Shown here: one piece after another, positions 1 through 64,000 of the stretch
Position numbering within the stretch: the first letter of the stretch is position 1
Layout of the letters: every line of letters starts with the position of its first letter
From: Thioalkalivibrio thiocyanodenitrificans ARhD 1
GTDB lineage: Bacteria; Pseudomonadota; Gammaproteobacteria; Ectothiorhodospirales; Ectothiorhodospiraceae
Length of the DNA: 64,000 nt
Direction: 5' to 3'
NCBI RefSeq assembly: GCF_000378965.1
Contig: NZ_KB900536.1
Span: forward strand, 445,583-509,582
The notes under the pieces: model-generated
Seen by the model: only the letters and a program-made list of their open reading frames with translations
Database searches by the model: none
Told to the model about the DNA's origin: nothing
Position numbers and translations under genes: made by a program

Positions 1-534
1 GGGATTCTGGGTGGCGATCACGAAGAAGGGATCGGGCAGCGATCGGGTCACGCCTTCCACCGTCACCTGCTGTTCCTCCATGGCCTCCAGCAGGGCACTC
101 TGGGACTTGGGCGGTGCGCGGTTGATCTCGTCGGCCAGCAGCATCTGGGTGAATACCGGGCCCGGGTGGAACTCGAATCCCTTGCCTCCCCCGTTGAACA
201 CCGATACCCCCACGATGTCCGCGGGCAGCAGGTCACTGGTGAACTGGATGCGCTGGAACTGGAGTCCCAGAGTGCGGGCCAGCGCATGGGCCAGTGTGGT
301 CTTGCCGACACCCGGATGATCCTCCAGCAACAGATGTCCCCGGGCCAGCAGGCACGCCAGGGCCAGCCTGATCGGGCGCGGCTTGCCCAGGATGACGCTG
401 CCCACCTGGTCCATGACCTGCTGAAAGAGCGACGGGCTTCCGGAAACTTGGGGCAGGGGCAAAAGAGGCATGGGTTGTTCCGGTTTGCGGCCGCCGACGG
501 CCGGTGCAGACAGGGGAATTCCAGTGATGTTCAT
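1..534 (-). CDS. MoxR-family AAA+ ATPase (partial, 3' end outside window)
   Basis: MoxR ATPases act as chaperones that help mature metal-dependent enzymes or complexes with VWA-domain proteins. The first 178 residues are visible and the frame stays open to the window edge. Walker A is [10 protein letters not shown] (residues 71-80), Walker [12 protein letters not shown] (132-142), and the visible part ends in the sensor-like FFVIATQNP. The ATG at 534 precedes a short proline-rich N-terminus, as is usual in the family. Partner genes (DUF58/VWA) would lie downstream, outside the window. The family is secure; the client is unknown. Confidence 0.9.
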
Positions 535-633
535 TGAAGATACCAGCGGGGTCCCCCTGCGGCAAACACGGACATCATGGGGTTATGGAGCGCGGCAATG
601 GCCCCGGAGCATTGCGCGGCATGAAGCCCCGTT

Positions 634-1236
634 TCAGTCCCGAAGTCGCTTCATCCAGAAGGTCATGGACTTGGGCGATTCCCGGTCTTCGTCCAGATCC
701 TGCCAGGAAAAACTGGCCTTGAGGGCCGGCTGGCGGCGGTAGCCGCGTTTCTCCCAGAAGCGGTCCAGGGGCTGGTAGCCGGTGGAGCGGCGGGGATGGT
801 CAAGGGGGCGGTCCACGGCGCAGAAGCAGGTAAGATCGAACCGGCCCAGGGAGCGTGCATGATCTTCCCGCTCATGAAAGAAACGCACTCCGAGGCCGCG
901 ACCCCGGTATTCCGGGAGCAGCACGGATTCCCCGAAATAGAAGATGCGATCCACATCCATGGCTTGCTCGCGAAAGGGTGCGATCACGTTGTACGTTTCG
1001 TCCGCCAGCGGCAGACCCGTGGAGGCGCCGACGATGCGCGCTCCGTCGAATACCAGCACCATGACACTGTCGGCCGAGTCAGTGTAGGTTCTCAGGTAGC
1101 GTTCCTCATAGGCGGCGTCGCCATCGTAGAGGTAGGGGAATTCACGAAACACGGTGATGCGCAGGCGGGCCAGCTCCGGCAGGTACCCGGATACCTGTGC
1201 TCCGGTGAATCGCTTGACGGAGAGTGTCCGGCTCAT
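634..1236 (-). CDS. GNAT-family N-acetyltransferase
   Basis: A 200-residue protein with a GNAT fold. The acetyl-CoA loop is PEYRGRGLGVRFF (about residues 108-120), preceded by the strand FYFGESVLL and followed by a C-terminal half containing CFCAVDRPLDHPRR. The ATG at 1236 was chosen over a TTG 51 nt upstream because the protein aligns as a GNAT from here and no Shine-Dalgarno sequence precedes the TTG. It is divergent from the Mla-type operon. The substrate cannot be read from sequence. Confidence 0.75.
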   Translation of the reverse strand: MSRTLSVKRFTGAQVSGYLPELARLRITVFREFPYLYDGDAAYEERYLRTYTDSADSVMVLVFDGARIVGASTGLPLADETYNVIAPFREQAMDVDRIFYFGESVLLPEYRGRGLGVRFFHEREDHARSLGRFDLTCFCAVDRPLDHPRRSTGYQPLDRFWEKRGYRRQPALKASFSWQDLDEDRESPKSMTFWMKRLRD

Positions 1237-1369
1237 GGGTGTCGGGGAGGATGCGCGCGGGATGAAAAGCGGGGCCAAGTGTGGCAAGTTTGCCGGGAGG
1301 TTTCAACGTCACACGTGATTTCACGGGGCACGCGCCTGTGTCCGCGACCATTGCCGGAGGGCACGACGC

Positions 1370-2500
1370 TTGGTCACCTCGCACGCCCGACTTTCGTGGG
1401 AAGAATCCGGTGCCGGGATGACGCTGCGCCTGGGCGGGCGGCTGGATGCCCACACCGTGTCCGATATCTGGAACGAAGCGCTCAACGGTCTGGGTGCGCA
1501 CGCCGGGCGCCCGGTGTGCATCGATACGGGCGCCGTGGAGTACTGTGACGGCGCCGGTGTCGCGCTGCTGATGGATCTGTTGCGTCAGCCGCGGTTGCCC
1601 GAGGCCGGCGTGAGTCTGGGCGAAACGCCGGAGGCCGTGCAACGCATGCTTGCGCCGTTTCAGGCCGGGGATTTTGCCGACAGGCTCGAGGCATCGCGCC
1701 CCGTACGCCCGGGGCTGCGCCGGCTTCTGGCCAATGGTCTCTATGAACTGGGCCTTCACCTCTACCAGCAGGTGACCTTCATCGGCGAGGCCACCACCGC
1801 GCTGTTCCATGCGGCGCGTCATCCCAGGCAGGTTCGCTGGCGCGATGCCCTGGATATCGCCCAGGAAGCGGGTGCCAATGCGCTGCCCATCGTCATGCTC
1901 ATCGCTTTCCTCATGGGGGTGATCCTGGCCTATCAGTCGGCGGTGGCGATGCGCCAGTTCGGCGCCGAGATCTTCGTGGCCAATCTGGTGGCCCTGTCGC
2001 TGTTTCGCGAGCTTGGGCCGCTCATGACCGCGATCATCCTGGCCGGCCGCTCCGGCGCCGCATTCGCCGCGGAGATCGGTACCATGAAGGTCAACGAGGA
2101 GATCAACGCGTTGACCACCATGGGATTGGATCCGGTACGTTTCCTGGTGGTCACCCGGGTACTGGCCGCCGTCGCGGTCATGCCCCTGCTGACCATCGTG
2201 GCGGATCTTGTGGGACTCGTGGGCGGCGCGGTCGTGATGCTGACCTTCGACATCCCGCTGGTAACGTATTTCAATCAGGTGACCAGCGCGGTTTCGCTGG
2301 GTGATTTCCTGGGCGGGCTTTTCAAGGCCACGGTGTTCGGATTGCTGGTGGCGGGCGTCGGTTGTCTGCGCGGACTGGAGACGCGCAGCGGTGCCGCCGC
2401 GGTGGGGATCTCCACAACCCGGGCCGTGGTGAGTGCTATCATCCTTATCGTCATGGCGGACGGCCTGTTCGCGGTGATGTACTTCCACCTGGGGATCTGA
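1370..2500 (+). CDS. MlaE-type ABC lipid-transport permease with N-terminal STAS domain
   Basis: Inner-membrane permease of an MCE/Mla-type phospholipid transporter. Residues ~5-95 form a STAS domain, which is a separate protein (MlaB) in the E. coli system. Residues ~120-376 are the MlaE permease, with NALPIVMLIAFLMG and the signature LGPLMTAIILAGRSGAA. The start is a TTG preceded by GGAGG at 1356-1360 with 9-nt spacing; no in-frame ATG precedes the STAS domain. The stop overlaps the ATG of the ATPase gene (ATGA), so the two are translationally coupled. The fusion is a recognised variant in Proteobacteria. Confidence 0.88.
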   Translation: MVTSHARLSWEESGAGMTLRLGGRLDAHTVSDIWNEALNGLGAHAGRPVCIDTGAVEYCDGAGVALLMDLLRQPRLPEAGVSLGETPEAVQRMLAPFQAGDFADRLEASRPVRPGLRRLLANGLYELGLHLYQQVTFIGEATTALFHAARHPRQVRWRDALDIAQEAGANALPIVMLIAFLMGVILAYQSAVAMRQFGAEIFVANLVALSLFRELGPLMTAIILAGRSGAAFAAEIGTMKVNEEINALTTMGLDPVRFLVVTRVLAAVAVMPLLTIVADLVGLVGGAVVMLTFDIPLVTYFNQVTSAVSLGDFLGGLFKATVFGLLVAGVGCLRGLETRSGAAAVGISTTRAVVSAIILIVMADGLFAVMYFHLGI

Positions 2501-3309
2501 TGACTGCGTCCTTGGCTGACATACAGGCGCCGGAGGGTTCGGACGGGGAGACGTCGGACGACATCATCCGCGTACAGGATCTGACCATAGGGTTCGACGG
2601 CGTTCCCCTGCTGGAGCATCTGAGTTTCGGTGTCAGGCGCGGCGAGGTGTTCGTGATACTGGGCGGTTCCGGCAGCGGCAAGAGTACGCTTCTCAAGCAC
2701 ATGATCGGCCTGTATGAGCCCATGTCCGGGCGGATCATCATCGACGGACAGGACATGGCGGCCGCCCATGGTGAGGTGCGCATGGCCCTGTTGCGCAAGC
2801 TCGGGGTGGCCTATCAATCGGGCGCCCTGTTCGGCTCCATGTCCCTGCTGGAAAACATCTGTCTGCCTCTGGAGGCGCACACGCGGCTCGACCACGATGC
2901 CCGGGAACTGGTGGCGCGCATGAAGCTGCGTCTGGTGGGTCTTTCGGGCTTCGAGAATCATCTGCCTTCGGAGTTGTCCGGCGGCATGCAGAAACGGGCC
3001 GCCATCGCCAGGGCCATGGCCCTGGACCCCATGGTGCTGTTTCTCGACGAGCCGTCCGCGGGACTGGATCCGGTCACATCCGCCGATCTGGATCAGCTGA
3101 TCCTGCGGCTGTCTTCGATCCTGGGCATGACCTTCGTGGTGGTCAGCCACGAGATGGCCAGCGTCCACATCATCGCGGATCGGGTGATCATGCTGGATCC
3201 GGAAAGCCGGGGCATCATCGCCAAGGGGGAACCCGGCTGGCTGCGTGAGCATGCCCGCCATCCCAGGGTCCGGCGCTTCTTCCACCGCCAGGCATCGGAG
3301 GCGGCATGA
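2500..3309 (+). CDS. MlaF-type ABC transporter ATPase
   Basis: Cytoplasmic ATPase subunit of the MCE transporter, 269 residues. Walker A GGSGSGKST is near residue 55, the ABC signature LSGGMQKR near 160, and Walker B VLFLDEPSAGLD near 180, followed by the switch histidine in VVSHEM. The ATG overlaps the permease stop by four bases. MlaF proteins power movement of glycerophospholipids between outer and inner membrane. Canonical Mla order is F-E-D-C-B; here the permease comes first and an auxiliary lipoprotein follows the MCE gene, so this is an Mla-like paralogous arrangement. Confidence 0.9.
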   Translation: MTASLADIQAPEGSDGETSDDIIRVQDLTIGFDGVPLLEHLSFGVRRGEVFVILGGSGSGKSTLLKHMIGLYEPMSGRIIIDGQDMAAAHGEVRMALLRKLGVAYQSGALFGSMSLLENICLPLEAHTRLDHDARELVARMKLRLVGLSGFENHLPSELSGGMQKRAAIARAMALDPMVLFLDEPSAGLDPVTSADLDQLILRLSSILGMTFVVVSHEMASVHIIADRVIMLDPESRGIIAKGEPGWLREHARHPRVRRFFHRQASEAA

Positions 3310-3343
3310 AGCGTCTGTACCGGTTCGTTAAGGGGCAGTCCGC

Positions 3344-4351
3344 ATGAAGACCCGGGCCGGTTATTTCCGTCTGGGGTTGTTCATCGTGATCGCCCTGGGC
3401 ACCGGCATCCTGGTCCTGCTGCTGCTCGGGATCGGCAACCTCTTCCGCCCCAGTGTGATCATGGAGACCTACTTCGACGGGTCCGTCCAGGGCCTCGATG
3501 TGGGTGCCCCGGTCAAGCTGCGCGGCGTGACCATCGGCGAGGTCAGCCGGATCGGTTTTACCCACGGATACTATCAGCAGGATCTGCCTGTCACCGAGCG
3601 ATACCAGTACGTGATGGTCGAGGCCGTGATCCGGGCGGACCGGATCGGCGCGAGCGGGCGGCTGCCCACGCCGGAGATGGTTCAGACCATGGTCGACCGG
3701 GGCCTGCGCGTGCGCATGACCCCGCAGGGCGTGACGGGGATCAATTTCCTGGAGTTGGATTTCATGGATCCGGCGATGCAGATTCCGGTCACCATCGACT
3801 GGGTGCCGGAGAACATCTATGTGCCGTCCGCGCCGGGTACCGTGACCCAGTTCATCGAGTACGCCGATCGTATCGGCCGGCGCCTGGATCAACTGGACGT
3901 GGAGGGGGTGGTGGATAATCTGAACCGGGTGCTCGGCAGTTTGGAAACGGCCATTGGTGCCCTGGAGGTCTCGCGCATCAACGAGGAGCTGATCGCCGTG
4001 CTGACCGGTTCCCGGGCCGCCGTCCGCCGCCTCGACGATCTCTTGTCGTCGCCCCTGTTGGCCGATGTGCCAAGGGATCTGGGTGTGGCGGCGGCAAACC
4101 TGCGCGCGCTCTCCGAGAGTCCGCGATTCGACGAAAGCATGAATGCTCTGGAACGGGCCATGGAGAGTATCGAACGTACGGCCACCGGACTGGAGGGGAC
4201 CATGCTGGGTCACGAGCACGATCTGGTCATTATCCTGGACAACCTGCGGGTCATGTCCGAACGGTTGCGGGACCTGAGTGAGGAGGCGGCCATGTATCCC
4301 GGGATTCTGCTGGGCAGCCCGCCGGTGCGCCGAGAGGATACGGCCCGATGA
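3344..4351 (+). CDS. MCE/MlaD-family substrate-binding protein
   Basis: Periplasmic, membrane-anchored MCE protein of 335 residues. One N-terminal transmembrane helix (about residues 9-30, GLFIVIALGTGILVLLLLG) leads into a single MCE domain starting at METYFDGSVQGLDVGAPVKL. The C-terminal half (about 170-320) is mostly helical with heptad-like leucines, as in MCE proteins that build a tube or needle. It overlaps the next gene by four bases (ATGA). It should form a hexameric lipid channel on the permease and ATPase encoded just upstream. Confidence 0.9.
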   Translation: MKTRAGYFRLGLFIVIALGTGILVLLLLGIGNLFRPSVIMETYFDGSVQGLDVGAPVKLRGVTIGEVSRIGFTHGYYQQDLPVTERYQYVMVEAVIRADRIGASGRLPTPEMVQTMVDRGLRVRMTPQGVTGINFLELDFMDPAMQIPVTIDWVPENIYVPSAPGTVTQFIEYADRIGRRLDQLDVEGVVDNLNRVLGSLETAIGALEVSRINEELIAVLTGSRAAVRRLDDLLSSPLLADVPRDLGVAAANLRALSESPRFDESMNALERAMESIERTATGLEGTMLGHEHDLVIILDNLRVMSERLRDLSEEAAMYPGILLGSPPVRREDTAR

Positions 4352-5001
4352 CCAGGGTGCAGTCCTGGTTCCGGAACATGGGGTTCGTGCTGACGGTCCT
4401 TTCCATGAGCGCCTGTTCCATTGCCGTGAATCTGCAGCGCCCCGTGCCGGAGAAGCAGCACTTTATCCTGGATGTACAGCGTACCGCAGCCACGGCGCAT
4501 GGTCCGGACGGGTCCAGACTGGTACTTGGACCCGTGCGGGTCGCCCCCGAGTTCGAAAGCCGTGCCTTTGTCTACCAAGTGGAGGCGCAGCGTTACGAGA
4601 GCGATTTCTATCATCTCTGGCTGACCAGTCCCCGGGACCAGGTGTCGAGGGTGGTCACGGAGTGGTTCCAGGAGAGCGGGGTGTTCCGGGAAGTCGTGCC
4701 TCCCGCGCTGTCGGGTGCCGCGGATTACCGGCTCGACCTGTCGGTGACGCGCCTGTACTGGGACCTGCGGGATCCCGGTGAGCCGGTGGCACACCTGACC
4801 GTCCGTGCCCATCTGTCCGCCGGATTGCGGCCGGAACGGGACGTTCGGCTGAGCACGCGCGTCGAGGCCGGCGAGCGGGCGGCATCGGCGGCGGCACAGG
4901 ACAGGGTGACGGCCATGTCGCGGGCCTTCTCGCGGGCGCTGGCTGAGCTGGAAGTCGAGGTCGCCCGGGCGGTTGGCGGGCAGCCGGCCTCAGGACCGTG
5001 A
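4348..5001 (+). CDS. ABC-type transport auxiliary lipoprotein (PqiC-like)
   Basis: A 217-residue lipoprotein. The signal peptide ends in the lipobox MSAC with the lipidated Cys at about residue 23. The mature part has RPVPEKQHFILDV and YHLWLTSPRDQVSRVV, typical of the auxiliary lipoprotein family that docks MCE systems to the outer membrane. As the last gene of the four-gene Mla-like operon, it probably serves as the outer-membrane end of the transporter. Its 3' end overlaps that of the convergent HPP gene by 12 bp, leaving no room for a terminator between them. Confidence 0.8.
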   Translation: MTRVQSWFRNMGFVLTVLSMSACSIAVNLQRPVPEKQHFILDVQRTAATAHGPDGSRLVLGPVRVAPEFESRAFVYQVEAQRYESDFYHLWLTSPRDQVSRVVTEWFQESGVFREVVPPALSGAADYRLDLSVTRLYWDLRDPGEPVAHLTVRAHLSAGLRPERDVRLSTRVEAGERAASAAAQDRVTAMSRAFSRALAELEVEVARAVGGQPASGP

Positions 5002-5856
5002 GTCGTCGGGCTCGGAAGGTGCATCCTGCGGGACGAGCTTCAGGCTCACCACCGGGGACTCATCCTCGGGCCCGGCATCGGCCACCGGACCGGACAGAGC
5101 CTCCCCCGGACGGTGGGCACGTACCAGGCGCGGACCCAGGCGCAGCGTGACGCTTTCTGACTGACCTTCCCGGGCGTGGGCCAGGGCTCGTTCCGCGATC
5201 TCGTGGAGTTCCTCCGCAGTCACGTCGACAATGACGTTCATCTGCTCGATGGCCCAGGAGAGGTCCTCCTCGCGTGGTGCTGTCTGCGGCGGTTCGCCCT
5301 CGTGATGGGGGTAGAGCAGTGCGACCGGATAGCGGCGCCACCGGAAGGGGTAGTTGGCCGCCACCGCGGCCGTGAACAGGATCAGTACGTTGAACATGAT
5401 CGGCGCCACCACGAAGAGGTAGCCCATACCGTAGACGGTGCTGCCGCCCAGGGCCGCGGCGAGCGCTGTCGCCCCGCCGGGCGCATGGACGCAACGGAAG
5501 AGTTGCATCATCCCGATGGAGAGCCCCACGGCCAGAGCCGCTGCGAGCGCCGGCTGGGGAAGCAGCACGGCGCAGGTCACGCCGGTCAGGCCGGAGATCA
5601 GATGTCCGCCGAACAGGGGCCAGGGTTGCGACATGCTTCCATGAGGTACGGCAAACAACAGCACTGCGGAGGATCCCATGGACGCCGCCACGAAAAGCAC
5701 CGCAAGACCCTCAAGAAACCAGACGCTTACCACGTAGACCAGCAGAATCCCCAGCGTGGCGCTCAGGGCGGATACGAGGATCTCGGTCCAGCCCACGGCA
5801 TTGGTGCTGGAGCCCAGCAGGCGCAGTCTGCGGATGAAGGACGGGTTTGATTGCAT
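4990..5856 (-). CDS. HPP-family integral membrane protein
   Basis: A 288-residue protein with an N-terminal membrane domain of about five hydrophobic segments (residues ~25-175) and a charged cytoplasmic tail. The family's glycine- and proline-rich elements are present: MGSSAVLLFAVPHGSMSQPW and HAPGGATALAAALGG. HPP proteins are linked to nitrite transport in some organisms, but the function here is not established. The ATG at 5856 is preceded by a purine-rich GAAAGGGG. It is convergent with, and overlaps, the lipoprotein gene. Confidence 0.82.
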   Translation of the reverse strand: MQSNPSFIRRLRLLGSSTNAVGWTEILVSALSATLGILLVYVVSVWFLEGLAVLFVAASMGSSAVLLFAVPHGSMSQPWPLFGGHLISGLTGVTCAVLLPQPALAAALAVGLSIGMMQLFRCVHAPGGATALAAALGGSTVYGMGYLFVVAPIMFNVLILFTAAVAANYPFRWRRYPVALLYPHHEGEPPQTAPREEDLSWAIEQMNVIVDVTAEELHEIAERALAHAREGQSESVTLRLGPRLVRAHRPGEALSGPVADAGPEDESPVVSLKLVPQDAPSEPDDSRS

Positions 5857-6130
5857 GGGCGCAACCCCTTTCAACGACGATCAACGGCCGCGCCGCGGCA
5901 GTGGTCTGGAACACGCGGCCTGGGAATTTGTCCAGGGAATACAATGATGTACATAAAGTACATGATTCCATGCCGACCGTCCATGGCCGGGTGATCACCC
6001 GCACCCGATGGCAGACTCGGCGGAGATGGCGCGGCCCTGCTACTGGCTGCCGCGCCCTGACGGTTTTTGGAAGAGAGCCGGTTTGGGCAGGAAGGTTTGC
6101 CTTACATGCACCCGGCTGTCAAACAGCACG
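5857..6130. other. intergenic region upstream of HPP gene with a 17-bp palindrome
   Basis: No convincing gene. The only structure seen is a palindrome, ATGTACATAAAGTACAT at 5947-5963 (6-bp arms, 5-nt centre), about 90 bp upstream of the HPP start. It could be an operator for that gene. Open frames here run across the neighbouring tRNA and are not believed. Confidence 0.35.
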
Positions 6131-6149
6131 AAAATGGGCTTTTAAGCCC
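6131..6149 (-). terminator. probable weak terminator of tRNA-Ala
   Basis: On the minus strand a GGGCT/AGCCC hairpin (6136-6149) is followed by ATTTTC, 17 nt beyond the CCA end of the tRNA. The U-run is short. Confidence 0.45.
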
Positions 6150-6166
6150 CTGATTTTATGCGAATA

Positions 6167-6242
6167 TGGTGGAGCGGATGGGAGTCGAACCCACGACCTC
6201 AGCAGTGCGATTGCTGCGCTCTCCCAACTGAGCTACCGCCCC
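6167..6242 (-). tRNA. tRNA-Ala (anticodon CGC)
   Basis: The cloverleaf reads cleanly on the minus strand. The acceptor stem GGGGCGG/CCGCTCC contains the alanine identity pair G3:U70, the anticodon stem is CAGCA/TGCTG with loop ATCGCAC, the T-loop is GGTTCGACTCC-like, and the discriminator A is followed by an encoded CCA. The anticodon CGC reads GCG. A TACAAT -10 (6254-6259) sits just upstream, so the gene has its own promoter. Confidence 0.95.
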
Positions 6243-6361
6243 ATAAGCAGCGCATTGTACAAGGGCCCTCATGCCACGGCTAGCCCGGATGTGAGTGGCG
6301 GTCGCCCGGGCTTTGCCATCGACGAGGCGCCGTATCGTATTGTGACCGGAGCGGTCAGTTG

Positions 6362-6426
6362 CAGGATCCCGCTCCCGTGGGCGATATGCCAATGCATGGC
6401 CATCGCCCGGAGGACCGGGCTCCTAC
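6362..6426. repeat. REP/BIME-like inverted pair next to glgB
   Basis: On the minus strand, 6426 to 6399 reads GTAGGAGC followed by the imperfect stem CCGGTCCTCCGGG and then CGATGGC: the GTAG head plus palindrome of a REP sequence. A diverged copy in opposite orientation lies at about 6362-6390 (CCCGCTCCCGTGGGCGAT). Together they form an inverted doublet like a BIME. It lies 7 bp from the glgB stop and may stabilise or terminate that transcript. Confidence 0.6.
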
Positions 6427-6432
6427 CGGGGG

Positions 6433-8616
6433 TCAGGTTTCGCCGGCGCTCAGGATCAAGCCCCCCAATGGGGGCAGGGTGAGCACGATGGAATGGGGGT
6501 GTCCCATCCAGGGGATGTCCTCGCTGTGGGCGGCGGGATTGCCCGCGTTGCTGCCCCCATAGTGTTCGGAGTCGGAATTGAGGAGCACCCGATAGGTGCC
6601 CGGCCGGGGTACGCCGATCCGATAGCCCTCGCGGGGGACAGGGGTGAAATTCAGGGCCACGATGACCAGATCGTCGTCCGCCCTGCGCAGGAAACTCAGC
6701 ACCGATTGTGCCGCGTCGTGACAGTCGATCCACTCGAATCCCGGCCAGTCGAAATCGAGCCGGTGCAGGGCGGGGACCTCGCGGTAGAGGCGGTTGAGGT
6801 CCGAGACCAGGGCTCCGATGCCCTGGTGCGGCGGGAAGTCCAGCAGATACCAGTCCAACTGGCCGGCTGCATCCCATTCATCGCCCTGGCCGAACTCGGA
6901 ACCCATGAACAGCAGCTTCTTGCCCGGGTAGGCCCACATGTAGGTATAGAGGAGGCGCAGATTGGCGAAGCGTTGCCATTCGTCGCCCGGCATCCGGTAG
7001 AGCAGGGAGCGCTTGCCGTGCACCACCTCGTCATGAGAGAAGGGCAGGACAAAGTTTTCCGTGAAGGCGTACAGCAGGCCGAAGGTGAGCTGGTCGTGAT
7101 GGAAGTGCCGATGTATCGGATCCTTCCCGAAGTACTCCAGGGTGTCGTGCATCCAGCCCATGTTCCACTTCATGGAGAATCCCAGGCCGCCCAGCCAGGT
7201 GGGCCGTGTCACCTGGGGCCATGAGGTGGATTCCTCCGCGACGATCAGTGCGCCGGGATGCTGTCCCTGCACCACGTTGTTCAGTTCCCGGATGAAATCG
7301 ATGGCCTCCAGGTTCTCGTTGCCCCCGTAGCGGTTCGGCTCCCACTCCCCCGCTTCGCGGGAATAGTCCAGGTAGAGCATGGAGGCCACCGCATCCACCC
7401 GCAGGCCGTCGATGTGGAATTCCTCCACCCAGTACAGGGCACTGGAGACGAGAAAGTTCCGGACCTCGTTCCTGCCGTAGTTGAAGATCAGGGTCCCCCA
7501 CTCACGGTGTTCGCCCTTGCGGGGGTCCTCATGCTCGTAGAGGGCCGAGCCGTCGAAGCGGGCCAGGGCATGGCGGTCTTTGGGGAAATGGCCGGGCGCC
7601 CAGTCGAGCAGCACGCCGATGCCGTTTTCGTGACAGTGGTCGACGAAATAGCGGAATTCGTCGGGGGTCCCGAATCGGCTCGTGGGGGCGTAGTACCCGG
7701 TGGTCTGGTAGCCCCAGGAGGCGTCGAAGGGATGCTCGGTGATGGGCAGCAGTTCGATGTGGGTGAACCCCATTGCTTTCACGTAGTCCACAAGTGCATG
7801 CGCCAGTTCCCGATAGCCGAGAAACTCCCCTTCGGGACCCCGCTTCCAGGACCCCAGGTGCACCTCGTAGATGGACATGGGGCGATGCAGCCACTGGTCC
7901 CCGTGGCGCGCGGCGAGCCAGTCGCTGTCACCCCAGTCGTACCGGTCCGGAGCGGGCACCACGCCGGCGGTTCTCGGACGCAGCTCGAACTGTTGCCCAT
8001 AAGGGTCGGTCTTGATCAGGATCTCGCCCGTATCCCGGTTGCGGATCTCGTACTTGTAGAGGCAACCGGGCTCCAGGCCGGGGATGAAAAGTTCCCAGAT
8101 GCCGCTTCCGCCCCGCACCCGCATGGGGTGCACTCGCCCGTCCCAGCGGTTGAAATCGCCTACCACGCTGACCCGCTCCGCACCCGGCGCCCACACGGCG
8201 AATCGCACGCCCTCCACATCGTCCACGGTGTGACTGTGGGCGCCCATGATGCGGTAGGCATGCCAGTGGCGGCCTTCATTGAACAGGTGAACGTCGAAAT
8301 CGGGCGTCTGTGGGGCGAAGGCGTAGGGGTCATAGGCCACCTGCTCGTGCCCGTGGCCGTCACTCCAGCGGATACGGTAGGGCCGGTCGGGCAGTGAGTC
8401 GCCCTGCCACTGGAACAGGTCCGTGTCGTCCAGCCGCTGCATGGGTGCGTCGGACGCCTCCACCACCCAGGCCTCGACGGCCCGAGGCAACAGGGCCCGA
8501 ACCAAGCTCTGTCCATCAAGCGGATGGCGTCCGAGCACGGCGAAGGGATCGTGATGACGGGCATCAAGAACTCTTTGAACTTCCGGTGGGATGATGATCT
8601 TGGTGGTGACCGACAT
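6433..8616 (-). CDS. glgB: 1,4-alpha-glucan branching enzyme
   Basis: Introduces alpha-1,6 branches in glycogen (GH13 family, CBM48-containing). At 727 residues it matches the E. coli enzyme. The N-terminal CBM48-like region ([18 protein letters not shown]) precedes the (beta/alpha)8 barrel with [10 protein letters not shown], the nucleophile region [12 protein letters not shown], the general acid region VAEEST and [12 protein letters not shown]. The ATG at 8616 has GGAG 7-8 nt upstream; a TTG 33 nt further out has no support. It is divergent from glgC across a 166-bp promoter region. Confidence 0.97.
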
Positions 8617-8782
8617 TTTTGCTCCGAGGATCCTGCCGCCAGATGGCAAATGTAATAGAATTGCAATCGAGGATGCGCATCATGCGCAATGACGCCCCGG
8701 TCATCCGTGGCCGTTCCTCCCGGCAGCTTAACATGCCCGTGACGACCCGAAGCCGCCCCACTGAAAGGAGCACTCAAGGGCT

Positions 8783-10048
8783 ATGAAAGCACAATCCCAG
8801 CGCTTCGTCAGTCGTATCACGCGGGACACGCTGGCGCTCATCCTCGCGGGCGGCCGGGGATCCCGCCTCAAGCAACTGACCATGTGGCGCGCCAAGCCGG
8901 CGGTGCCTTTCGGCGGCAAGTTCCGGATCATCGATTTCCCCCTCTCCAACTGCATCAATTCCGGCATCCGGCAGGTGGGGGTGTTGACCCAGTACAAGGC
9001 CCACTCGCTGATTCAGCACATACAGAAGGGGTGGGGCTTTTTGCGCGGCGAGTTCGGGGAGTTCATCGAACTGCTGCCGGCGCAGCAACGCATCGAGACC
9101 TCCTGGTATCTGGGTACGGCGGACGCGGTCTACCAGAACCTGGACATCATCCGCCAGCACGCGCCCGGCTATGTGCTGATCCTTGCGGGCGATCACATCT
9201 ACAAGATGGACTACGGCGACATGATCGCCTATCACGTGGAAACGGGCGCCGACATGACCGTGGGGTGCCTGGAAGTGGATCTGGATACGGCAAGGGCCTT
9301 CGGCGTCATGGCCGTCAACGAGAACGGGCGCGTGCGCGAATTCGCGGAGAAACCCGAACAGCCCGCAGCCATGCCCGGTCGGCCGGATCGTGCCCTGGCC
9401 TCCATGGGCATCTACGTGTTCAACACGCAGTTCCTGTTCGAGCAGTTGATCAAGGATGCCGATACACCGGGTTCGAGCCGGGATTTCGGCAAGGACATCA
9501 TCCCCAGCGTGATCGGGCCCTATCGCGTGATGGCGTATCCGTTTCGTGACACCCAGACCGGCAGCCAGGCGTACTGGCGCGACGTGGGCACCATCGATGC
9601 CTACTGGGAATCCAACCTGGAACTGATCGGTGTGACGCCCGAGCTCAATCTCTACGACATGGACTGGCCCATCTGGACCTATCAGGAGCAGCTTCCGCCG
9701 GCGAAGTTCGTGTTCGACGACGAGGACCGGCGCGGCACGGCGGTGGACTCCATGGTCTCGGGGGGGTGCATCATCTCCGGCGCGACGGTCCGCCACTCCC
9801 TGCTGTTCTCCAATGTGCTGGTCAACTCCTACGCCCAGGTGCAGGACAGCGTGGTACTGCCCAACGTGGAGGTGGGCCGCTACTGCCGTATCACCAGGGC
9901 GGTCATCGACAAGGGCTGCCGGATCCCGGAAGGCACGGTGATCGGCGAGGACCCCGCCGAGGATGCACGGCGCTTCTACGTGTCGCCGGGCGGGGTGGTG
10001 GTGGTCACGCCCGAGATGCTGGGTACCGGCGAACGCTATGTGCGCTGA
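8783..10048 (+). CDS. glgC: glucose-1-phosphate adenylyltransferase
   Basis: Makes ADP-glucose, the committed step of bacterial glycogen synthesis. The 421-residue protein has the nucleotide-binding motif [11 protein letters not shown], the [18 protein letters not shown] segment, the catalytic region [14 protein letters not shown], the sugar-binding FAEKPE, and a C-terminal left-handed beta-helix. First gene of a tight operon: its stop lies inside the start of the GH57 gene (11-bp overlap). AAAGGAG upstream of the ATG is a good ribosome site. No glgA or glgP is in the window. Confidence 0.97.
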
Positions 10049-11771
10049 GCACGCGCGAAGGGCGGCCGGCCGGCCGCTCAGGGTCGTGCTGTGCTGGCAT
10101 ATGCATCAGCCCCAGTACCGGGATGTGGAGAACCGCCGCTACGCGCTGCCCTGGACCTACCTTCACGCCATCAAGGATTACGTGGACATGGCGGCCCACC
10201 TGGAGGCGGCCCCGGATGCGCGGGCAGTGGTCAACTTCGCCCCGGTGCTGCTGGAGCAGATCGAAGACTACGCCGCGCAGGTGCGGGACCATCTGGCGCG
10301 GGGCGAGGAGATCCGGGATCCCCTGCTGTCGGCCCTGGCCGGCGACCATATGCCCGACGATCCGGCCGGGCGCAGGGCCCTGGCGGAAGCCTGCCTCCAT
10401 GCCAATCACAAGCATCTGATCGAGCCGTTTCCGCACTTTCACGTTCTGGTGCAGATGGCCCAATGGCTGTGCGATCAGCCGGCGGGGTTCCTGTATCAGT
10501 CCGAGGGTTTCTTCGCCGACCTGGTGACGTGGTATCACCTGGCGTGGCTCGGCGAGACGGTGCGGCGCGAGGATGCCCGGGTCCAGTCGCTTATGGACAA
10601 GGGCCAGCAGTTCAGTCTCCAGGACCGCCGCTGTCTGCTTGAGGTCATCGGGGAGATCCTTGGCGAGGTGGTGTCGCGTTACCGCCAGTTGGCCGAACAG
10701 GGGCGGGTGGAGCTGTCCTTCAGCCCCTATGCCCACCCCATCGTGCCACTGCTGCTGGATCTGCGCGCGGCGCGCGAGGCCGTGCCGGACGCGCCGCTGC
10801 CCCGGTGCCGCGCCTATCCGGGCGGCGAGGAACGGGTGCGCTGGCACCTGGAGCGGGGGCTCGAGGTCTTCGAGCGGCACTTCGGCAGGCGCCCAGACGG
10901 CTGCTGGCCGTCCGAGGGAGGTGTAAGTACGGCCACGTTACGGCTGCTTGCGGAGTACGGCATTCGCTGGACCGCGAGCGGGGAAAACGTGCTGGCCAAC
11001 AGCCTGCGCGAGGCGGGAATGCTCGAGGATGGCGAGGACCGCGGCTGGTTGCACCGGCCTTACGTGCTGGAAGGCGCCGATACCGTCTGCTTCTTCCGGG
11101 ACGACGGCCTGTCCGACGCCATCGGGTTCAGGTATGCCGACTGGCATGCGGATGATGCGGTGGGTGAGTTCATTCATCACCTGGAGAACATCGCGGCGCA
11201 GGGCGTTGATCCGGATACGGTGGTGTCCGTGATCCTGGATGGCGAGAATGCCTGGGAATACTACCCGGCCAATGGTTACCACTTTCTCCAGACCCTCTAT
11301 GCCCGGCTCTCGGCGCACCCCGGATTGCAGATGACCACGTTCTCGGAGTGCCTGGGGGACCTGCCGGGTACCACGAGCCTGTCCCGTGTCGTGGCGGGAA
11401 GCTGGGTCCATGGCAGTTTCTCCACCTGGATCGGCGATGCGGAAAAGAACCGGGGATGGGAGATGCTCGTCGAGGCCAAGCAGCGGCTGGACGCGGCGAT
11501 CCGCGAAGGGCGCCTGGGCGGCGATCGCCTGGAACAGGCCCTGGAACAACTGGCCATCTGCGAGGGTTCGGACTGGTGCTGGTGGTTCGGCGACTACAAT
11601 CCGGCCTCGGTGGTGAGCGAGTTCGAGCGCCTGTACCGACATCATCTGTCCGTGCTCTATCACCTGATCGACGAACCCGTGCCCGAGAGTCTGACCCGGG
11701 TGTTCACCCATGGCGGCGGGCATCCGGCGGCAGGCGGCACCATGCGGCGCGGCACCGCCGGTCACAACTGA
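10038..11771 (+). CDS. GH57-family glycoside hydrolase / glucanotransferase
   Basis: A 577-residue GH57 protein. Conserved motif 1 is HMHQPQY near residue 20, motif 3 [10 protein letters not shown] near residue 295 carries the nucleophile Glu, and motif 4 [11 protein letters not shown] near residue 400 the acid/base Asp. GH57 enzymes act on alpha-glucans (amylase, amylopullulanase, branching or 4-alpha-glucanotransferase). Its place between glgC and malQ points to glycogen or maltodextrin remodelling. The ATG at 10038 overlaps the glgC end; earlier in-frame codons lie within glgC. The exact activity cannot be assigned. Confidence 0.85.
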
Positions 11772-11832
11772 AGCGACCGAGACGCGGATATGCCGATCCC
11801 CAGGCCCGCGACAACGATATCCGGGAGGATGC

Positions 11833-13338
11833 GTGCCCAGAACCCATGAAACCCCATCCCCCCTGGACCAGCGCCGTGCCGGCGTCCTGCTGCATCCCAC
11901 GTCGCTACCGGGGCCGGGACCCGTGGGCACCCTGGGCCTCGATGCCCTGCGCTTCGTGGAGTTTCTTCAGGCCGCGGGCCTGACCGTCTGGCAGATGCTG
12001 CCCCTGTCGCAGCCGCACGATGACGGCTCACCGTACCAGTGCATGTCCGTCAATGCGGGAAATATCGATCTGATCTGTCAGCGATCCCTGGTGGAGTGGG
12101 GCTGGCTGGACGCCACGGACGAAGACATCGGCCGGCGCAACCCGTTCCATTGCGAACAGCTGCGCCTGGCCCGCCAGGGGTTTCTTGCGGTGGCGGAGGA
12201 TTCGGAGCGGGAAGGTTTCCAGCACTTCGTTCAACAGCACGCCCACTGGCTGGAGGACTACGCCCTCTATCTGGCTCTGAAGCAGGAACACGGCGGACGT
12301 CCCTGGTGGCAGTGGGACGCCGCGCTTCGTGACCGGCACACGGGGGCGCTGCACAAGGTGCGCAAGCGGCTGGATGAAGTGCTCGACCAGTATCGCTTCG
12401 AGCAGTACGTATTCTATCGCCAGTGGGGTCTGCTCAAGGAAGCAGCCAACGCACGGGGGATCCTGCTGTTCGGTGACATGCCCATCTTCGTGGCACACGA
12501 CAGCGCCGATGTCTGGGCCCACCGATGTCTGTTCGATCTCGATGATGCCGGCCAGCCCCGAAGCGTGGCCGGCGTGCCCCCGGACTATTTCTCGGCCACC
12601 GGCCAGCGCTGGGGCAATCCCCATTACGACTGGACACGCATGCAGGCGGAAGGCTTTCAATGGTGGATCGAGCGCATCGCCTCGCAGCTGGAACTGGTGG
12701 ACCTGATGCGTATCGATCATTTCCGCGGTTTCGAGGCCTACTGGTCCATCCCGGCCGATGAGCCCACGGCCATGAACGGGCAATGGGTCGAAGCGCCGGG
12801 CGAGGCGTTGTTCCGGACGCTGAAGCAGCGCTTCGGCCGCCTGCCCCTGGTGGCCGAGGACCTGGGCGTGATCACGCCGGAGGTGGAGGCGTTGCGCGAC
12901 GGATTCGGCCTCCCCGGCATGAAGATTCTGCAGTTTGCTTTTGAGGGCGGGGCGGACAATCCCTATCTGCCCCATGCCCACGAATCCAACTGCGTCGTCT
13001 ATACGGGCACCCACGACAACGACACCACGGTAGGATGGTTCCAGTCCTGTGACGAGGGACTGCGGAACCATGTGCTGGACTACCTGGGCCAGCCCGCCGA
13101 GCCCATGCCCTGGCCGCTCGTGCGCAGTGCATTCGCGTCCGTGGCGCGTCTGGCCGTGGTTCCCCTCCAGGACCTCCTGGGTCTCGATGCGCGCCACCGC
13201 ATGAACGTGCCCGGGACCACCGAGGGCAACTGGACCTGGCGTTTCACCTGGGATCAGTTCGAGGATGGACTCGACGAAAAGGTGAGGGCAATGGCGGCCA
13301 TGTACGGCAGGACACCCCAGGCGAAGTCGGAAGGGTGA
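11833..13338 (+). CDS. malQ: 4-alpha-glucanotransferase (amylomaltase, GH77)
   Basis: Disproportionates maltodextrins. The 501-residue protein has RAGVLLHPTSLPGP, the substrate-binding GDMPIFVAHDSADVWAH, the nucleophile region LMRIDHFRGFEAYW, PLVAEDLGVITPEV with the acid/base Glu, and YTGTHDNDTTVGW. The start is taken as GTG at 11833, four bases after a GGGAGGA; frames upstream do not resemble the family. It ends the glgC operon, and its stop codon lies at the edge of a 20-bp perfect inverted repeat that could terminate transcription. Confidence 0.95.
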   Translation: MPRTHETPSPLDQRRAGVLLHPTSLPGPGPVGTLGLDALRFVEFLQAAGLTVWQMLPLSQPHDDGSPYQCMSVNAGNIDLICQRSLVEWGWLDATDEDIGRRNPFHCEQLRLARQGFLAVAEDSEREGFQHFVQQHAHWLEDYALYLALKQEHGGRPWWQWDAALRDRHTGALHKVRKRLDEVLDQYRFEQYVFYRQWGLLKEAANARGILLFGDMPIFVAHDSADVWAHRCLFDLDDAGQPRSVAGVPPDYFSATGQRWGNPHYDWTRMQAEGFQWWIERIASQLELVDLMRIDHFRGFEAYWSIPADEPTAMNGQWVEAPGEALFRTLKQRFGRLPLVAEDLGVITPEVEALRDGFGLPGMKILQFAFEGGADNPYLPHAHESNCVVYTGTHDNDTTVGWFQSCDEGLRNHVLDYLGQPAEPMPWPLVRSAFASVARLAVVPLQDLLGLDARHRMNVPGTTEGNWTWRFTWDQFEDGLDEKVRAMAAMYGRTPQAKSEG

Positions 13339-13392
13339 ATTGGGAAGTGCGAAGTCGAGGTCTTTCCCCTCCCACTTCCCAATTCACCCTTC
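13330..13392. repeat. 20-bp perfect inverted repeat after malQ
   Basis: Arms at 13330-13349 and 13373-13392 are exact complements (core GGGTGAATTGGGAAGTG / CACTTCCCAATTCACCC), with a 23-nt spacer. The left arm includes the malQ stop. There is no U-run, so it is either a non-canonical terminator or a dispersed intergenic repeat. Confidence 0.7.
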
Positions 13393-13399
13393 GTACTTA

Positions 13400-13474
13400 T
13401 AGTGTCGTGTCCCATGAATATCCTGCGTTTCAGAGCCCCGCTGAAACGCAGGATATTTATGGGAGACGACACTA
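13400..13474. mobile_element. 75-bp TA-flanked palindrome, MITE-like
   Basis: Two 34-nt arms (13400-13433 and 13441-13474) are inverted copies with only two mismatches around a 7-nt loop AGCCCCG. The element begins and ends with TA (outer bases TAGTGTCGT and ACGACACTA). TA flanks are what IS630/mariner-type insertion produces, and Correia-like MITEs have this form. The last three bases (CTA) are the stop codon TAG of the DsrE-like gene on the minus strand. No transposase is encoded. Confidence 0.6.
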
Positions 13475-13984
13475 GGGTATCGCCACCAGACCATAGCCCT
13501 GCTGCTGGAAGCCGATCAGGGTGATGAAGGTGTTGTCCACCACGTTCACTGCCTCCAGCACGCCGTCAACCGGCACCTCGAATCGATCCATGGCCACCTT
13601 GCAGGCCTCGATGCGGATATGACGCGCGTCCAGGGCTGCCACCGCATCCGCAATCTCCTCGGCGACGATCTGGTCCGCATGGGGAATGGGGCTGCGGTCG
13701 CTGCGCAGGTAGCGTACCGCGCCGCCACGCATGGCCACGACGATGCGTCGATCCAGACCCATCTCCTTCAGATCCTCGTCCATCTGCGCCACCAGTTGCA
13801 GATAGCGCAGCACCGTGGCGGGTTCCCCGTGGCTCAGATCCACCACACCGCGGAACTCTTCCACGCCCTCGAGAGACACATACCCGCCCGTACCGGCGGA
13901 TCCGGAGGCAAGGGCAGGGCCGGCCATCAGGGCCAGCACCAGACACAGGGATCGGAACGTGAGGGTGGGGCGTTGCGGGCTCAT
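13472..13984 (-). CDS. secreted DsrE/DsrF-like protein
   Basis: A 170-residue protein with a Sec signal peptide (hydrophobic core LCLVLALMAGPALA ending ALA-S near residue 28). The mature part resembles the DsrE fold: GVVDLSHGEPATVLRYLQLV, RIVVAMRGGAVRYL, then the helix and strand ARHIRIEACKVAM. DsrE proteins carry or relay sulfur species; periplasmic relatives are common in sulfur-oxidising bacteria. The only Cys in the mature part is in EACKVAM. The ATG at 13984 has AGGAG upstream. Its stop codon comes from the adjacent palindromic element. Substrate not established. Confidence 0.65.
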   Translation of the reverse strand: MSPQRPTLTFRSLCLVLALMAGPALASGSAGTGGYVSLEGVEEFRGVVDLSHGEPATVLRYLQLVAQMDEDLKEMGLDRRIVVAMRGGAVRYLRSDRSPIPHADQIVAEEIADAVAALDARHIRIEACKVAMDRFEVPVDGVLEAVNVVDNTFITLIGFQQQGYGLVAIP

Positions 13985-14154
13985 GAATGGCTCCTGTTCA
14001 GGTGGGGGTCGGGGCCCTGCCGGATGAAGGGCGGCGCGCAGGCAGCCAGTGTAAGGGATGCTGCGAAGCGCCACGTCTGGTGCGGTTGATCCGGGTCAGA
14101 TTCAGGAGAGAGTGCGGACCCCTGGATCCGCCGCGGTACGGGCGTGGCGGCCGC

Positions 14155-14182
14155 TTTACTCCGGGCGGGATTGCTTTAGACT
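14155..14182 (+). promoter_or_regulatory. sigma70 promoter of tRNA-Leu
   Basis: TTTACT (14155-14160), a 16-nt spacer and TAGACT (14177-14182), placing the start just before the tRNA 5' end at 14194. Confidence 0.55.
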
Positions 14183-14193
14183 ATCCGTCCCCG

Positions 14194-14280
14194 GCCGGGA
14201 TGGCGGAACTGGTAGACGCGCCGGACTCAAAATCCGGTTCTGGCAACAGAGTGCGAGTTCGATTCTCGCTCCCGGCACCA
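14194..14280 (+). tRNA. tRNA-Leu (anticodon CAA)
   Basis: An 87-nt class II tRNA. The acceptor is GCCGGGA/TCCCGGC, the D-arm contains the leucine-type ACTGGTAGACGC, the anticodon stem CCGGA/TCCGG holds the loop CTCAAAA (anticodon CAA, codon TTG), a long variable arm is present, and the T-arm is GCGAGTTCGATTCTCGC. CCA is encoded. The 3' 59 nt are duplicated at 23264-23322, so this gene is the attachment site of the adjacent element and remains intact after integration. Confidence 0.96.
14222..14280 (+). repeat. attL: 59-bp tRNA-Leu 3' end direct repeat
   Basis: From the anticodon stem to the CCA end of tRNA-Leu. An identical 59-bp copy is at 23264-23322; similarity stops on both sides. This is the usual tRNA-gene target of a tyrosine recombinase. 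Confidence 0.93.
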
Positions 14281-14342
14281 CATATAAAACAAGAAGTTAC
14301 GGACTATCGGGCTAGGCAGGGAATCAGACTCACGGAAGGGCA

Positions 14343-14361
14343 TGTAACCCATATGTAACCC
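14343..14361 (+). promoter_or_regulatory. putative integrase arm-type site (left)
   Basis: TGTAACCCATATGTAACCC, itself two TGTAACCC units 11 bp apart, lies 63 bp inside attL. The same 19 bp are at 23139-23157 near attR. A further GGGTTACA is at 14388-14395. Such repeats near both ends fit arm-type binding sites of the integrase. Confidence 0.55.
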
Positions 14362-14397
14362 AGTTTGAACCTGCAATAGCCTGCATCGGGTTACACT

Positions 14398-14661
14398 TCA
14401 CCCCGGGCCGCCTTCGCCCCCAATGCCGACGCCCACAGGGAAGTCAGCGCACGCGTTGGCGGTCCACCCTCTCCAGGCTGCAATGGCCGCAGCGTGTGCC
14501 GTGAGTTCGCCACGGATCACGGATTCGGCAAGCTGCGGGTTGTCGCGCTTGAGGCGTGAGATTAGGTATTGCTGGGAGTCACCATGCTTCAACCTGATAT
14601 TATCAGCTTGCCTCCTAGCCCCACCATGTCCTTTCGCTGGCTCCACCTGCTCCAGCAGCAT
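14398..14661 (-). CDS. small protein at the left end of the element, unknown function
   Basis: An 87-residue protein. The middle reads YLISRLKRDNPQLAESVIRG and then LTAHAAAIAAW, a pattern seen at the C-terminus of many small proteins of mobile elements; function not known. AAGGAG lies 10 nt before the ATG at 14661; a GTG 33 nt upstream is an alternative start. It lies beyond the terminator of the capsid operon, so it must have its own promoter or depend on readthrough. Confidence 0.45.
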   Translation of the reverse strand: MLLEQVEPAKGHGGARRQADNIRLKHGDSQQYLISRLKRDNPQLAESVIRGELTAHAAAIAAWRGWTANACADFPVGVGIGGEGGPG

Positions 14662-14698
14662 GGCCCGGCACTCCTTGTCCTGCCCGCCTTGCACCCAT

Positions 14699-14732
14699 AA
14701 AAAAGCCGCCCGGCATCACGCAAGGCGGCTTT
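14699..14732 (-). terminator. intrinsic terminator of the protease-capsid operon
   Basis: On the minus strand a 9-bp stem AAAGCCGCC/GGCGGCTTT with a 13-nt loop is followed by further T residues (TTTTTT in all), 44 nt after the capsid gene stop. Confidence 0.88.
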
Positions 14733-14775
14733 ACCCTTCGGGCAGGCCGGGTCAGCCCACAGGGTTTACTCGCCC

Positions 14776-15888
14776 TTAGAAGCTACCATGCACAATCGCA
14801 GTCGGAAGGATCACGGTCACCGTGCTGCGCATCTCCGCCCGAATCGTCACCAGGTTCCGCTGGACGTTGGTTTCGTCCTGCTCGAACATCTCCACGGTGA
14901 CATTCTGCCGATCCCACAGAATGGCCGCCCGGTTGAAGTCGGCCACCAAGAACTGACCTTGCGGCATGGAGTTCGACGGCACCACGGGAAGCCCCCACAG
15001 CATCGCAGCAGAGGCCGCAGGGCCGCCCATAAGGTAGCGGTCCTCGTTATCCTTCAGGCGCGTGATTGCTCGCCAGTCAGCGACGTTCAGCACGATGCCG
15101 GAGGCGGAATAATCCGCCACCTCCACCTGCTCGATTGCCCGTGACAGGGTATCCAGGTGGGTATCGCCGGTGGCGGGTCCGGTGAAGGCGGTTGCGTTCT
15201 GGATCAGGCCGGACATATTCGACCCGGTGCCGTTGCCGGTAAGCACCTGCACTTCCTCGGCCAGCCCGACCCCGTAACGCATCCGCCGATCCAGGTAGAG
15301 GCCCAAGGCGGCCTGATCGCTCAATGCCTGCTTGGATACCTTGATGAAGTGCGCGATGGTGCGCACGGGGGCCTCGATCAGTTCAAAGGTCAGATCCGTT
15401 TCGGCCTTCTCGGCACCCTCGGACGCCTGGGGCGCGGCATTGTTGGAGAACGCCAGTTCCCGCGTGACCTCCACCAGGTTGGAATCCGCCTGCATGACCG
15501 GCAGCAGGTCGCGGATACGCAAGGACCGCTCGGCAGGCATGACAATACCGGGCATCCGGGTCGCGGGACTGAGCGTTGACCCGGGCTGTGCAGGGGAACC
15601 TTCATCGCCGGTAAGCGTGTTCTTCGACAGCAGGTCCACGTCCAAGCTCATTTTCACATGCTTGGCGTTGCCCGAGGCCAGGGCCTTGAACTGCTCGGAC
15701 TCCACCACGGCGCGTCCGAAGTCATGCACGGTCCCGGAGTTCGCGGGACGCATCCCGCCAGCGCCTTTTTGCTCGACCTCGTGAAGCCGATTCTGCAACT
15801 CGTGGACGGCCTCGCCCATGGTTTTGATCTTGCCGCCGAACTGCTCAACGGCGGCCTTGTTTTCTTCGATAATCTGCTTGAGTTCCAT
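14776..15888 (-). CDS. HK97-fold major capsid protein
   Basis: A 370-residue phage major capsid protein (HK97 gp5 family). An N-terminal helical, Glu/Gln-rich scaffold-like region (~1-60) precedes the capsid fold. Family segments include RIRDLLPVMQADSNLVEVTRE, HFIKVSKQALSDQAAL, the E-loop to spine region RRMRYGVGLAEEVQVLTGNG, LWGLPVVPSNSMP and the C-terminal QDETNVQRNLVTIRAE. It is the last gene after the protease (13 bp apart) and is followed by a strong terminator. It should form the icosahedral shell; no scaffold or decoration gene is seen. Confidence 0.93.
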   Translation of the reverse strand: MELKQIIEENKAAVEQFGGKIKTMGEAVHELQNRLHEVEQKGAGGMRPANSGTVHDFGRAVVESEQFKALASGNAKHVKMSLDVDLLSKNTLTGDEGSPAQPGSTLSPATRMPGIVMPAERSLRIRDLLPVMQADSNLVEVTRELAFSNNAAPQASEGAEKAETDLTFELIEAPVRTIAHFIKVSKQALSDQAALGLYLDRRMRYGVGLAEEVQVLTGNGTGSNMSGLIQNATAFTGPATGDTHLDTLSRAIEQVEVADYSASGIVLNVADWRAITRLKDNEDRYLMGGPAASAAMLWGLPVVPSNSMPQGQFLVADFNRAAILWDRQNVTVEMFEQDETNVQRNLVTIRAEMRSTVTVILPTAIVHGSF

Positions 15889-15901
15889 CGTTCGTACTCC
15901 G

Positions 15902-16531
15902 TCAGGAAGCGAATAGGTTGTTCAGTTCGCGCAGTGCCTCGGCCAGTTCTTCGGCCTCGGCCTGCTCATCGGTTTTGAGAAGTTCGCGGTAGCCGCCGGA
16001 CATGAGCCGTTTGGCCTGTCTGGCGGACAAGCCGACTTCGCGCAAGGCGGATTCCAGGGTGCGCGGGGAAGTGATATCCACGGACAGATTCTTGACCCCG
16101 GTCAGACGGGCACCAGCAGCCGCAGGGACACCCACAAAGCTAATCTCGAATAGATCCAGCTTCTTCAGTATCCGGGCACCATGCGCATAGTCCGCGCCAC
16201 CCTCGGCAAGCCTGAAGCCGATGGACAGGCCAACGGCGTCTGCCTTCGATAGCTCGTAAGCTTCACGTCCGGCGTCTGTCTTTAGCGCGAGTTGACCGCG
16301 TACCAGCAGCCCGGCGTCCGTCTCGCGCACCTCGGACCACTTGCCCGCAACTTTCGATTGATCGTGGTGAAGCAGCATCGCCGGGAGGCGCTTTTTTAGG
16401 GTGTCGCTAAACGCACCAGGCATCACCACGTCGCCCTGGGCATCCTGCTCGCCATAGGGCGATGCAATGCCTTCCACGATGCCTTGCGGCGTGGTCGCGG
16501 CCTTGAGTTCAAACAGGAGATTTTCAGTCAT
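15902..16531 (-). CDS. HK97-family prohead maturation protease
   Basis: A 209-residue serine protease (U35/HK97 family) that cleaves the scaffold domain of the capsid protein during head maturation. Family motifs are GIASPYGEQDAQGDVVMPGAF, the His in AMLLHHDQS, the Ser in AVGLSIGF, and LFEISFVGVPA. The C-terminal ~60 residues are charged and probably bind the shell. It is the first gene of a two-gene operon with the capsid gene, behind the promoter at 16649-16676 with a ~115-nt leader. The ATG at 16531 follows a GGAGAGG. Confidence 0.93.
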   Translation of the reverse strand: MTENLLFELKAATTPQGIVEGIASPYGEQDAQGDVVMPGAFSDTLKKRLPAMLLHHDQSKVAGKWSEVRETDAGLLVRGQLALKTDAGREAYELSKADAVGLSIGFRLAEGGADYAHGARILKKLDLFEISFVGVPAAAGARLTGVKNLSVDITSPRTLESALREVGLSARQAKRLMSGGYRELLKTDEQAEAEELAEALRELNNLFAS

Positions 16532-16648
16532 GGCGACCTCTCCACAGTTAAACGTCCGGCGTTGCCGGTCCTGTGCAGTGCGTCGCGCACTCGCTCCGGT
16601 GGGTCTGGCCTCGCACGTCGCGCACGGGCCAGCGGGAGCAATACTGTA

Positions 16649-16676
16649 AGTTTATACACTGCCCGGGCATTGTCAA
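16649..16676 (-). promoter_or_regulatory. strong sigma70-type promoter for protease-capsid operon
   Basis: On the minus strand: a perfect TTGACA (16676-16671), a 16-nt spacer and TAAACT (16654-16649). The spacer contains the palindrome TGCCCGGGCA (16660-16669), a possible operator. The TGA stop of the upstream 84-aa gene is inside the -35 hexamer. Confidence 0.68.
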
Positions 16677-16927
16677 TGCTCCTTGGGTGCCAGCAGGTCA
16701 TGAATGCGCTCATCGGCAACGGTCAGCAGCCGGGCAGCGGCCTGGGGTTCACCCGACTCGATATGCTCAACGGCACGGCGGAAGGTGAGTTCCGCCATCT
16801 GCAAACTGAGCGCCTGGATATGTATTGTTTTCTCCAGCAGCGTCATGGGGCCTTGCCAGGACTCCGGCAGTGTCTCGCGTGGCGGGGACTCGGGAATCAA
16901 CTCGTTTACGTCCGCGTAATCACTCAT
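16673..16927 (-). CDS. 84-aa element protein, unknown function
   Basis: Starts MSDYADVNELIPESPP at the ATG 16927, overlapping the 55-aa gene upstream by 8 bp. The rest is predicted helical (LLEKTIHIQALSLQMAELTF). No recognised domain. It is in the position where the large terminase and portal genes stand in HK97-type head modules. Its stop lies within the promoter of the protease gene. Confidence 0.6.
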   Translation of the reverse strand: MSDYADVNELIPESPPRETLPESWQGPMTLLEKTIHIQALSLQMAELTFRRAVEHIESGEPQAAARLLTVADERIHDLLAPKEH

Positions 16928-17087
16928 CGGCGGCACCCTCCAGGGCAGCGCGGATATCCCGGGCCAGGGTCTTGAGTGAGTCCGTAAGGTCGGGCACGGA
17001 CTGCGCGAAGTTCTCGGCCTTCACCTCCAGCGCGGTCAAGGCGGAACCCTCGGCAATGGCGTTCCAATCGGGTGTCTTGTCACTCAT
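16920..17087 (-). CDS. 55-aa element protein, unknown function
   Basis: A small acidic helical protein beginning MSDKTPDWNAIAEGSALT. Its start overlaps the 108-aa gene by 8 bp and its stop overlaps the 84-aa gene, so the three genes form one translation-coupled string. GGAGAG is 9 nt before the ATG at 17087; another ATG at 17102 is in frame. No recognised domain. Confidence 0.55.
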   Translation of the reverse strand: MSDKTPDWNAIAEGSALTALEVKAENFAQSVPDLTDSLKTLARDIRAALEGAADE

Positions 17088-17406
17088 GGTCAAGCTCTCC
17101 ATCGGTCAGCAGCCCGTGACGGGCCAGATACTCACGCTCGGCCTCAGCCTCGGGGCGCGGCTCCGGGGCATCAAACTTCCACCAGGCGTAGGGCCTTGTC
17201 CCGGGGTTCGCCTTGATCCACTCGGGCAGCAACACGTCCCGGTGACGTTGCCAGTCCAGGCGCATCCGGTCGTCGTCGCAAACCGTCTCCGGCAGGTAGG
17301 TGTGATAGCCAAGTCCCGCCAGCAGGCACGGGCCGTTGAGCAATTCGGACCGGCACCAATCGTCCAGGGCACCGCCCCGCCTCTGTCGTGTTCTGTTCGT
17401 CGGCAT
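17080..17406 (-). CDS. 108-aa element protein, unknown function
   Basis: Begins at the ATG 17406, one base after the terminase-like gene stop. The middle has RPYAWWKFDAPEPR followed by EAEREYLARHGLLTDGE, a tryptophan-rich segment I recall from other prophage and satellite genes without a named function. The conserved look and tight spacing next to the small terminase suggest a packaging or head-assembly role, which is inference only. Confidence 0.65.
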   Translation of the reverse strand: MPTNRTRQRRGGALDDWCRSELLNGPCLLAGLGYHTYLPETVCDDDRMRLDWQRHRDVLLPEWIKANPGTRPYAWWKFDAPEPRPEAEAEREYLARHGLLTDGELDHE

Positions 17407-17407
17407 A

Positions 17408-17719
17408 TCAGGCCACCATCGGCGGGCGGCCCACCGCCTGCAAAGGCTCGACGTCGAAATTCATCTGGCGCATCGTGGCCGCCAGCTGCTTTTCGGCATC
17501 GCGGATCGTCGCCAGCAACGGATGCGCCTTGCCATCGACCACCAGACCCTCCCGGGCCACAATCTCGCGGGCTTCACGGGCCAACTGGTGCGCCCGGCAA
17601 AGCTGGTGCAGCAACACAAGCCCAGGCGCGTCCTGAATATCGAAATCGTCACGCAGCCGCACGAATATGTCCGCCTCGGGTGCGGCCAGTGTTTCAGGTG
17701 GTGCAAATCTGTTCTTCAT
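17408..17719 (-). CDS. P27-like phage terminase small subunit
   Basis: A 103-residue protein. The segment LLHQLCRAHQLAREAREIVAREGLVVDGKAHPL followed by IRDAEKQLAATMRQM matches the pattern of P27-family small terminases (helical core, then a VxGKAHP turn, then a helix). This subunit would recognise the element's pac or cos site. A strong ribosome site AAGGAGAAGAAGG precedes the ATG. No large terminase follows; the next gene is the 108-aa protein. The N-terminus is shorter than in full-length family members. Confidence 0.6.
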   Translation of the reverse strand: MKNRFAPPETLAAPEADIFVRLRDDFDIQDAPGLVLLHQLCRAHQLAREAREIVAREGLVVDGKAHPLLATIRDAEKQLAATMRQMNFDVEPLQAVGRPPMVA

Positions 17720-17829
17720 GCCTTCTTCTCCTTACCCGCGCACGCGGGAATCCTTAGTTGCGATAATTCGTGACTTCCCCTTGCGGTCCTTCAGGCGTTG
17801 CCATTCCACTTTCGGACACCCCCTCCCCC

Positions 17830-18042
17830 TCACTTCTCGCCCGTCCAAGCTCGCGTCCCGTCCGGCTCCGGGCTGTCTGCCAGGTCGGCAGCCGTGACGC
17901 CTCTCGCCTGCAGTGCCGCCTTTAGCTTCGCCAGTGCCCGGCGCTCGATGAGTCCCACCAAGGCACCCGACACGCCTAGCTCGGCGCCCACCTCGTCGTG
18001 GGTCATCAAGGCCAGGTTGTCGGGCACACGCTTACGCGGCAC
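17830..18042 (-). CDS. stand-alone sigma-70 region 4-like HTH protein
   Basis: A 70-residue protein starting at a GTG (18042) after GGTGGGG. Residues ~12-45, LMTHDEVGAELGVSGALVGL followed by IERRALAKLKAAL, have the spacing and signature of sigma70 region 4.2 (EVG..LGV....V..IE.RAL.KL). It lacks regions 1-3, so it cannot act as a full sigma factor. A role as activator or anti-sigma-like regulator of the downstream packaging genes is inferred from position. Confidence 0.7.
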   Translation of the reverse strand: MPRKRVPDNLALMTHDEVGAELGVSGALVGLIERRALAKLKAALQARGVTAADLADSPEPDGTRAWTGEK

Positions 18043-18102
18043 GTCAGCCCCACCACCCGGCAGCCCATAGAGTCCCGATCAAGGCGGCGTGCACGTCCAC
18101 GG

Positions 18103-18297
18103 TCAGCGCTCCATCATCGGCATGGTGCAAATCATCTCCATTAGGTCGCGGGCATGGGCCATTGCCGGGTCGTCCATGCTCATGCGGTCGCGCAGCCGGT
18201 CCGCCTCCAGATAAAGCTCTATACGAAAACGGTTGTACGCGTTGCGCTCGGCCTGCGAGAAAGCCTTGTTTGCAGTGCTCCAGAAGGTCGTTTTCAT
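18103..18297 (-). CDS. 64-aa element protein, unknown function
   Basis: Starts MKTTFWSTANKAFSQAERNA at an ATG preceded by GAGGGGCTGAC; charged and helical, with five Met residues near the C-terminus. It begins one base after the stop of the 115-aa gene. Frames extending further upstream overlap that gene and are not needed. No recognised domain. Confidence 0.55.
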   Translation of the reverse strand: MKTTFWSTANKAFSQAERNAYNRFRIELYLEADRLRDRMSMDDPAMAHARDLMEMICTMPMMER

Positions 18298-18298
18298 G

Positions 18299-18646
18299 TC
18301 AGCCCCTCGCTCTGCGTCTGGCGGCTTGTCTCTTGGCGCATTCCTCCGGCGCATTGGCAAGCTCCAGGCTGTCCCAGGTTCTGATGTGCGTATCCTCCAC
18401 CCTGCCGTCGGGCCGCAGCAGGAACGAGTCCGTGTCATCTACCCGGCCTTCCGTTGTCACCGGGTAGACCGCCTGGAAGTAGGGGACTTCGTGTCTAGAC
18501 GGATCTTCGTACTCAAGCGGAACGAGCTCCCAGGCAAGCACAGGCTCGGGGTCAAACAGCTCGCCGGTTTCAGTATCCACCCACAACCGGAACCAGCCGG
18601 GTTGTGCGGGGATAATCGTCGGGGTTGGCATATCGTGGTCGCTCAT
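18299..18646 (-). CDS. 115-aa element protein, unknown function
   Basis: Starts at the ATG 18646 with GGAGG 8 nt upstream. It contains GWFRLWVDTETGELFDPEPV and an aromatic-rich middle, then a basic C-terminus (AKRQAARRRARG) suitable for nucleic acid binding. It is the first gene after the iteron region. No recognised domain. Confidence 0.6.
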   Translation of the reverse strand: MSDHDMPTPTIIPAQPGWFRLWVDTETGELFDPEPVLAWELVPLEYEDPSRHEVPYFQAVYPVTTEGRVDDTDSFLLRPDGRVEDTHIRTWDSLELANAPEECAKRQAARRRARG

Positions 18647-18693
18647 TCGGTGCCTCCAGTGTCTAATTGCCAATCTGCCGAAACTGATTCTCT

Positions 18694-18821
18694 GCACAAA
18701 TGGACTGCACAAATGCCGCACAAATGCCGCTCGAATGCACAAATGAAGTGCGCACACACACACCCCTATAGGGGGGGGTGTGTGCACTTGTGCACTTGTG
18801 CAAGCACCCATTCACTTGTGC
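18694..18821. other. iteron cluster, putative replication origin of the element
   Basis: Direct repeats GCACAAATG occur at 18694, 18707, 18718 and 18737, with a degenerate GCTCGAATG at 18729. On the other side of a palindrome (CCCCTATAGGGG, 18763-18774, within a longer CA/TG-rich inverted stretch) are three inverted copies, CACTTGTGC, ending at 18793, 18801 and 18821. The cluster lies directly after the helicase gene, where satellite and plasmid replicons often place their origin. Confidence 0.6.
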
Positions 18822-19972
18822 ACCTCCACCAATCCTTTCTTTGGAGAACGGTTTGGGTACTGACCTACAACATCCGTTTTGAGTCGTCCGGCCTTCAACA
18901 TCTCGCGCATGGCGGCGGCAAACTGCCTTTTGTCGATGCCGTCGAGCAATCCGTATTCTTTGGCCACCTTGGGCGCGTAGGACGGGCTTGCCGTGGATGC
19001 TGTGGCGTCTGTGCCCATCTCCGTGAGTTTGCGAAGGGCGCGGAGCACCACGTCTTGCGCGTACTGGGGGCCAAACCGTTGCTTTGGTGCGGCAGACTCG
19101 GGAATGAGCACGCCGTCCCGGTACTCGAAGCGGCGCCAGTCCTTGCCGGAGTAATTGGCCTTCCTTCGGGTCAAGTACCGGGTGTCGTCCGTATCGCTTC
19201 CCTCATCGGGATCCCCATCGGGCAGGGTTGGCGATAGAAACAGGCGGGAGCGGACAGAGCCTTCCCAAGCGGTGGTTCCCGAGTATTCGGACCCTTGGCC
19301 CTTGGCAGGGTGCGCGAGCAGCATCACGGCGGCGCCTTGGGCGGCATTGTCGAGCCATGAGACAAACTGAGTGACCTGGTGGCGGTCGTTCTCGTTGCCT
19401 CCGTAGACTCGGGCCGTAGAGTCAAGAATGATTACCTCGGGCTTGGTGTCCGATACCTTCTCTCGAAGCTCCTTCAGTGCGCTTGTAGGGGCCAGGTGCC
19501 CATTTATTTGCTCGGCAAGGGTGATGTCAGCGCCGTTACATGGATGGAGCATGAAGCGGCCCTCAAGCTCTCCCATGTCAAGATCCATCCAGCGGCATAT
19601 ATCCTCCTGCCGCCTGTGCAACTCGTCGGCATCATCTTCACCGGCCCACATGAGCACCTTCCGGGATTCCGGGACCTCGTCGAAGTAATCCCGGCCCATT
19701 GCAAGGCATGTTCCGAGTGTCTGCGCCAACAGTGTCTTACCCAGCCCACCCAAACCCGCCAACAGGGTTGTGTGTCCCATCGGCACCCATCCCCTGGTGG
19801 CCCAAACCCGCTCAGGCGCTTTCACGTCCTTTAGGCGTGCCCAGTCGAGCGGGGCAGGGAAGCCCGAATCCTTGATATCGGCGCTTTTCAGAATCTCCGG
19901 CGACTCGCGGTAATCGTTAATGTCCTTTTCTCCTGCGATCCCTTCGGGGAGCAATACTCTTCGGGTCGTCAT
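18812..19972 (-). CDS. AAA-family replicative helicase (RepA/KaiC-like)
   Basis: A 386-residue ATPase. Residues 1-25 (RRVLLPEGIAGEKDINDY) look like the C-terminal end of a Toprim domain. Then come Walker A AGLGGLGKTLLAQ (~75), LMWAGEDDADELHRR, Walker B EVIILDSTARVYGG (~175) and AVMLLAHPAKGQGSEYSGTTAWEGSVRS, the pattern of hexameric RepA-like helicases. The C-terminus resembles a winged helix. The ATG overlaps the primase stop (ATGA). Probably unwinds the element's origin, which lies at its 3' end. Confidence 0.88.
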   Translation of the reverse strand: MTTRRVLLPEGIAGEKDINDYRESPEILKSADIKDSGFPAPLDWARLKDVKAPERVWATRGWVPMGHTTLLAGLGGLGKTLLAQTLGTCLAMGRDYFDEVPESRKVLMWAGEDDADELHRRQEDICRWMDLDMGELEGRFMLHPCNGADITLAEQINGHLAPTSALKELREKVSDTKPEVIILDSTARVYGGNENDRHQVTQFVSWLDNAAQGAAVMLLAHPAKGQGSEYSGTTAWEGSVRSRLFLSPTLPDGDPDEGSDTDDTRYLTRRKANYSGKDWRRFEYRDGVLIPESAAPKQRFGPQYAQDVVLRALRKLTEMGTDATASTASPSYAPKVAKEYGLLDGIDKRQFAAAMREMLKAGRLKTDVVGQYPNRSPKKGLVEVHK

Positions 19973-20799
19973 AGCCTGCCCCCCTGGTCGGCGTCATAGA
20001 TGATCAGCACCTCTCGCGGCTGGAATCGCTCATCTATGGCGCGGGCTATATCCTCCATGCGTCCGACTCCAAAGGCGCATATTCCGACCGCGTTTCCGTG
20101 GTGCCAGTGCCACACAAACGACACGGCATCGGCCCACCCCTCGACCACGGCCCAGGGAATGGACTTGTCCAGGTCATTGCCCAGCAGCAGGGCACCCCCG
20201 GACAGTTGCCCGAAGGTCTGTTTCGCACCTTCGGGGTTGATTACCTGCACACCCTGTACCCGGCCTGTAGCTCCCTCACGAATCGGCACCACCAGGCAAT
20301 CAGCATCGCGGCCAATCACCCGGCCCGATGCCTTCACCCGTCCGGCTCCGGCTGCCCAGGTGATGCCCTTTGCGATTGCGTAGGGATGTGATGCCACGGC
20401 TTCGCTGGAACGATCAGCGGCCATCCAGAGGCGCAAGGCATAGGCAAGGGTCGGGGACTCCTGCGGGGACTCCTGCGGCCTCTCCGGCGCTCTCGGTTTG
20501 GTGGTGGGCGTGTCGGTTGGTCGCCAGCCGTGTGTGCGGGCCATGTGAATCAGCGTCCCGATGGTCACGGACCTTCCGTTAGGGGCATCGCTAAAGCTCC
20601 GCCAGGTTGCACGGGCGGCACGCGGGTCGTAGCGGTCGGACGTTCGGCTCCACTGGTCCCACACGTCCCATGCAGCGCCCCCGAATTCATGATGCAGGGC
20701 CATGCCCATCTGCACCCACACGTCGCGGTCGTCGCTCGGAATTGCCGAAAGCATGGCTTGTGCATCGGCCAAGGTTGTTTCACGCAGGCGGGCGGTCAT
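19969..20799 (-). CDS. PriCT-2/Toprim primase-type protein, Toprim domain cut short
   Basis: A 276-residue protein. Residues ~14-70 (LSAIPSDDRDVWVQMGMALH ... WDQWSRTSDRYD) form a PriCT-2 domain. Residues ~140-276 form a zinc-less Toprim domain with DCLVVPIREG, WAVVEGWADAVSFVW (the catalytic Glu) and VLIIYDADQGG (the DxD motif), where the frame ends. The remainder of the Toprim fold appears in the next gene, in the -1 frame, right after a run of six G. It starts at the ATG 20799, overlapping the 81-aa gene. Confidence 0.82.
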   Translation of the reverse strand: MTARLRETTLADAQAMLSAIPSDDRDVWVQMGMALHHEFGGAAWDVWDQWSRTSDRYDPRAARATWRSFSDAPNGRSVTIGTLIHMARTHGWRPTDTPTTKPRAPERPQESPQESPTLAYALRLWMAADRSSEAVASHPYAIAKGITWAAGAGRVKASGRVIGRDADCLVVPIREGATGRVQGVQVINPEGAKQTFGQLSGGALLLGNDLDKSIPWAVVEGWADAVSFVWHWHHGNAVGICAFGVGRMEDIARAIDERFQPREVLIIYDADQGGRL

Positions 20800-21041
20800 C
20801 GCACCACCTCGAGCCGGTGCAGACCGACACGCAAGCGGGCACCGTTGCCCAGCCGCAGGTGGGCGGCGTCACGCTCGACGGCCAGGACCTCCAGGTGTTC
20901 GCCGGGGAGGAGATTGCAGGTGACGATGCAGCCGGGCTTGAGGACGGCGGGCGGGGTGGTATCATTCAGGGGCGCGTACAGATCCCCAAGCGCATCGACG
21001 TATCCCGCCCCCGGTTGCCGCCGGGGGTTTTTCGTTTTCAT
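20796..21041 (-). CDS. 81-aa element protein, unknown function
   Basis: Starts MKTKNPRRQPGAGYVDALGD at 21041, sharing one base with the stop of the HTH gene, and ends by a 4-bp overlap with the primase gene. The C-terminal half (CIVTCNLLPGEHLEVLAVER) is predicted beta-rich. No recognised domain. A predicted antisense RNA covers its first third. Confidence 0.5.
   Translation of the reverse strand: MKTKNPRRQPGAGYVDALGDLYAPLNDTTPPAVLKPGCIVTCNLLPGEHLEVLAVERDAAHLRLGNGARLRVGLHRLEVVR
20972..21032 (+). ncRNA. predicted ~60-nt antisense RNA
   Basis: On the plus strand a promoter-like TTGAGG (20938-20943), 16-nt spacer and TATCAT (20960-20965) is followed about 40 nt later by a perfect 7-bp hairpin CCCCCGG/CCGGGGG (21008-21027) and TTTTT. 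The product would be complementary to the 5' part of the 81-aa gene, just ahead of the primase. It is the only plus-strand transcription unit suggested within the element. Confidence 0.42.
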
Positions 21042-21238
21042 CACGCGGCCCCGGCGCTGGTGGACGTCCGAGTGCGGGACTCCAGCCAGGAATCCAGGTC
21101 GGCGGCGCGGTATCGCACGCATCGTCCGAGTTTCACGAAGCGGGGGCCAAAGCCTCGAACCCGCCAGGCTTCCAGCGTGGTCCGTTTCAGGCCAAGGCGC
21201 TCGGCGGCTTCCTGCGTGGTGAGGGGAAGTTCTGCCAT
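21041..21238 (-). CDS. AlpA-like helix-turn-helix regulator / excisionase
   Basis: A 65-residue winged-helix protein of the MerR/AlpA superfamily: LTTQEAAERLGLKRTTLEAW is the HTH, then FVKLGRCVRYRAADLDSWLE the wing and helix. Such proteins act as excisionases or activators in P4-like and PICI satellites. The ATG at 21238 has GAGGA 7 nt upstream; in-frame ATGs at 21262 and beyond are less well placed. First gene of the replication operon, preceded by hairpins at 21266-21286 and 21330-21354. Confidence 0.85.
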   Translation of the reverse strand: MAELPLTTQEAAERLGLKRTTLEAWRVRGFGPRFVKLGRCVRYRAADLDSWLESRTRTSTSAGAA

Positions 21239-21265
21239 CGCTGCATCCTCATGTGTGGACATGGC

Positions 21266-21354
21266 GCCCGCCAAAATTCGGCGGGCTTGGATGCAATTGT
21301 GGCAAAAAAAGCCAGAAAAACAACGACTTAATAGACAAAGGGCCTTTGTCTATT
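21266..21354. promoter_or_regulatory. regulatory gap between integrase operon and HTH gene
   Basis: Contains a 12-bp-arm palindrome (AATAGACAAAGG, one G, CCTTTGTCTATT; 21330-21354) that overlaps the stop of the 175-aa gene, and a hairpin GCCCGCC/GGCGGGC (21266-21286). Between them the minus strand has a candidate TTGTTT-16-CACAAT promoter. The first palindrome could be an operator or terminator. Confidence 0.45.
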
Positions 21355-21877
21355 TAATGGGCGGGCGACCTCTTACTGGCGGGGGAACGCTGAACTCTGA
21401 CCTCGGAAGGCTCTTGTAAAGCTCGGCAAGGCGGCGTTCCACAGTCTTGCGGCTGGGCGCGGTGTCGGCGTGTCTTTCCTTGGCAAGGTTCAGCGCGTCG
21501 GAAACTGTTTCATGGAAGGTGCGGCCCGCCTGGTTGCTCATGTAGAACGACTCCGCCAGGGTCATCACCACGGCGTCGGGCAGGCGTCGGGCCTCTCCGG
21601 TCTTCGCGTGTTCGAGCACCCGGGCGCGGCAATCCAGTCCATCCGCGTACGCCTTCATCAGCGGGTCGATGACATCCATCACGGTTTCGATGGTGTGCGG
21701 CTCCAGCTCCTTGGCTGCCAGTTCGTTACGGACCAGGAGTCGCATGGCCTCTGCCTGCATCTTGTTGGCATCGGCCACGGACAGATTCAGCAGCCACTCC
21801 AACTTCCTTCGGGCCTCTGCCTGTGCGTCCTCATGGCCGTCCGTGATTAGCCGCATGTAGGCGTTAACGATGTTCAT
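21350..21877 (-). CDS. 175-aa element protein co-transcribed with integrase
   Basis: Starts at the ATG 21877, overlapping the integrase stop (ATGA). Mostly helical and charged (HEDAQAEARRKLEWLLNLSV, then VSDALNLAKERHADTAPSRK) with a proline- and arginine-rich end. No recognised domain. Its position suggests a role in integration, excision or immunity, but nothing in the sequence proves this. Confidence 0.65.
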   Translation of the reverse strand: MNIVNAYMRLITDGHEDAQAEARRKLEWLLNLSVADANKMQAEAMRLLVRNELAAKELEPHTIETVMDVIDPLMKAYADGLDCRARVLEHAKTGEARRLPDAVVMTLAESFYMSNQAGRTFHETVSDALNLAKERHADTAPSRKTVERRLAELYKSLPRSEFSVPPPVRGRPPIK

Positions 21878-23115
21878 GCTTTTCGCTCCAGCGTCACCAC
21901 GTTGCCGGCCTCGAAGACGCGCTTCTGTTCCTCGAAGAACTGCGCGATCCGGTCGGCCTCGGGCTTGAGGTCGCGCACATCACTCAGGTCCGCGTAGTGG
22001 GCGAGGGTGATGTCCTGGTCCTGCTTGTGGTTCATCAGGGCCTTGGTGCGCCACAACTCGACACCTACCTTGGCGGCCACGGTCCGGAATGTTCTTCGCA
22101 GATCATGGGCGGTCACGTCCACCCCGGTCTTTTCCGCCAGGATCATCAACTGGCCCCGGCAGTCCTTCAAATGCCCTTTACCGGAGCGGGCGGGGAACAC
22201 GAACGGGGTCTTGTTCCTGCGGGCCTCGATGATCTCCATGGCCAGGTCCGAAAGCGGGAGGCGAACGTCGGTGCGGTTCTTGGTGTCGGTGAGTCGAAGG
22301 CTTGCGTCCTCGATCTGATCCCAGCAGATAGAACGGGCCTCCCCGAGCCTCAATCCGGTAACGGCCAGCAGGGCCACCAGATCGGCAGCGGAGCGCGATG
22401 CGGGGGTCAGGGCGGGATCGGCCCTCATGGCCTGCACAGCACTCCACCATTCCCCGAGGCGGTCCAATGGCACCATGCTTTTCTTCGGGGCCACAGCTCG
22501 CAGTACGTTGGCGTCACGCAGGACCTCCACGGGGTTGTCCTGGATGATCCGGGTTCCCTCGGGGGTGCGGTAGGTGGCTCCGGCGTAATTCAGCAGGGCG
22601 GACAGCACCCGCATGGACTGATTGGCCTGTGCCACGGAGGTCTTGCACTTGGCTTTGTAGCGGGTGAGCACCATGTCCCGCGTGATCTCGGCCACGGGCT
22701 TGTCCTTCCACTCGGAAAAGGTGCCATCCAGGTGGTAGCGCACATCCTTTTTGGTGCGTTCCTTGAGCGGTTTTCCGGCCCGGGTGCGACGGCTATCCAG
22801 ATATGCATCGGTCACGTCCGCCAGGGTCACGGAGAGCGCCTTCTTGCGGCGCTTCTCGGCCACGGGGTTCTTGCCCTCGGCCATGTCTCCGAGTTTGGCC
22901 TTGGCCCTCTTGCGGGCCTGGTCGGGGGTGAGCACGCCATGCTTGCCCAAGGTATGGCGCACGGTCTTGCCGTGGATCTTGGCCTGCACAATGTAGGACT
23001 TGGCACCCTTGGCGGTGACGCGCAGGCCGAAACCTTGCAGATCATCGTCCCATAGCAGAACATACCCGCTTTGCGGTGCCTGGACGGACTTGATGGTGGT
23101 GGCGTTTAGCTTCAT
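21874..23115 (-). CDS. tyrosine recombinase integrase
   Basis: A 413-residue phage-type integrase. N-terminal arm-binding DUF4102-like region (YVLLWDDDLQGFGLRVTAKG), core-binding domain (~100-200), and catalytic domain with the first Arg in AVTGLRLGEARSICWDQI, the Lys region TDTKNRTDVRLPL, HDLRRTFRTVA, and the tyrosine near ITLAHYADLS. It should recombine the tRNA-Leu 3' end. The start is ATG 23115; an in-frame ATG at 23148 is possible but falls within a putative arm site. Confidence 0.94.
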   Translation of the reverse strand: MKLNATTIKSVQAPQSGYVLLWDDDLQGFGLRVTAKGAKSYIVQAKIHGKTVRHTLGKHGVLTPDQARKRAKAKLGDMAEGKNPVAEKRRKKALSVTLADVTDAYLDSRRTRAGKPLKERTKKDVRYHLDGTFSEWKDKPVAEITRDMVLTRYKAKCKTSVAQANQSMRVLSALLNYAGATYRTPEGTRIIQDNPVEVLRDANVLRAVAPKKSMVPLDRLGEWWSAVQAMRADPALTPASRSAADLVALLAVTGLRLGEARSICWDQIEDASLRLTDTKNRTDVRLPLSDLAMEIIEARRNKTPFVFPARSGKGHLKDCRGQLMILAEKTGVDVTAHDLRRTFRTVAAKVGVELWRTKALMNHKQDQDITLAHYADLSDVRDLKPEADRIAQFFEEQKRVFEAGNVVTLERKA

Positions 23116-23138
23116 GGTCAGAATCCGGTGCGTTCCCG

Positions 23139-23157
23139 TGTAACCCATATGTAACCC
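23139..23157 (+). promoter_or_regulatory. putative integrase arm-type site (right)
   Basis: Same 19 bp as at 14343-14361, in the same orientation, 106 bp inside attR. A GGGTTACA at 23230-23237 adds a further half site. The site covers the likely integrase leader, so binding could also autoregulate the gene. Confidence 0.55.
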
Positions 23158-23192
23158 GATTTGAGCGGATTACATCCAAAAGCATCGGATTT

Positions 23193-23221
23193 AGTATGGT
23201 ACTAAGTGCCTGATATATCAA
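23193..23221 (-). promoter_or_regulatory. candidate integrase promoter
   Basis: Minus strand TTGATA (23221-23216), 17-nt spacer, CATACT (23198-23193). The -35 is within a TGATATATCA palindrome (23211-23220) that could bind a repressor. Confidence 0.45.
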
Positions 23222-23263
23222 TAACCATAGGGTTACATAAGACTCCATCATATGGGTACTATG

Positions 23264-23322
23264 CGGACTCAAAATCCGGTTCTGGCAACAGAGTGCGAGT
23301 TCGATTCTCGCTCCCGGCACCA
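23264..23322 (+). repeat. attR: 59-bp tRNA-Leu 3' end copy
   Basis: Exact copy of 14222-14280, running from the anticodon stem to CCA. It lacks the 5' part of the tRNA and is not a functional gene. After it the chromosome resumes. Confidence 0.93.
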
Positions 23323-23491
23323 ATAAAATCAATATCTTGAGATAAGTTCCTCTGCTTGTTTCTCGCCATGGAAGGCTCGGTGCACGTGCAACAGGGGGCT
23401 GTCGCGACGATTCCCGGAGCGGGCGTGGCCCGGGGACACGTCGAACTGAAACCATCTGGGCCGTTTCAACCGTCGCGCTTGCCTTGCGATG

Positions 23492-25762
23492 TCAGCGTTG
23501 TGCGCACGCGACGCGGTTTCGCCCTCGGTCCTTTGCCCGGTAAAGCGCCTTGTCGACCCGGTTCAGCAGCGAATCCGGATCGTCGTCAGGCGCAAGCTCC
23601 GATACGCCGAAACTGGCCGTGACGGTGCCCACGCGGTCGAACCGGAAGTCCTCGATGGTCCGGCGCACCTTCTCCGCCACCTTCGCCGCCGCGGCCAGAT
23701 CGGACTGGGGCAGCAGCACCATGAACTCCTCCCCGCCCCAACGCGCTGCGACGTCGATATTCCGGATGTTCGCGGTGACCAGTCTGACCACGTCCTTCAA
23801 CACCTCGTCGCCCACTCCATGGCCGAAGGTGTCGTTCACCTTCTTGAAGCGGTCAAGGTCATACATGATCAGCGACAGGGGGGTGCCGTACCTTCGTGCG
23901 CGATCGATCTCGTGCTCCAGTATGCGGGTGAGTTCCCTGCGGTTGGCGATGCCGGTCAGCTCATCGGTGGTGGCGAGGACACGGATCTTCTCCTCGGCCT
24001 CCTTGCGCTCCGTGATGTCCATGACGACGCTCTGGAAGTGATGGGCCTGACCGTCCGTGTCCCGCTCCACCACGGTGCGCGCGTACACCCAGCGTACCCG
24101 GCCGTCGGCGCAGACGATGCGATACTCCTGCTCGAACGAATCCGCATCGGCCTCATAATGGGTCTTGACCTCGGCGGAGACGCGCTCAAGATCGTCCGGA
24201 TGGATCATCGCGTCATACGTGGTCATCCCTTCCTGCAGATCCTCGGCCGAATAGCCGAACTGCCGGACGTTGTCCGACACCAGATCCAGCGGCCAGCCCG
24301 GCTCCACCCGCCAGCGAAACAACACGGTATTGCTGTTCTCGATGATGATCCTGTCCTTTTCGAGCCTGTCCTGGTATCGCCTGCGCTCGGTGATGTCCCG
24401 GAAGAACCACACGCGTCCGTAGTGTTCCCCATCCTGCCCATGAACCGGTGCGCTGTACCGATCGAAGGTCCGGCCGTCCCGCAGGCTGATCTCGTCCGAG
24501 GCCGTCCAGTTCGGGTCCTTGTACAGCCCTTCGACCCGTTCAAGGAACGCCGCGGGGTCAACGAGATTGTCCAGGACCGTCTGCAGGACCTGATGATCCT
24601 CGCCGGTTGCCAGCACGGGCTCGGGAATGCCCCACATGGCCACGAACCGGCGGTTGTAACTGAGGATCCGCCGGTCATTGTCGACGACGAGGATGCCGTC
24701 CCGGGACGCCTCGGTCTGTGCTTGGAGCAGCGCCTTCTGGAAAGCGATCTGCTCCGCGTTACGCACCTGCTCGGTCAGGTCAACCAGGGCGCCCACGAAC
24801 CGGGTGGGGACCCCGGCGGCATTCCGGATGATGTGGGCCCGGTCGAGCAGATGAACGTAGGCGCCGTCAGCTCGACGGAAGCGGTACTCGACGGCCCATG
24901 AGCGATCACCGCCGTGCACCGCCCCGCGCACCTTGTCGACTGCCTGGTCGCGGTCGTCGGGATGAACGAGATCCTTCCACCAGTGGAACCTCGCACCGAT
25001 CTGATCGGGGTCATAGCCGAAGGCGACCTTCAGGTTATCGTTCCACCAGAGTTCACCCGTGGTGAGGTCGTAATCCCAGATCCCGTCCCGGGTGGCCTGG
25101 CTGATCAGGTCGAAGCGTTCCCGCAACAGGAGCAACGCTTCCTCGGCGTGCTTGCGGGCCGTGATGTCGGTCTCGATGGAAACGAACCTTGTGACGATAC
25201 CGGATTCATCGTGGATTGCGTGCACCTCGATTGCCGAGCAGTGGCGTCGGCCTGATTTGCTGTAGGTGATGAGTTCGCTGTTGAAATCCTGACCCCTTCG
25301 AAGTTGCTCGAACATGAAGGCGACCGTGGCCGGGTCCGTGTCCGGACCGTGCAGCAACTGGTCGGGCCGTTTCCCGAGCGCCTCATCCATTGTGTACCCG
25401 GTGATCCGGGTGAAGGCGTCATTGACCCATTCGATGCGGGCCTGCGGATCGGCGATGAGCACGCTGCTTGAGATCCGGGCGGGGACCAGGGCGAGTTTCT
25501 CCAGCCCGTTGTTCCGGTCCATGGCTCTTCGACGCGCGACAAAGACCGCGGATCCCGCGAACAGGCTGAACAGGAATGCAATGCCCAGGGTGATCGACCA
25601 TGTTTCGCGGAGGGAGGCGATCCGTGCCTGATCACCCGCGTAGAGGATCAGGCCGGGGATCAGTGCGGCGAGAAACACCACGGTGCCCGAGATCAGGGCG
25701 TCACGCACCGGGCGAATGTGCAACCGGCGCTTGCTCGTGCAAGTGGCGGTGGATTCGTTCAT
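23492..25762 (-). CDS. membrane-anchored multi-PAS diguanylate cyclase
   Basis: A 756-residue signalling protein. Two N-terminal transmembrane helices (~24-44, ~52-72) are followed by four PAS domains (about 95-210, 220-335, 345-455, 465-580; typical starts VLIADPQARIEWVNDAF and ILVVDNDRRILSYNRRF), then a GGDEF domain (~590-750). The active site is intact (RWGGEEF), and RNID five residues upstream is an RxxD inhibitory I-site, so it should make c-di-GMP with product feedback. No EAL domain. The ATG at 25762 begins just before the membrane segment. Confidence 0.92.
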   Translation of the reverse strand: MNESTATCTSKRRLHIRPVRDALISGTVVFLAALIPGLILYAGDQARIASLRETWSITLGIAFLFSLFAGSAVFVARRRAMDRNNGLEKLALVPARISSSVLIADPQARIEWVNDAFTRITGYTMDEALGKRPDQLLHGPDTDPATVAFMFEQLRRGQDFNSELITYSKSGRRHCSAIEVHAIHDESGIVTRFVSIETDITARKHAEEALLLLRERFDLISQATRDGIWDYDLTTGELWWNDNLKVAFGYDPDQIGARFHWWKDLVHPDDRDQAVDKVRGAVHGGDRSWAVEYRFRRADGAYVHLLDRAHIIRNAAGVPTRFVGALVDLTEQVRNAEQIAFQKALLQAQTEASRDGILVVDNDRRILSYNRRFVAMWGIPEPVLATGEDHQVLQTVLDNLVDPAAFLERVEGLYKDPNWTASDEISLRDGRTFDRYSAPVHGQDGEHYGRVWFFRDITERRRYQDRLEKDRIIIENSNTVLFRWRVEPGWPLDLVSDNVRQFGYSAEDLQEGMTTYDAMIHPDDLERVSAEVKTHYEADADSFEQEYRIVCADGRVRWVYARTVVERDTDGQAHHFQSVVMDITERKEAEEKIRVLATTDELTGIANRRELTRILEHEIDRARRYGTPLSLIMYDLDRFKKVNDTFGHGVGDEVLKDVVRLVTANIRNIDVAARWGGEEFMVLLPQSDLAAAAKVAEKVRRTIEDFRFDRVGTVTASFGVSELAPDDDPDSLLNRVDKALYRAKDRGRNRVACAQR

Positions 25763-26068
25763 GGGTGACGTCCCCGAAGGAGACAGACCCGGGGCCGGGT
25801 CGGATCGCCATGCCATCCCTCGTGTTCGAATCGGAGCATGCGGAGCCCAGCCCTGATGGTGTGATGGATGCGACGGCACTAAGCAGAAACTAGCATGTGA
25901 AAGACAGGTTGCCCGCAAACCCTTAATAAGAGAATGTATTATGGGCGGTGTTACGGGTCGCAATGCCATGCCCCTTCGCCGGCATGGTTCCCCGGCCGCG
26001 TCCGGCCGTTCGTCCCGGACGGCCGGTCCGGGCGCCCCGTGCGGCGGCTTCTGTTAACATCGCGCGCC
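25763..26068. other. intergenic region between divergent cyclase and queA
   Basis: Holds the promoters of two divergent genes. Nothing else convincing: an AT-rich patch at 25920-25945 (AATAAGAGAATGTATTATGG) is the likely promoter zone. No repeat or RNA gene was recognised. Confidence 0.4.
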
Positions 26069-27127
26069 ATGCGATTGAGCGACTTCCACTATGATCTGCC
26101 CCGGGAACTGATTGCCCAGCGTCCCCTGGCCGAACGCTCGGCTTCCCGCCTGCTGTGCCTCGATCGGGAATCGGGGGCGCTGGCGGATCGGTTGTTCCGG
26201 GACCTGCCGGCGCTGCTTCACCCCGGGGACCTGCTGGTATTCAACGACACCCGGGTCATCCCCGCGCGGCTCCTGGGCCGCAAGCGGGACACGGGCGGCC
26301 GGGTGGAAGTCCTGGTGGAGCGGGTGCTGGACGCGCACCGGGTGCTGGCCCATGTGCGGGCGAGCAAGTCCCCCGCCGAGGGGGTGGTGTTGTGGCTCGA
26401 GGAGGCGGTCGAGGCCCGGGTGGAAGGGCGTGAAGGGGACCTGTTTCGGCTGTGCTTTTATGGGGAGGCGGAGGCGCTGCAACTGCTCGAGCGTCACGGG
26501 CACATGCCCTTGCCGCCCTACATCGAGCGTTCCGACACGCCCGAGGATCGCAGCCGGTATCAGACCGTATTCGCCGCCCGACCGGGGGCCGTGGCCGCGC
26601 CCACGGCCGGCCTGCACTTTGACGAAGGCATCATGGAGCAGATCAGTGCCCGGGGCGTGGAGACGGCCCGGGTGACGCTGCACGTGGGGGCCGGCACCTT
26701 CCAGCCGGTGCGGGCGGAGGATCCGGACCGCCACGAGATGCACTCCGAGTGGATGGAGGTCAGCCGGCAGGTCTGCGAACAGGTGGCGGCCTGCCGTGCG
26801 CGGGGCGGACGGGTGGTGGCAGTGGGCACCACGGCCGTGCGCAGCCTTGAGTCCGCCGCCGCGTCGGGCATACTGCGGCCCTTCACCGGGGATACGCGTC
26901 TGTTCATCAGCCCCGGCTATGAATTCCGGGTGGTGGATGCCCTGATCACCAATTTCCATTTGCCGGAATCCACCCTGCTGATGCTGGTGTGCGCCTTTGC
27001 CGGCCATGGTCCCGTCATGAACGCGTATCGCCATGCGGTGGCCCGGCGTTACCGGTTCTTCAGCTACGGGGATGCCATGTGGATCGGGGCAGTGGCACGG
27101 GATTTCAAAGGGAAGGCGGGTTGCTGA
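26069..27127 (+). CDS. queA: S-adenosylmethionine:tRNA ribosyltransferase-isomerase
   Basis: Transfers and isomerises the ribosyl group of SAM to preQ1 in tRNA, giving epoxyqueuosine. The 352-residue protein has [28 protein letters not shown], the active-site regions [11 protein letters not shown] and [14 protein letters not shown], and [15 protein letters not shown]. The ATG at 26069 is the family start; the frame is open upstream without similarity. Three bases separate it from tgt, a common pairing. Confidence 0.97.
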
Positions 27128-28246
<1,119 letters not shown>

Positions 28247-28329
28247 TACCGGCCTTTGCCTGAGGCGGGCCCGGGCGCGCGGCCCAAAAGCCGGTTCAAG
28301 TACGTCCCATAGACAGAGGAGTCCAGCAC

Positions 28330-28659
28330 ATGAATTTCTTCATCGCGGATGCCGCAGCCCAGAGCGGGCAGGGCCAGGGCGGGCTCGGCATCGATTTCCT
28401 GATCATGATCGCGGTGTTCTTCGCGATCATGTATTTCCTTATCATTCGCCCCCAGACCAGACGGGCCAAGGAACACAAGGCGCTCGTGGAAGGTCTGTCC
28501 AAGGGTGACGAGGTGGTCACCGCCGGCGGACTGCTCGGACGGGTGACGGAACTCGACGAGAACTTCATTCGTGTCGAACTTGCCGAAGGCGTGCAGGTCA
28601 CTGTACAGCGCCAGGCCGTGACCGCCGTGATGCCCAAGGGCACGCTCAAGGGCATCTGA
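28330..28659 (+). CDS. yajC: Sec translocase accessory subunit YajC
   Basis: A 109-residue single-span inner-membrane protein that joins SecDF. The hydrophobic helix IDFLIMIAVFFAIMYFLIIR (about residues 21-40) is followed by the conserved PQTRRAKEHKAL and a small cytoplasmic domain (KGDEVVTAGGLLGRV). GAGGAG precedes the ATG. Confidence 0.96.
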   Translation: MNFFIADAAAQSGQGQGGLGIDFLIMIAVFFAIMYFLIIRPQTRRAKEHKALVEGLSKGDEVVTAGGLLGRVTELDENFIRVELAEGVQVTVQRQAVTAVMPKGTLKGI

Positions 28660-28709
28660 CCGTCACCTGTTTCTGCCCGTACCCGTTCTGACAGTTCCCC
28701 GGACGCCCC

Positions 28710-30581
28710 ATGCTCAATCAGTATCCGCTTTGGAAGTACGTGCTCATCGTCGCCGTCGTGCTGGTGGGCGCCCTGTATGCGTTTCCCAACGTGTTCCCCG
28801 AGGATCCGGCGGTGCAGATCTCCAATTCCGCCACGGACGAGGTGGACGAGGCGACCCGCCGTCAGGTGGAGGCGGTGCTCGCCGCGCGTGGCCTCACGAC
28901 CCGGACGGGACTGGAGTACGACGGTCGGCAGGTGCTGCTGCGCTTCGACAGCACGGATGATCAGCTTCAGGCGGCGGATCTGCTGCGAACGGCGCTGGTG
29001 GGCACCAACAACGTCGTGGCCCTGAGCCTGGCGCCTGCGACTCCGAACTGGCTGGACGTGGTCAACGCGCGCCCCATGTCCCTGGGGCTGGACCTGCGTG
29101 GCGGCGTGCATTTTCTCATGGAAGTGGACATGGACGCGGTCACCACCGCGGCCCATGAGCGTTACGTGGGCGAGTTCCGCACCCTGCTGCGTGACGAGCG
29201 CATCCGCTACCTGAGCGTGGAACGGGAGAGCGACGGGGTCAGCGTGCGTTTCCGGGACGCACAGGACCGCGATCAGGCCTATGATTTCCTGCGTCGCGAG
29301 TATCGGGGCGACCTGAACTTCAGCACGTCCCAGGTGGGCGAGACGGCGATCCTCTCGGCGACGCTCAGCCAGGAGAACCTGACCGACCAGCGCCGCCTGG
29401 CTCTGCAGCAGAACATCACCACCCTGAGGAACCGGGTGGACGAACTGGGTGTCTCCGAACCCATCGTCCAGCAGCAGGGCGAGGACCGCATCGTCGTGCA
29501 GCTGCCCGGCGTGCAGGACACGGCCCGGGCCAAGGAGATCCTGGGCGCCACGGCGACCCTCGAATTCCGGCTGGTGGACGAGGACAACGACCCTTACGAG
29601 GCCCAGGCCACCGGCCGCACGCCGTCGGGCTCGCGCCTGTACCGGGAACGTGACGGCAGCCCCGTGCTGCTGCGCCGCCAGGTGATGCTCACCGGCGACT
29701 ACATCACCGACGCCTCCTCGGGTATCGCCCAGGATACCGGAGGGCCGGCCGTATTCATCAACCTGGATGCCCAGGGCGCGCGGATCTTCAGCCGGGTGAC
29801 CGGCGAGAATATCGGCAGACTCATGGGCACGGTGTTCATCGAGACCAAGACGGAGACCGTCGAGGAAGACGGTGAAATGGTGCGGCGCACCACGCGCACC
29901 GAAGAGGTCATCAACGTGGCCCGGATCCAGGATCAGCTGGGTCGTCGCTTCCAGATCACCGGACTCGAAAGTACCCGCGAGGCCCGCAACCTGGCGCTCC
30001 TGCTGCGCGCCGGCGCCCTGGCCGCGCCCATGATGATCGTCGAGGAACGGACCGTGGGGCCGAGCCTCGGCCGGGACAACATCGAACGCGGATTCAACTC
30101 GGTGGTGATCGGGTTCATCCTGGTGCTCGTGTTCATGGGCCTTTACTACCGGGTCTTCGGTCTGGTGGCCAACCTGGCGCTGGCCCTCAATCTGGTGCTG
30201 ATCGTGTCGGTGTTGTCGATGCTCCAGGCGACGCTGACGCTGCCTGGTATCGCGGGCATCGTGCTCACCGTGGGCATCGCGGTGGATGCCAATGTGCTCA
30301 TCTTCGAGCGCATACGGGAGGAACTGCGAAACGGCAACTCCCCGCAGGCGGCCATCTCCTCCGGTTACGCCCGTGCCCTTTCCACCATTGTGGACGCCAA
30401 CATCACCACGCTGATCGCCGCGCTGGTGCTGTTCATGTTCGGTACCGGTCCCATCAAGGGCTTCGCCATCACGCTGTCCATCGGGATCCTGGTGTCCATG
30501 TTCACCGCGATCATGGTGACCCGGAGCATCATCAATCTCGTCTATGGCCGCAGACGCCGCCTCCAGGCGCTGGCCATCTGA
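28710..30581 (+). CDS. secD: protein translocase subunit SecD
   Basis: Proton-driven component that pulls secreted proteins across the membrane. The 623-residue protein has one N-terminal helix, a large periplasmic region with LGLDLRGGVHFLMEVD, and a C-terminal block of five helices containing GIVLTVGIAVDANVLIFERI, the family's proton-path motif. It is 15 bp ahead of secF. Confidence 0.98.
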   Translation: MLNQYPLWKYVLIVAVVLVGALYAFPNVFPEDPAVQISNSATDEVDEATRRQVEAVLAARGLTTRTGLEYDGRQVLLRFDSTDDQLQAADLLRTALVGTNNVVALSLAPATPNWLDVVNARPMSLGLDLRGGVHFLMEVDMDAVTTAAHERYVGEFRTLLRDERIRYLSVERESDGVSVRFRDAQDRDQAYDFLRREYRGDLNFSTSQVGETAILSATLSQENLTDQRRLALQQNITTLRNRVDELGVSEPIVQQQGEDRIVVQLPGVQDTARAKEILGATATLEFRLVDEDNDPYEAQATGRTPSGSRLYRERDGSPVLLRRQVMLTGDYITDASSGIAQDTGGPAVFINLDAQGARIFSRVTGENIGRLMGTVFIETKTETVEEDGEMVRRTTRTEEVINVARIQDQLGRRFQITGLESTREARNLALLLRAGALAAPMMIVEERTVGPSLGRDNIERGFNSVVIGFILVLVFMGLYYRVFGLVANLALALNLVLIVSVLSMLQATLTLPGIAGIVLTVGIAVDANVLIFERIREELRNGNSPQAAISSGYARALSTIVDANITTLIAALVLFMFGTGPIKGFAITLSIGILVSMFTAIMVTRSIINLVYGRRRRLQALAI

Positions 30582-30596
30582 CGCGGAGTACGTTCC

Positions 30597-31544
30597 ATGC
30601 TGAATTTTGCGAATGCAAATATCGATTTCATGGGCCGGCGCCGTATCGCGCTGGTCATCTCGGCGATCCTGATCCTCGGCTCCATCCTGCTGCTGGCCAC
30701 CCGGGGGCTCAACTTCGGCATCGACTTCACCGGCGGGACGGTCATCGAGGTGGGCTATCCGGAGCCGGTGGCCCTGGAGGAAGTGCGCGAGCAGCTGGAG
30801 TCCGGGGGATACGGCCGGGCGATCGTGCAGTATTTCGGCACATCCCAGGACATCCTCATCCGCCTGGCGCCCCGGGAGGGTGAGGACTCCGCCGAGCTGT
30901 CCACCGAGGTGATCCGGGTCCTGGGGGCGGGCCCGGGCACGGACATCGATCTGCGGCGCGTGGAGTTCGTGGGGCCTCAGGTGGGCGAGGAGCTGCGCGA
31001 ACAGGGCGGACTGGCCATGCTCTATGCCATGTTCGGCATCCTGATCTACGTGGCCCTGCGCTTTGAATGGCGATTCTCGGTGGGTTCCGTGCTGGCGCTG
31101 GTGCACGACGTGCTGATCACCCTGGGGATCTTCTCCCTGATCCAGGCGGAGTTCGATCTGTCGGTGCTGGCGGCCATCCTCGCGGTGATCGGCTATTCGC
31201 TCAACGACACCATCGTGGTCTATGACCGAATCCGGGAGAACTTCCGCAAGCTGCGCAAGGAGCACGCGGAAGCCGTGATGAACAAATCAGTGAACCAGAT
31301 GCTCTCGCGCACCATCATCACCAGCGGCACCACGCTCCTGGTGCTGCTGGCACTGTTCTTCCTTGGCGGGGCGGTGATCAACAACTTCGCCCTGGCGCTG
31401 ATCATCGGCGTCCTGGTGGGCACCTACTCGTCCATCTACATCGCGGCCGCGCTGGCCCTGGTCATGGGTGTGGACCGTACGGTGATGCTGCCGGTGAAGA
31501 AAGAGGGGGAGGAGACGGCCCCGGCCGGCGAGGAACGGCCGTAA
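30597..31544 (+). CDS. secF: protein translocase subunit SecF
   Basis: Partner of SecD, 315 residues. Short N-terminal segment, first helix, periplasmic GLNFGIDFTGGTVIEV, then five helices with AVIGYSLNDTIVVYDRIREN. An Arg-rich loop and a charged tail end the protein. Stop at 31544; no strong terminator seen before the convergent gene at 31564. Confidence 0.98.
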   Translation: MLNFANANIDFMGRRRIALVISAILILGSILLLATRGLNFGIDFTGGTVIEVGYPEPVALEEVREQLESGGYGRAIVQYFGTSQDILIRLAPREGEDSAELSTEVIRVLGAGPGTDIDLRRVEFVGPQVGEELREQGGLAMLYAMFGILIYVALRFEWRFSVGSVLALVHDVLITLGIFSLIQAEFDLSVLAAILAVIGYSLNDTIVVYDRIRENFRKLRKEHAEAVMNKSVNQMLSRTIITSGTTLLVLLALFFLGGAVINNFALALIIGVLVGTYSSIYIAAALALVMGVDRTVMLPVKKEGEETAPAGEERP

Positions 31545-31563
31545 GGCCGACCCGCCGGGCAGG

Positions 31564-31929
31564 TCAGTTTTCCCGGCGCAGACGGCGGACTTCTTCCAGG
31601 GGGTCGCTCTCGTCCGAGTCAGCCCCTGCTTCCGGCGACGTCGGGTATTCCCCCCGCCGCCTGTTCTGACTCTGGCGCTGCTTGCCATCTTCGACGCTCT
31701 GGATGGTAAGCAGGGCCCACGCGGTAGCGGCGATCCAGAGCACAATGCCCAGCCCCACCACGGACCAGCCCACCGAGCCGGAACGCAGCGGCCCCCCGAG
31801 CCCCCCGTACACAAGGCTGGCGATCCCCGCTATCCAGAACACGCCGATCGGCGCTGCACAGCAACTCGCGCAGCTATAGCGGCTGACGGCCAGTGGTGGC
31901 GCCAGCAGGCTCAGACTCACTCGTGTCAT
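31564..31929 (-). CDS. small two-helix membrane protein with Cys cluster
   Basis: A 121-residue protein of unknown function. Near the N-terminus is a cysteine cluster SRYSCASCCAAP, followed by two transmembrane helices (about 27-48 and 52-73) and a charged cytoplasmic tail. The three close cysteines could bind a metal or form a disulfide. Convergent with secF with a 19-bp gap. Confidence 0.6.
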   Translation of the reverse strand: MTRVSLSLLAPPLAVSRYSCASCCAAPIGVFWIAGIASLVYGGLGGPLRSGSVGWSVVGLGIVLWIAATAWALLTIQSVEDGKQRQSQNRRRGEYPTSPEAGADSDESDPLEEVRRLRREN

Positions 31930-32149
31930 CGGACCCTCCCCCGGGTTTGCCTCGGTGGACGGCTGTTGTCGTTTTGATGGTGTTCAAGGTGCCGTCCGGG
32001 CGTGGAAACACCCGGGTGTCGACCCGGGTTGAGTCTTTCTACAACACAAGCCGATGAATGCGCAAGGGCGCAAAACCGATTCAATGGTCAATACTTAGTC
32101 ACCGGGACCGGGCCCCTTTGAATCCTGGATATTGAATATTGAATCGCCG
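31930..32149. other. intergenic region with short tandem-like repeat
   Basis: Between two minus-strand genes. It holds a low-complexity motif near the suhB stop (GGATATTGAATATTGAATCG, about 32127-32146) of the kind seen in the other gaps listed. No gene or clear promoter was recognised. Confidence 0.35.
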
Positions 32150-32929
32150 TTACCGCGCTTGGGCCAGGCGTTGCACCATGGCCTTGTAGAGCTTGGGTCC
32201 GGCAGCGACCACATCGCCGCTGGCCAGCGCATCGGCACCGCCCCTGGGGTCGCCCACCAGGCCGCCGGCCTCCTGGACCAGCAGTGCCCCGGCGGCCATG
32301 TCCCAGATGTTGAGACCGTATTCCCAGAAGCCATCCAGACGTCCGGCGGCCACGTAGGCCAGATCCAGGGCGGCGGAGCCCGCCCGGCGCACCCCGGCGG
32401 TACCGGGGAGCATGGCCCGCAGACCCTTCAGGTAGGCGTCCAGATCCTGGTCCTCGCGAAACGGGATGCCCGTGCCCAGCAACGCGCCGTTCAGGTCCTT
32501 GAGGCCGGTGACGCGAATGCGCCGGTTGTTCAGCGTGGCGCCGGCGCCTCGGGACGCCGAAAACAGTTCTTCCTTGACGGGGTCATAGACCACCGCCTGC
32601 TCCAGGCGCCCCTGGTGGCGCAGGGCAATGGACACGGCGAACTGGGGAAAGTCGTGCAGGAAGTTGGTGGTGCCGTCCAGGGGGTCGATGATCCACTGGT
32701 AGTCGCTGCTGCCCTGAGCGCCGCTTTCCTCCGCCAGGATGCCGTGATCCGGGTACGCACGGTGGATCACGCGTATAATCTCCCGCTCGGCCAGGTGATC
32801 CACCTCGCTCACGAAGTCGTTGGGCCGCTTGTCCTGCACGGTCAGCGAGTCCAGGCGGCCCATGTGACGGACAATGACCTGGCCCGCGGCACGCGCGGCC
32901 TTGATCGCGATGTTGAGCATCGGCTGCAT
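32150..32929 (-). CDS. suhB: inositol-1-monophosphatase family protein
   Basis: Mg-dependent phosphatase of 259 residues. The metal-binding motifs are present: EESG near residue 67, WIIDPLDGTTNF near 79, and NIWDMAAGALLVQEAGG near 209. In E. coli SuhB also joins rRNA antitermination complexes. Divergent from trmJ, the usual neighbour arrangement in gammaproteobacteria. Confidence 0.95.
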   Translation of the reverse strand: MQPMLNIAIKAARAAGQVIVRHMGRLDSLTVQDKRPNDFVSEVDHLAEREIIRVIHRAYPDHGILAEESGAQGSSDYQWIIDPLDGTTNFLHDFPQFAVSIALRHQGRLEQAVVYDPVKEELFSASRGAGATLNNRRIRVTGLKDLNGALLGTGIPFREDQDLDAYLKGLRAMLPGTAGVRRAGSAALDLAYVAAGRLDGFWEYGLNIWDMAAGALLVQEAGGLVGDPRGGADALASGDVVAAGPKLYKAMVQRLAQAR

Positions 32930-33044
32930 GGGAGAACCCCGAAACGGATCTGGAAAAGAGCGCCCGACACCGAGGCCAGGGCCCGCAGGCTTTCAAGACC
33001 GCGAACGATACACAACCGCACCGTCCCCGTACAAGCTCGGATTC

Positions 33045-33785
33045 ATGAATCTGCTCAAACAGACGAGAATCATCCTGGTCGGCACATCGCATCCGGGAAA
33101 CATCGGCGCCAGCGCACGAGCCATGAAGACCATGGGCCTGTCGGACCTGCGCCTGGTGAACCCGGTGCGCTACCCCAGCGCCGAGGCGACCGCCATGGCG
33201 TCCGGGGCCGATGACATGCTGGCGCATGTGCCGGTGTACCGGCAGCTGGACGAGGCGCTGGCCGGTTGCGGGCTGGTGCTCGGCACCAGTGCGCGGCAAC
33301 GCAGCCTGCGCTGGCCGGAACTGAGCCCGCGCGGAGGGGCCGAGGCCCTTGTGGAAGCGGCGGCCGGCGGCCCGGTGGCGCTTCTGTTCGGGCGTGAACA
33401 GAGCGGACTCAGCAACGAGGAACTGGACCGTTGCAGGGCGCTGGTGACCATTCCGGCGGACGAGGCCTACAGCTCCCTGAACCTGGCGGCCGCCGTTCAG
33501 GTGCTCAGTTATGAATTGCGGCTGGCAGCCCTGGCGCGGACGGGTCCGAAATCTCCGGCAGACGATCTGCCGCCGGAGGATCGGCCGGCCACCGCCGACG
33601 CGCTCGAAGGGTTCTACACGCATCTGGAGGACACCCTGATCCGGCTGGATTTCCTGGATCCGGACAATCCCCGGCATCTCATGCGGCGGCTTCGCCGCCT
33701 GTTCGGCCGGTCCACGCCGTCGGTCAACGAGATCAATATCCTGCGCGGTATCCTGACCGCGGCCGGGAAGGGGCCGCGCCGGTGA
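33045..33785 (+). CDS. trmJ: tRNA (cytidine/uridine-2'-O)-methyltransferase TrmJ
   Basis: Methylates position 32 of several tRNAs. The 246-residue SPOUT protein starts at ATG 33045, with IILVGTSHPGNIGASARAMK at residues ~8-27, LLFGREQSGLSNEEL and the C-terminal knot IPADEAYSSLNLAAAVQVLS. A C-terminal helical extension is usual for TrmJ. Upstream in-frame codons belong to the divergent promoter region. Confidence 0.95.
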   Translation: MNLLKQTRIILVGTSHPGNIGASARAMKTMGLSDLRLVNPVRYPSAEATAMASGADDMLAHVPVYRQLDEALAGCGLVLGTSARQRSLRWPELSPRGGAEALVEAAAGGPVALLFGREQSGLSNEELDRCRALVTIPADEAYSSLNLAAAVQVLSYELRLAALARTGPKSPADDLPPEDRPATADALEGFYTHLEDTLIRLDFLDPDNPRHLMRRLRRLFGRSTPSVNEINILRGILTAAGKGPRR

Positions 33786-33790
33786 CCGGC

Positions 33791-33842
33791 CTGTCAAGCG
33801 CCTGCGGCTTGCGTATAATAACTTAGTACATTACTCGGATAT
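33791..33842 (+). promoter_or_regulatory. cysE-isc operon promoter with IscR type 1-like site
   Basis: CTGTCA (33791-33796), 17-nt spacer, perfect TATAAT (33814-33819). Overlapping the start region, 33818-33842 matches the 25-bp IscR type 1 consensus at 19 of 25 positions by my count, including ATA at one end, TACTCGG near the right and TAT at the other end. This predicts feedback repression by [2Fe-2S]-IscR of the whole cysE-isc operon. Confidence 0.62.
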
Positions 33843-33853
33843 TCATGCCATGA

Positions 33854-34678
33854 ATGGACAAATCCATGTTTGACCGCATCAGGGAAGACATTCGCTGCGT
33901 GTTCGACCGCGACCCGGCGGCCCGCAACGCCTTCGAGGTGCTCACCACCTACCCGGGCGTGCACGCGGTGCTCATGCACCGCTTCAGCCACCGCCTGTGG
34001 CGCTGGCGCCTGTGCTGGCTGGCGCGCATCTTCTCCAACCTGGGCCGTTGGCTGACAGGGATCGAGATTCATCCGGGGGCACGCATAGGCCGGCGCTTCT
34101 TCATTGATCACGGCATGGGGGTCGTGATCGGGGAGACGGCGGAGATCGGCGAGGATTGCACCCTGTATCACGGCGTGACCCTGGGTGGCACCAGCTGGAA
34201 ACAGGGCAAACGCCACCCAACACTGGGCAACCGGGTGGTGGTGGGGGCGGGCGCCAAGATTCTCGGACCGCTGCACGTGGGGGACGATGCACGCGTGGGT
34301 TCCAACGCCGTGGTGCTCAAGGACGTGCCTGCCGGGGCCACCGTGGTGGGCATTCCGGGCCGGGTGATCAGCAAGCGCACGGTGGATGAGGCGCGCCGCG
34401 AGGCCATGGCCGAACGCATAGGTTTCGACGCCTACGGGCTGTCCAAGGAGATGCCTGACCCGGTTGCCAATGCCATCAATCGCATCCTGGACCACTTGCA
34501 CACCCTGGACCGGCGCGTGGATCAGAACTGCCACGCTTTGAAGGAACTGGGTGCGGATGTGGACGACTCCAGCATCCCTGAACTGGATGCCAGTGACATG
34601 GAAGGCCTGGAGGACGAGATGGGCGGTGACGCGGAGGACGATATCCGGGCGCGGAAAACCGGCGGGGGTAATACTTGA
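33854..34678 (+). CDS. cysE: serine O-acetyltransferase
   Basis: Makes O-acetylserine for cysteine synthesis, the sulfur source of IscS. The 274-residue protein has the N-terminal helical part ([18 protein letters not shown]) and the left-handed beta-helix with [29 protein letters not shown] and [20 protein letters not shown]. The C-terminal ~50 residues, rich in Asp and Glu, exceed the core enzyme. First gene before iscR, so cysteine supply and cluster assembly are co-regulated. A second ATG at 33866 is possible. Confidence 0.95.
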
Positions 34679-34778
34679 TCTTTTTGCTAGGTTATTGTTA
34701 AGATCCAACAAGTGCGACTTGCGATGCCTCGGGCAGAGCAGGTCCGGGCGGACTGATCGAGGACGGAGGCACCAGCAC

Positions 34779-35264
34779 ATGAGACTGACAACCAAGGGCC
34801 GCTACGCAGTGACCGCCATGCTGGATCTGGCGATTCACAACGAGAATGGCCCCATTTCCCTTGCGGACATCTCAAAAAGGCAGGGTATCTCACTCTCCTA
34901 CCTGGAGCAACTGTTTGCGCGCCTGCGCAAGCAGGGTCTGGTGGTCAGTACCCGGGGGCCGGGCGGCGGCTACACCCTCAGCCGGCCCGCCTCCGATACA
35001 CCCATTGCGGATGTGATCTCTGCGGTGGACGAGAAGGTGGATACCACCCGTTGCGGGGGCACGGCGGATTGCCACAACAATCAGCGCTGCCTGACCCATG
35101 ATCTGTGGACCGATCTGAGTGACCAGATCCGCCGGTTTCTCACCGATATCACCCTGGCGGATGTGATGGCCCGAAACGGCGTGCAGGAGGTTGCGGCCCG
35201 GCAGGATCGGGGCACCGCGCAGCGTGTGGTGATGCGCCGTCCGGAAACCAGCCGCGTGGACTGA
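34779..35264 (+). CDS. iscR: Fe-S cluster-sensing Rrf2 regulator IscR
   Basis: A 161-residue Rrf2 repressor that binds a [2Fe-2S] cluster. The winged HTH includes [20 protein letters not shown] and [13 protein letters not shown]. The cluster ligands C-x5-C-x5-C-x2-H are present ([16 protein letters not shown]). The ATG at 34779 has GGAGG upstream. A secondary promoter-like TTGATC-18-TAAGAT lies at 34675-34704 in the gap after cysE. Confidence 0.97.
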
Positions 35265-35317
35265 AGTGGCGCGCGGTGGTCCGGCAACCAGGAATTCAAA
35301 ATCGCGAGGAGTATGCA

Positions 35318-36541
35318 GTGACTGATCTGAAGTTACCCATCTATCTGGATTATTCGGCGACGACGCCTGTTGACGAGCGAGTAGCGGAGCAGATGTCGCG
35401 TTATCTGACGCGGGATGGGTTGTTTGGCAATCCGGCGTCGCGTTCGCATGCCTTTGGCTGGGATGCGGAGAAGGCGGTGGAGGGTGCGCGTGCCCAGGTG
35501 GCCGAGTTGGTGGGTGCGGACCCGCGCGAGATTGTCTGGACCAGTGGAGCGACCGAGGCGGACAACCTGGCGATCAAGGGTGCGGCGCATTTCTACCAGA
35601 AGAAGGGCCGTCATATTGTCACGGTCAAGACCGAGCACAAGGCGGTGCTCGATACGTGTCGTCAGTTGGAGCGCGAGGGGTTCGAGGTGACGTATCTGGA
35701 TGTAGGCCCTGACGGGTTGCTGGATCTGGAGGTATTGAGGTCTGCGCTTCGAGATGACACGGTGCTGCTCTCAGTGATGCATGTAAACAACGAGATCGGC
35801 GTGATTCAGGACATTGAGGCGATCGGAGCGATTGCGCGCGAGCGCAAGGTGTTGTTTCACGTGGATGCGGCGCAGTCCACGGGCAAGGTGGCGATTGATC
35901 TGTCGAGGTTGCCGGTGGATCTGATGAGTTTTTCGGCGCACAAGAGTTATGGTCCGAAGGGTATCGGTGCGTTGTACGTGCGCAGGAAGCCGCGTGTGCG
36001 CATTGAGGCGCAGATGCACGGAGGCGGTCACGAGCGCGGCATGCGTTCGGGCACGCTTGCGCCGCACCAGATTGTGGGCATGGGCGAGGCGTTTCGCATT
36101 GCGCGCGAGGAGATGGGATCGGAGTCCGAGCGCATTCGCATGCTTCGGGACCGTTTGTGGTCGGGTCTCTCGGACATGGAGGAGGTATATCTCAACGGTG
36201 ATCTGGAGCGTCGCATTGCGGGCAATCTGAATGTGTCGTTCAATTTTGTCGAGGGCGAGAGTCTGATCATGGCGTTGAAGGACATTGCGGTGAGTTCGGG
36301 TTCGGCGTGCACGAGTGCGAGTCTTGAGCCGAGTTATGTGCTGCGAGCGCTGGGTCGGGATGACGAGTTGGCGCACAGTTCGATCCGTTTCACCCTGGGG
36401 CGTTACACGACGGTCGAGGAGGTGGACTACACGGTGGATCTGGTCAAGCATGCGGTGGCGAAGTTGCGCGAGCTCTCGCCGTTGTGGGAGATGTACCAGG
36501 AGGGTGTGGATCTCAAGAGCATTGAATGGGCGGCGCACTGA
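35318..36541 (+). CDS. iscS: cysteine desulfurase IscS
   Basis: PLP enzyme that takes sulfur from cysteine as a persulfide. The 407-residue protein has [18 protein letters not shown], the PLP lysine in [19 protein letters not shown], and the persulfide cysteine in [18 protein letters not shown]. The start is GTG 35318 with GAGGAG 7 nt upstream. Codon choice differs from neighbours: GCG, CGT, GGT, TTG and GAT dominate instead of GCC, CGC, GGC, CTG and GAC. Confidence 0.98.
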
Positions 36542-36547
36542 TGCGCT

Positions 36548-36632
36548 GTGGCAAGTTTCAAGGAACTTTCTTGCCACTTGAGACTTGCCATTGGTAGATA
36601 AAGATCATTCGTCCTCCCCTGTTGCGGGGAGG
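36548..36632. repeat. two hairpins in the iscS-iscU gap
   Basis: GTGGCAAG/CTTGCCAC (36548-36577) and CCTCCCC/GGGGAGG (36613-36632, loop TGTTGC). They sit in an unusually long 118-bp gap and may be mRNA processing or stability elements that set the iscS:iscU ratio, or dispersed repeats. Confidence 0.5.
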
Positions 36633-36659
36633 GCACAAGGAAAGACCTGGAGGTAATGT

Positions 36660-37067
36660 ATGGCATACAGTGACAAGGTACTGGAGCATTATGAGAATCC
36701 GCGCAATGTGGGTGCCATGGACAAGGCGGACCCGTCGGTGGGCACCGGTATGGTGGGTGCGCCGGCGTGTGGGGACGTGATGAAGCTTCAGATCAAGGTC
36801 AATGATCAGGGAGTGATCGAGGATGCGAAGTTCAAGACCTATGGATGCGGTTCGGCGATTGCCAGTTCGAGTCTGCTCACGGAGTGGGTGAAGGGCAAGA
36901 CGCTGGAGGAGGCCGGTGAGATCAAGAACACGCAGATTGCCGAGGAGCTGGCGTTGCCGCCGGTGAAGATTCACTGTTCGGTGCTGGCCGAGGACGCCAT
37001 CAAGGCGGCCATCGCGGACTTCAGAAAGAAGTCCGACAACGAGGAGCCGGCCAAACAGAGCGCCTGA
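36660..37067 (+). CDS. iscU: Fe-S cluster scaffold IscU
   Basis: Scaffold on which [2Fe-2S] clusters are built. The 135-residue protein has the three cluster cysteines in GAPACGDVMKL, TYGCGSAIAS and VKIHCSVLAEDA, and the LPPVK motif recognised by HscA. Codon choice resembles iscS for most of its length and returns to the local norm near 36980. Confidence 0.98.
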   Translation: MAYSDKVLEHYENPRNVGAMDKADPSVGTGMVGAPACGDVMKLQIKVNDQGVIEDAKFKTYGCGSAIASSSLLTEWVKGKTLEEAGEIKNTQIAEELALPPVKIHCSVLAEDAIKAAIADFRKKSDNEEPAKQSA

Positions 37068-37111
37068 GCCTGTTTGCCTGATGAGAGACGCACGACCCTA
37101 TAGGAGTTGCC

Positions 37112-37435
37112 ATGTCCATCACACTGACAGACACAGCCGCTGACCGCGTCAAGACCTTCCTTGCCAAGCGCGGCAAGGGCGTCGGCCTGCGTGTGGGCGT
37201 GAGGACCACCGGCTGTTCGGGAATGGCCTACGTCATCGAGTTCGCCGACGAGCTGGAAGAGGGCGATACCGTGTTCGAGGACAAGGGCGTCAAGGTGATC
37301 GTCAATCCCAAGAGCCTGGTGTATCTGGACGGCACTGAACTGGATTTCGCCCGTGAGGGCCTCAACGAGGGCTTCAAGTTCAAGAATCCCAACGAGAAGG
37401 ACCGTTGCGGTTGCGGCGAGAGCTTCAGCGTCTGA
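37112..37435 (+). CDS. iscA: A-type Fe-S carrier IscA
   Basis: A 107-residue carrier with the three conserved cysteines ([10 protein letters not shown] and the C-terminal CGCGESF). Preceded by AGGAG. It is 44 bp after iscU within the isc operon. Confidence 0.97.
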
Positions 37436-37460
37436 GGCGCCCCGGGCGCCGGTCATCCCC

Positions 37461-38003
37461 GTGAACCTGGATTTCAATCAGAACCATTTCGAACTCATGG
37501 GTCTGCCGGTGTCCTTCCACCTGGACAGGGCGGCCCTGGATGCGGCCTATCGACAGCTGCAGGGCAGGTTGCATCCGGATCGTTTTGCGCAGACGGGCGA
37601 TCAGGAGCGCCGCCTTGCCGTGCAGGGGTCGGCGTGGATCAACGAGGCCTACTCCACCCTGAAGGACGACACGCGCAGGGCGCGATACCTGCTGATACTG
37701 CAGGGCATCGAGTTCGACGATGAACGCGATACGGCCAGCGACCCGGAGTTCCTGATGGAACAGATGGAATTGCGCGAGGCCCTGGAAGAGGCGGCGGACG
37801 CCCCCGACCCGCTGGCGCGCATCGACGCGTTGAGTGCCGATATAGAGGCGCACAGCAGTACGCTGAGCAGGGCGTTCGAGACGGCATTTACCGGGGGGCG
37901 GCTGGACGAGGCCAAGGCACTGGTGATCAAGATGCGTTTTTACGACAAGCTTCGCGACGAGGCGCTGCGCACGGCGGAGCGCCTGGAAGACGACCTCGTC
38001 TGA
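37461..38003 (+). CDS. hscB: Fe-S assembly co-chaperone HscB
   Basis: J-domain protein that delivers IscU to HscA. The 180-residue protein has an N-terminal J domain with HPD in LHPDRFAQ, then the helical IscU-binding part (FLMEQMELREALEEA). The start is GTG 37461; the preceding frame overlaps iscA and is not similar to the family. Confidence 0.95.
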   Translation: MNLDFNQNHFELMGLPVSFHLDRAALDAAYRQLQGRLHPDRFAQTGDQERRLAVQGSAWINEAYSTLKDDTRRARYLLILQGIEFDDERDTASDPEFLMEQMELREALEEAADAPDPLARIDALSADIEAHSSTLSRAFETAFTGGRLDEAKALVIKMRFYDKLRDEALRTAERLEDDLV

Positions 38004-38072
38004 GCCATTTCGCGGCAGTCGTGTCCCGGTAACCGCCAGCTATTCATAAGGTATTGTTCACACAGGACTTCC

Positions 38073-39944
<1,872 letters not shown>

Positions 39945-39982
39945 CAGTCATTCAAGCCGAAACTCAAGGACAACAGAACCTG

Positions 39983-40321
39983 ATGCCCCAGATCATCTTC
40001 CTCCCTCATGCGGACATCTGCCCCGAGGGGGCCGTTATCGAGGTGCCCACCGGCACTACCATCTGCGATGCCGCGCTCGCCAACGGCATCGAGATCGAGC
40101 ATGCCTGCGAGAAATCCTGTGCCTGCACCACCTGCCACGTCTACGTGCGGGAAGGCGGAGAATCGCTGGAGGACCCCAGCGAGGATGAGGAGGATATGCT
40201 GGACAAGGCCTGGGGTCTTGAACCCGAGTCGCGCCTCTCCTGCCAGGCGCAGGTTCAGGACTCGGATCTGGTGGTGGAGCTGCCCCGCTATACCATCAAC
40301 CAGGTCTCGGAGAATCACTGA
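39983..40321 (+). CDS. fdx: ISC-type [2Fe-2S] ferredoxin
   Basis: A 112-residue adrenodoxin-type ferredoxin that supplies electrons for cluster assembly. Ligands C-x5-C-x2-C in HACEKSCACTTCHVYV and the fourth Cys in RLSCQAQV. Confidence 0.97.
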   Translation: MPQIIFLPHADICPEGAVIEVPTGTTICDAALANGIEIEHACEKSCACTTCHVYVREGGESLEDPSEDEEDMLDKAWGLEPESRLSCQAQVQDSDLVVELPRYTINQVSENH

Positions 40322-40338
40322 GTTCCGGAGGAAGACGC

Positions 40339-40539
40339 ATGAAGTGGACTGACACCCTGGATATCGCCATCGCCCTCGACGAGGCGCATCCCGAAGTGGA
40401 CCCCAGGCACGTGAATTTCGTGGACCTGCGCAACTGGATCATGGCTTTGCCCGAATTCGATGATGATCCCGCCCACTGTGGCGAACGTATCCTGGAAGCC
40501 GTCCAACTGGCCTGGATGGGCGAGAAGGACGAGGATTGA
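40339..40539 (+). CDS. iscX: IscX, regulator of IscS
   Basis: A 66-residue acidic protein with the family pattern DVD-type start (MKWTDTLDIAIALDEAHPEV) and the VNFVDLRNWI segment. It binds IscS and iron. Last gene of the isc operon. Confidence 0.96.
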   Translation: MKWTDTLDIAIALDEAHPEVDPRHVNFVDLRNWIMALPEFDDDPAHCGERILEAVQLAWMGEKDED

Positions 40540-40683
40540 GACACTGTTGACCCGTCCCCTTTCACGGCTGCCCGTCTATATCCCTGCTTTCGTTGCCAGT
40601 ATCAGGATGGGCGAGTAGAATGGGGGGTTAGCATGGTGGAAGGTGCACGCGGTTTGTAACCGGATATCCGCCAGTCGCATTAC

Positions 40684-40713
40684 CGCAAACCCGCGCCATT
40701 ACGCGGGTTTGCG
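40684..40713 (+). terminator. strong hairpin after the isc operon
   Basis: A 12-bp perfect stem CGCAAACCCGCG/CGCGGGTTTGCG with loop CCATTA. There is no U-run, so it may work as a barrier or need Rho. It is 42 bp before ndk. Confidence 0.5.
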
Positions 40714-40755
40714 CCATTTCAACCCCAGATCACAATCTATACGGAGTTTCCCTGA

Positions 40756-41187
40756 ATGTCCGTCGAACGTACGCTTTCCATCATCAAGCCCGACGCTGTC
40801 GCCAAGAACGTGATCGGCGATATCTATGCCCGCTTCGAGAAGGCCGGCCTGCGCATCGTCGCCGCGCGCATGCTGCACCTGAGCCGTGAGCAGGCCGAAG
40901 GCTTTTATGCCGTGCACAGGGAGCGCCCCTTCTTCAAGGACCTGGTCGACTTCATGATCAGCGGTCCGGTCATGGTTCAGGTGCTGGAAGGCGAAAACGC
41001 CGTTGCACGCAATCGCGAGATCATGGGCGCCACCAATCCCAAGGAAGCGGCTCCGGGCACCATCCGAGCGGATTTCGCCAGCAGCATTGACGAGAACGCG
41101 GTGCATGGTTCCGATGCCGCCGAGACGGCGCGCAATGAGATCGAATTCTTCTTCAAACCCGACGAGATCTGTGCACGCACCCGCTGA
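40756..41187 (+). CDS. ndk: nucleoside diphosphate kinase
   Basis: Transfers phosphate between NTPs and NDPs. The 143-residue protein has [12 protein letters not shown], the phospho-His in [10 protein letters not shown], and [11 protein letters not shown]. It lies between the isc operon and rlmN, as in many gammaproteobacteria. Confidence 0.98.
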
Positions 41188-41218
41188 TCGGCGGATGGCC
41201 CGGTTCGGGGCAAACCAT

Positions 41219-41242
41219 CCGCGCCCGCGCCCGCGGGCGCGG
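41219..41242. other. all-GC hairpin between ndk and rlmN
   Basis: CCGCGCCCG/CGGGCGCGG with a 6-nt loop. No U-run follows on either strand; the role could be attenuation or transcript stability. Confidence 0.4.
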
Positions 41243-41256
41243 ATAACGAGAGTCAG

Positions 41257-42387
41257 ATGACGGAAAGCGCAAAGTCCAATCTGCTGGGCATGACCCGGCA
41301 ACAGCTCGAAGGCTTCTTCGCCGATATGGGGGAGAAGCCTTTTCGCGCTGTGCAGGTGATGAAATGGATTCACCAGCACGGCGTCGCCGATTTTGCCGCG
41401 ATGACGGATCTGTCCAAGACTTTGCGCGAACGGCTTGCTCTGATGGCCGAGGTGCGCGCCCCGGACGTCGTCTACGATCAGGGCGCCTCCGATGGCACTC
41501 ACAAGTGGCTGCTGCGGCTGGACGACGGCAATTGCATTGAAACGGTGTTCATTCCCGAGAAGGATCGGGGTACGCTGTGCATCTCCTCCCAGGTGGGATG
41601 TGCTCTGGACTGCACCTTCTGTTCCACCGCTCGGCAGGGTTTCAATCGCAATCTCACCCGCGCCGAGATCATTGGTCAGTTGTGGCTGGCCAACCGCAGA
41701 TTGACGCCCGCGCCCGCGGCCGACGGCAGGACGCCGCCGCGGGTGGTGAGCAACGTTGTGCTCATGGGCATGGGGGAACCGCTGCTGAACTTCGATGCGG
41801 TGGTGGATGCCATGCGTCTGATGCTGGACGACAATGCCTACGGGCTCAGCAAACGGCGGGTGACATTGAGTACCTCGGGTATCGTGCCCGCCATGGATCG
41901 GCTAAAGAAGACACTGGACGTGGCCCTGGCCGTCAGTCTGCACGCGCCCAACGACGCCCTGCGGGATCAGCTGGTACCCATCAACCGCAAGTATCCTGTG
42001 GCGGAGCTTTTGGCCGCCTGCCGGCGCTATGTGCGGGAGGAACGTCATCACCAGCGCATCACCTTCGAGTACGTGATGCTGGAGGGCGTCAACGACAGCC
42101 CGGCCCATGCGCGCGAGCTGATCCGGCTGTTACGCGACGTACCCTGCAAGGTGAACCTGATTCCGTTCAACCCGTTTCCGGAAACGCGCTACAGTCGTTC
42201 CTCCGACGCCGCGATCGCGCGATTCCAGGACATGCTCGCGCAAGCGGGCTACACGACCATCACCCGGCGGACCCGGGGCGACGACATCGACGCCGCCTGC
42301 GGTCAGCTTGTGGGCAAGGTGGCTGATCGCAGTCGCCGGGAACTTCGGTTCGCACGGTTGGAAGGAAGTACCGGGAGCCCCGCATGA
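41257..42387 (+). CDS. rlmN: dual-specificity RNA methyltransferase RlmN
   Basis: Radical-SAM enzyme methylating A2503 of 23S rRNA and A37 of some tRNAs. The 376-residue protein has the cluster motif [26 protein letters not shown], and the resolving Cys in [12 protein letters not shown]. The stop overlaps the pilF start (ATGA). Confidence 0.97.
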
Positions 42388-43154
42388 ATGTCGTGATCCG
42401 TTACTGGCTGGTAGCCGGCCTGGCGCTGGTATTTCTCGCCGGATGCGCCACGCAGGCGACATTGCAGGACCGTGACCGAGCCCGCCAGGGTGCCGAAATC
42501 AATGTGGACCTGGGCCTGCATTACCTGGCCAACAACAACCTGGAGCAGGCGCGTACCAACCTCGCGCGTGCCCTGGATATGGCGCCCGACTATGCCCGGG
42601 CCCACAGTGCCTTCGCGATGCTTCAGGTGCGGCTGAATAATGAACGGGAGGCGGAGCGTTCCTTCCGCCGCGCCGTTGAACTGGATCCCGATGATTCCTT
42701 TACCTGGAACAGCTTTGGCGCCTTCCTGTGCGGGACGGGGCGTCTGGATGAAGCCCAGGATGCATTCAGGAATGCACTGGCCAATCCCTACTACCCGACA
42801 CCGGAGCATGCGCTGACCAACGCAGGCGTCTGTCTGCTGGAGGCCGGACAAACGAAGGAGGCAGAGGAGTCTCTTCGCCGTGCGCTGGACAACAACGCGA
42901 ACTACACGCCCGCCCTGCTCGAGATGGCGCGCCTGACCTTCAACGACGAACGCTTCCTGCAGACCCGCGCGTACCTGCAGCGCTTCCGCGAGCATCGTGA
43001 GCACACCGCAGAGACCCTGTGGCTCTGCTTCCGTGCGGAGACGGAGTTGCGCGACCGCGAAGGTGCGGGCAACTGCGCTGTGCGCCTGAAGGATCGCTTC
43101 CCGGATTCGCGCGAGACAGCCCGGTTGCTGGAGCTGGAACGCCGTGGCCGATGA
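42384..43154 (+). CDS. pilF: type IV pilus biogenesis lipoprotein PilF/PilW
   Basis: A 256-residue TPR lipoprotein required for outer-membrane assembly of the PilQ secretin. The signal peptide ends in the lipobox LAGC (Cys ~21). At least four TPR units follow ([37 protein letters not shown]). Overlaps rodZ by 11 bp. Confidence 0.93.
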
Positions 43155-44151
43155 GCGGATCCACAGCACTGACGAGGTTGCCGATCGCGACGTGATCGCC
43201 GGGCCGGGGGCCCGTATTCGGGAAGCCCGGGAACGGGCCGGACTCAGTCAGCAGGATCTGGCCGACCGGCTGCACCTGAATGTCTCCATGCTCGAGTCCC
43301 TGGAAACGGATCGTTTCGATGCGCTTCCGGTACCCGCCTACGTGCGGGGCTATCTACGCGCTGCGGCCCGCGCCCTGGACCTGGATCCGGAACCCCTTAT
43401 CGCGGCGTTTGACGCCCAGGGCGTGCGTGAGCCGAAGCTGGACACCCCGCCGGTAACCGCCGGCCCCGGGGTTGCCGCGGCCCGGCGCGGACACCGCAGG
43501 GCGCCATATGTGCTGGGCGTCGTGATCCTGGCGGCTGTGGTCGTGCTCATCGCCTACGGCTGGTACGAGCGACAGGCCGAGGTGCGGGTGCTGCCGGGCC
43601 TCAGTTCGGATCGTATCACTCTCGAGGAGCCCCACCGGGCGCCCCTGTCGACGCGGGAAGACCCGCCGGTCACCGTGCCGGGCGATGAGGCGCAACCGGA
43701 GCCCCGCGCCGAGCCGTTGCAGGATATCGGTCCGCCGCCCGTGATCGGAGACCGGGGCGTGGAACCGGAGCCCGAACGGGAAGCGCAGGCCTTGGAGCCG
43801 GAAGCGGTGGAAGAGGCCCCGCCCGATATCGAGCCGGAGCCGCCGGTGGCGGAGAGCGAGCCCGAACCCCCCGGGAACGGGCTGCTGCCTGCCGGAGACG
43901 GGGCGGACAGCCTGTCGCTGACGTTCGTGGATGACTCCTGGGTGGAGATTCATGATGCCACTGACGCACGCCTGCTGGTGGGGCTGATGCGCGACGGGAC
44001 CGAGCGCCGGGTGTCGGGCGTGGCGCCGTTCCGGGTATTCCTGGGAAACGCACCGGGTGTTCGGGTGCGAATCAACGACGAGGCCTACGATCCATCGCCG
44101 CACACCCGCTCGGACAACACGGCCCGCTTTGTCCTGGAGCGGTCCCGGTGA
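43144..44151 (+). CDS. rodZ: cytoskeletal cell-shape protein RodZ
   Basis: A 335-residue bitopic protein binding MreB. Cytoplasmic HTH (REARERAGLSQQDLADRL, ~25-90), a transmembrane helix near 122-140 (APYVLGVVILAAVVVLIAYG), a Pro/Glu-rich linker (~165-245) and a periplasmic DUF4115 domain (FVDDSWVEIHDATDARLLVG). The start is a GTG inside pilF. Confidence 0.92.
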   Translation: MADERIHSTDEVADRDVIAGPGARIREARERAGLSQQDLADRLHLNVSMLESLETDRFDALPVPAYVRGYLRAAARALDLDPEPLIAAFDAQGVREPKLDTPPVTAGPGVAAARRGHRRAPYVLGVVILAAVVVLIAYGWYERQAEVRVLPGLSSDRITLEEPHRAPLSTREDPPVTVPGDEAQPEPRAEPLQDIGPPPVIGDRGVEPEPEREAQALEPEAVEEAPPDIEPEPPVAESEPEPPGNGLLPAGDGADSLSLTFVDDSWVEIHDATDARLLVGLMRDGTERRVSGVAPFRVFLGNAPGVRVRINDEAYDPSPHTRSDNTARFVLERSR

Positions 44152-44211
44152 TCCGTCCTGCGAGTGCCCTGCCGCGCGATAATATCTGAACCCGAAAGCG
44201 ATCCCATCAAC

Positions 44212-45504
44212 ATGGCAAAAACCCTGCAATCCATCCGCGGCATGCACGACGTGCTGCCCGAGGACAGCGCCGGTTGGCAGCATCTCGAAACCACCACCCG
44301 TGATCTGTTGTCCGGCTACGGCTATCGGGAAATCCGCATGCCCATCGTGGAGCAGACGGAGCTGTTCGCCCGTTCTATCGGCGAGGTCACGGATATCGTC
44401 GAGAAGGAAATGTACACGTTCGAGGACCGCAACGGCGACAGCCTGACCCTGCGGCCCGAGGGCACGGCCGGTTGCGTACGCGCCGGCATAGAGCACGGAT
44501 TCCTGCACAACCAGCAGCAGCGGCTCTGGTACCTGGGCCCCATGTTCCGCCACGAACGCCCGCAGAAGGGCCGTTACCGGCAGTTCCACCAGATCGGCGT
44601 GGAAACCTTCGGCATGGAAGGTCCGGATGTGGATGCGGAGCTCATCCTCATGACGGCGCGCCTCTGGCGGGTGCTGGGTATCCGCGATGTGCGCCTGGAG
44701 ATCAATTCCCTGGGCTCCGCCGAGGCGCGTGCCGCTTACCGTGAACGGCTGGTGCGCCACTTCGAGTCCCATGCCAAGGTGCTGGACGAGGATGCGCGGC
44801 GCAGGTTGCACACCAACCCCCTGCGCGTTCTGGACAGCAAAAACCCCGCCATGCGGGATGCGATACGAAGCGCGCCGAGCCTGCTGGATCATCTGGATCC
44901 CGCATCCCGAGAGCATTTCGAACAGCTGCAGACGCTGCTGAAGGCCGCCGGCATCGGATTCACGGTGAATCCGGCGCTGGTGCGCGGACTCGATTACTAT
45001 TGCCGGACCGTGTTCGAATGGATCACCGACACCCTTGGGGCCCAGGGGACCGTGTGCGCCGGAGGGCGATATGATGGTCTGGTGGAGCAACTGGGTGGCC
45101 GCGCCACGCCGGCGGCGGGTTTCGCCATGGGGCTGGAGCGCCTGCTCGCCATGATCGAGGCGGCGGGCACCTTGCCGCCCGCCGCGGTTCCCCACGCCTA
45201 TCTGGTCCTGGCGGGCGAGGGCACCCTCGCGGAAGGGCTGCGCGTGGCAGAGCGGCTCCGTGACGCCCTTCCGGGCCTGCGCCTGGTGGTCAACGGGGGC
45301 GGCGGGAGCTTCAAGGCTCAGATCAGGCGCGCGGACCGCAGCGGCGCACTGCTGGCCCTGATTCTCGGCGAGTCGGAGCTCGCGGAGGGTACCATCGGTG
45401 TCAAGCCGCTGCGTGAGGGGGGCGGCGAACAGGAGACGGTGCCCCGGGAAGCCCTCGTGGAGTATCTGCGCGGCAGGATGGAGTGCGCGGCCCCCGTGCG
45501 CTAG
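44212..45504 (+). CDS. hisS: histidyl-tRNA synthetase
   Basis: Class II synthetase of 430 residues. Motifs [29 protein letters not shown], the histidine A motif [13 protein letters not shown] and motif 3 GFAMGLERL are present, then the anticodon-binding domain. ispG usually lies between rodZ and hisS; here only 60 bp separate them. Confidence 0.98.
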
Positions 45505-45518
45505 CCCGAACCTTTTTC

Positions 45519-45660
45519 TGCCACAGAGGACACAGAGGTTACAGAGACAAGAGAGAACACGGAGATTATCGGGATTCATTCAGGGCGCCATGCCGAAGTC
45601 TTGGGCGGGGAAGAATCCGGATGGCCGGTGAATACTGTTCTCTCTGTGATCGCTGTGGCT
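45519..45660. repeat. imperfect inverted repeat built of ACAGAG words
   Basis: The hisS-yfgM gap contains GCCACAGAGGACACA at 45520-45534 continuing in similar words, and an inverted diverged copy at 45635-45660 (ending CTGTGGC). Inner segments CGGGATTC and GAATCCGG also pair. The 15-mer recurs at 49100-49114. Confidence 0.6.
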
Positions 45661-45694
45661 GAAAGTCGATTGAATTCAATACGGAGAACACCCA

Positions 45695-46339
45695 GTGACC
45701 GAATACACCACAGACGAGGAAAAGGTCGAGGCCATCAAGCGCTGGTGGAAGGAGAACGGCACATCCGTGATTGCCGGCATCGTGCTCGGCCTGGCGGGCC
45801 TGTTCGGCTGGCGCTACTGGGTGGATCTCGGCGAGAGCCGGGCGGAGCAGGCCTCGGACATCTACATGGCTGTCCACCAGGCGACCCGCCAAGGCAATGT
45901 GGTTGAGGTGCGCCGCCATGCGGAAACACTGAAGGCCGATTATGCCCGGACTCCCTACGCCTCCATGGCCGCCATGGAACTGGCCCATCTCGAAGCGAGC
46001 CGGGGTGATCTGGCGCGGTCCGAGGAAAGCCTTCGCTGGGCCATCGAGCACGCATCGAGCGCTGAGGTGGCATGGCTGGCGAGAGTGCGATTGGCCCGTG
46101 TGCTGTTGGCCGGCGAGCGCCCTGGCGATGCGCTGTCCCTGGTGCAGGAGTCTTCCGCGCCTCCGGGGTTTGAGGCGCTGGTAGAGGAACTGCGGGGAGA
46201 TGTCTATCGGGCGCAGGGCGACCATGACCGCGCGCTGCAGGCCTACGATCGTGCCATGGGGGCCTCGGCGGGCGGCACGGAATATCTGCAGATGAAGCGC
46301 GATGAGGTTGCCGCGCTGGCCGTGGGCGCAGGCGTATGA
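45695..46339 (+). CDS. yfgM: YfgM-family periplasmic chaperone (ancillary SecYEG TPR protein)
   Basis: A 214-residue inner-membrane-anchored protein. A cytoplasmic KVEAIKRWWKENGTSVIAG leads into one helix, then TPR-like repeats. Starts at GTG 45695 after GGAG. Overlaps bamB by four bases (ATGA). Confidence 0.93.
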   Translation: MTEYTTDEEKVEAIKRWWKENGTSVIAGIVLGLAGLFGWRYWVDLGESRAEQASDIYMAVHQATRQGNVVEVRRHAETLKADYARTPYASMAAMELAHLEASRGDLARSEESLRWAIEHASSAEVAWLARVRLARVLLAGERPGDALSLVQESSAPPGFEALVEELRGDVYRAQGDHDRALQAYDRAMGASAGGTEYLQMKRDEVAALAVGAGV

Positions 46340-47529
46340 GCCCCGCCCATCAACGCATCGGGTTTCTCGCATGCGCGGTCATGACCGCGCTGTTGCTGGG
46401 CGGTTGCGGCCTGTTTCAGCGGGACACCACGGAGCCGCCGGCACCCCTGCCGGATTATGAGGCGGCTCTGTCACCGTCTTCGGCCTGGGAACGCAACACG
46501 GGGGACGGCACGGGGCGCTTCTACGTGCACCTGGAGCCCATGCTTCATGAGGACGTGTTCTATGTCACCGATGCGCAGGGGCAGGTGACGGCGGTGAATC
46601 TGGAGGACGGCCGGCAGCGCTGGTCCACCAATCTGAATGAGGCCATCACCGGCGGCGTGGGTGGTGGTGAGGGGATCGTGACGGTCGGCACCGCCAAGGG
46701 TGTCGTGATCGCCCTGGCCATGGAATCCGGCGAACTGCTCTGGCGGCGCCAGCTGTCCAGCGAAGTCATGGCGCTTTCGACGGCGGCCCAGGGTCGGTTG
46801 ATCGCCCGCACCAACGACGGCCGTGTGCATGCCCTGAATGCGGAAACCGGCGAGCCGGTTTGGCTGGCCGGCCGCACCACCCCGGCCCTGAGCCTGCGTG
46901 GCGTGGGCCAACCCGTGATGGTGCCGGGCCGTGTGCTGGTGGGATTCGACAACGGCCGCGTCGTCAGCTTCGGCCTGGGGCGTGGCAATGTGCTCTGGGA
47001 AACCGTGCTCGCCCAGCCGACAGGGCGTTCCGAACTGGAACGCATGGTGGATGTGGACGGCCACATCGACGTGGTCGACGGCCGGGTCTACGCAGTGTCG
47101 TATCAGGGCCGGCTTGCCGCCATGAGCGTGACTGACGGGCGTATTGTCTGGGATCGTGAATTCTCCTCCTACCGGGGTCTCGCCGTGGATGGGGACCGGA
47201 TATTCGTCACCGACGCCGAGGATCATGTCTGGGGGCTGGACCGCAATGGAGGCGTCGGCCTCTGGCAGCAGGACCAGCTCCGCCTGCGCCGCCTGACGCC
47301 GCCGGTGGTGTGGCGCGACTACGTGGTGGTGGGCGACTATCAGGGCTACCTGCACTGGATGTCCCGGGAGGATGGCAGCCTGGTGGGCCGCATGCAGGTG
47401 GATTCCTCCGGCTTGATGGCCCGGCCCGTTCTTCATGACGACCGGCTCTACGTGCTGGGCCAGGGCGGCCGCCTCGCGGCCGTTACCCTGGAAGACCGCC
47501 GCCGTGCCCGCCGGGCCGGTGACGAGTGA
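46336..47529 (+). CDS. bamB: outer-membrane assembly lipoprotein BamB
   Basis: An eight-bladed beta-propeller that helps BamA insert outer-membrane proteins; 397 residues. The signal peptide ends in the lipobox LLGGC. Repeated blade motifs include VVIALAMESGELLWRRQL and VHALNAETGEPVWLAGR. Confidence 0.96.
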   Translation: MSPAHQRIGFLACAVMTALLLGGCGLFQRDTTEPPAPLPDYEAALSPSSAWERNTGDGTGRFYVHLEPMLHEDVFYVTDAQGQVTAVNLEDGRQRWSTNLNEAITGGVGGGEGIVTVGTAKGVVIALAMESGELLWRRQLSSEVMALSTAAQGRLIARTNDGRVHALNAETGEPVWLAGRTTPALSLRGVGQPVMVPGRVLVGFDNGRVVSFGLGRGNVLWETVLAQPTGRSELERMVDVDGHIDVVDGRVYAVSYQGRLAAMSVTDGRIVWDREFSSYRGLAVDGDRIFVTDAEDHVWGLDRNGGVGLWQQDQLRLRRLTPPVVWRDYVVVGDYQGYLHWMSREDGSLVGRMQVDSSGLMARPVLHDDRLYVLGQGGRLAAVTLEDRRRARRAGDE

Positions 47530-47585
47530 GGTCAGGCATGCTTCCCTTCACTACCGGCCACTGACGACGGACCACTGACCACGTC

Positions 47586-48980
47586 ATGCTCCCCGTCATC
47601 GCCCTGGTGGGCCGCCCCAACGTGGGCAAGTCCACCCTTTTCAATCAGCTCACCCGGTCCCGGGACGCCCTGGTGGCGGATTTCCCGGGGCTGACCCGCG
47701 ACCGCCAGTACGGTCCCGGCCGGGTGGGTGGCTTTGGCTACATGGTGGTGGACACCGGGGGCCTGTCCGGGGAAGCGGAAACCCTGGACGACCTCATGGC
47801 CCGTCAGACCCGGCAGGCCATCGCCGAATCCGACGTGGTGCTGTTCATGGTCGACGGGCGCGAGGGACTGACGGCCGCCGATGACGCCATCGCCCGGTCA
47901 CTTCGCACCCAGGGCAAGACCGTCGTGGTGGTGGTGAACAAGACCGACGGCGTGGACCCCGATCAGGCCATGGCCGAGTTCCACGCCCTGGGGTTCGGGG
48001 CGCCCGTGCCGATCGCGGCATCACACGGCCGGGGCGTGGCCGGGCTGATGGAGAAGGTGCGGGCGCTGCTGCCGGAGGCGGAGGATCCGCAGGCCGAGGC
48101 GGAACGCTGGCCCGGCATCCGTATTGCCTTCGTGGGCCGGCCCAATGCCGGCAAATCCACGCTCATCAACCGCATCCTGGGCGAAGAGCGGGTGGTGGCC
48201 ACGGAGGTGCCCGGCACCACTCGCGACAGCATCTTCATCCCCTTCGAACGGGACGGACAGGCCTACACCCTGATCGACACGGCCGGCGTGCGCCGTCGCG
48301 CCCGGGTCCATGAGGCTGTGGAGAAGTTCAGCGTGGTGAAGACCCTGCAGGCCATCGACGCCGCGCACGTGGTGGTGATGGTGCTGGACGCCCGGGAGGG
48401 GATCTCGGACCAGGACGCCCACCTGCTGGGCGTGGTGCTGGAAGCGGGGCGCGCCCTGGTGGTGGCCATCAACAAGTGGGACGGGCTCACCACGGAACAG
48501 CGCGAGCGAGTGCGTGACGAACTGGACCTGAAGCTGCCGTTCCTGGACTTTGCCGAGAAGCGCTTCATCTCCGCGCTGCACGGCACCGGCGTGGGGGACC
48601 TGTTTGCGCACGTCAGGCGGGCTTACGATTCGGCCTTCATCAAGGTGACCACCAACGCCCTCACCAAGATGCTGGAGAGCGCCGTGGTGGCCCACCAGCC
48701 GCCCCTGGTGCAGGGTCGGCGCGTGAAGCTGCGTTACGCGCACCAGGGCGGCCAGAACCCGCCGGTGATCGTCATCCACGGCAACCAGACCGAACGCCTG
48801 CCCGGCACCTACAAGCGCTACCTCACCAACCACTTCCGCCAGCAGCTCAAGCTGGTGGGCACCCCCATCCGCTTGGAATTCAGGACCGGCACCAACCCCT
48901 ACGCCGGCAAGCGCAACACGCTCACCCCGCGCCAGGAGTACAAGCGCAAGCGCATGATGCGGCATGTAAAAAAGCGCTAG
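47586..48980 (+). CDS. der: ribosome biogenesis GTPase Der (EngA)
   Basis: Tandem GTPase of 464 residues needed for 50S assembly. G1 motifs GRPNVGKST (~9) and GRPNAGKST (~184), G3 DTGG and DTAG, G4 NKTD and NKWD, then a C-terminal KH-like domain ending in basic residues. The gap before it contains short ACTGACC repeats. Confidence 0.98.
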
Positions 48981-49099
48981 AGGCAAGATTCAAGATACAA
49001 GAGCTAAGCAGAACCGCATCACTTGCAGGTCGGGCGTCAGCTCGACACCGGTACCTGATGATGCCCCGTTGGCCGCTGTATCGACCGAATTGGCGTTGA

Positions 49100-49166
49100 G
49101 CCACAGAGGACACAAGAACCACCGGGATGGTTCTATGGTTCTGCATTCCCCTGTGGGTGCTGTGGC
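49100..49166. repeat. second copy of the ACAGAG-type inverted repeat
   Basis: GCCACAGAGGACACA (49100-49114) pairs imperfectly with CTGTGGC at 49160-49166; inside, AGAACCA and TGGTTCT also pair. Same 15-mer as in the hisS-yfgM gap. The remaining gap 48981-49265 has another low-complexity tract (GGCAAGATTCAAGATACAAG, 48982-49001). Confidence 0.55.
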
Positions 49167-49265
49167 CAACAGCCGAATACGGGTCGCCACCGAACGGCCG
49201 GCACCGTGCGCCATCCGGCGTCATCCTTGATCTGGCGTTCCTTCCGCGATTTCGCGGCAAGGTCT

Positions 49266-50072
49266 TTATCGTTCGAAGAACAACTCGGGTTCCACAGCCG
49301 TCCGATTGAGATAAATCGTCCAGTGAAGGTGCGGCCCGGTCACCCGGCCGGTGGCGCCGATATCCCCGATCCGCTCACCGCGCTCCACGACCTGACCTTC
49401 CTCCACGTGAATATCATTCATGTGCGCGTAGAAGCTGATCACCCCGTACCCGTGGTCCAGAAATACGGCCTTTCCCGCAAAGAAGAAATCGCCGGTGAGG
49501 ATCACTCGCCCCGGTGACGGCGCGTGGACGGGGGTGCCCGTGGGTGCGGCGATGTCGAGTCCGCTGTGGGGATTGCGGGGCTGGTCGTTGATAAAGCGGC
49601 GCAGCCCGAAGCCGCTGGAGAAACGGCCCTCGGCGGGCACGGCGAAATTGAAGTCCGGCACTGTGTCGGTCCAGGTGGCCAGGGCCTTCCGGATACGGGC
49701 GCGCTCGGCCTCGATTCTCTTGAGGTCCTCTGGGCCCGGGCTTACCAGGCGTTCCTCGTCAATGGTGATGCGGCTCTCGCCATACTCCCGGTCGTGCACC
49801 GTAAACCCGTGCCAGGAACGACGGCCATCCGCCCATGTGACCTCGACGCGGTGGTCACCGGGCTGGAGTGACAGCGGCAGCCCCACCACGGCCTTCCAGC
49901 CGCCATCGGTGGGCACGACCGCCACGCGCTCGTCATTGAAACCGGCCCGTGGCTGTGCGCCGGCCGGCCCCAGGCTCAGGATCGCCACGCCCCCGGGCGC
50001 CGGCAGCGCCGCGGGCAGGGCGTGGAGCAGGGCGGGCCAGAGGAATGCCAGGCAGAGCAGCAATGTACGCAT
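49266..50072 (-). CDS. M23 (LytM-type) peptidase, secreted
   Basis: A 268-residue protein with a signal peptide (LLLCLAFLWPALLHALP), a beta-rich N-terminal domain and a C-terminal LytM domain (~160-260). Zinc ligands are in HSGLDIAAPTGTP and HLHWTIY, with FDHGYG-like LDHGYGVISFYAHM carrying a further His. Probably a murein endopeptidase or an activator of amidases. Confidence 0.93.
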   Translation of the reverse strand: MRTLLLCLAFLWPALLHALPAALPAPGGVAILSLGPAGAQPRAGFNDERVAVVPTDGGWKAVVGLPLSLQPGDHRVEVTWADGRRSWHGFTVHDREYGESRITIDEERLVSPGPEDLKRIEAERARIRKALATWTDTVPDFNFAVPAEGRFSSGFGLRRFINDQPRNPHSGLDIAAPTGTPVHAPSPGRVILTGDFFFAGKAVFLDHGYGVISFYAHMNDIHVEEGQVVERGERIGDIGATGRVTGPHLHWTIYLNRTAVEPELFFER

Positions 50073-50225
50073 GGTGCGATGCTATCATGAAGGGCGGCGG
50101 CACCATGCAGGGACGGGGCCCCGCCTCAAGGCCCCGCGGCGCGCCATCCCCGCCCCAATCAGCACTGCTCCCGCGGCCGGATCTCTCCATGGTGAATACC
50201 CCATCATCCGGGTTAGCATCCGGAC

Positions 50226-51395
50226 ATGGATAAGCCACGCGTACACATTGCCCGCCGCATGGCGGATATCGAGCCGTTCCATGTCATGGACCTGCTGGCG
50301 CGGGCCCGCCGGCTGGAAGCGGCGGGGCGGCGCATCGTGCACCTGGAGATCGGCGAGCCCGGTTTCCCGACCCCCGAGCCCATCATGGAGGCCGGCCGCA
50401 AGGCCCTGGCCGACGGTCATACCCATTACACGCCGGCCGTTGGGCTGCCGGCGTTGCGCGAGGCCATCGCCGGATTTTATCGGGACCGCCACGGGGTGGA
50501 CGTCTCACCGGAGCGCATCATCATCACCCCCGGTGCCTCGGGCGCGCTTTTGCTGGTGATGGCGGTGTTGCTGGATCCCGGCGACCAGGTGCTCATGGCG
50601 GACCCCGGCTACCCCTGCAACCGCCACTTTGTGCGCACGTTCGAGGGTCAGGCCGTCGCCGTGCCCGTGGGCCCCGACACCGCATACCAGCTCACCGCCG
50701 AGCATCTGGAATCCCGCTGGGGCAACCGCAGTGTCGCCGCCATGGTTGCCTCGCCCGCCAACCCCACCGGTACCCTCGTACCCGTGGAGACCATGAAGCG
50801 CATGCTGGACTTCACCGCCGCCCGGAGCGGGCGGCTCATCGTGGACGAGATCTACCATGGTCTCGTCTACGACGACGAGGCCGTTACCGCGCTCGCGTAT
50901 TCCCGGGATGTCTTTGTCATCAACAGCTTCTCCAAGTACTTCGGCATGACCGGATGGCGCCTGGGCTGGATCGTCGCGCCCGAGGACTATGTGCGCGCCA
51001 TCGACAAGCTGGCCCAGAATCTGTTCCTGGCCGCGCCCACGCCGGCCCAGCATGCCGCGCTCGCGGCCTTCCGGCCGGAGACCCTGGAAATCCTGGACGC
51101 CCGGCGCGAGGCCTTCCGGGAACGCCGGGATTTTCTGCTGCCGGCGCTGCGGGAACTGGGCTTCGGGATTCCGGTGACACCGGAAGGAGCCTTCTACATC
51201 TATGCGGACAGCAGCGCGTTCGATGCCGACAGCCAGCGCCTTGCGGAGCGGCTCCTGGAGGAGGCGGGGGTGGCCATCACCCCCGGACTGGATTTCGGGC
51301 ATTACAGGCCGGAGGCGCATGTCCGGTTCGCGTACACGCGCGAAATCGGGGAGTTGCAGGAAGGGGTTGAGAGACTGCGGCGCAGCCTTGACTGA
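50226..51395 (+). CDS. class I/II pyridoxal-phosphate aminotransferase
   Basis: A 389-residue fold-type I aminotransferase. The PLP lysine is in NSFSKYFGMTGWRLGW, with the phosphate and ring contacts TPGASGALLLVM, SPANPTGTLVP and VDEIYHGLVYD. The C-terminal Arg for the substrate carboxylate is in HVRFAYTREIG. Substrate class (aspartate, alanine or aromatic) cannot be decided. Confidence 0.9.
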   Translation: MDKPRVHIARRMADIEPFHVMDLLARARRLEAAGRRIVHLEIGEPGFPTPEPIMEAGRKALADGHTHYTPAVGLPALREAIAGFYRDRHGVDVSPERIIITPGASGALLLVMAVLLDPGDQVLMADPGYPCNRHFVRTFEGQAVAVPVGPDTAYQLTAEHLESRWGNRSVAAMVASPANPTGTLVPVETMKRMLDFTAARSGRLIVDEIYHGLVYDDEAVTALAYSRDVFVINSFSKYFGMTGWRLGWIVAPEDYVRAIDKLAQNLFLAAPTPAQHAALAAFRPETLEILDARREAFRERRDFLLPALRELGFGIPVTPEGAFYIYADSSAFDADSQRLAERLLEEAGVAITPGLDFGHYRPEAHVRFAYTREIGELQEGVERLRRSLD

Positions 51396-51432
51396 AGGGA
51401 GAACGGGGAATCGGAGAACGGGCAGGGATACA

Positions 51433-51606
51433 GTGGACGAGGGTGTCCGGGGCATGCCCATGATTTCGTTGACACGCCGGCTCCAGGGAACTCGCATTGA
51501 CTGGATTCCTTCGGACAGGAAGGGCCTCAGTGTCGTTCTTGCGGTGCTGTTCACGGGCTTTGTCGCCACAGCAGCTATCCTTGCATCAGGGTGTGCCTGC
51601 GCGTGA
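51433..51606 (+). CDS. possible small membrane protein (57 aa)
   Basis: An open frame from GTG 51433 encoding a charged N-terminus and one hydrophobic helix (SVVLAVLFTGFVATAAILAS) followed by GCACA. There is no clear ribosome site, and the frame continues from the end of the aminotransferase region. Could be real or noise; not recognised. Confidence 0.3.
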   Translation: MDEGVRGMPMISLTRRLQGTRIDWIPSDRKGLSVVLAVLFTGFVATAAILASGCACA

Positions 51607-51687
51607 GCAGGGCTGTTGCAGTTCCCGGACAGGTGCTCACTCCGTGATCTGATCCCGGGCGCGTCATGGTAATTGGGGGAAGGGATT

Positions 51688-52494
51688 ATGGATGGGATAC
51701 GGATGTTTCCGGTCGTGGCGGTTGTGGTGCTTGTGCTTCTGTCAGGCTGGCATCCCGGCAATGCGGCCGAATTCGAGTTCGTCAGCGAGACGACGGATAG
51801 CGACTCCACGGACAGTACCGACCCTCCGTGCGCGACCGTCGCCAATGTGGCCTCCGGCATCGCAGTCGACCCCGATTTCGGGTTGAGGTCGGTCAGCGCC
51901 GGAATGACCGCGGTCGGGGAGGAAGGGAGTTGCGACGAGCAGGCCTTCGTGACCCTCGGGGGATCCCTCACGATGGATCTCGTTCCCGAGGTAGGCGAAA
52001 GCCCCGGTGATCCGGTCACGCTTTGCGCCAGCGTGGCGCTGGCGGTCGAGGCGGAGGTAGACGGGGATGCGGAATCGATGGCCGCCGCCGGTGGCTTTGA
52101 TGTCATGACCCAACCCGCCAGGATCCTGCAGAACGGGTCCGCGATCGTGGCCGTTCCGACCATCGAGGTCGGCGTTTTCGGTACCGGTGCCGACTCCCGG
52201 TCTTATGCCTGCCAGCGCCAGTTCGTCGCGCCCATCGGCAGCCGATTCGTGCTCGAGGGCGGCACCAGGGCCCAATCGAACCTGCTGGGCATCGCCGAGG
52301 CGGAGGCAGGTGGCGATGCCACGATCAGACTCGATATCGGCGTTTGCAGCAACGGCGCGACGCCCGTGTGCCCCACCGGCGTATCTGCACCGGTCCGACA
52401 GATCCCCACGCTGGGGTATTGGGGAAGACTCGCCGTGATCCTGCCGCTTGCGGCAGCCGGCTTGGTGGCCATACGGCGGCGGGTTGCCGCTTGA
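51688..52494 (+). CDS. secreted protein with IPTL-CTERM sorting signal
   Basis: A 268-residue exported protein. Signal peptide at the N-terminus (VVAVVVLVLLSGWHPGNAAE); the middle (~30-235) is Asp/Glu/Ala-rich and beta-like with eight Cys. The C-terminus, IPTLGYWGRLAVILPLAAAG then RRRVAA, is an IPTL-CTERM tripartite signal (motif, helix, Arg cluster), handled by an exosortase-like system. GGGGGAAGGG precedes the ATG. The body was not recognised. Confidence 0.75.
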   Translation: MDGIRMFPVVAVVVLVLLSGWHPGNAAEFEFVSETTDSDSTDSTDPPCATVANVASGIAVDPDFGLRSVSAGMTAVGEEGSCDEQAFVTLGGSLTMDLVPEVGESPGDPVTLCASVALAVEAEVDGDAESMAAAGGFDVMTQPARILQNGSAIVAVPTIEVGVFGTGADSRSYACQRQFVAPIGSRFVLEGGTRAQSNLLGIAEAEAGGDATIRLDIGVCSNGATPVCPTGVSAPVRQIPTLGYWGRLAVILPLAAAGLVAIRRRVAA

Positions 52495-52542
52495 GCCAGG
52501 AGGGCGCGCAGTGAACCAGGAAACAGGAAATTGCATTCCTGA

Positions 52543-52773
52543 GACCATCGGCGCCAGGGCATTGCCACGGCGCTGGTCAACGAATTGAAAAGAATCGCGG
52601 CAGGGCGTAGGTGTCATGTGATCTTCGTTCAGACCGACCACGGCGATACGCCGGCCATCGCGCTCTACAGCAGGTTGGGAACCCGCGAGGATGTCCCGCA
52701 TTTCGACATTCCCGTGGCGCACGGGGGGCCGGTCCCTGACGAAGGCGTCAGCGACGCGGAGAGGGGCGGCTGA
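52543..52773 (+). pseudogene. remnant of an AAC(3)-I-type aminoglycoside acetyltransferase
   Basis: The frame encodes only the C-terminal half of a [24 protein letters not shown] then [20 protein letters not shown] and [11 protein letters not shown]. This closely follows the pattern of AAC(3)-I enzymes. A stop lies just before it (52540) and no N-terminal half is found upstream, where the IPTL-CTERM gene ends. The C-terminus runs ~15 residues past the normal end. Not expected to be functional. Confidence 0.7.
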
Positions 52774-52813
52774 AGGCCGCGTCTTCGGGGTTGACCGGGC
52801 CGGGAGGTCGGCC

Positions 52814-53287
52814 ATGACCACGATTCGACCATACAGCCATGCGGATCATGCAGTCCTGCGCGATCTCGTACTGGAACTTCACGAAACCCTGCGCCCCTAC
52901 GATGCCGATCTCGCTGCGGGAGAAGCAATCATTGATCGCTACCTTGACGGACTGCTTTCGCGGGTGGATGAGACCGGAGGTGCCGTCTACCTGGCCGAGG
53001 ATGAGGGTCGGGTCGTGGGATATGTGTGCGTCCGGGGCTCGGTGGTGCCGGATGAGCCGGACGAGCGCCAGGACCCGTACAGTTTCATGGCAGAGCTGTT
53101 CGTTCGCCCCGAACTGCGGCGGTCCGGGGTCGGATCCCTGCTGGTGGAGCGGGCGGAGGCCTTCGCCCGCGAGGCCGGCGCGTACAAGATGGAGTTGAAC
53201 GTCCTGGCCCGCAATGCGTCGGCGCTGCGCTTCTATGAGGGGCATGGGTATGCCTCTCGAGTGGTGGTGATGAGCAAACGAATGTGA
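52814..53287 (+). CDS. GNAT-family N-acetyltransferase
   Basis: A 157-residue protein starting at ATG 52814. The acetyl-CoA loop is ELFVRPELRRSGVGSLLVER; C-terminal NVLARNASALRFYEGHGY is typical for the family. Substrate unknown. Confidence 0.85.
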   Translation: MTTIRPYSHADHAVLRDLVLELHETLRPYDADLAAGEAIIDRYLDGLLSRVDETGGAVYLAEDEGRVVGYVCVRGSVVPDEPDERQDPYSFMAELFVRPELRRSGVGSLLVERAEAFAREAGAYKMELNVLARNASALRFYEGHGYASRVVVMSKRM

Positions 53288-53391
53288 AGTGCGCGTGATC
53301 CGGAAGCCGTGCCGGGTTGACAGCCATCCGCGCGACCGCGAGGATTCGGGGCGTTCTCCGCGAGCGGCCGTTGTCGGCAGAGGAGGTGGCC

Positions 53392-54066
53392 ATGTCCGGG
53401 ACACTGGCTTTTGATATCTACGGCACACTGATTGACACGAACGGTGTCCTCGCCGCTCTGGGAGAACTGGACGCGGTGGGCAATCGGGCGGTGGAGTTCT
53501 CCCGGGTCTGGCGGGAGAAACAGTTGGAGTACACGTTCCGGCGAGGGTTGATGCAGAACTACGCGGACTTCGCCGTGTGCACACGCCAGGCGCTCGACTA
53601 CCTGTGCGCCGTTTACCGGGTCGAGCTCACCGATGCGGACAAGGATCGGCTGCTGGAGGTCTACCGGACACTGCCGGCCTTCGATGATGCCGGCGAGGGC
53701 CTGGAACTGCTGAGCACGGCGGGATTCAGGATCCACGCCTTCTCCAACGGCAGCGCGAAGGCGGTGGAGACGCTGCTGCAAACGGCCGGGATCCGGGAGT
53801 ATTTTCTGGACGTGGTGAGTGTCGAGGATCTGCGCTCCTTCAAGCCGAACCCCGCGGTGTATGCCCACTTTCTGCGCAGGGTCGGGGCCACGGGAGCGGA
53901 CGCGTGGCTCATCTCCGGCAACCCGTTTGACGTCATCGGGGCGATTTCCGCCGGCATGAAGGGGGCGTGGGTGAAGCGCTCCCCGGATGCGGTGTTCGAT
54001 CCCTGGGGCATCGAGCCGACGGTGACCGTCCGCAGTCTCACGGAACTGGCCGGACGTCTGGCGTAG
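53392..54066 (+). CDS. haloacid dehalogenase type II-like hydrolase
   Basis: A 224-residue HAD protein. The nucleophile Asp is in LAFDIYGTLIDT, motif II is AFSNGS, the Lys is in LRSFKPNP, and motif IV is ISGNPFDVIGA, the pattern of L-2-haloacid dehalogenases. GGAGG precedes ATG 53392. Could be a dehalogenase or a phosphatase of the same family. Confidence 0.88.
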   Translation: MSGTLAFDIYGTLIDTNGVLAALGELDAVGNRAVEFSRVWREKQLEYTFRRGLMQNYADFAVCTRQALDYLCAVYRVELTDADKDRLLEVYRTLPAFDDAGEGLELLSTAGFRIHAFSNGSAKAVETLLQTAGIREYFLDVVSVEDLRSFKPNPAVYAHFLRRVGATGADAWLISGNPFDVIGAISAGMKGAWVKRSPDAVFDPWGIEPTVTVRSLTELAGRLA

Positions 54067-54219
54067 CGGCTGCATGCATGCCCGAACGGTCGCGCGTCCG
54101 GAACGTCATTTTAACGTAATCTTGGTGCGGCGCATGGCGCGTTTCACGGCGCATCACGCATCATGCGCGGGCATTCCGGTGTTTTTCCATGAACAAGCAT
54201 GCGCGGCGGAGGTCCCTCG

Positions 54220-54966
54220 ATGAGCAGGATCCTGATCGTTACCGGTGGAAGCCGTGGGATTGGCGCGGCGACGGCGCGCCTTGCGGCTAAGGAAGGTTAT
54301 ACGGTGTGTTTGACCTATCTTCGCAGCAGGGAGGCCGCGGACGCCGTGGTGCGCGACATCGCTGAGGCGGGCGGCAGGGCCATGTCCATCGCCGCGGACG
54401 TGAGCAGGGAGGCGGACGTGGTCCGCCTCTTCGAGCACGTGGACTCGGACCTGGGGCCGGTGTCGGCCCTGGTGAACAATGCGGGCATCCTGGAGCAGCA
54501 GATGCGCGTGGAGGAGATGGACGCCGAACGGCTCGGGCGTGTCTTTTCCACCAACATCCTCGGCAGCTTCCTTTGCGCCCGGGAGGCCGTGCGCCGGATG
54601 TCCACCCGCCGGGGCGGCAACGGCGGCGTGATCGTCAATCTCTCCTCCATGGCGGCGCGGCTGGGCTCGCCGAATGAGTACGTGGACTATGCCGCCTCCA
54701 AGGGTGCCATCGACACCTTCACCGTCGGGTTGGCCAAGGAGGTGGCGGCCGAGGGCATCCGCGTCAATGCCGTACGCCCGGGCCTGATCTACAGTGATAT
54801 CCATGCCGCCGGCGGCATGCCCGACCGGGTGGATCGTCTGAAGCACACGGTACCCATGCAGCGCGGAGGGTACCCCGAGGAGGTCGCCAGGGCGATCTTG
54901 TGGCTGCTCTCCGATGATGCCTCGTATTCCACGGGCACATTCGTGGATGTGGCGGGCGGTCGGTAG
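54220..54966 (+). CDS. SDR-family oxidoreductase
   Basis: A 248-residue short-chain dehydrogenase. Cofactor loop VTGGSRGIGAATA, NNAG in LVNNAGILEQ, catalytic Ser and Tyr-x3-Lys in VNLSSMAARLGSPNEYVDYAASKG. The Ser/Thr-type N-terminus and the Arg in SRG suggest NADP(H). GGAGG is 7 nt before ATG 54220. It is next to the enolase-superfamily gene, possibly one catabolic step. Confidence 0.92.
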   Translation: MSRILIVTGGSRGIGAATARLAAKEGYTVCLTYLRSREAADAVVRDIAEAGGRAMSIAADVSREADVVRLFEHVDSDLGPVSALVNNAGILEQQMRVEEMDAERLGRVFSTNILGSFLCAREAVRRMSTRRGGNGGVIVNLSSMAARLGSPNEYVDYAASKGAIDTFTVGLAKEVAAEGIRVNAVRPGLIYSDIHAAGGMPDRVDRLKHTVPMQRGGYPEEVARAILWLLSDDASYSTGTFVDVAGGR

Positions 54967-55034
54967 ATACCCGGTATGTCCGGGCAAGCCTCACACGCCG
55001 TCCATGCGGCTCACGGTCAGGAGGGAACACACCC

Positions 55035-56132
55035 ATGACGTCCCCGGTGCGGCTTACCATTCGTGATCTGCGCGCCCGCGCGGTCAATGTCCCCATGCAG
55101 CTGCCGCTGCAGACCAGCGGCGGCACCATCTCGACGGCACCGCTGGTCCTGGTGGACCTGCTTACGGAGGAGGGGGTCACCGGTTCCTGCTACCTGTTCT
55201 GCTTCACGCCGCTGGCGCTCAAGCCGGTGGCGCAGCTCGTGGGAAACCTGTCGGATCTGATCCGGGGCGATGGCGTGGCGCCCAGGGAATTGGAACGTAA
55301 GCTCCATGCCCGGTTCCGGCTCCTGGGGACGAAGGGTCTGACCGGCATGGCCATGGCCGGGATCGACATGGCCGCCTGGGACGCCCTCGCGAAGGCCCAC
55401 GGGCTGCCGTTGTCGAAGTTCCTGGGCGGTGAGCGCCGGCCCATCGCGGCGTACAACAGCTGCGGGCTGGGCATGATCGGCGCCGAACGGGCCGCCGAGG
55501 AGGCGCAGCAACTGCTGGCCCCTGGTTTTCATGCCGTGAAGGTGCGCCTGGGTTACCCCGACGCCCAGGCGGACGTGAACGTGGTGCGTGCCGTCCGGGG
55601 GGCGATAGGACCCGGGATTGAACTGATGGCTGACTACAATCAGGTGCTGTCGGTGTCCGAGGCCACCCGGCGCGTTCAGGCCCTGGACGGGGAAGGCCTG
55701 TGCTGGATCGAGGAACCGGTATTCGCCCACGACGATGCCGGCCACGCCCGGATCCGGGGCAAGGCCGGGATGCCGATCCAGATGGGGGAGAACTGGTGGG
55801 GGCCGCACGAGATGGCCAGGAGCGTGGCCGCGGGCGCGTCGGACCTGTGCATGCCCGATGCCATGAAGATCGGCGGGGTGAGCGGCTGGCTGCGCGCATC
55901 GGCCATCGCCGAGGCCGCCGGCCTGCCCATGTCGAGCCACCTGTTTCCCGAACTGAGCGCCCATCTGCTGGCGGTCACGCCCACCTGCCACTGGCTGGAG
56001 TACGTGGACTGGGCTGCCCCGATCCTGCAGGCACCGGCGCGGATCGAGAACGGATGCGTGACCGCATCGGATGAGCCGGGCACGGGCGTCGCCTGGAACG
56101 AGGCCGCCGTGAAGCGCTGTCTCGCGGAGTGA
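55035..56132 (+). CDS. mandelate racemase-like enolase-superfamily enzyme (K166R-type)
   Basis: A 365-residue protein that follows mandelate racemase over its whole length: TRAVNVP-like RARAVNVPMQLPLQT, AGIDMAAWDALAK, the metal ligands in MADYNQ, WIEEPV and MGENWWG, and the second base His in MSSHLFPELSAHLL. The catalytic K-x-K motif, however, reads KVR here: the second lysine, the (S)-specific base of mandelate racemase, is Arg. A one-base reaction or altered substrate is therefore likely. Confidence 0.88.
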   Translation: MTSPVRLTIRDLRARAVNVPMQLPLQTSGGTISTAPLVLVDLLTEEGVTGSCYLFCFTPLALKPVAQLVGNLSDLIRGDGVAPRELERKLHARFRLLGTKGLTGMAMAGIDMAAWDALAKAHGLPLSKFLGGERRPIAAYNSCGLGMIGAERAAEEAQQLLAPGFHAVKVRLGYPDAQADVNVVRAVRGAIGPGIELMADYNQVLSVSEATRRVQALDGEGLCWIEEPVFAHDDAGHARIRGKAGMPIQMGENWWGPHEMARSVAAGASDLCMPDAMKIGGVSGWLRASAIAEAAGLPMSSHLFPELSAHLLAVTPTCHWLEYVDWAAPILQAPARIENGCVTASDEPGTGVAWNEAAVKRCLAE

Positions 56133-56319
56133 CGCGAGGGCGTTCAATCATGCTCGTTCAGAGCGGCGTAATGTCCGGGTGATCGCGGATCAACGTGTTC
56201 CGCAAGACTGGAGCGGACTCCCGGGATACCCGTCGCTGGTGCGTTGACCCCTGAGAAAGTGCGGTTTAGTATTTCCGGCGACCAGGAAACAGAACAATCT
56301 CATAAAAAGGGACTTCCTC

Positions 56320-57927
56320 ATGCGCCTCGCAGCCCCGTCGAGCCCCTTGCGCATCGTCCGATGCGCAGGCCTTGCCGTCCTGCTTGTCCTTCTCATGGCA
56401 ACCGGGTCTGCGCTGGCGGCCACGATCACCGTGACCAGCACCTCCGGCGGTACCGGCGGGCCGGACTGTACTCTGCGTGATGCGATCACCGCCGCCAATA
56501 CCGATGCGGCGGTCGGCGGGTGTGCCGCCGGCAGCGGCGCCGACGTCATCGAGTTGCCCGCCGGTGCCACGATCACGCTGACGGAGGCGGACAACGCGGG
56601 GCTACAGGGCGCCAACGGGTTGCCGGAGATCACCAGCGAGATCACCCTCAACGGCAACGGCGCCACGATTGAGCGTGATGCAAGCCTGGCATGCAACCTG
56701 GACGAAACGACGGATGCGGGTGAGTTCCGTATCGCCTTTGTGGACAATGGCGCAGATCTGACCCTCAATGACGTGACGCTCAGGAACGGCTGTGCCGATG
56801 GCGATTCGCTCGGATTCGCGGGCGATGGCGGAGCGGTGCTCGTCTGGGCGTCAGCCTCCCTGAGCATCGACAACGGAACCATCAGCGGAAACCGGGCTTC
56901 AGGCATGGGCGGTGGGTTGGCCGCGTCAGGAGCCGATGCTGTCACGCTTACGCAAACGGCCGTGACCGGCAACTCGGCAGCAGGTTTCAGCGGCGGAGGC
57001 GGAATCCGATTCGCGGGAGTGACCCTCACCGTCGAGGACAGCGTGATCTCCGGCAATCAGGTCACCGGTGGGATTGGCGGCGGCCTGACGCTGGATGCAG
57101 GTCTTGGTACATTGCTGCGTACGGCGCTCGCGGGAAACTCGGCATCCAGTCATGCTGGCGGAGCCTATAACTTCGATCGGTTGCGGATCGTTCAAAGTAC
57201 TGTTTCCGGAAACACGACCGGAGGAAGCGGCGGGGGTGTGCTGAGCACCAATATCGCGACCGAACTGCTGGTGCTGAACAGCACCATCTCGGGCAATTCG
57301 GCCTCGACAGGCGGCGGCATATGGAATGCCAGCGCGATGCAGATCGGCTACAGCACCCTGACGGACAATGCCGCGTCCTCGGACGCGGGCGGGTTGAATA
57401 TCAACATCAATGCCCAGGGACAAACTCTGGAGATACTGAATTCGATCGTGGCAGGCAACAGCGCCGGTGGCGATTGCGGAGGCTCCGTCAATCTGCTGAC
57501 CGTGTTGGGCGAGAATCTGGACGGCGACGGGAGCTGTACCGGTTTCAGTATTCAGAACGCCGACCCCATGTTGGCACCGCTGGGGAACTATGGTGGCCCG
57601 ACCCTGACCCACGCCCTCTATGACGGCAGCCCGGCCATCGATCTCGTCCCCGCGGGCAGTTGCGAGAATTTCGATGAGGCCACGCTGGGCGAGGATCAAC
57701 GCGGGGTCAGCCGCCCGCAGGATGGCGATGGAGACAGCGTGGCGTTGTGTGACATCGGCGCCTATGAGCAGGATGCCCCGTTGTCACCTCCTCCCCCGCC
57801 GGGGCCCCCGGGAGAGCCGGGCAGCCCGGTGGCCATTCCGACGCTCGGGACCTGGGCCACGCTGCTCCTCGGACTCGTGCTGGCCGCGACGGGTTTCGGC
57901 GCACGCCGCGTGCGCAGTCGATCCTGA
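56320..57927 (+). CDS. secreted beta-helix protein with CSLREA-like N-terminus and IPTL-CTERM
   Basis: A 535-residue exported protein. A signal peptide (ends ~ALA at residue 33) is followed by the CSLREA-type element CTLRDAITAANT, then a right-handed parallel beta-helix of Asn/Gly/Ser-rich turns (ISGNSASTGGGIWNAS, AGNSASSHAGGAYNF). A Pro-rich linker (PPPPPGPPGEPG) leads to IPTLGTWATLLLGLVLAATG and an Arg-rich end, an IPTL-CTERM signal. Probably cell-surface or polysaccharide-associated. Confidence 0.85.
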   Translation: MRLAAPSSPLRIVRCAGLAVLLVLLMATGSALAATITVTSTSGGTGGPDCTLRDAITAANTDAAVGGCAAGSGADVIELPAGATITLTEADNAGLQGANGLPEITSEITLNGNGATIERDASLACNLDETTDAGEFRIAFVDNGADLTLNDVTLRNGCADGDSLGFAGDGGAVLVWASASLSIDNGTISGNRASGMGGGLAASGADAVTLTQTAVTGNSAAGFSGGGGIRFAGVTLTVEDSVISGNQVTGGIGGGLTLDAGLGTLLRTALAGNSASSHAGGAYNFDRLRIVQSTVSGNTTGGSGGGVLSTNIATELLVLNSTISGNSASTGGGIWNASAMQIGYSTLTDNAASSDAGGLNININAQGQTLEILNSIVAGNSAGGDCGGSVNLLTVLGENLDGDGSCTGFSIQNADPMLAPLGNYGGPTLTHALYDGSPAIDLVPAGSCENFDEATLGEDQRGVSRPQDGDGDSVALCDIGAYEQDAPLSPPPPPGPPGEPGSPVAIPTLGTWATLLLGLVLAATGFGARRVRSRS

Positions 57928-57969
57928 CGGCCGGGAGACGTACGGCCGTTGATCCCCGAGAGGCACTGA

Positions 57970-58461
57970 GTGGAAATCTGGGTTCTGGCATTGCTCGGGG
58001 GCATGGTGGGTGCCGTGCTCATGGACATCACTGAAACCTATGCGGCCAGGATCGGGGTCACCAGCGGTGTGACGATCGCTCTGGTCGGGCGGTGGTGCCT
58101 GTACCTGATGCGGGGCCAGTTCTTCCATTCCAATATCCTGAGTACCAGACCGCACCCGCAGGAAGTCAGGGCCGGGTGGGCGTTCCATTTCCTGATTGGA
58201 GGCGGTGGAGTGGCGCTCCTGTATCCGCTCTTCTTCTTCGCGACGGGGTTATCCTATCCGGCCAGTCACCTGCTCGGCGGCGTGCTGTTCGGGCTGGCGA
58301 CGTCGCTGCTGCCCTGGTTTATTCTCCTGCCGTGCTTTGGCTGGGGCGTTTTCGGCCGACGCGGTCCGAGGGGTTCCAACGCCCTGCTTGCAAGCATGCT
58401 TTCTCATGTGCCATACGGCCTTGGTGTCGGCGTGGTCCTGGCAGTCGGATCGCGTGCGTGA
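57970..58461 (+). CDS. DUF2938-like integral membrane protein
   Basis: A 163-residue protein with four predicted helices (starts MEIWVLALLGGMVGAVLMDI, later FHFLIGGGGVALLYPLFFF, LLGGVLFGLATSLLPWFILL and VPYGLGVGVVLAV). Function unknown for the family. Starts at GTG 57970. Confidence 0.7.
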   Translation: MEIWVLALLGGMVGAVLMDITETYAARIGVTSGVTIALVGRWCLYLMRGQFFHSNILSTRPHPQEVRAGWAFHFLIGGGGVALLYPLFFFATGLSYPASHLLGGVLFGLATSLLPWFILLPCFGWGVFGRRGPRGSNALLASMLSHVPYGLGVGVVLAVGSRA

Positions 58462-58544
58462 GTGCCCGGATGAGCCACCCGGGATGAACGCTCGGGGGCT
58501 GTTCGCCATCAGGTGCGCGGGGAGTCTCCGGATCCGAAGAGATT

Positions 58545-59048
58545 ATGCGTATTCGAGCTGAAAAAGAGCGAGACCGAGCCGCGGTGCGGGCTGTCAACGA
58601 GTCGGCTTTTGACACCCGGGCCGAGGCGGACCTTGTGGAGAATCTGCATGCACAGGCCGTGCCCGTCATTTCGCTGGTTGCGGAGGAGGGCGGCTCGGTG
58701 GTCGGGCACATCCTGTTCGGCCCGGTGGACCTGCCCGATCATCCGGACCTGAAGGTGATGGGCCTGGGGCCCGTGGCCGTGGTTCCGGAGCGTCAGTGTC
58801 AAGGGATCGGTTCCGCCCTGGTACGCGCCGGACTCGACCGGTGCAGGCGGTCCGGGGTGGGCGCCGTCGTGCTCGTGGGGCATCCGGAATACTATCCCAG
58901 GTTCGGATTTGTCCCCGGGGCGGGATTCGGCATTCACTGTGCGTATGATGTGCCTGAGGAAGCATTCATGGCGCTGGAGCTGCGGCCGGGCTACCTGAAG
59001 GATGCCTCGGGGGTGGTGAAGTACCACGATGCGTTCGACCATGTATGA
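58545..59048 (+). CDS. YhbS-like GNAT acetyltransferase
   Basis: A 167-residue protein with GLGPVAVVPERQCQGIGSALVR and VLVGHPEYYPRFGFVPG, as in the YhbS/RimI-like group. Substrate unknown. Confidence 0.88.
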   Translation: MRIRAEKERDRAAVRAVNESAFDTRAEADLVENLHAQAVPVISLVAEEGGSVVGHILFGPVDLPDHPDLKVMGLGPVAVVPERQCQGIGSALVRAGLDRCRRSGVGAVVLVGHPEYYPRFGFVPGAGFGIHCAYDVPEEAFMALELRPGYLKDASGVVKYHDAFDHV

Positions 59049-59176
59049 CACGACGCCGCGCGCGTGTGAGATCTGCCAGGGCCGGCCTATGGCTCTGGTC
59101 CGTCTGTCCCGGCGGCACGGGACCGGACGGGGATGTGTGGATGTTCCACACGGTTACATCAAGGGAGACTGGCTCC

Positions 59177-59779
59177 ATGAGAATCATGCTTATTGGCGCA
59201 TCCGGCACCATAGGGAACGCGGTCGGGCAGGCGCTTTCAGAACGGCACGAGATCCTGCGGGTGGGCCGATCAAGCGGCGACCTTCGGGCAGACATCGCGG
59301 ATCCGGACGCGCTTCGGGCGATGTTCCGGACGGCTGCACCGTACGATGCGGTGGTCTGCGCAGCCGGTCTCGCCGCGTTCGGTGAACTCCACCGGCTCAC
59401 CGATGAGGAGTTTCAGCTCGGCCTTTCCAGCAAGCTGATGGGTCAGGTCAATCTGGTCCGGCTGGGTCTGTCCGGGATCACGGACGCCGGTTCGTTCACG
59501 CTGACAAGCGGTGTGCTGAGTCAGGAACCGATTCCGGGCAGCTCCGCCATCAGCATGGTCAACGCCGGTGTCGAGGCCTTCGTTCGGGCGGCGGCGCTGG
59601 AGATGCCGCGCGGGGTGCGCCTCAACGTGGTGTCGCCGCCGTGGGTTCGCGAAACGCTCCAAGCCATGGGGTGGGACCCATCGCCGGGTCTGCCGGTCGC
59701 GGCCGTTGCGAAGGCATATGTGGACAGCGTGGAAGGCGGGATGACCGGCAAGGTCATTGATGCGCGCGATTACGCATGA
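59177..59779 (+). CDS. short-chain dehydrogenase/reductase (short form)
   Basis: A 200-residue SDR starting at ATG 59177. It has the cofactor loop LIGASGTIGNAV, AGLAAFGEL and LNVVSPPWVRETLQ. The usual Tyr-x3-Lys is not seen at its normal place (GSSAISMVNAG), so it may lack classical catalysis or act as a binding protein. Confidence 0.82.
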   Translation: MRIMLIGASGTIGNAVGQALSERHEILRVGRSSGDLRADIADPDALRAMFRTAAPYDAVVCAAGLAAFGELHRLTDEEFQLGLSSKLMGQVNLVRLGLSGITDAGSFTLTSGVLSQEPIPGSSAISMVNAGVEAFVRAAALEMPRGVRLNVVSPPWVRETLQAMGWDPSPGLPVAAVAKAYVDSVEGGMTGKVIDARDYA

Positions 59780-59812
59780 CAGGAATCGCAACCAGTCATT
59801 GCGGCGCCTTGC

Positions 59813-61507
59813 TCAATTCAGCTGGTTTGCACAATCGGGCTGAACGACGAGATCGAAGTGACCGGCGATGTTCCCGGAGATGGAGTCAAAGATCGGCACG
59901 TCGAAGCCCCCGATTGTTTCCATGCCACTGATCCGGAAGCCGGTAATCGGAGTCGAGAAGGTCCCGGTCACGCGGTCGCCACTGCCGGTCCCGTAGGCCG
60001 TCAGCGTGAGAAGGCCGCCGGACGACGAGAACCCGACAGGGGTATCGCCGAGATTGGCAGGGTGGTCAATGGGAACATTCCGGATCTCCGGTGATGAGTA
60101 GACAAGCATGCCTTGACCGCCGGGGTCTGTGAACAATTGCCCCAGGGTGTAGTTTCCAGATCCCGTGATTCTGTCCGTATCGAGAAAGATACTGACGTTC
60201 TTGTCATCGGCACCACCGGTAAAGTTTTCAAACGCGCCGATCGTCAATATACCGGGGGTTCCAGAGGCCCAGCACACGGTTGCATAGTCGGGATCAAGTG
60301 AGGCGGGATATCCCGGAAGACTAAACGAATCAATGGCAAAAAAGGCGTCCGGATCAGGCGCGGGAGACGGTTCAGGAATGGCCGGGGTGTCAGGATCGGG
60401 CGGTGGTTCGCCAACGGCGGGCGGTGAATCACTATTGCATCCCGCGATGGGGATTGGATTGACATCCAATGTCACCGGCGCGTGCACATGTGCCGTGACA
60501 TCCGCTACACCATCGCGCAGGCGGCACGGTTGAAACAACACGGCATCCCAGTCACCGACCGGGAGATTGGGACAGAACCCGTTATCCGTGGAGCAGAGAT
60601 AGAGGCGGCAGCCGTCAGGCGGTGTGCTGAGCGAGCCTACTTTCACCTGTGCTTTCATGGCATTGCTGCGCTCAACCGTCCAAACGGGGCGTGATTGAGG
60701 TCCGACGGATTCACCGCACTCCCTGCTGGAGAAGATGGAGCGCACATTCTCGCCAATGTCACCGAGATCGATGAGTGTGGTCAACCAGTCAGGGAGGTAT
60801 TGGCTGAGCCCGGGCGTCAACCCCTCGCTGATAGCAAAGCGTCGCGCCTCTTCAATGCCCCATTCTGCGCCTTCGAGTGCGCTGACTTCCAAGGATTCGG
60901 CGATGGCCTGATTATGCGCGCTGGACGGGCTTCGCCCACTGGTTTCCAATTGGTTCCTGCGATGTGCAATGAAGTTCTGCCTTCTCCTCTCCATCTCGAC
61001 TTCAAACTCGCTTGGTGGCGGCGGCCGCCCCTCCAGGCGGGCCTGCCTGTCGTCATATATCCATTTCCCCGTCGCGGCAACCGTTGCTGCCCATCCCAGC
61101 CATCCCAGGAAGCCTAACTGCGGGTTAACGCTTGCTGCGGGGAACGGCCTCCCGGTTGCCAGCGCCTGGACGTACTCCTCGCTCAGCAGGAAGTTGTCAC
61201 TTGCCGTGCCGAGGCGCGTGATCAACGCCGGATACCGGTTTTCCCAGTAGTCGTCCCAATCGGCATACCTGCCTTCATCCAGCGCCAGTAGGGCATCATT
61301 TGCGCCCACCCGCATGGAGGTGAGCACGTCCATTAGTTCCGTGACCTGATCAAACTGGTAGTTGACAGCCTCGGCCGCATTGGTGGGGGCAGGGTCCGCG
61401 GCGCTTGAACCGCCGCCTCCTCCTCCACCGCAGGCGGCCAGTGCCATGCCGCCCAGCAGCAAGACAATCCGGGTAGCTTGATCAAGAACATGTGCGTTCC
61501 TGGGCAT
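59813..61507 (-). CDS. large lipoprotein of unknown function
   Basis: A 564-residue protein beginning at ATG 61507 after AGGAGG. Signal peptide with lipobox LAAC, then seven consecutive Gly. The N-terminal half is helical (tryptophan-rich WDDYWENRYPALITRL, a single membrane-like helix LGFLGWLGWAATVAATG), a Pro-rich linker (PDPDTPAIPEPSPAPDPD) follows, and the C-terminal ~170 residues are beta-rich. No homologue recognised. Downstream (in its reading direction) of a LuxR-type regulator gene. Confidence 0.7.
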   Translation of the reverse strand: MPRNAHVLDQATRIVLLLGGMALAACGGGGGGGSSAADPAPTNAAEAVNYQFDQVTELMDVLTSMRVGANDALLALDEGRYADWDDYWENRYPALITRLGTASDNFLLSEEYVQALATGRPFPAASVNPQLGFLGWLGWAATVAATGKWIYDDRQARLEGRPPPPSEFEVEMERRRQNFIAHRRNQLETSGRSPSSAHNQAIAESLEVSALEGAEWGIEEARRFAISEGLTPGLSQYLPDWLTTLIDLGDIGENVRSIFSSRECGESVGPQSRPVWTVERSNAMKAQVKVGSLSTPPDGCRLYLCSTDNGFCPNLPVGDWDAVLFQPCRLRDGVADVTAHVHAPVTLDVNPIPIAGCNSDSPPAVGEPPPDPDTPAIPEPSPAPDPDAFFAIDSFSLPGYPASLDPDYATVCWASGTPGILTIGAFENFTGGADDKNVSIFLDTDRITGSGNYTLGQLFTDPGGQGMLVYSSPEIRNVPIDHPANLGDTPVGFSSSGGLLTLTAYGTGSGDRVTGTFSTPITGFRISGMETIGGFDVPIFDSISGNIAGHFDLVVQPDCANQLN

Positions 61508-61811
61508 TTGGCCGCCCTCCTGAGAACGGGTGCCGGATTCCTTTTTCCCCAGGGTCCGCTCCCGGGAACTCAGGTCAGGATCCACCGCCTGCTCAATTTG
61601 AACATTACGCGGGAGCCGGGCACGTGAACAACGTGTGCAGCTAGTGCAACTGCACTAGCAAATAATCGAAACAGGAACGGATGCACAGAACCGGGGATGC
61701 GCGGGCAGGATGACAGTCAACAAGGGACTCGGTATCTGGGTAATGATGCGACGACGGGACAGATGGCACATGGCAGTGGAAGGACGCGAGGGCTCGCGCC
61801 AACGCGGGCGT
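61508..61811. promoter_or_regulatory. lipoprotein upstream region with lux-box-like palindrome
   Basis: A 20-bp perfect palindrome GCTAGTGCAACTGCACTAGC (61640-61659; 9-bp arms, 2-bp centre) lies 133 bp upstream of the lipoprotein start. Beside it is CACGT-GAACA-ACGTG (61621-61635). Size and spacing match LuxR-type operators. The rest has no gene. Confidence 0.55.
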
Positions 61812-62933
61812 CTACCGAGGGAAAAGCCTCGTCATCAGCCTTACCAGCGAATTCTGGCCATGGGTTTCCGTCTTGCAGAAGATGCTCTGCAGATGATTTC
61901 GGGCGGTATTGCGCGAGATCCGCATTCGATCCGCCGCCTCCGCGAGTGATCGGCCCGATCCGAGATGCGCTGCCAGGTCCGCCTCGCGTCGGGAGAGCCC
62001 GAACAGGGCGCGCAGATCTTCCGGATCGACATCCCACTGGCTGGCAAGGTCGGACACGTAGAGGATGGCCGCGGGTGCCGAAGTCGGGGTGTCCCGCCCT
62101 CTTACGACCGGCAGTATCTGCACCCCGTAGCCGGGCAACCCGCTGGGCCGGGCAAGCATGACGGCTCCACTCGTGGCATCGATGGACAGCCGGGCGGATC
62201 TGACAGAGTTGGCCAGGAGGGTCTGGAGTTTCCGATCGTCGGCAACGTTGCTCGCATGCAGACGGCCGTCGTCAAGACGCAAGCCGTCTCGTTCCGTCAA
62301 TATCCGTTGCGCCTCCGGATTGGTCTCCAGGATACGTCCGGTGCCATCCAGGGCAATAATTCCCCATGGCGCGGTGTCCGATACCAGGAGAGCCACGTCG
62401 AGACCGGACCGGGCACGTTGCGTACGGCTGTGCAGGCCCCATGCGGTGGCCAGATGCCTTGCGACAAGACGGTAGCGCTGTATCTCGTGTTCGGAAACCG
62501 GGCCGTGTGCAGGGGTGAACTCGATGGAGGTGAAGGTCGAAAGTTCACCCGCGTCCAACAGCCGGGAGCCGACGAAATAGCGCACACCCGCAATCCTGCG
62601 GGCCCAGTCGTAGAATTCGTGCCGCCGCATGTCCCGTTCGCTGATGAAGCACGCATCCCATGCGACGTGGCCCGGAGCGTGCGCCAGTGAAAATCTCATG
62701 CGCGGGTTGATCCGGTTTATTCGTGCGGCATATTCGTCCCTTCCCGGATCGAGGCCATGGTCGATCCAGTCAGTGATCTCCCCGGTACGGCGGTTCAGGT
62801 TGAACAGGGCCGCGCCGGCGCCGCCAAAGCACCCAGCGACATCCCTCAACGCGACGTTCCAGGATCTGTCTCCGAGCGCCGCCCCATAGAATCCGCTAAT
62901 CACGTCGATCAGATTGGGTTGTGGTTCATGCAT
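61812..62933 (-). CDS. LuxR-family transcriptional regulator with PAS-like region
   Basis: A 373-residue protein. The C-terminal HTH (LRALFGLSRREADLAAHLGS then SLAEAADRMRISRNTARNHL) is of the LuxR type. A PAS-like segment lies near residues 195-220 (WGIIALDGTGRILETNPEAQ), and the N-terminal ~150 residues are a helical sensory part. Starts at ATG 62933. It probably controls the neighbouring lipoprotein gene. Confidence 0.88.
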   Translation of the reverse strand: MHEPQPNLIDVISGFYGAALGDRSWNVALRDVAGCFGGAGAALFNLNRRTGEITDWIDHGLDPGRDEYAARINRINPRMRFSLAHAPGHVAWDACFISERDMRRHEFYDWARRIAGVRYFVGSRLLDAGELSTFTSIEFTPAHGPVSEHEIQRYRLVARHLATAWGLHSRTQRARSGLDVALLVSDTAPWGIIALDGTGRILETNPEAQRILTERDGLRLDDGRLHASNVADDRKLQTLLANSVRSARLSIDATSGAVMLARPSGLPGYGVQILPVVRGRDTPTSAPAAILYVSDLASQWDVDPEDLRALFGLSRREADLAAHLGSGRSLAEAADRMRISRNTARNHLQSIFCKTETHGQNSLVRLMTRLFPR

Positions 62934-63294
62934 GAATCCACCGCCTCTGTTCGCCGGCGCCACGAAACGTAGTATAGCCCGTGAGGGCTTACTACGGGCT
63001 GCACAGGGATTGATGGTCGGATCCGAATGTTCCTGCCCCGTCGGTGAGCCCTTGCGACCAGCACGGTCCTCGAGTGGCCTACCGGGCGGGCGAACCGGAA
63101 AGTGATGCTATGCTTCGTGATGACACGGGAGACAGGCGCGAATGCCGCTGGAATCCCGGGGTTTCAGTGCTGCGGACTGCGTCGGGTGAACGCATCCGCT
63201 CGCGGGGCGGAACCGGCGATCCGGATCACCGGATCGCAACGGGTCGGAATTCAACAGATCTAAGGCGTACCCGCCAGTGCAGAGGAGAATGACA
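62934..63294. other. intergenic region with three inverted repeats
   Basis: Upstream of the divergent LuxR and GFA genes. Contains alternative hairpins CGTAGT/ACTACG (62968-62996) and AGCCCGT/ACGGGCT (62976-63000) close to the regulator start, and CGATCCGG-ATCA-CCGGATCG (63217-63236) about 60 bp before the GFA gene. These are candidate operators; no gene seen. Confidence 0.45.
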
Positions 63295-63651
63295 ATGACG
63301 CTGTATACCGGCAGCTGCCACTGCGGTGCTGTGCGTTTCTCGTTTGAGGCGGATCCCATCCAGAAGGGCATTCGCTGCAATTGTTCCATGTGTGCGCGCA
63401 AGGGGGCGCTGATGTCGGCGGAGCCCATGCCTCTGGAGAAACTGAATATAGAGGCCCCGGAAGGTGCCCTCGGGCTCTACCAGTTCGGCGCGAAGACCGC
63501 GAAGCACTTCTTCTGCAACACCTGCGGCATCTATCCCTTCCATGAGACGGCCCGATTTGCCGGACATTACCGGGTCAATCTCGGTTGCGTGGACGGTCTG
63601 GATCCGCTCTCCCTGGAAGTGGAGATCTTTGACGGCAAGCACCTGCTTTAG
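63295..63651 (+). CDS. GFA-family (CENP-V-fold) zinc protein
   Basis: A 118-residue protein of the GFA family. Zinc cysteines in SCHCGAVRFSFE, CNCSMC and FFCNTCGIYPFH. Related enzymes bind glutathione adducts, but activity here is unknown. ATG 63295 has AGGAG 7 nt upstream. It is close to and probably co-transcribed with the OsmC gene. Confidence 0.9.
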   Translation: MTLYTGSCHCGAVRFSFEADPIQKGIRCNCSMCARKGALMSAEPMPLEKLNIEAPEGALGLYQFGAKTAKHFFCNTCGIYPFHETARFAGHYRVNLGCVDGLDPLSLEVEIFDGKHLL

Positions 63652-63687
63652 GTTTGCGGGGGCAGGTGGCTGTGCATGGAGGTGTCC

Positions 63688-64000
63688 ATGAGCGATGCGG
63701 ATGCGCTGCGTGCCGTACAGGCACCGATCAAGAAACGTTACCGGGAGCGCCCCCGGGAGGCGCGGGTGACGCTTCGCGCGGAAGGGCGGCTGGGCGAAGG
63801 GCTCAGTTGCCGGGTGGAGACAGGCAAGGCCCTGGTGACGGCCGGGCTGCACCCGGCGACCGGCGGCACCGGAGAGGCGGCATGTTCCGGCGACATGCTT
63901 CTGGAGGCGCTCGTGGCTTGCGCGGGGGTCACCCTGAGCGCCGTGGCCACGGCGCTGGAGATTCCGTTGCGTGGCGCGGTGGTTCGGGCGGAAGGAGATC
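63688..64000 (+). CDS. OsmC-family protein (partial, 3' end outside window)
   Basis: The first 104 codons are visible. ACSGDMLLEALVACAGVTLS contains the conserved Cys and resembles the OsmC peroxidase-fold family. ATG 63688 has GGAGG 6 nt upstream; ATG 63676 is in frame but less well placed. Runs off the right edge. Confidence 0.82.
   Translation, partial: MSDADALRAVQAPIKKRYRERPREARVTLRAEGRLGEGLSCRVETGKALVTAGLHPATGGTGEAACSGDMLLEALVACAGVTLSAVATALEIPLRGAVVRAEGD

Follow-up and report, generated by a model that had tools for sequence, protein, structure and literature searches.

In PICIs the origin is described as adjoining the 3′ end of the replication gene and as consisting of two sets of iterons placed around an AT-rich region (PMC6092414). 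According to the sections of PMC7581432 that deal with these proteins, SaPI Rep reads its iterons through a C-terminal domain, SaPI Reps are related to DUF927 and Primase_Cterm/D5 proteins, and the C-terminal domain of the SCCmec helicase Cch2 binds direct repeats downstream of its own gene. The oriV of RSF1010 (IncQ) is presented in PMC4234260 as using RepC for the iterons, RepA as helicase, a separate primase, RepB′, and hairpins (ssi) as priming sites; in the same account, the origin of pRN1 is a stem-loop located 3′ of a replication protein that has a winged helix among its domains. Other replication proteins are described for PLE satellites (PMC7145576) and for PICMI satellites, in which a gene overlapping the integrase gene is also reported (PMC10803314). 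In the open-access full-text literature, no paper was found on iteron-based origins of phage helicases that combine a RepA fold with a fused winged helix.

The 64-kb stretch of DNA that was analysed (the window) contains an element of roughly 9 kb, 14222-23322, bounded by 59-bp att repeats. Its features are listed below in window coordinates.

14222-14280, no strand: att repeat, the 3′ part of tRNA-Leu (59-bp exact repeat)
14776-15888, minus strand: HK97-type major capsid protein (Pfam Phage_capsid, E 3.6e-50)
15902-16531, minus strand: prohead protease (Pfam Peptidase_S78, E 4.8e-22)
17408-17719, minus strand: small terminase subunit, TerS (Pfam Terminase_4, E 4.4e-6)
18812-19972, minus strand: replicative helicase of RSF1010-RepA fold, AAA_25 (Pfam PF13481, E 2.2e-38; 1olo match)
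18812-19117, minus strand: C-terminal winged-helix domain of the helicase (wing NRSPKKGL, S376), proposed iteron reader (AlphaFold model, covariation)
19969-20799, minus strand: primase gene, overlapping the helicase start (Pfam PriCT_2, E 4e-22)
21041-21274, minus strand: AlpA-like HTH_17 regulator (Pfam HTH_17, E 3.4e-13)
21874-23148, minus strand: tyrosine integrase (Pfam Arm-DNA-bind_3 and Phage_integrase)
23264-23322, no strand: att repeat, the other end of the element (59-bp exact repeat)

Read along the minus strand, the order is integrase, AlpA-like regulator, primase, helicase, array, TerS, prohead protease and capsid. The Toprim match of the primase is weak (Pfam E 0.065, below the cut-off), and we take the HTH_17 regulator at 21041-21274 to be AlpA-like. 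Because Pfam recognised no large terminase among the scanned ORFs of the element, and a search of the host genome with PF03354 and phrog_2 gave zero matches, the element looks like a phage satellite that would depend on a helper phage. Near both of its ends stands TGTAACCCATATGTAACCC (window 14343-14361 and 23139-23157), possibly an arm-type site of the integrase. The start of a gene of unknown function (window 21350-21877) falls in the final 4 nt of the integrase gene, an overlap like that reported in PICMI (PMC10803314).

Our proposal is that the repeat cluster behind the helicase gene is very probably the replication origin of this ~9-kb phage-satellite-like element, with helicase-bound iterons flanking a hairpin at which the DNA would be opened and then primed by the primase. 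The first-pass annotation had described four repeats and a degenerate one on one side of a palindrome, three inverted copies on the other, and the whole right behind the helicase gene. All of these were recovered at exact coordinates, with two refinements: the outermost inverted copy sits inside the 3′ end of the gene, and the palindrome between the iteron sets is the core of a larger hairpin with 17-nt arms.

18694-18702, plus strand: iteron 1, GCACAAATG, exact match
18707-18715, plus strand: iteron 2, GCACAAATG, exact match
18718-18726, plus strand: iteron 3, GCACAAATG, exact match
18729-18737, plus strand: degenerate iteron, GCTCGAATG, by sequence
18737-18745, plus strand: iteron 4, GCACAAATG, exact match
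18752-18785, no strand: central hairpin, 17-nt arms, 88% complementary
18763-18774, no strand: core palindrome of the hairpin, CCCCTATAGGGG
18785-18793, minus strand: inverted iteron, GCACAAGTG, exact match
18793-18801, minus strand: inverted iteron, GCACAAGTG, exact match
18813-18821, minus strand: inverted iteron within the 3′ end of the helicase gene, GCACAAGTG, exact match

In the direction of the helicase gene the unit reads 5′-TGCACAARTG-3′ and points inward from both sides, and the last codons of the helicase with its stop (V-H-K-stop) form part of the outermost inverted iteron. The motif GCACAARTG has 7 matches in the window, 4 on the plus and 3 on the minus strand, all inside the 128 nt from 18694 to 18821. 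Dinucleotide shuffles gave a mean of 1.07 matches per window and reached 7 in 0 of 100 cases; second-order Markov simulations (n=200) gave a mean of 0.49 and never two copies within 135 nt. In the 3.75-Mb host genome, this site alone has same-strand pairs of the motif with a gap of at most 30 nt. The repeat cluster is real and far beyond chance.

The gap between the iteron sets of the window folds as DNA with an energy z of -4.0 against mononucleotide shuffles, and it is not AT-rich (AT 0.38 versus 0.38 for the element). The first-pass annotation called such a geometry typical of Rep-binding origins; the arrangement is of the SaPI/PICI kind, except that the AT-rich region between the iteron sets is absent. 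For this reason the proposed origin was filed as a PICI variant.

Inverted, operator-like units at a gene boundary together with an intergenic hairpin could also be read as transcriptional control: a repressor or activator would use the units as operators, and the hairpin would terminate the replication operon. A terminator scan lists 7 terminator-like sites in 18000-21500 versus 3.2 in shuffles, and one with 5 pairs lies at 18761-18748, beside the palindrome. The central palindrome itself is nevertheless absent from the output of the terminator scan, and a scan gave no promoter-like site near the array. Moreover, this helicase is followed in relatives by arrays with as many as 14 units, in other relatives the array lies inside its coding end, and this reading leaves the covariation with the helicase wing, presented below, unexplained. 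We hold it to be very unlikely.

If the cluster is an origin, the helicase is the candidate for its reader. The core of the protein superimposes on RSF1010 RepA (1olo) with Z 24.6 and an rmsd of 2.7 over 228 residues. The full model has a mean pLDDT of 78, while the last 101 residues, modelled alone with AlphaFold, reach a pLDDT of 91 and form three helices and a two-stranded wing. Structure matches of this tail are generic winged helices, the best being to a winged helix-DNA complex (Z 8.6, rmsd 2.8, 71 residues); the match was regarded as generic because Foldseek returned zero matches for the winged helix at E 0.001. A PDB sequence search gave nothing at E 0.01.

Relatives of the helicase were found in several collections. 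At E 1e-20 it was detected in 3 of the order's 47 genomes, namely in the host and, with 34% identity, in two more; at E 1e-60 only the host was found among 369 genomes of the class; a profile search at E 1e-40 gave 8 of 398 genomes of the phylum, again with the host. Six distant matches came from the phage collection and two from the plasmid collection. The ten nearest relatives (39-52% identity) stem from viral contigs and metagenome-assembled genomes. Repeats lie behind the helicase in all ten, although in L006 and L007 they are clear on one side only. The repeat unit is shared within each locus and differs between loci, examples being TGCACAAATG, TGCGGGAATG (L022), TGCTCTCGCTACC (L049) and TGCTACCACC (L059).

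Under an automatic rule, the order forward units, hairpin, inverted units was found in 25 of 36 near relatives including the window. Among these 25 segregated loci L033 and L055 are probably spurious, whereas in L022 and L031 the rule failed on a pattern that is visible by eye. The array usually starts at or close to the helicase end; in L032 a segregated 5+3 array stands at a distance of about 670 nt from the gene, in L041 there is only an unsegregated repeat 3.6 kb away, and L047 and L055 show no array within the locus DNA examined. Folding was evaluated on the gap alone in 21 segregated loci (the 25 minus L033, L039, L054 and L055), a scan for single hairpins having often chosen other hairpins. 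The gap folds as a hairpin with z < -2 against mononucleotide shuffles in 17 of the 21. It is not AT-rich, with a mean AT of 0.38 versus 0.40 for the loci and a value at or below that of the locus in 15 of 21.

The central hairpin thus recurs across loci despite changed sequence, as would be expected if the inverted arrays and the hairpin folded as an RNA element in the transcript. We consider this reading extremely unlikely, since in many of the more distant relatives the arrays are entirely or almost entirely direct, the sole Rfam match at gathering score in 14000-23500 is the tRNA, and the covariation described below couples a protein residue with a repeat base. One group of more distant relatives carries the array within an extended 3′ coding end of the helicase. 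In L012, L016, L061, L062, L073 and L133 the array stands mostly ahead of the stop codon, so that the protein apparently ends in a repetitive tail translated from it. The spacers between iterons of L013 and L018 hold a second recurring sequence like AAGTCATTGAAATCATTGCGGG, which hints at a higher-order repeat.

The association was quantified with an array score, defined as the largest number of copies of one 9-mer, with at most one mismatch and on either strand, within 600 nt, counted from roughly where the winged helix ends. Loci were selected by hand with one locus kept per contig; L020 (weak, partial) and nine near-identical-looking copies (L081, L082, L159, L162, L164, L166, L173, L176 and L179) were removed. 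A script then reduced 126 rows to 117 by taking out 3 duplicates, 5 rows whose flanks were short and 1 that extended past the end of its contig. Winged-helix tails were classed by tail length, in place of an iterated HMM of helicase tails, which accepted 114 of 117 rows and so failed to tell winged-helix tails from others. A classification by anchor search was discarded, the anchor being missed in 70 of 117 rows. An initial array scan starting 60 nt before the stop (54/117 versus 15/585 controls at a score of at least 6) was replaced because it missed arrays inside extended reading frames.

The first-pass annotation had considered that absence of the repeats from otherwise syntenic elements would speak against an origin. 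Among relatives of the helicase whose tail extends at least 100 aa beyond the motor, 77 of 111 (window included) reached a score of at least 6. So did 44 of 585 control windows taken within those loci, and 1 of the 6 relatives whose tail is not long enough to form a winged helix. The unit itself differs. At a score of at least 8, the figures were 41/111, 8/585 and 0/6, respectively; 34 of the 111 long-tailed helicases stayed below 6. These 111 rows are not independent, some being near-identical, for example L121 and L124. Among 38 helicases fetched later, 37 have a long tail and 30 of these an array, or 28 of 35 when L223 and L229, whose repeats may be coding or low-complexity, are set aside. 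The comparison was run on helicase relatives rather than on satellites of the same gene content because, among the genomes of the order, the capsid occurs in the host alone (one match in 47 genomes at E 1e-60).

The repeat unit varies together with the helicase. One wing position correlates with the fourth base of the unit, namely the residue directly after a conserved arginine (R375, followed here by S376): histidine or lysine there goes with G at base 4, and other residues go with another base. Under automatic unit calls in 49 loci, H or K was accompanied by G in 12 of 13 cases and other residues by another base in 34 of 36. After correction by eye of L019, L023 and L033, in which the program had picked another repeat, the counts became 13/13 and 36/36. 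On a tree built from the motor domain only, without the tail (246 columns), the wing residue differs in 8 independent pairs, and the base follows in 8 of 8 with the corrected calls (sign test p 0.0078); with automatic calls the average is 6.3 of 8, and no pair runs the other way (median p 0.031).

The rule was set post hoc, after the first set of loci had been seen. On loci fetched afterwards it held in 9 of 9, with units called by script and no correction; L261 gave no clear unit, base 4 being A in 6 instances and T in 5. The test excluded 7 of 56 rows, whose unit score was 4: L025 and L039 agree with the rule, and L032, L041, L047, L055 and L091 have no clear unit near the gene. Wings of the KR type had been filtered out because of L170; with L267, L274 and L307, met later, they oppose the rule in 3 of 4 (L170, L267 and L307), and L274 agrees.

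The host genome contains a second satellite-like element, L340 (C1:792000-811000, the element at about L340:6815-15737), which lies in tRNA-Asn with a 49-bp att repeat. Over 3,936 alignment columns it is 93.7% identical in DNA to window 14402-18312, a region covering TerS, protease and capsid, and the capsid protein is identical in the two elements. Its integrase is different, and so is its replication protein of 554 aa, which was called from its position and a weak VapE-like match below the cut-off. The helicase has no counterpart in L340, being single-copy in the host genome, and GCACAARTG is absent from both strands of the 19 kb of L340. Repeats of the TTGCGGGT type lie inside the 3′ end of L340's own replication gene, with a repeat score of 6, a score also reached by 44/585 control windows. 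Beyond the att repeat of L340, two pieces resembling window 14401-14456 (L340:15875-15932 and L340:16824-16865) may be relics of earlier insertions, and a HicA-like toxin gene (L340:16479-16727, Pfam E 5.8e-8) stands just outside the element.

Because TerS to capsid is kept in L340 and the unit is absent, the array is linked to the replication gene, not to the genes for packaging. This bears directly on the possibility that the repeats are TerS-binding, cosB- or pac-like sites. In its favour, the TerS gene (17408-17719) is about 1 kb from the array, and of 8 relatives examined, 5 (L008, L010, L015, L036 and L042) have a large-terminase match behind theirs. Against it, packaging genes conserved at 93.7% DNA identity are retained in L340 with no copy of the unit at all, the unit covaries with the helicase wing, and the distance from the helicase stop to the large-terminase gene varies from 0.7 to 3 kb while the array usually stays at or near the helicase end. 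A packaging site is therefore unlikely in our judgement.

Since the array follows the helicase gene, its unit covaries with the wing, and replication gene and repeats are both exchanged in the sibling element, the array is tied to the helicase, which is the probable binder of the iterons through its C-terminal winged helix. An origin of the Rep-binding type, as originally proposed for this cluster, gains support from an array that travels with the replication gene and from a unit that covaries with the C-terminal wing. As judged from sequence and models, the RSF1010-RepA-type (SF4) helicase would bind the iterons through the winged helix and could load on either side of the central C-rich hairpin, where it may open the DNA. 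The neighbouring PriCT/Toprim primase would then prime on the exposed strand or on the hairpin, and the element would probably replicate after excision.

DnaB and other SF4 helicases normally depend on a loader or a separate initiator. A motor fused to its own origin reader would, if true, provide a simple one-protein initiation system across phages and satellites. We lean slightly towards the broader view that the locus represents a widespread, undescribed class of phage and satellite origins, built on a self-loading SF4 RepA-type helicase with a winged-helix reader, in which one wing residue sets base 4 of the unit and helicase and array are swapped together, giving compatible replicons in one cell. 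The covariation between wing and base offers a testable specificity code and a route to origins in unannotated phage genomes. The two siblings in one genome suggest that satellites may avoid replication interference by exchanging replication gene and origin.

Compared with described systems, the closest likeness is to SaPI/PICI origins. The origin lies directly 3′ of the replication gene, and the array here overlaps the 3′ end of the helicase gene; there are two iteron sets, here 4 exact and 1 degenerate forward units and 3 inverted ones; the C-terminal domain of the helicase serves as iteron reader in SaPI and is proposed to do so here; and the elements carry int, an AlpA-type regulator and sometimes terS. 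On the other hand, the motor here has the RSF1010 RepA (SF4) fold and not that of the DUF927 or Primase_Cterm/D5 proteins named for SaPI (PMC7581432), and a C-rich hairpin stands where PICIs are described with an AT-rich region (PMC6092414). With RSF1010 the element shares a helicase of RepA fold (the 1olo match concerns the fold only), a separate primase, iterons and a hairpin. It differs in that RSF1010 leaves the reading of the iterons to a separate RepC (PMC4234260), whereas the present helicase has a fused winged helix of its own, and in the position of the hairpin, here between two iteron sets; among the 16 ORFs of the element and its flanks, Pfam found no member of the RepC family, though a diverged protein could escape such a search. 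pRN1 is similar in its stem-loop origin 3′ of a replication protein that bears a winged helix, but that protein is of the prim/pol-SF3 type and its origin is described as a stem-loop, with no iteron set named in the account (PMC4234260). SCCmec Cch2 offers a further parallel, since its C-terminal domain binds repeats downstream of its own gene; it is a Primase_Cterm/D5-type helicase, with three short direct repeats, in another kind of element. Overall, the best reading is that of a SaPI/PICI-like origin whose helicase is of the RSF1010-RepA type and carries a fused winged helix, and in which a C-rich hairpin replaces the AT-rich spacer. By this comparison, the present system would join a PICI-like placement and logic with an RSF1010-type motor, a fused reader and a hairpin between the iteron sets.
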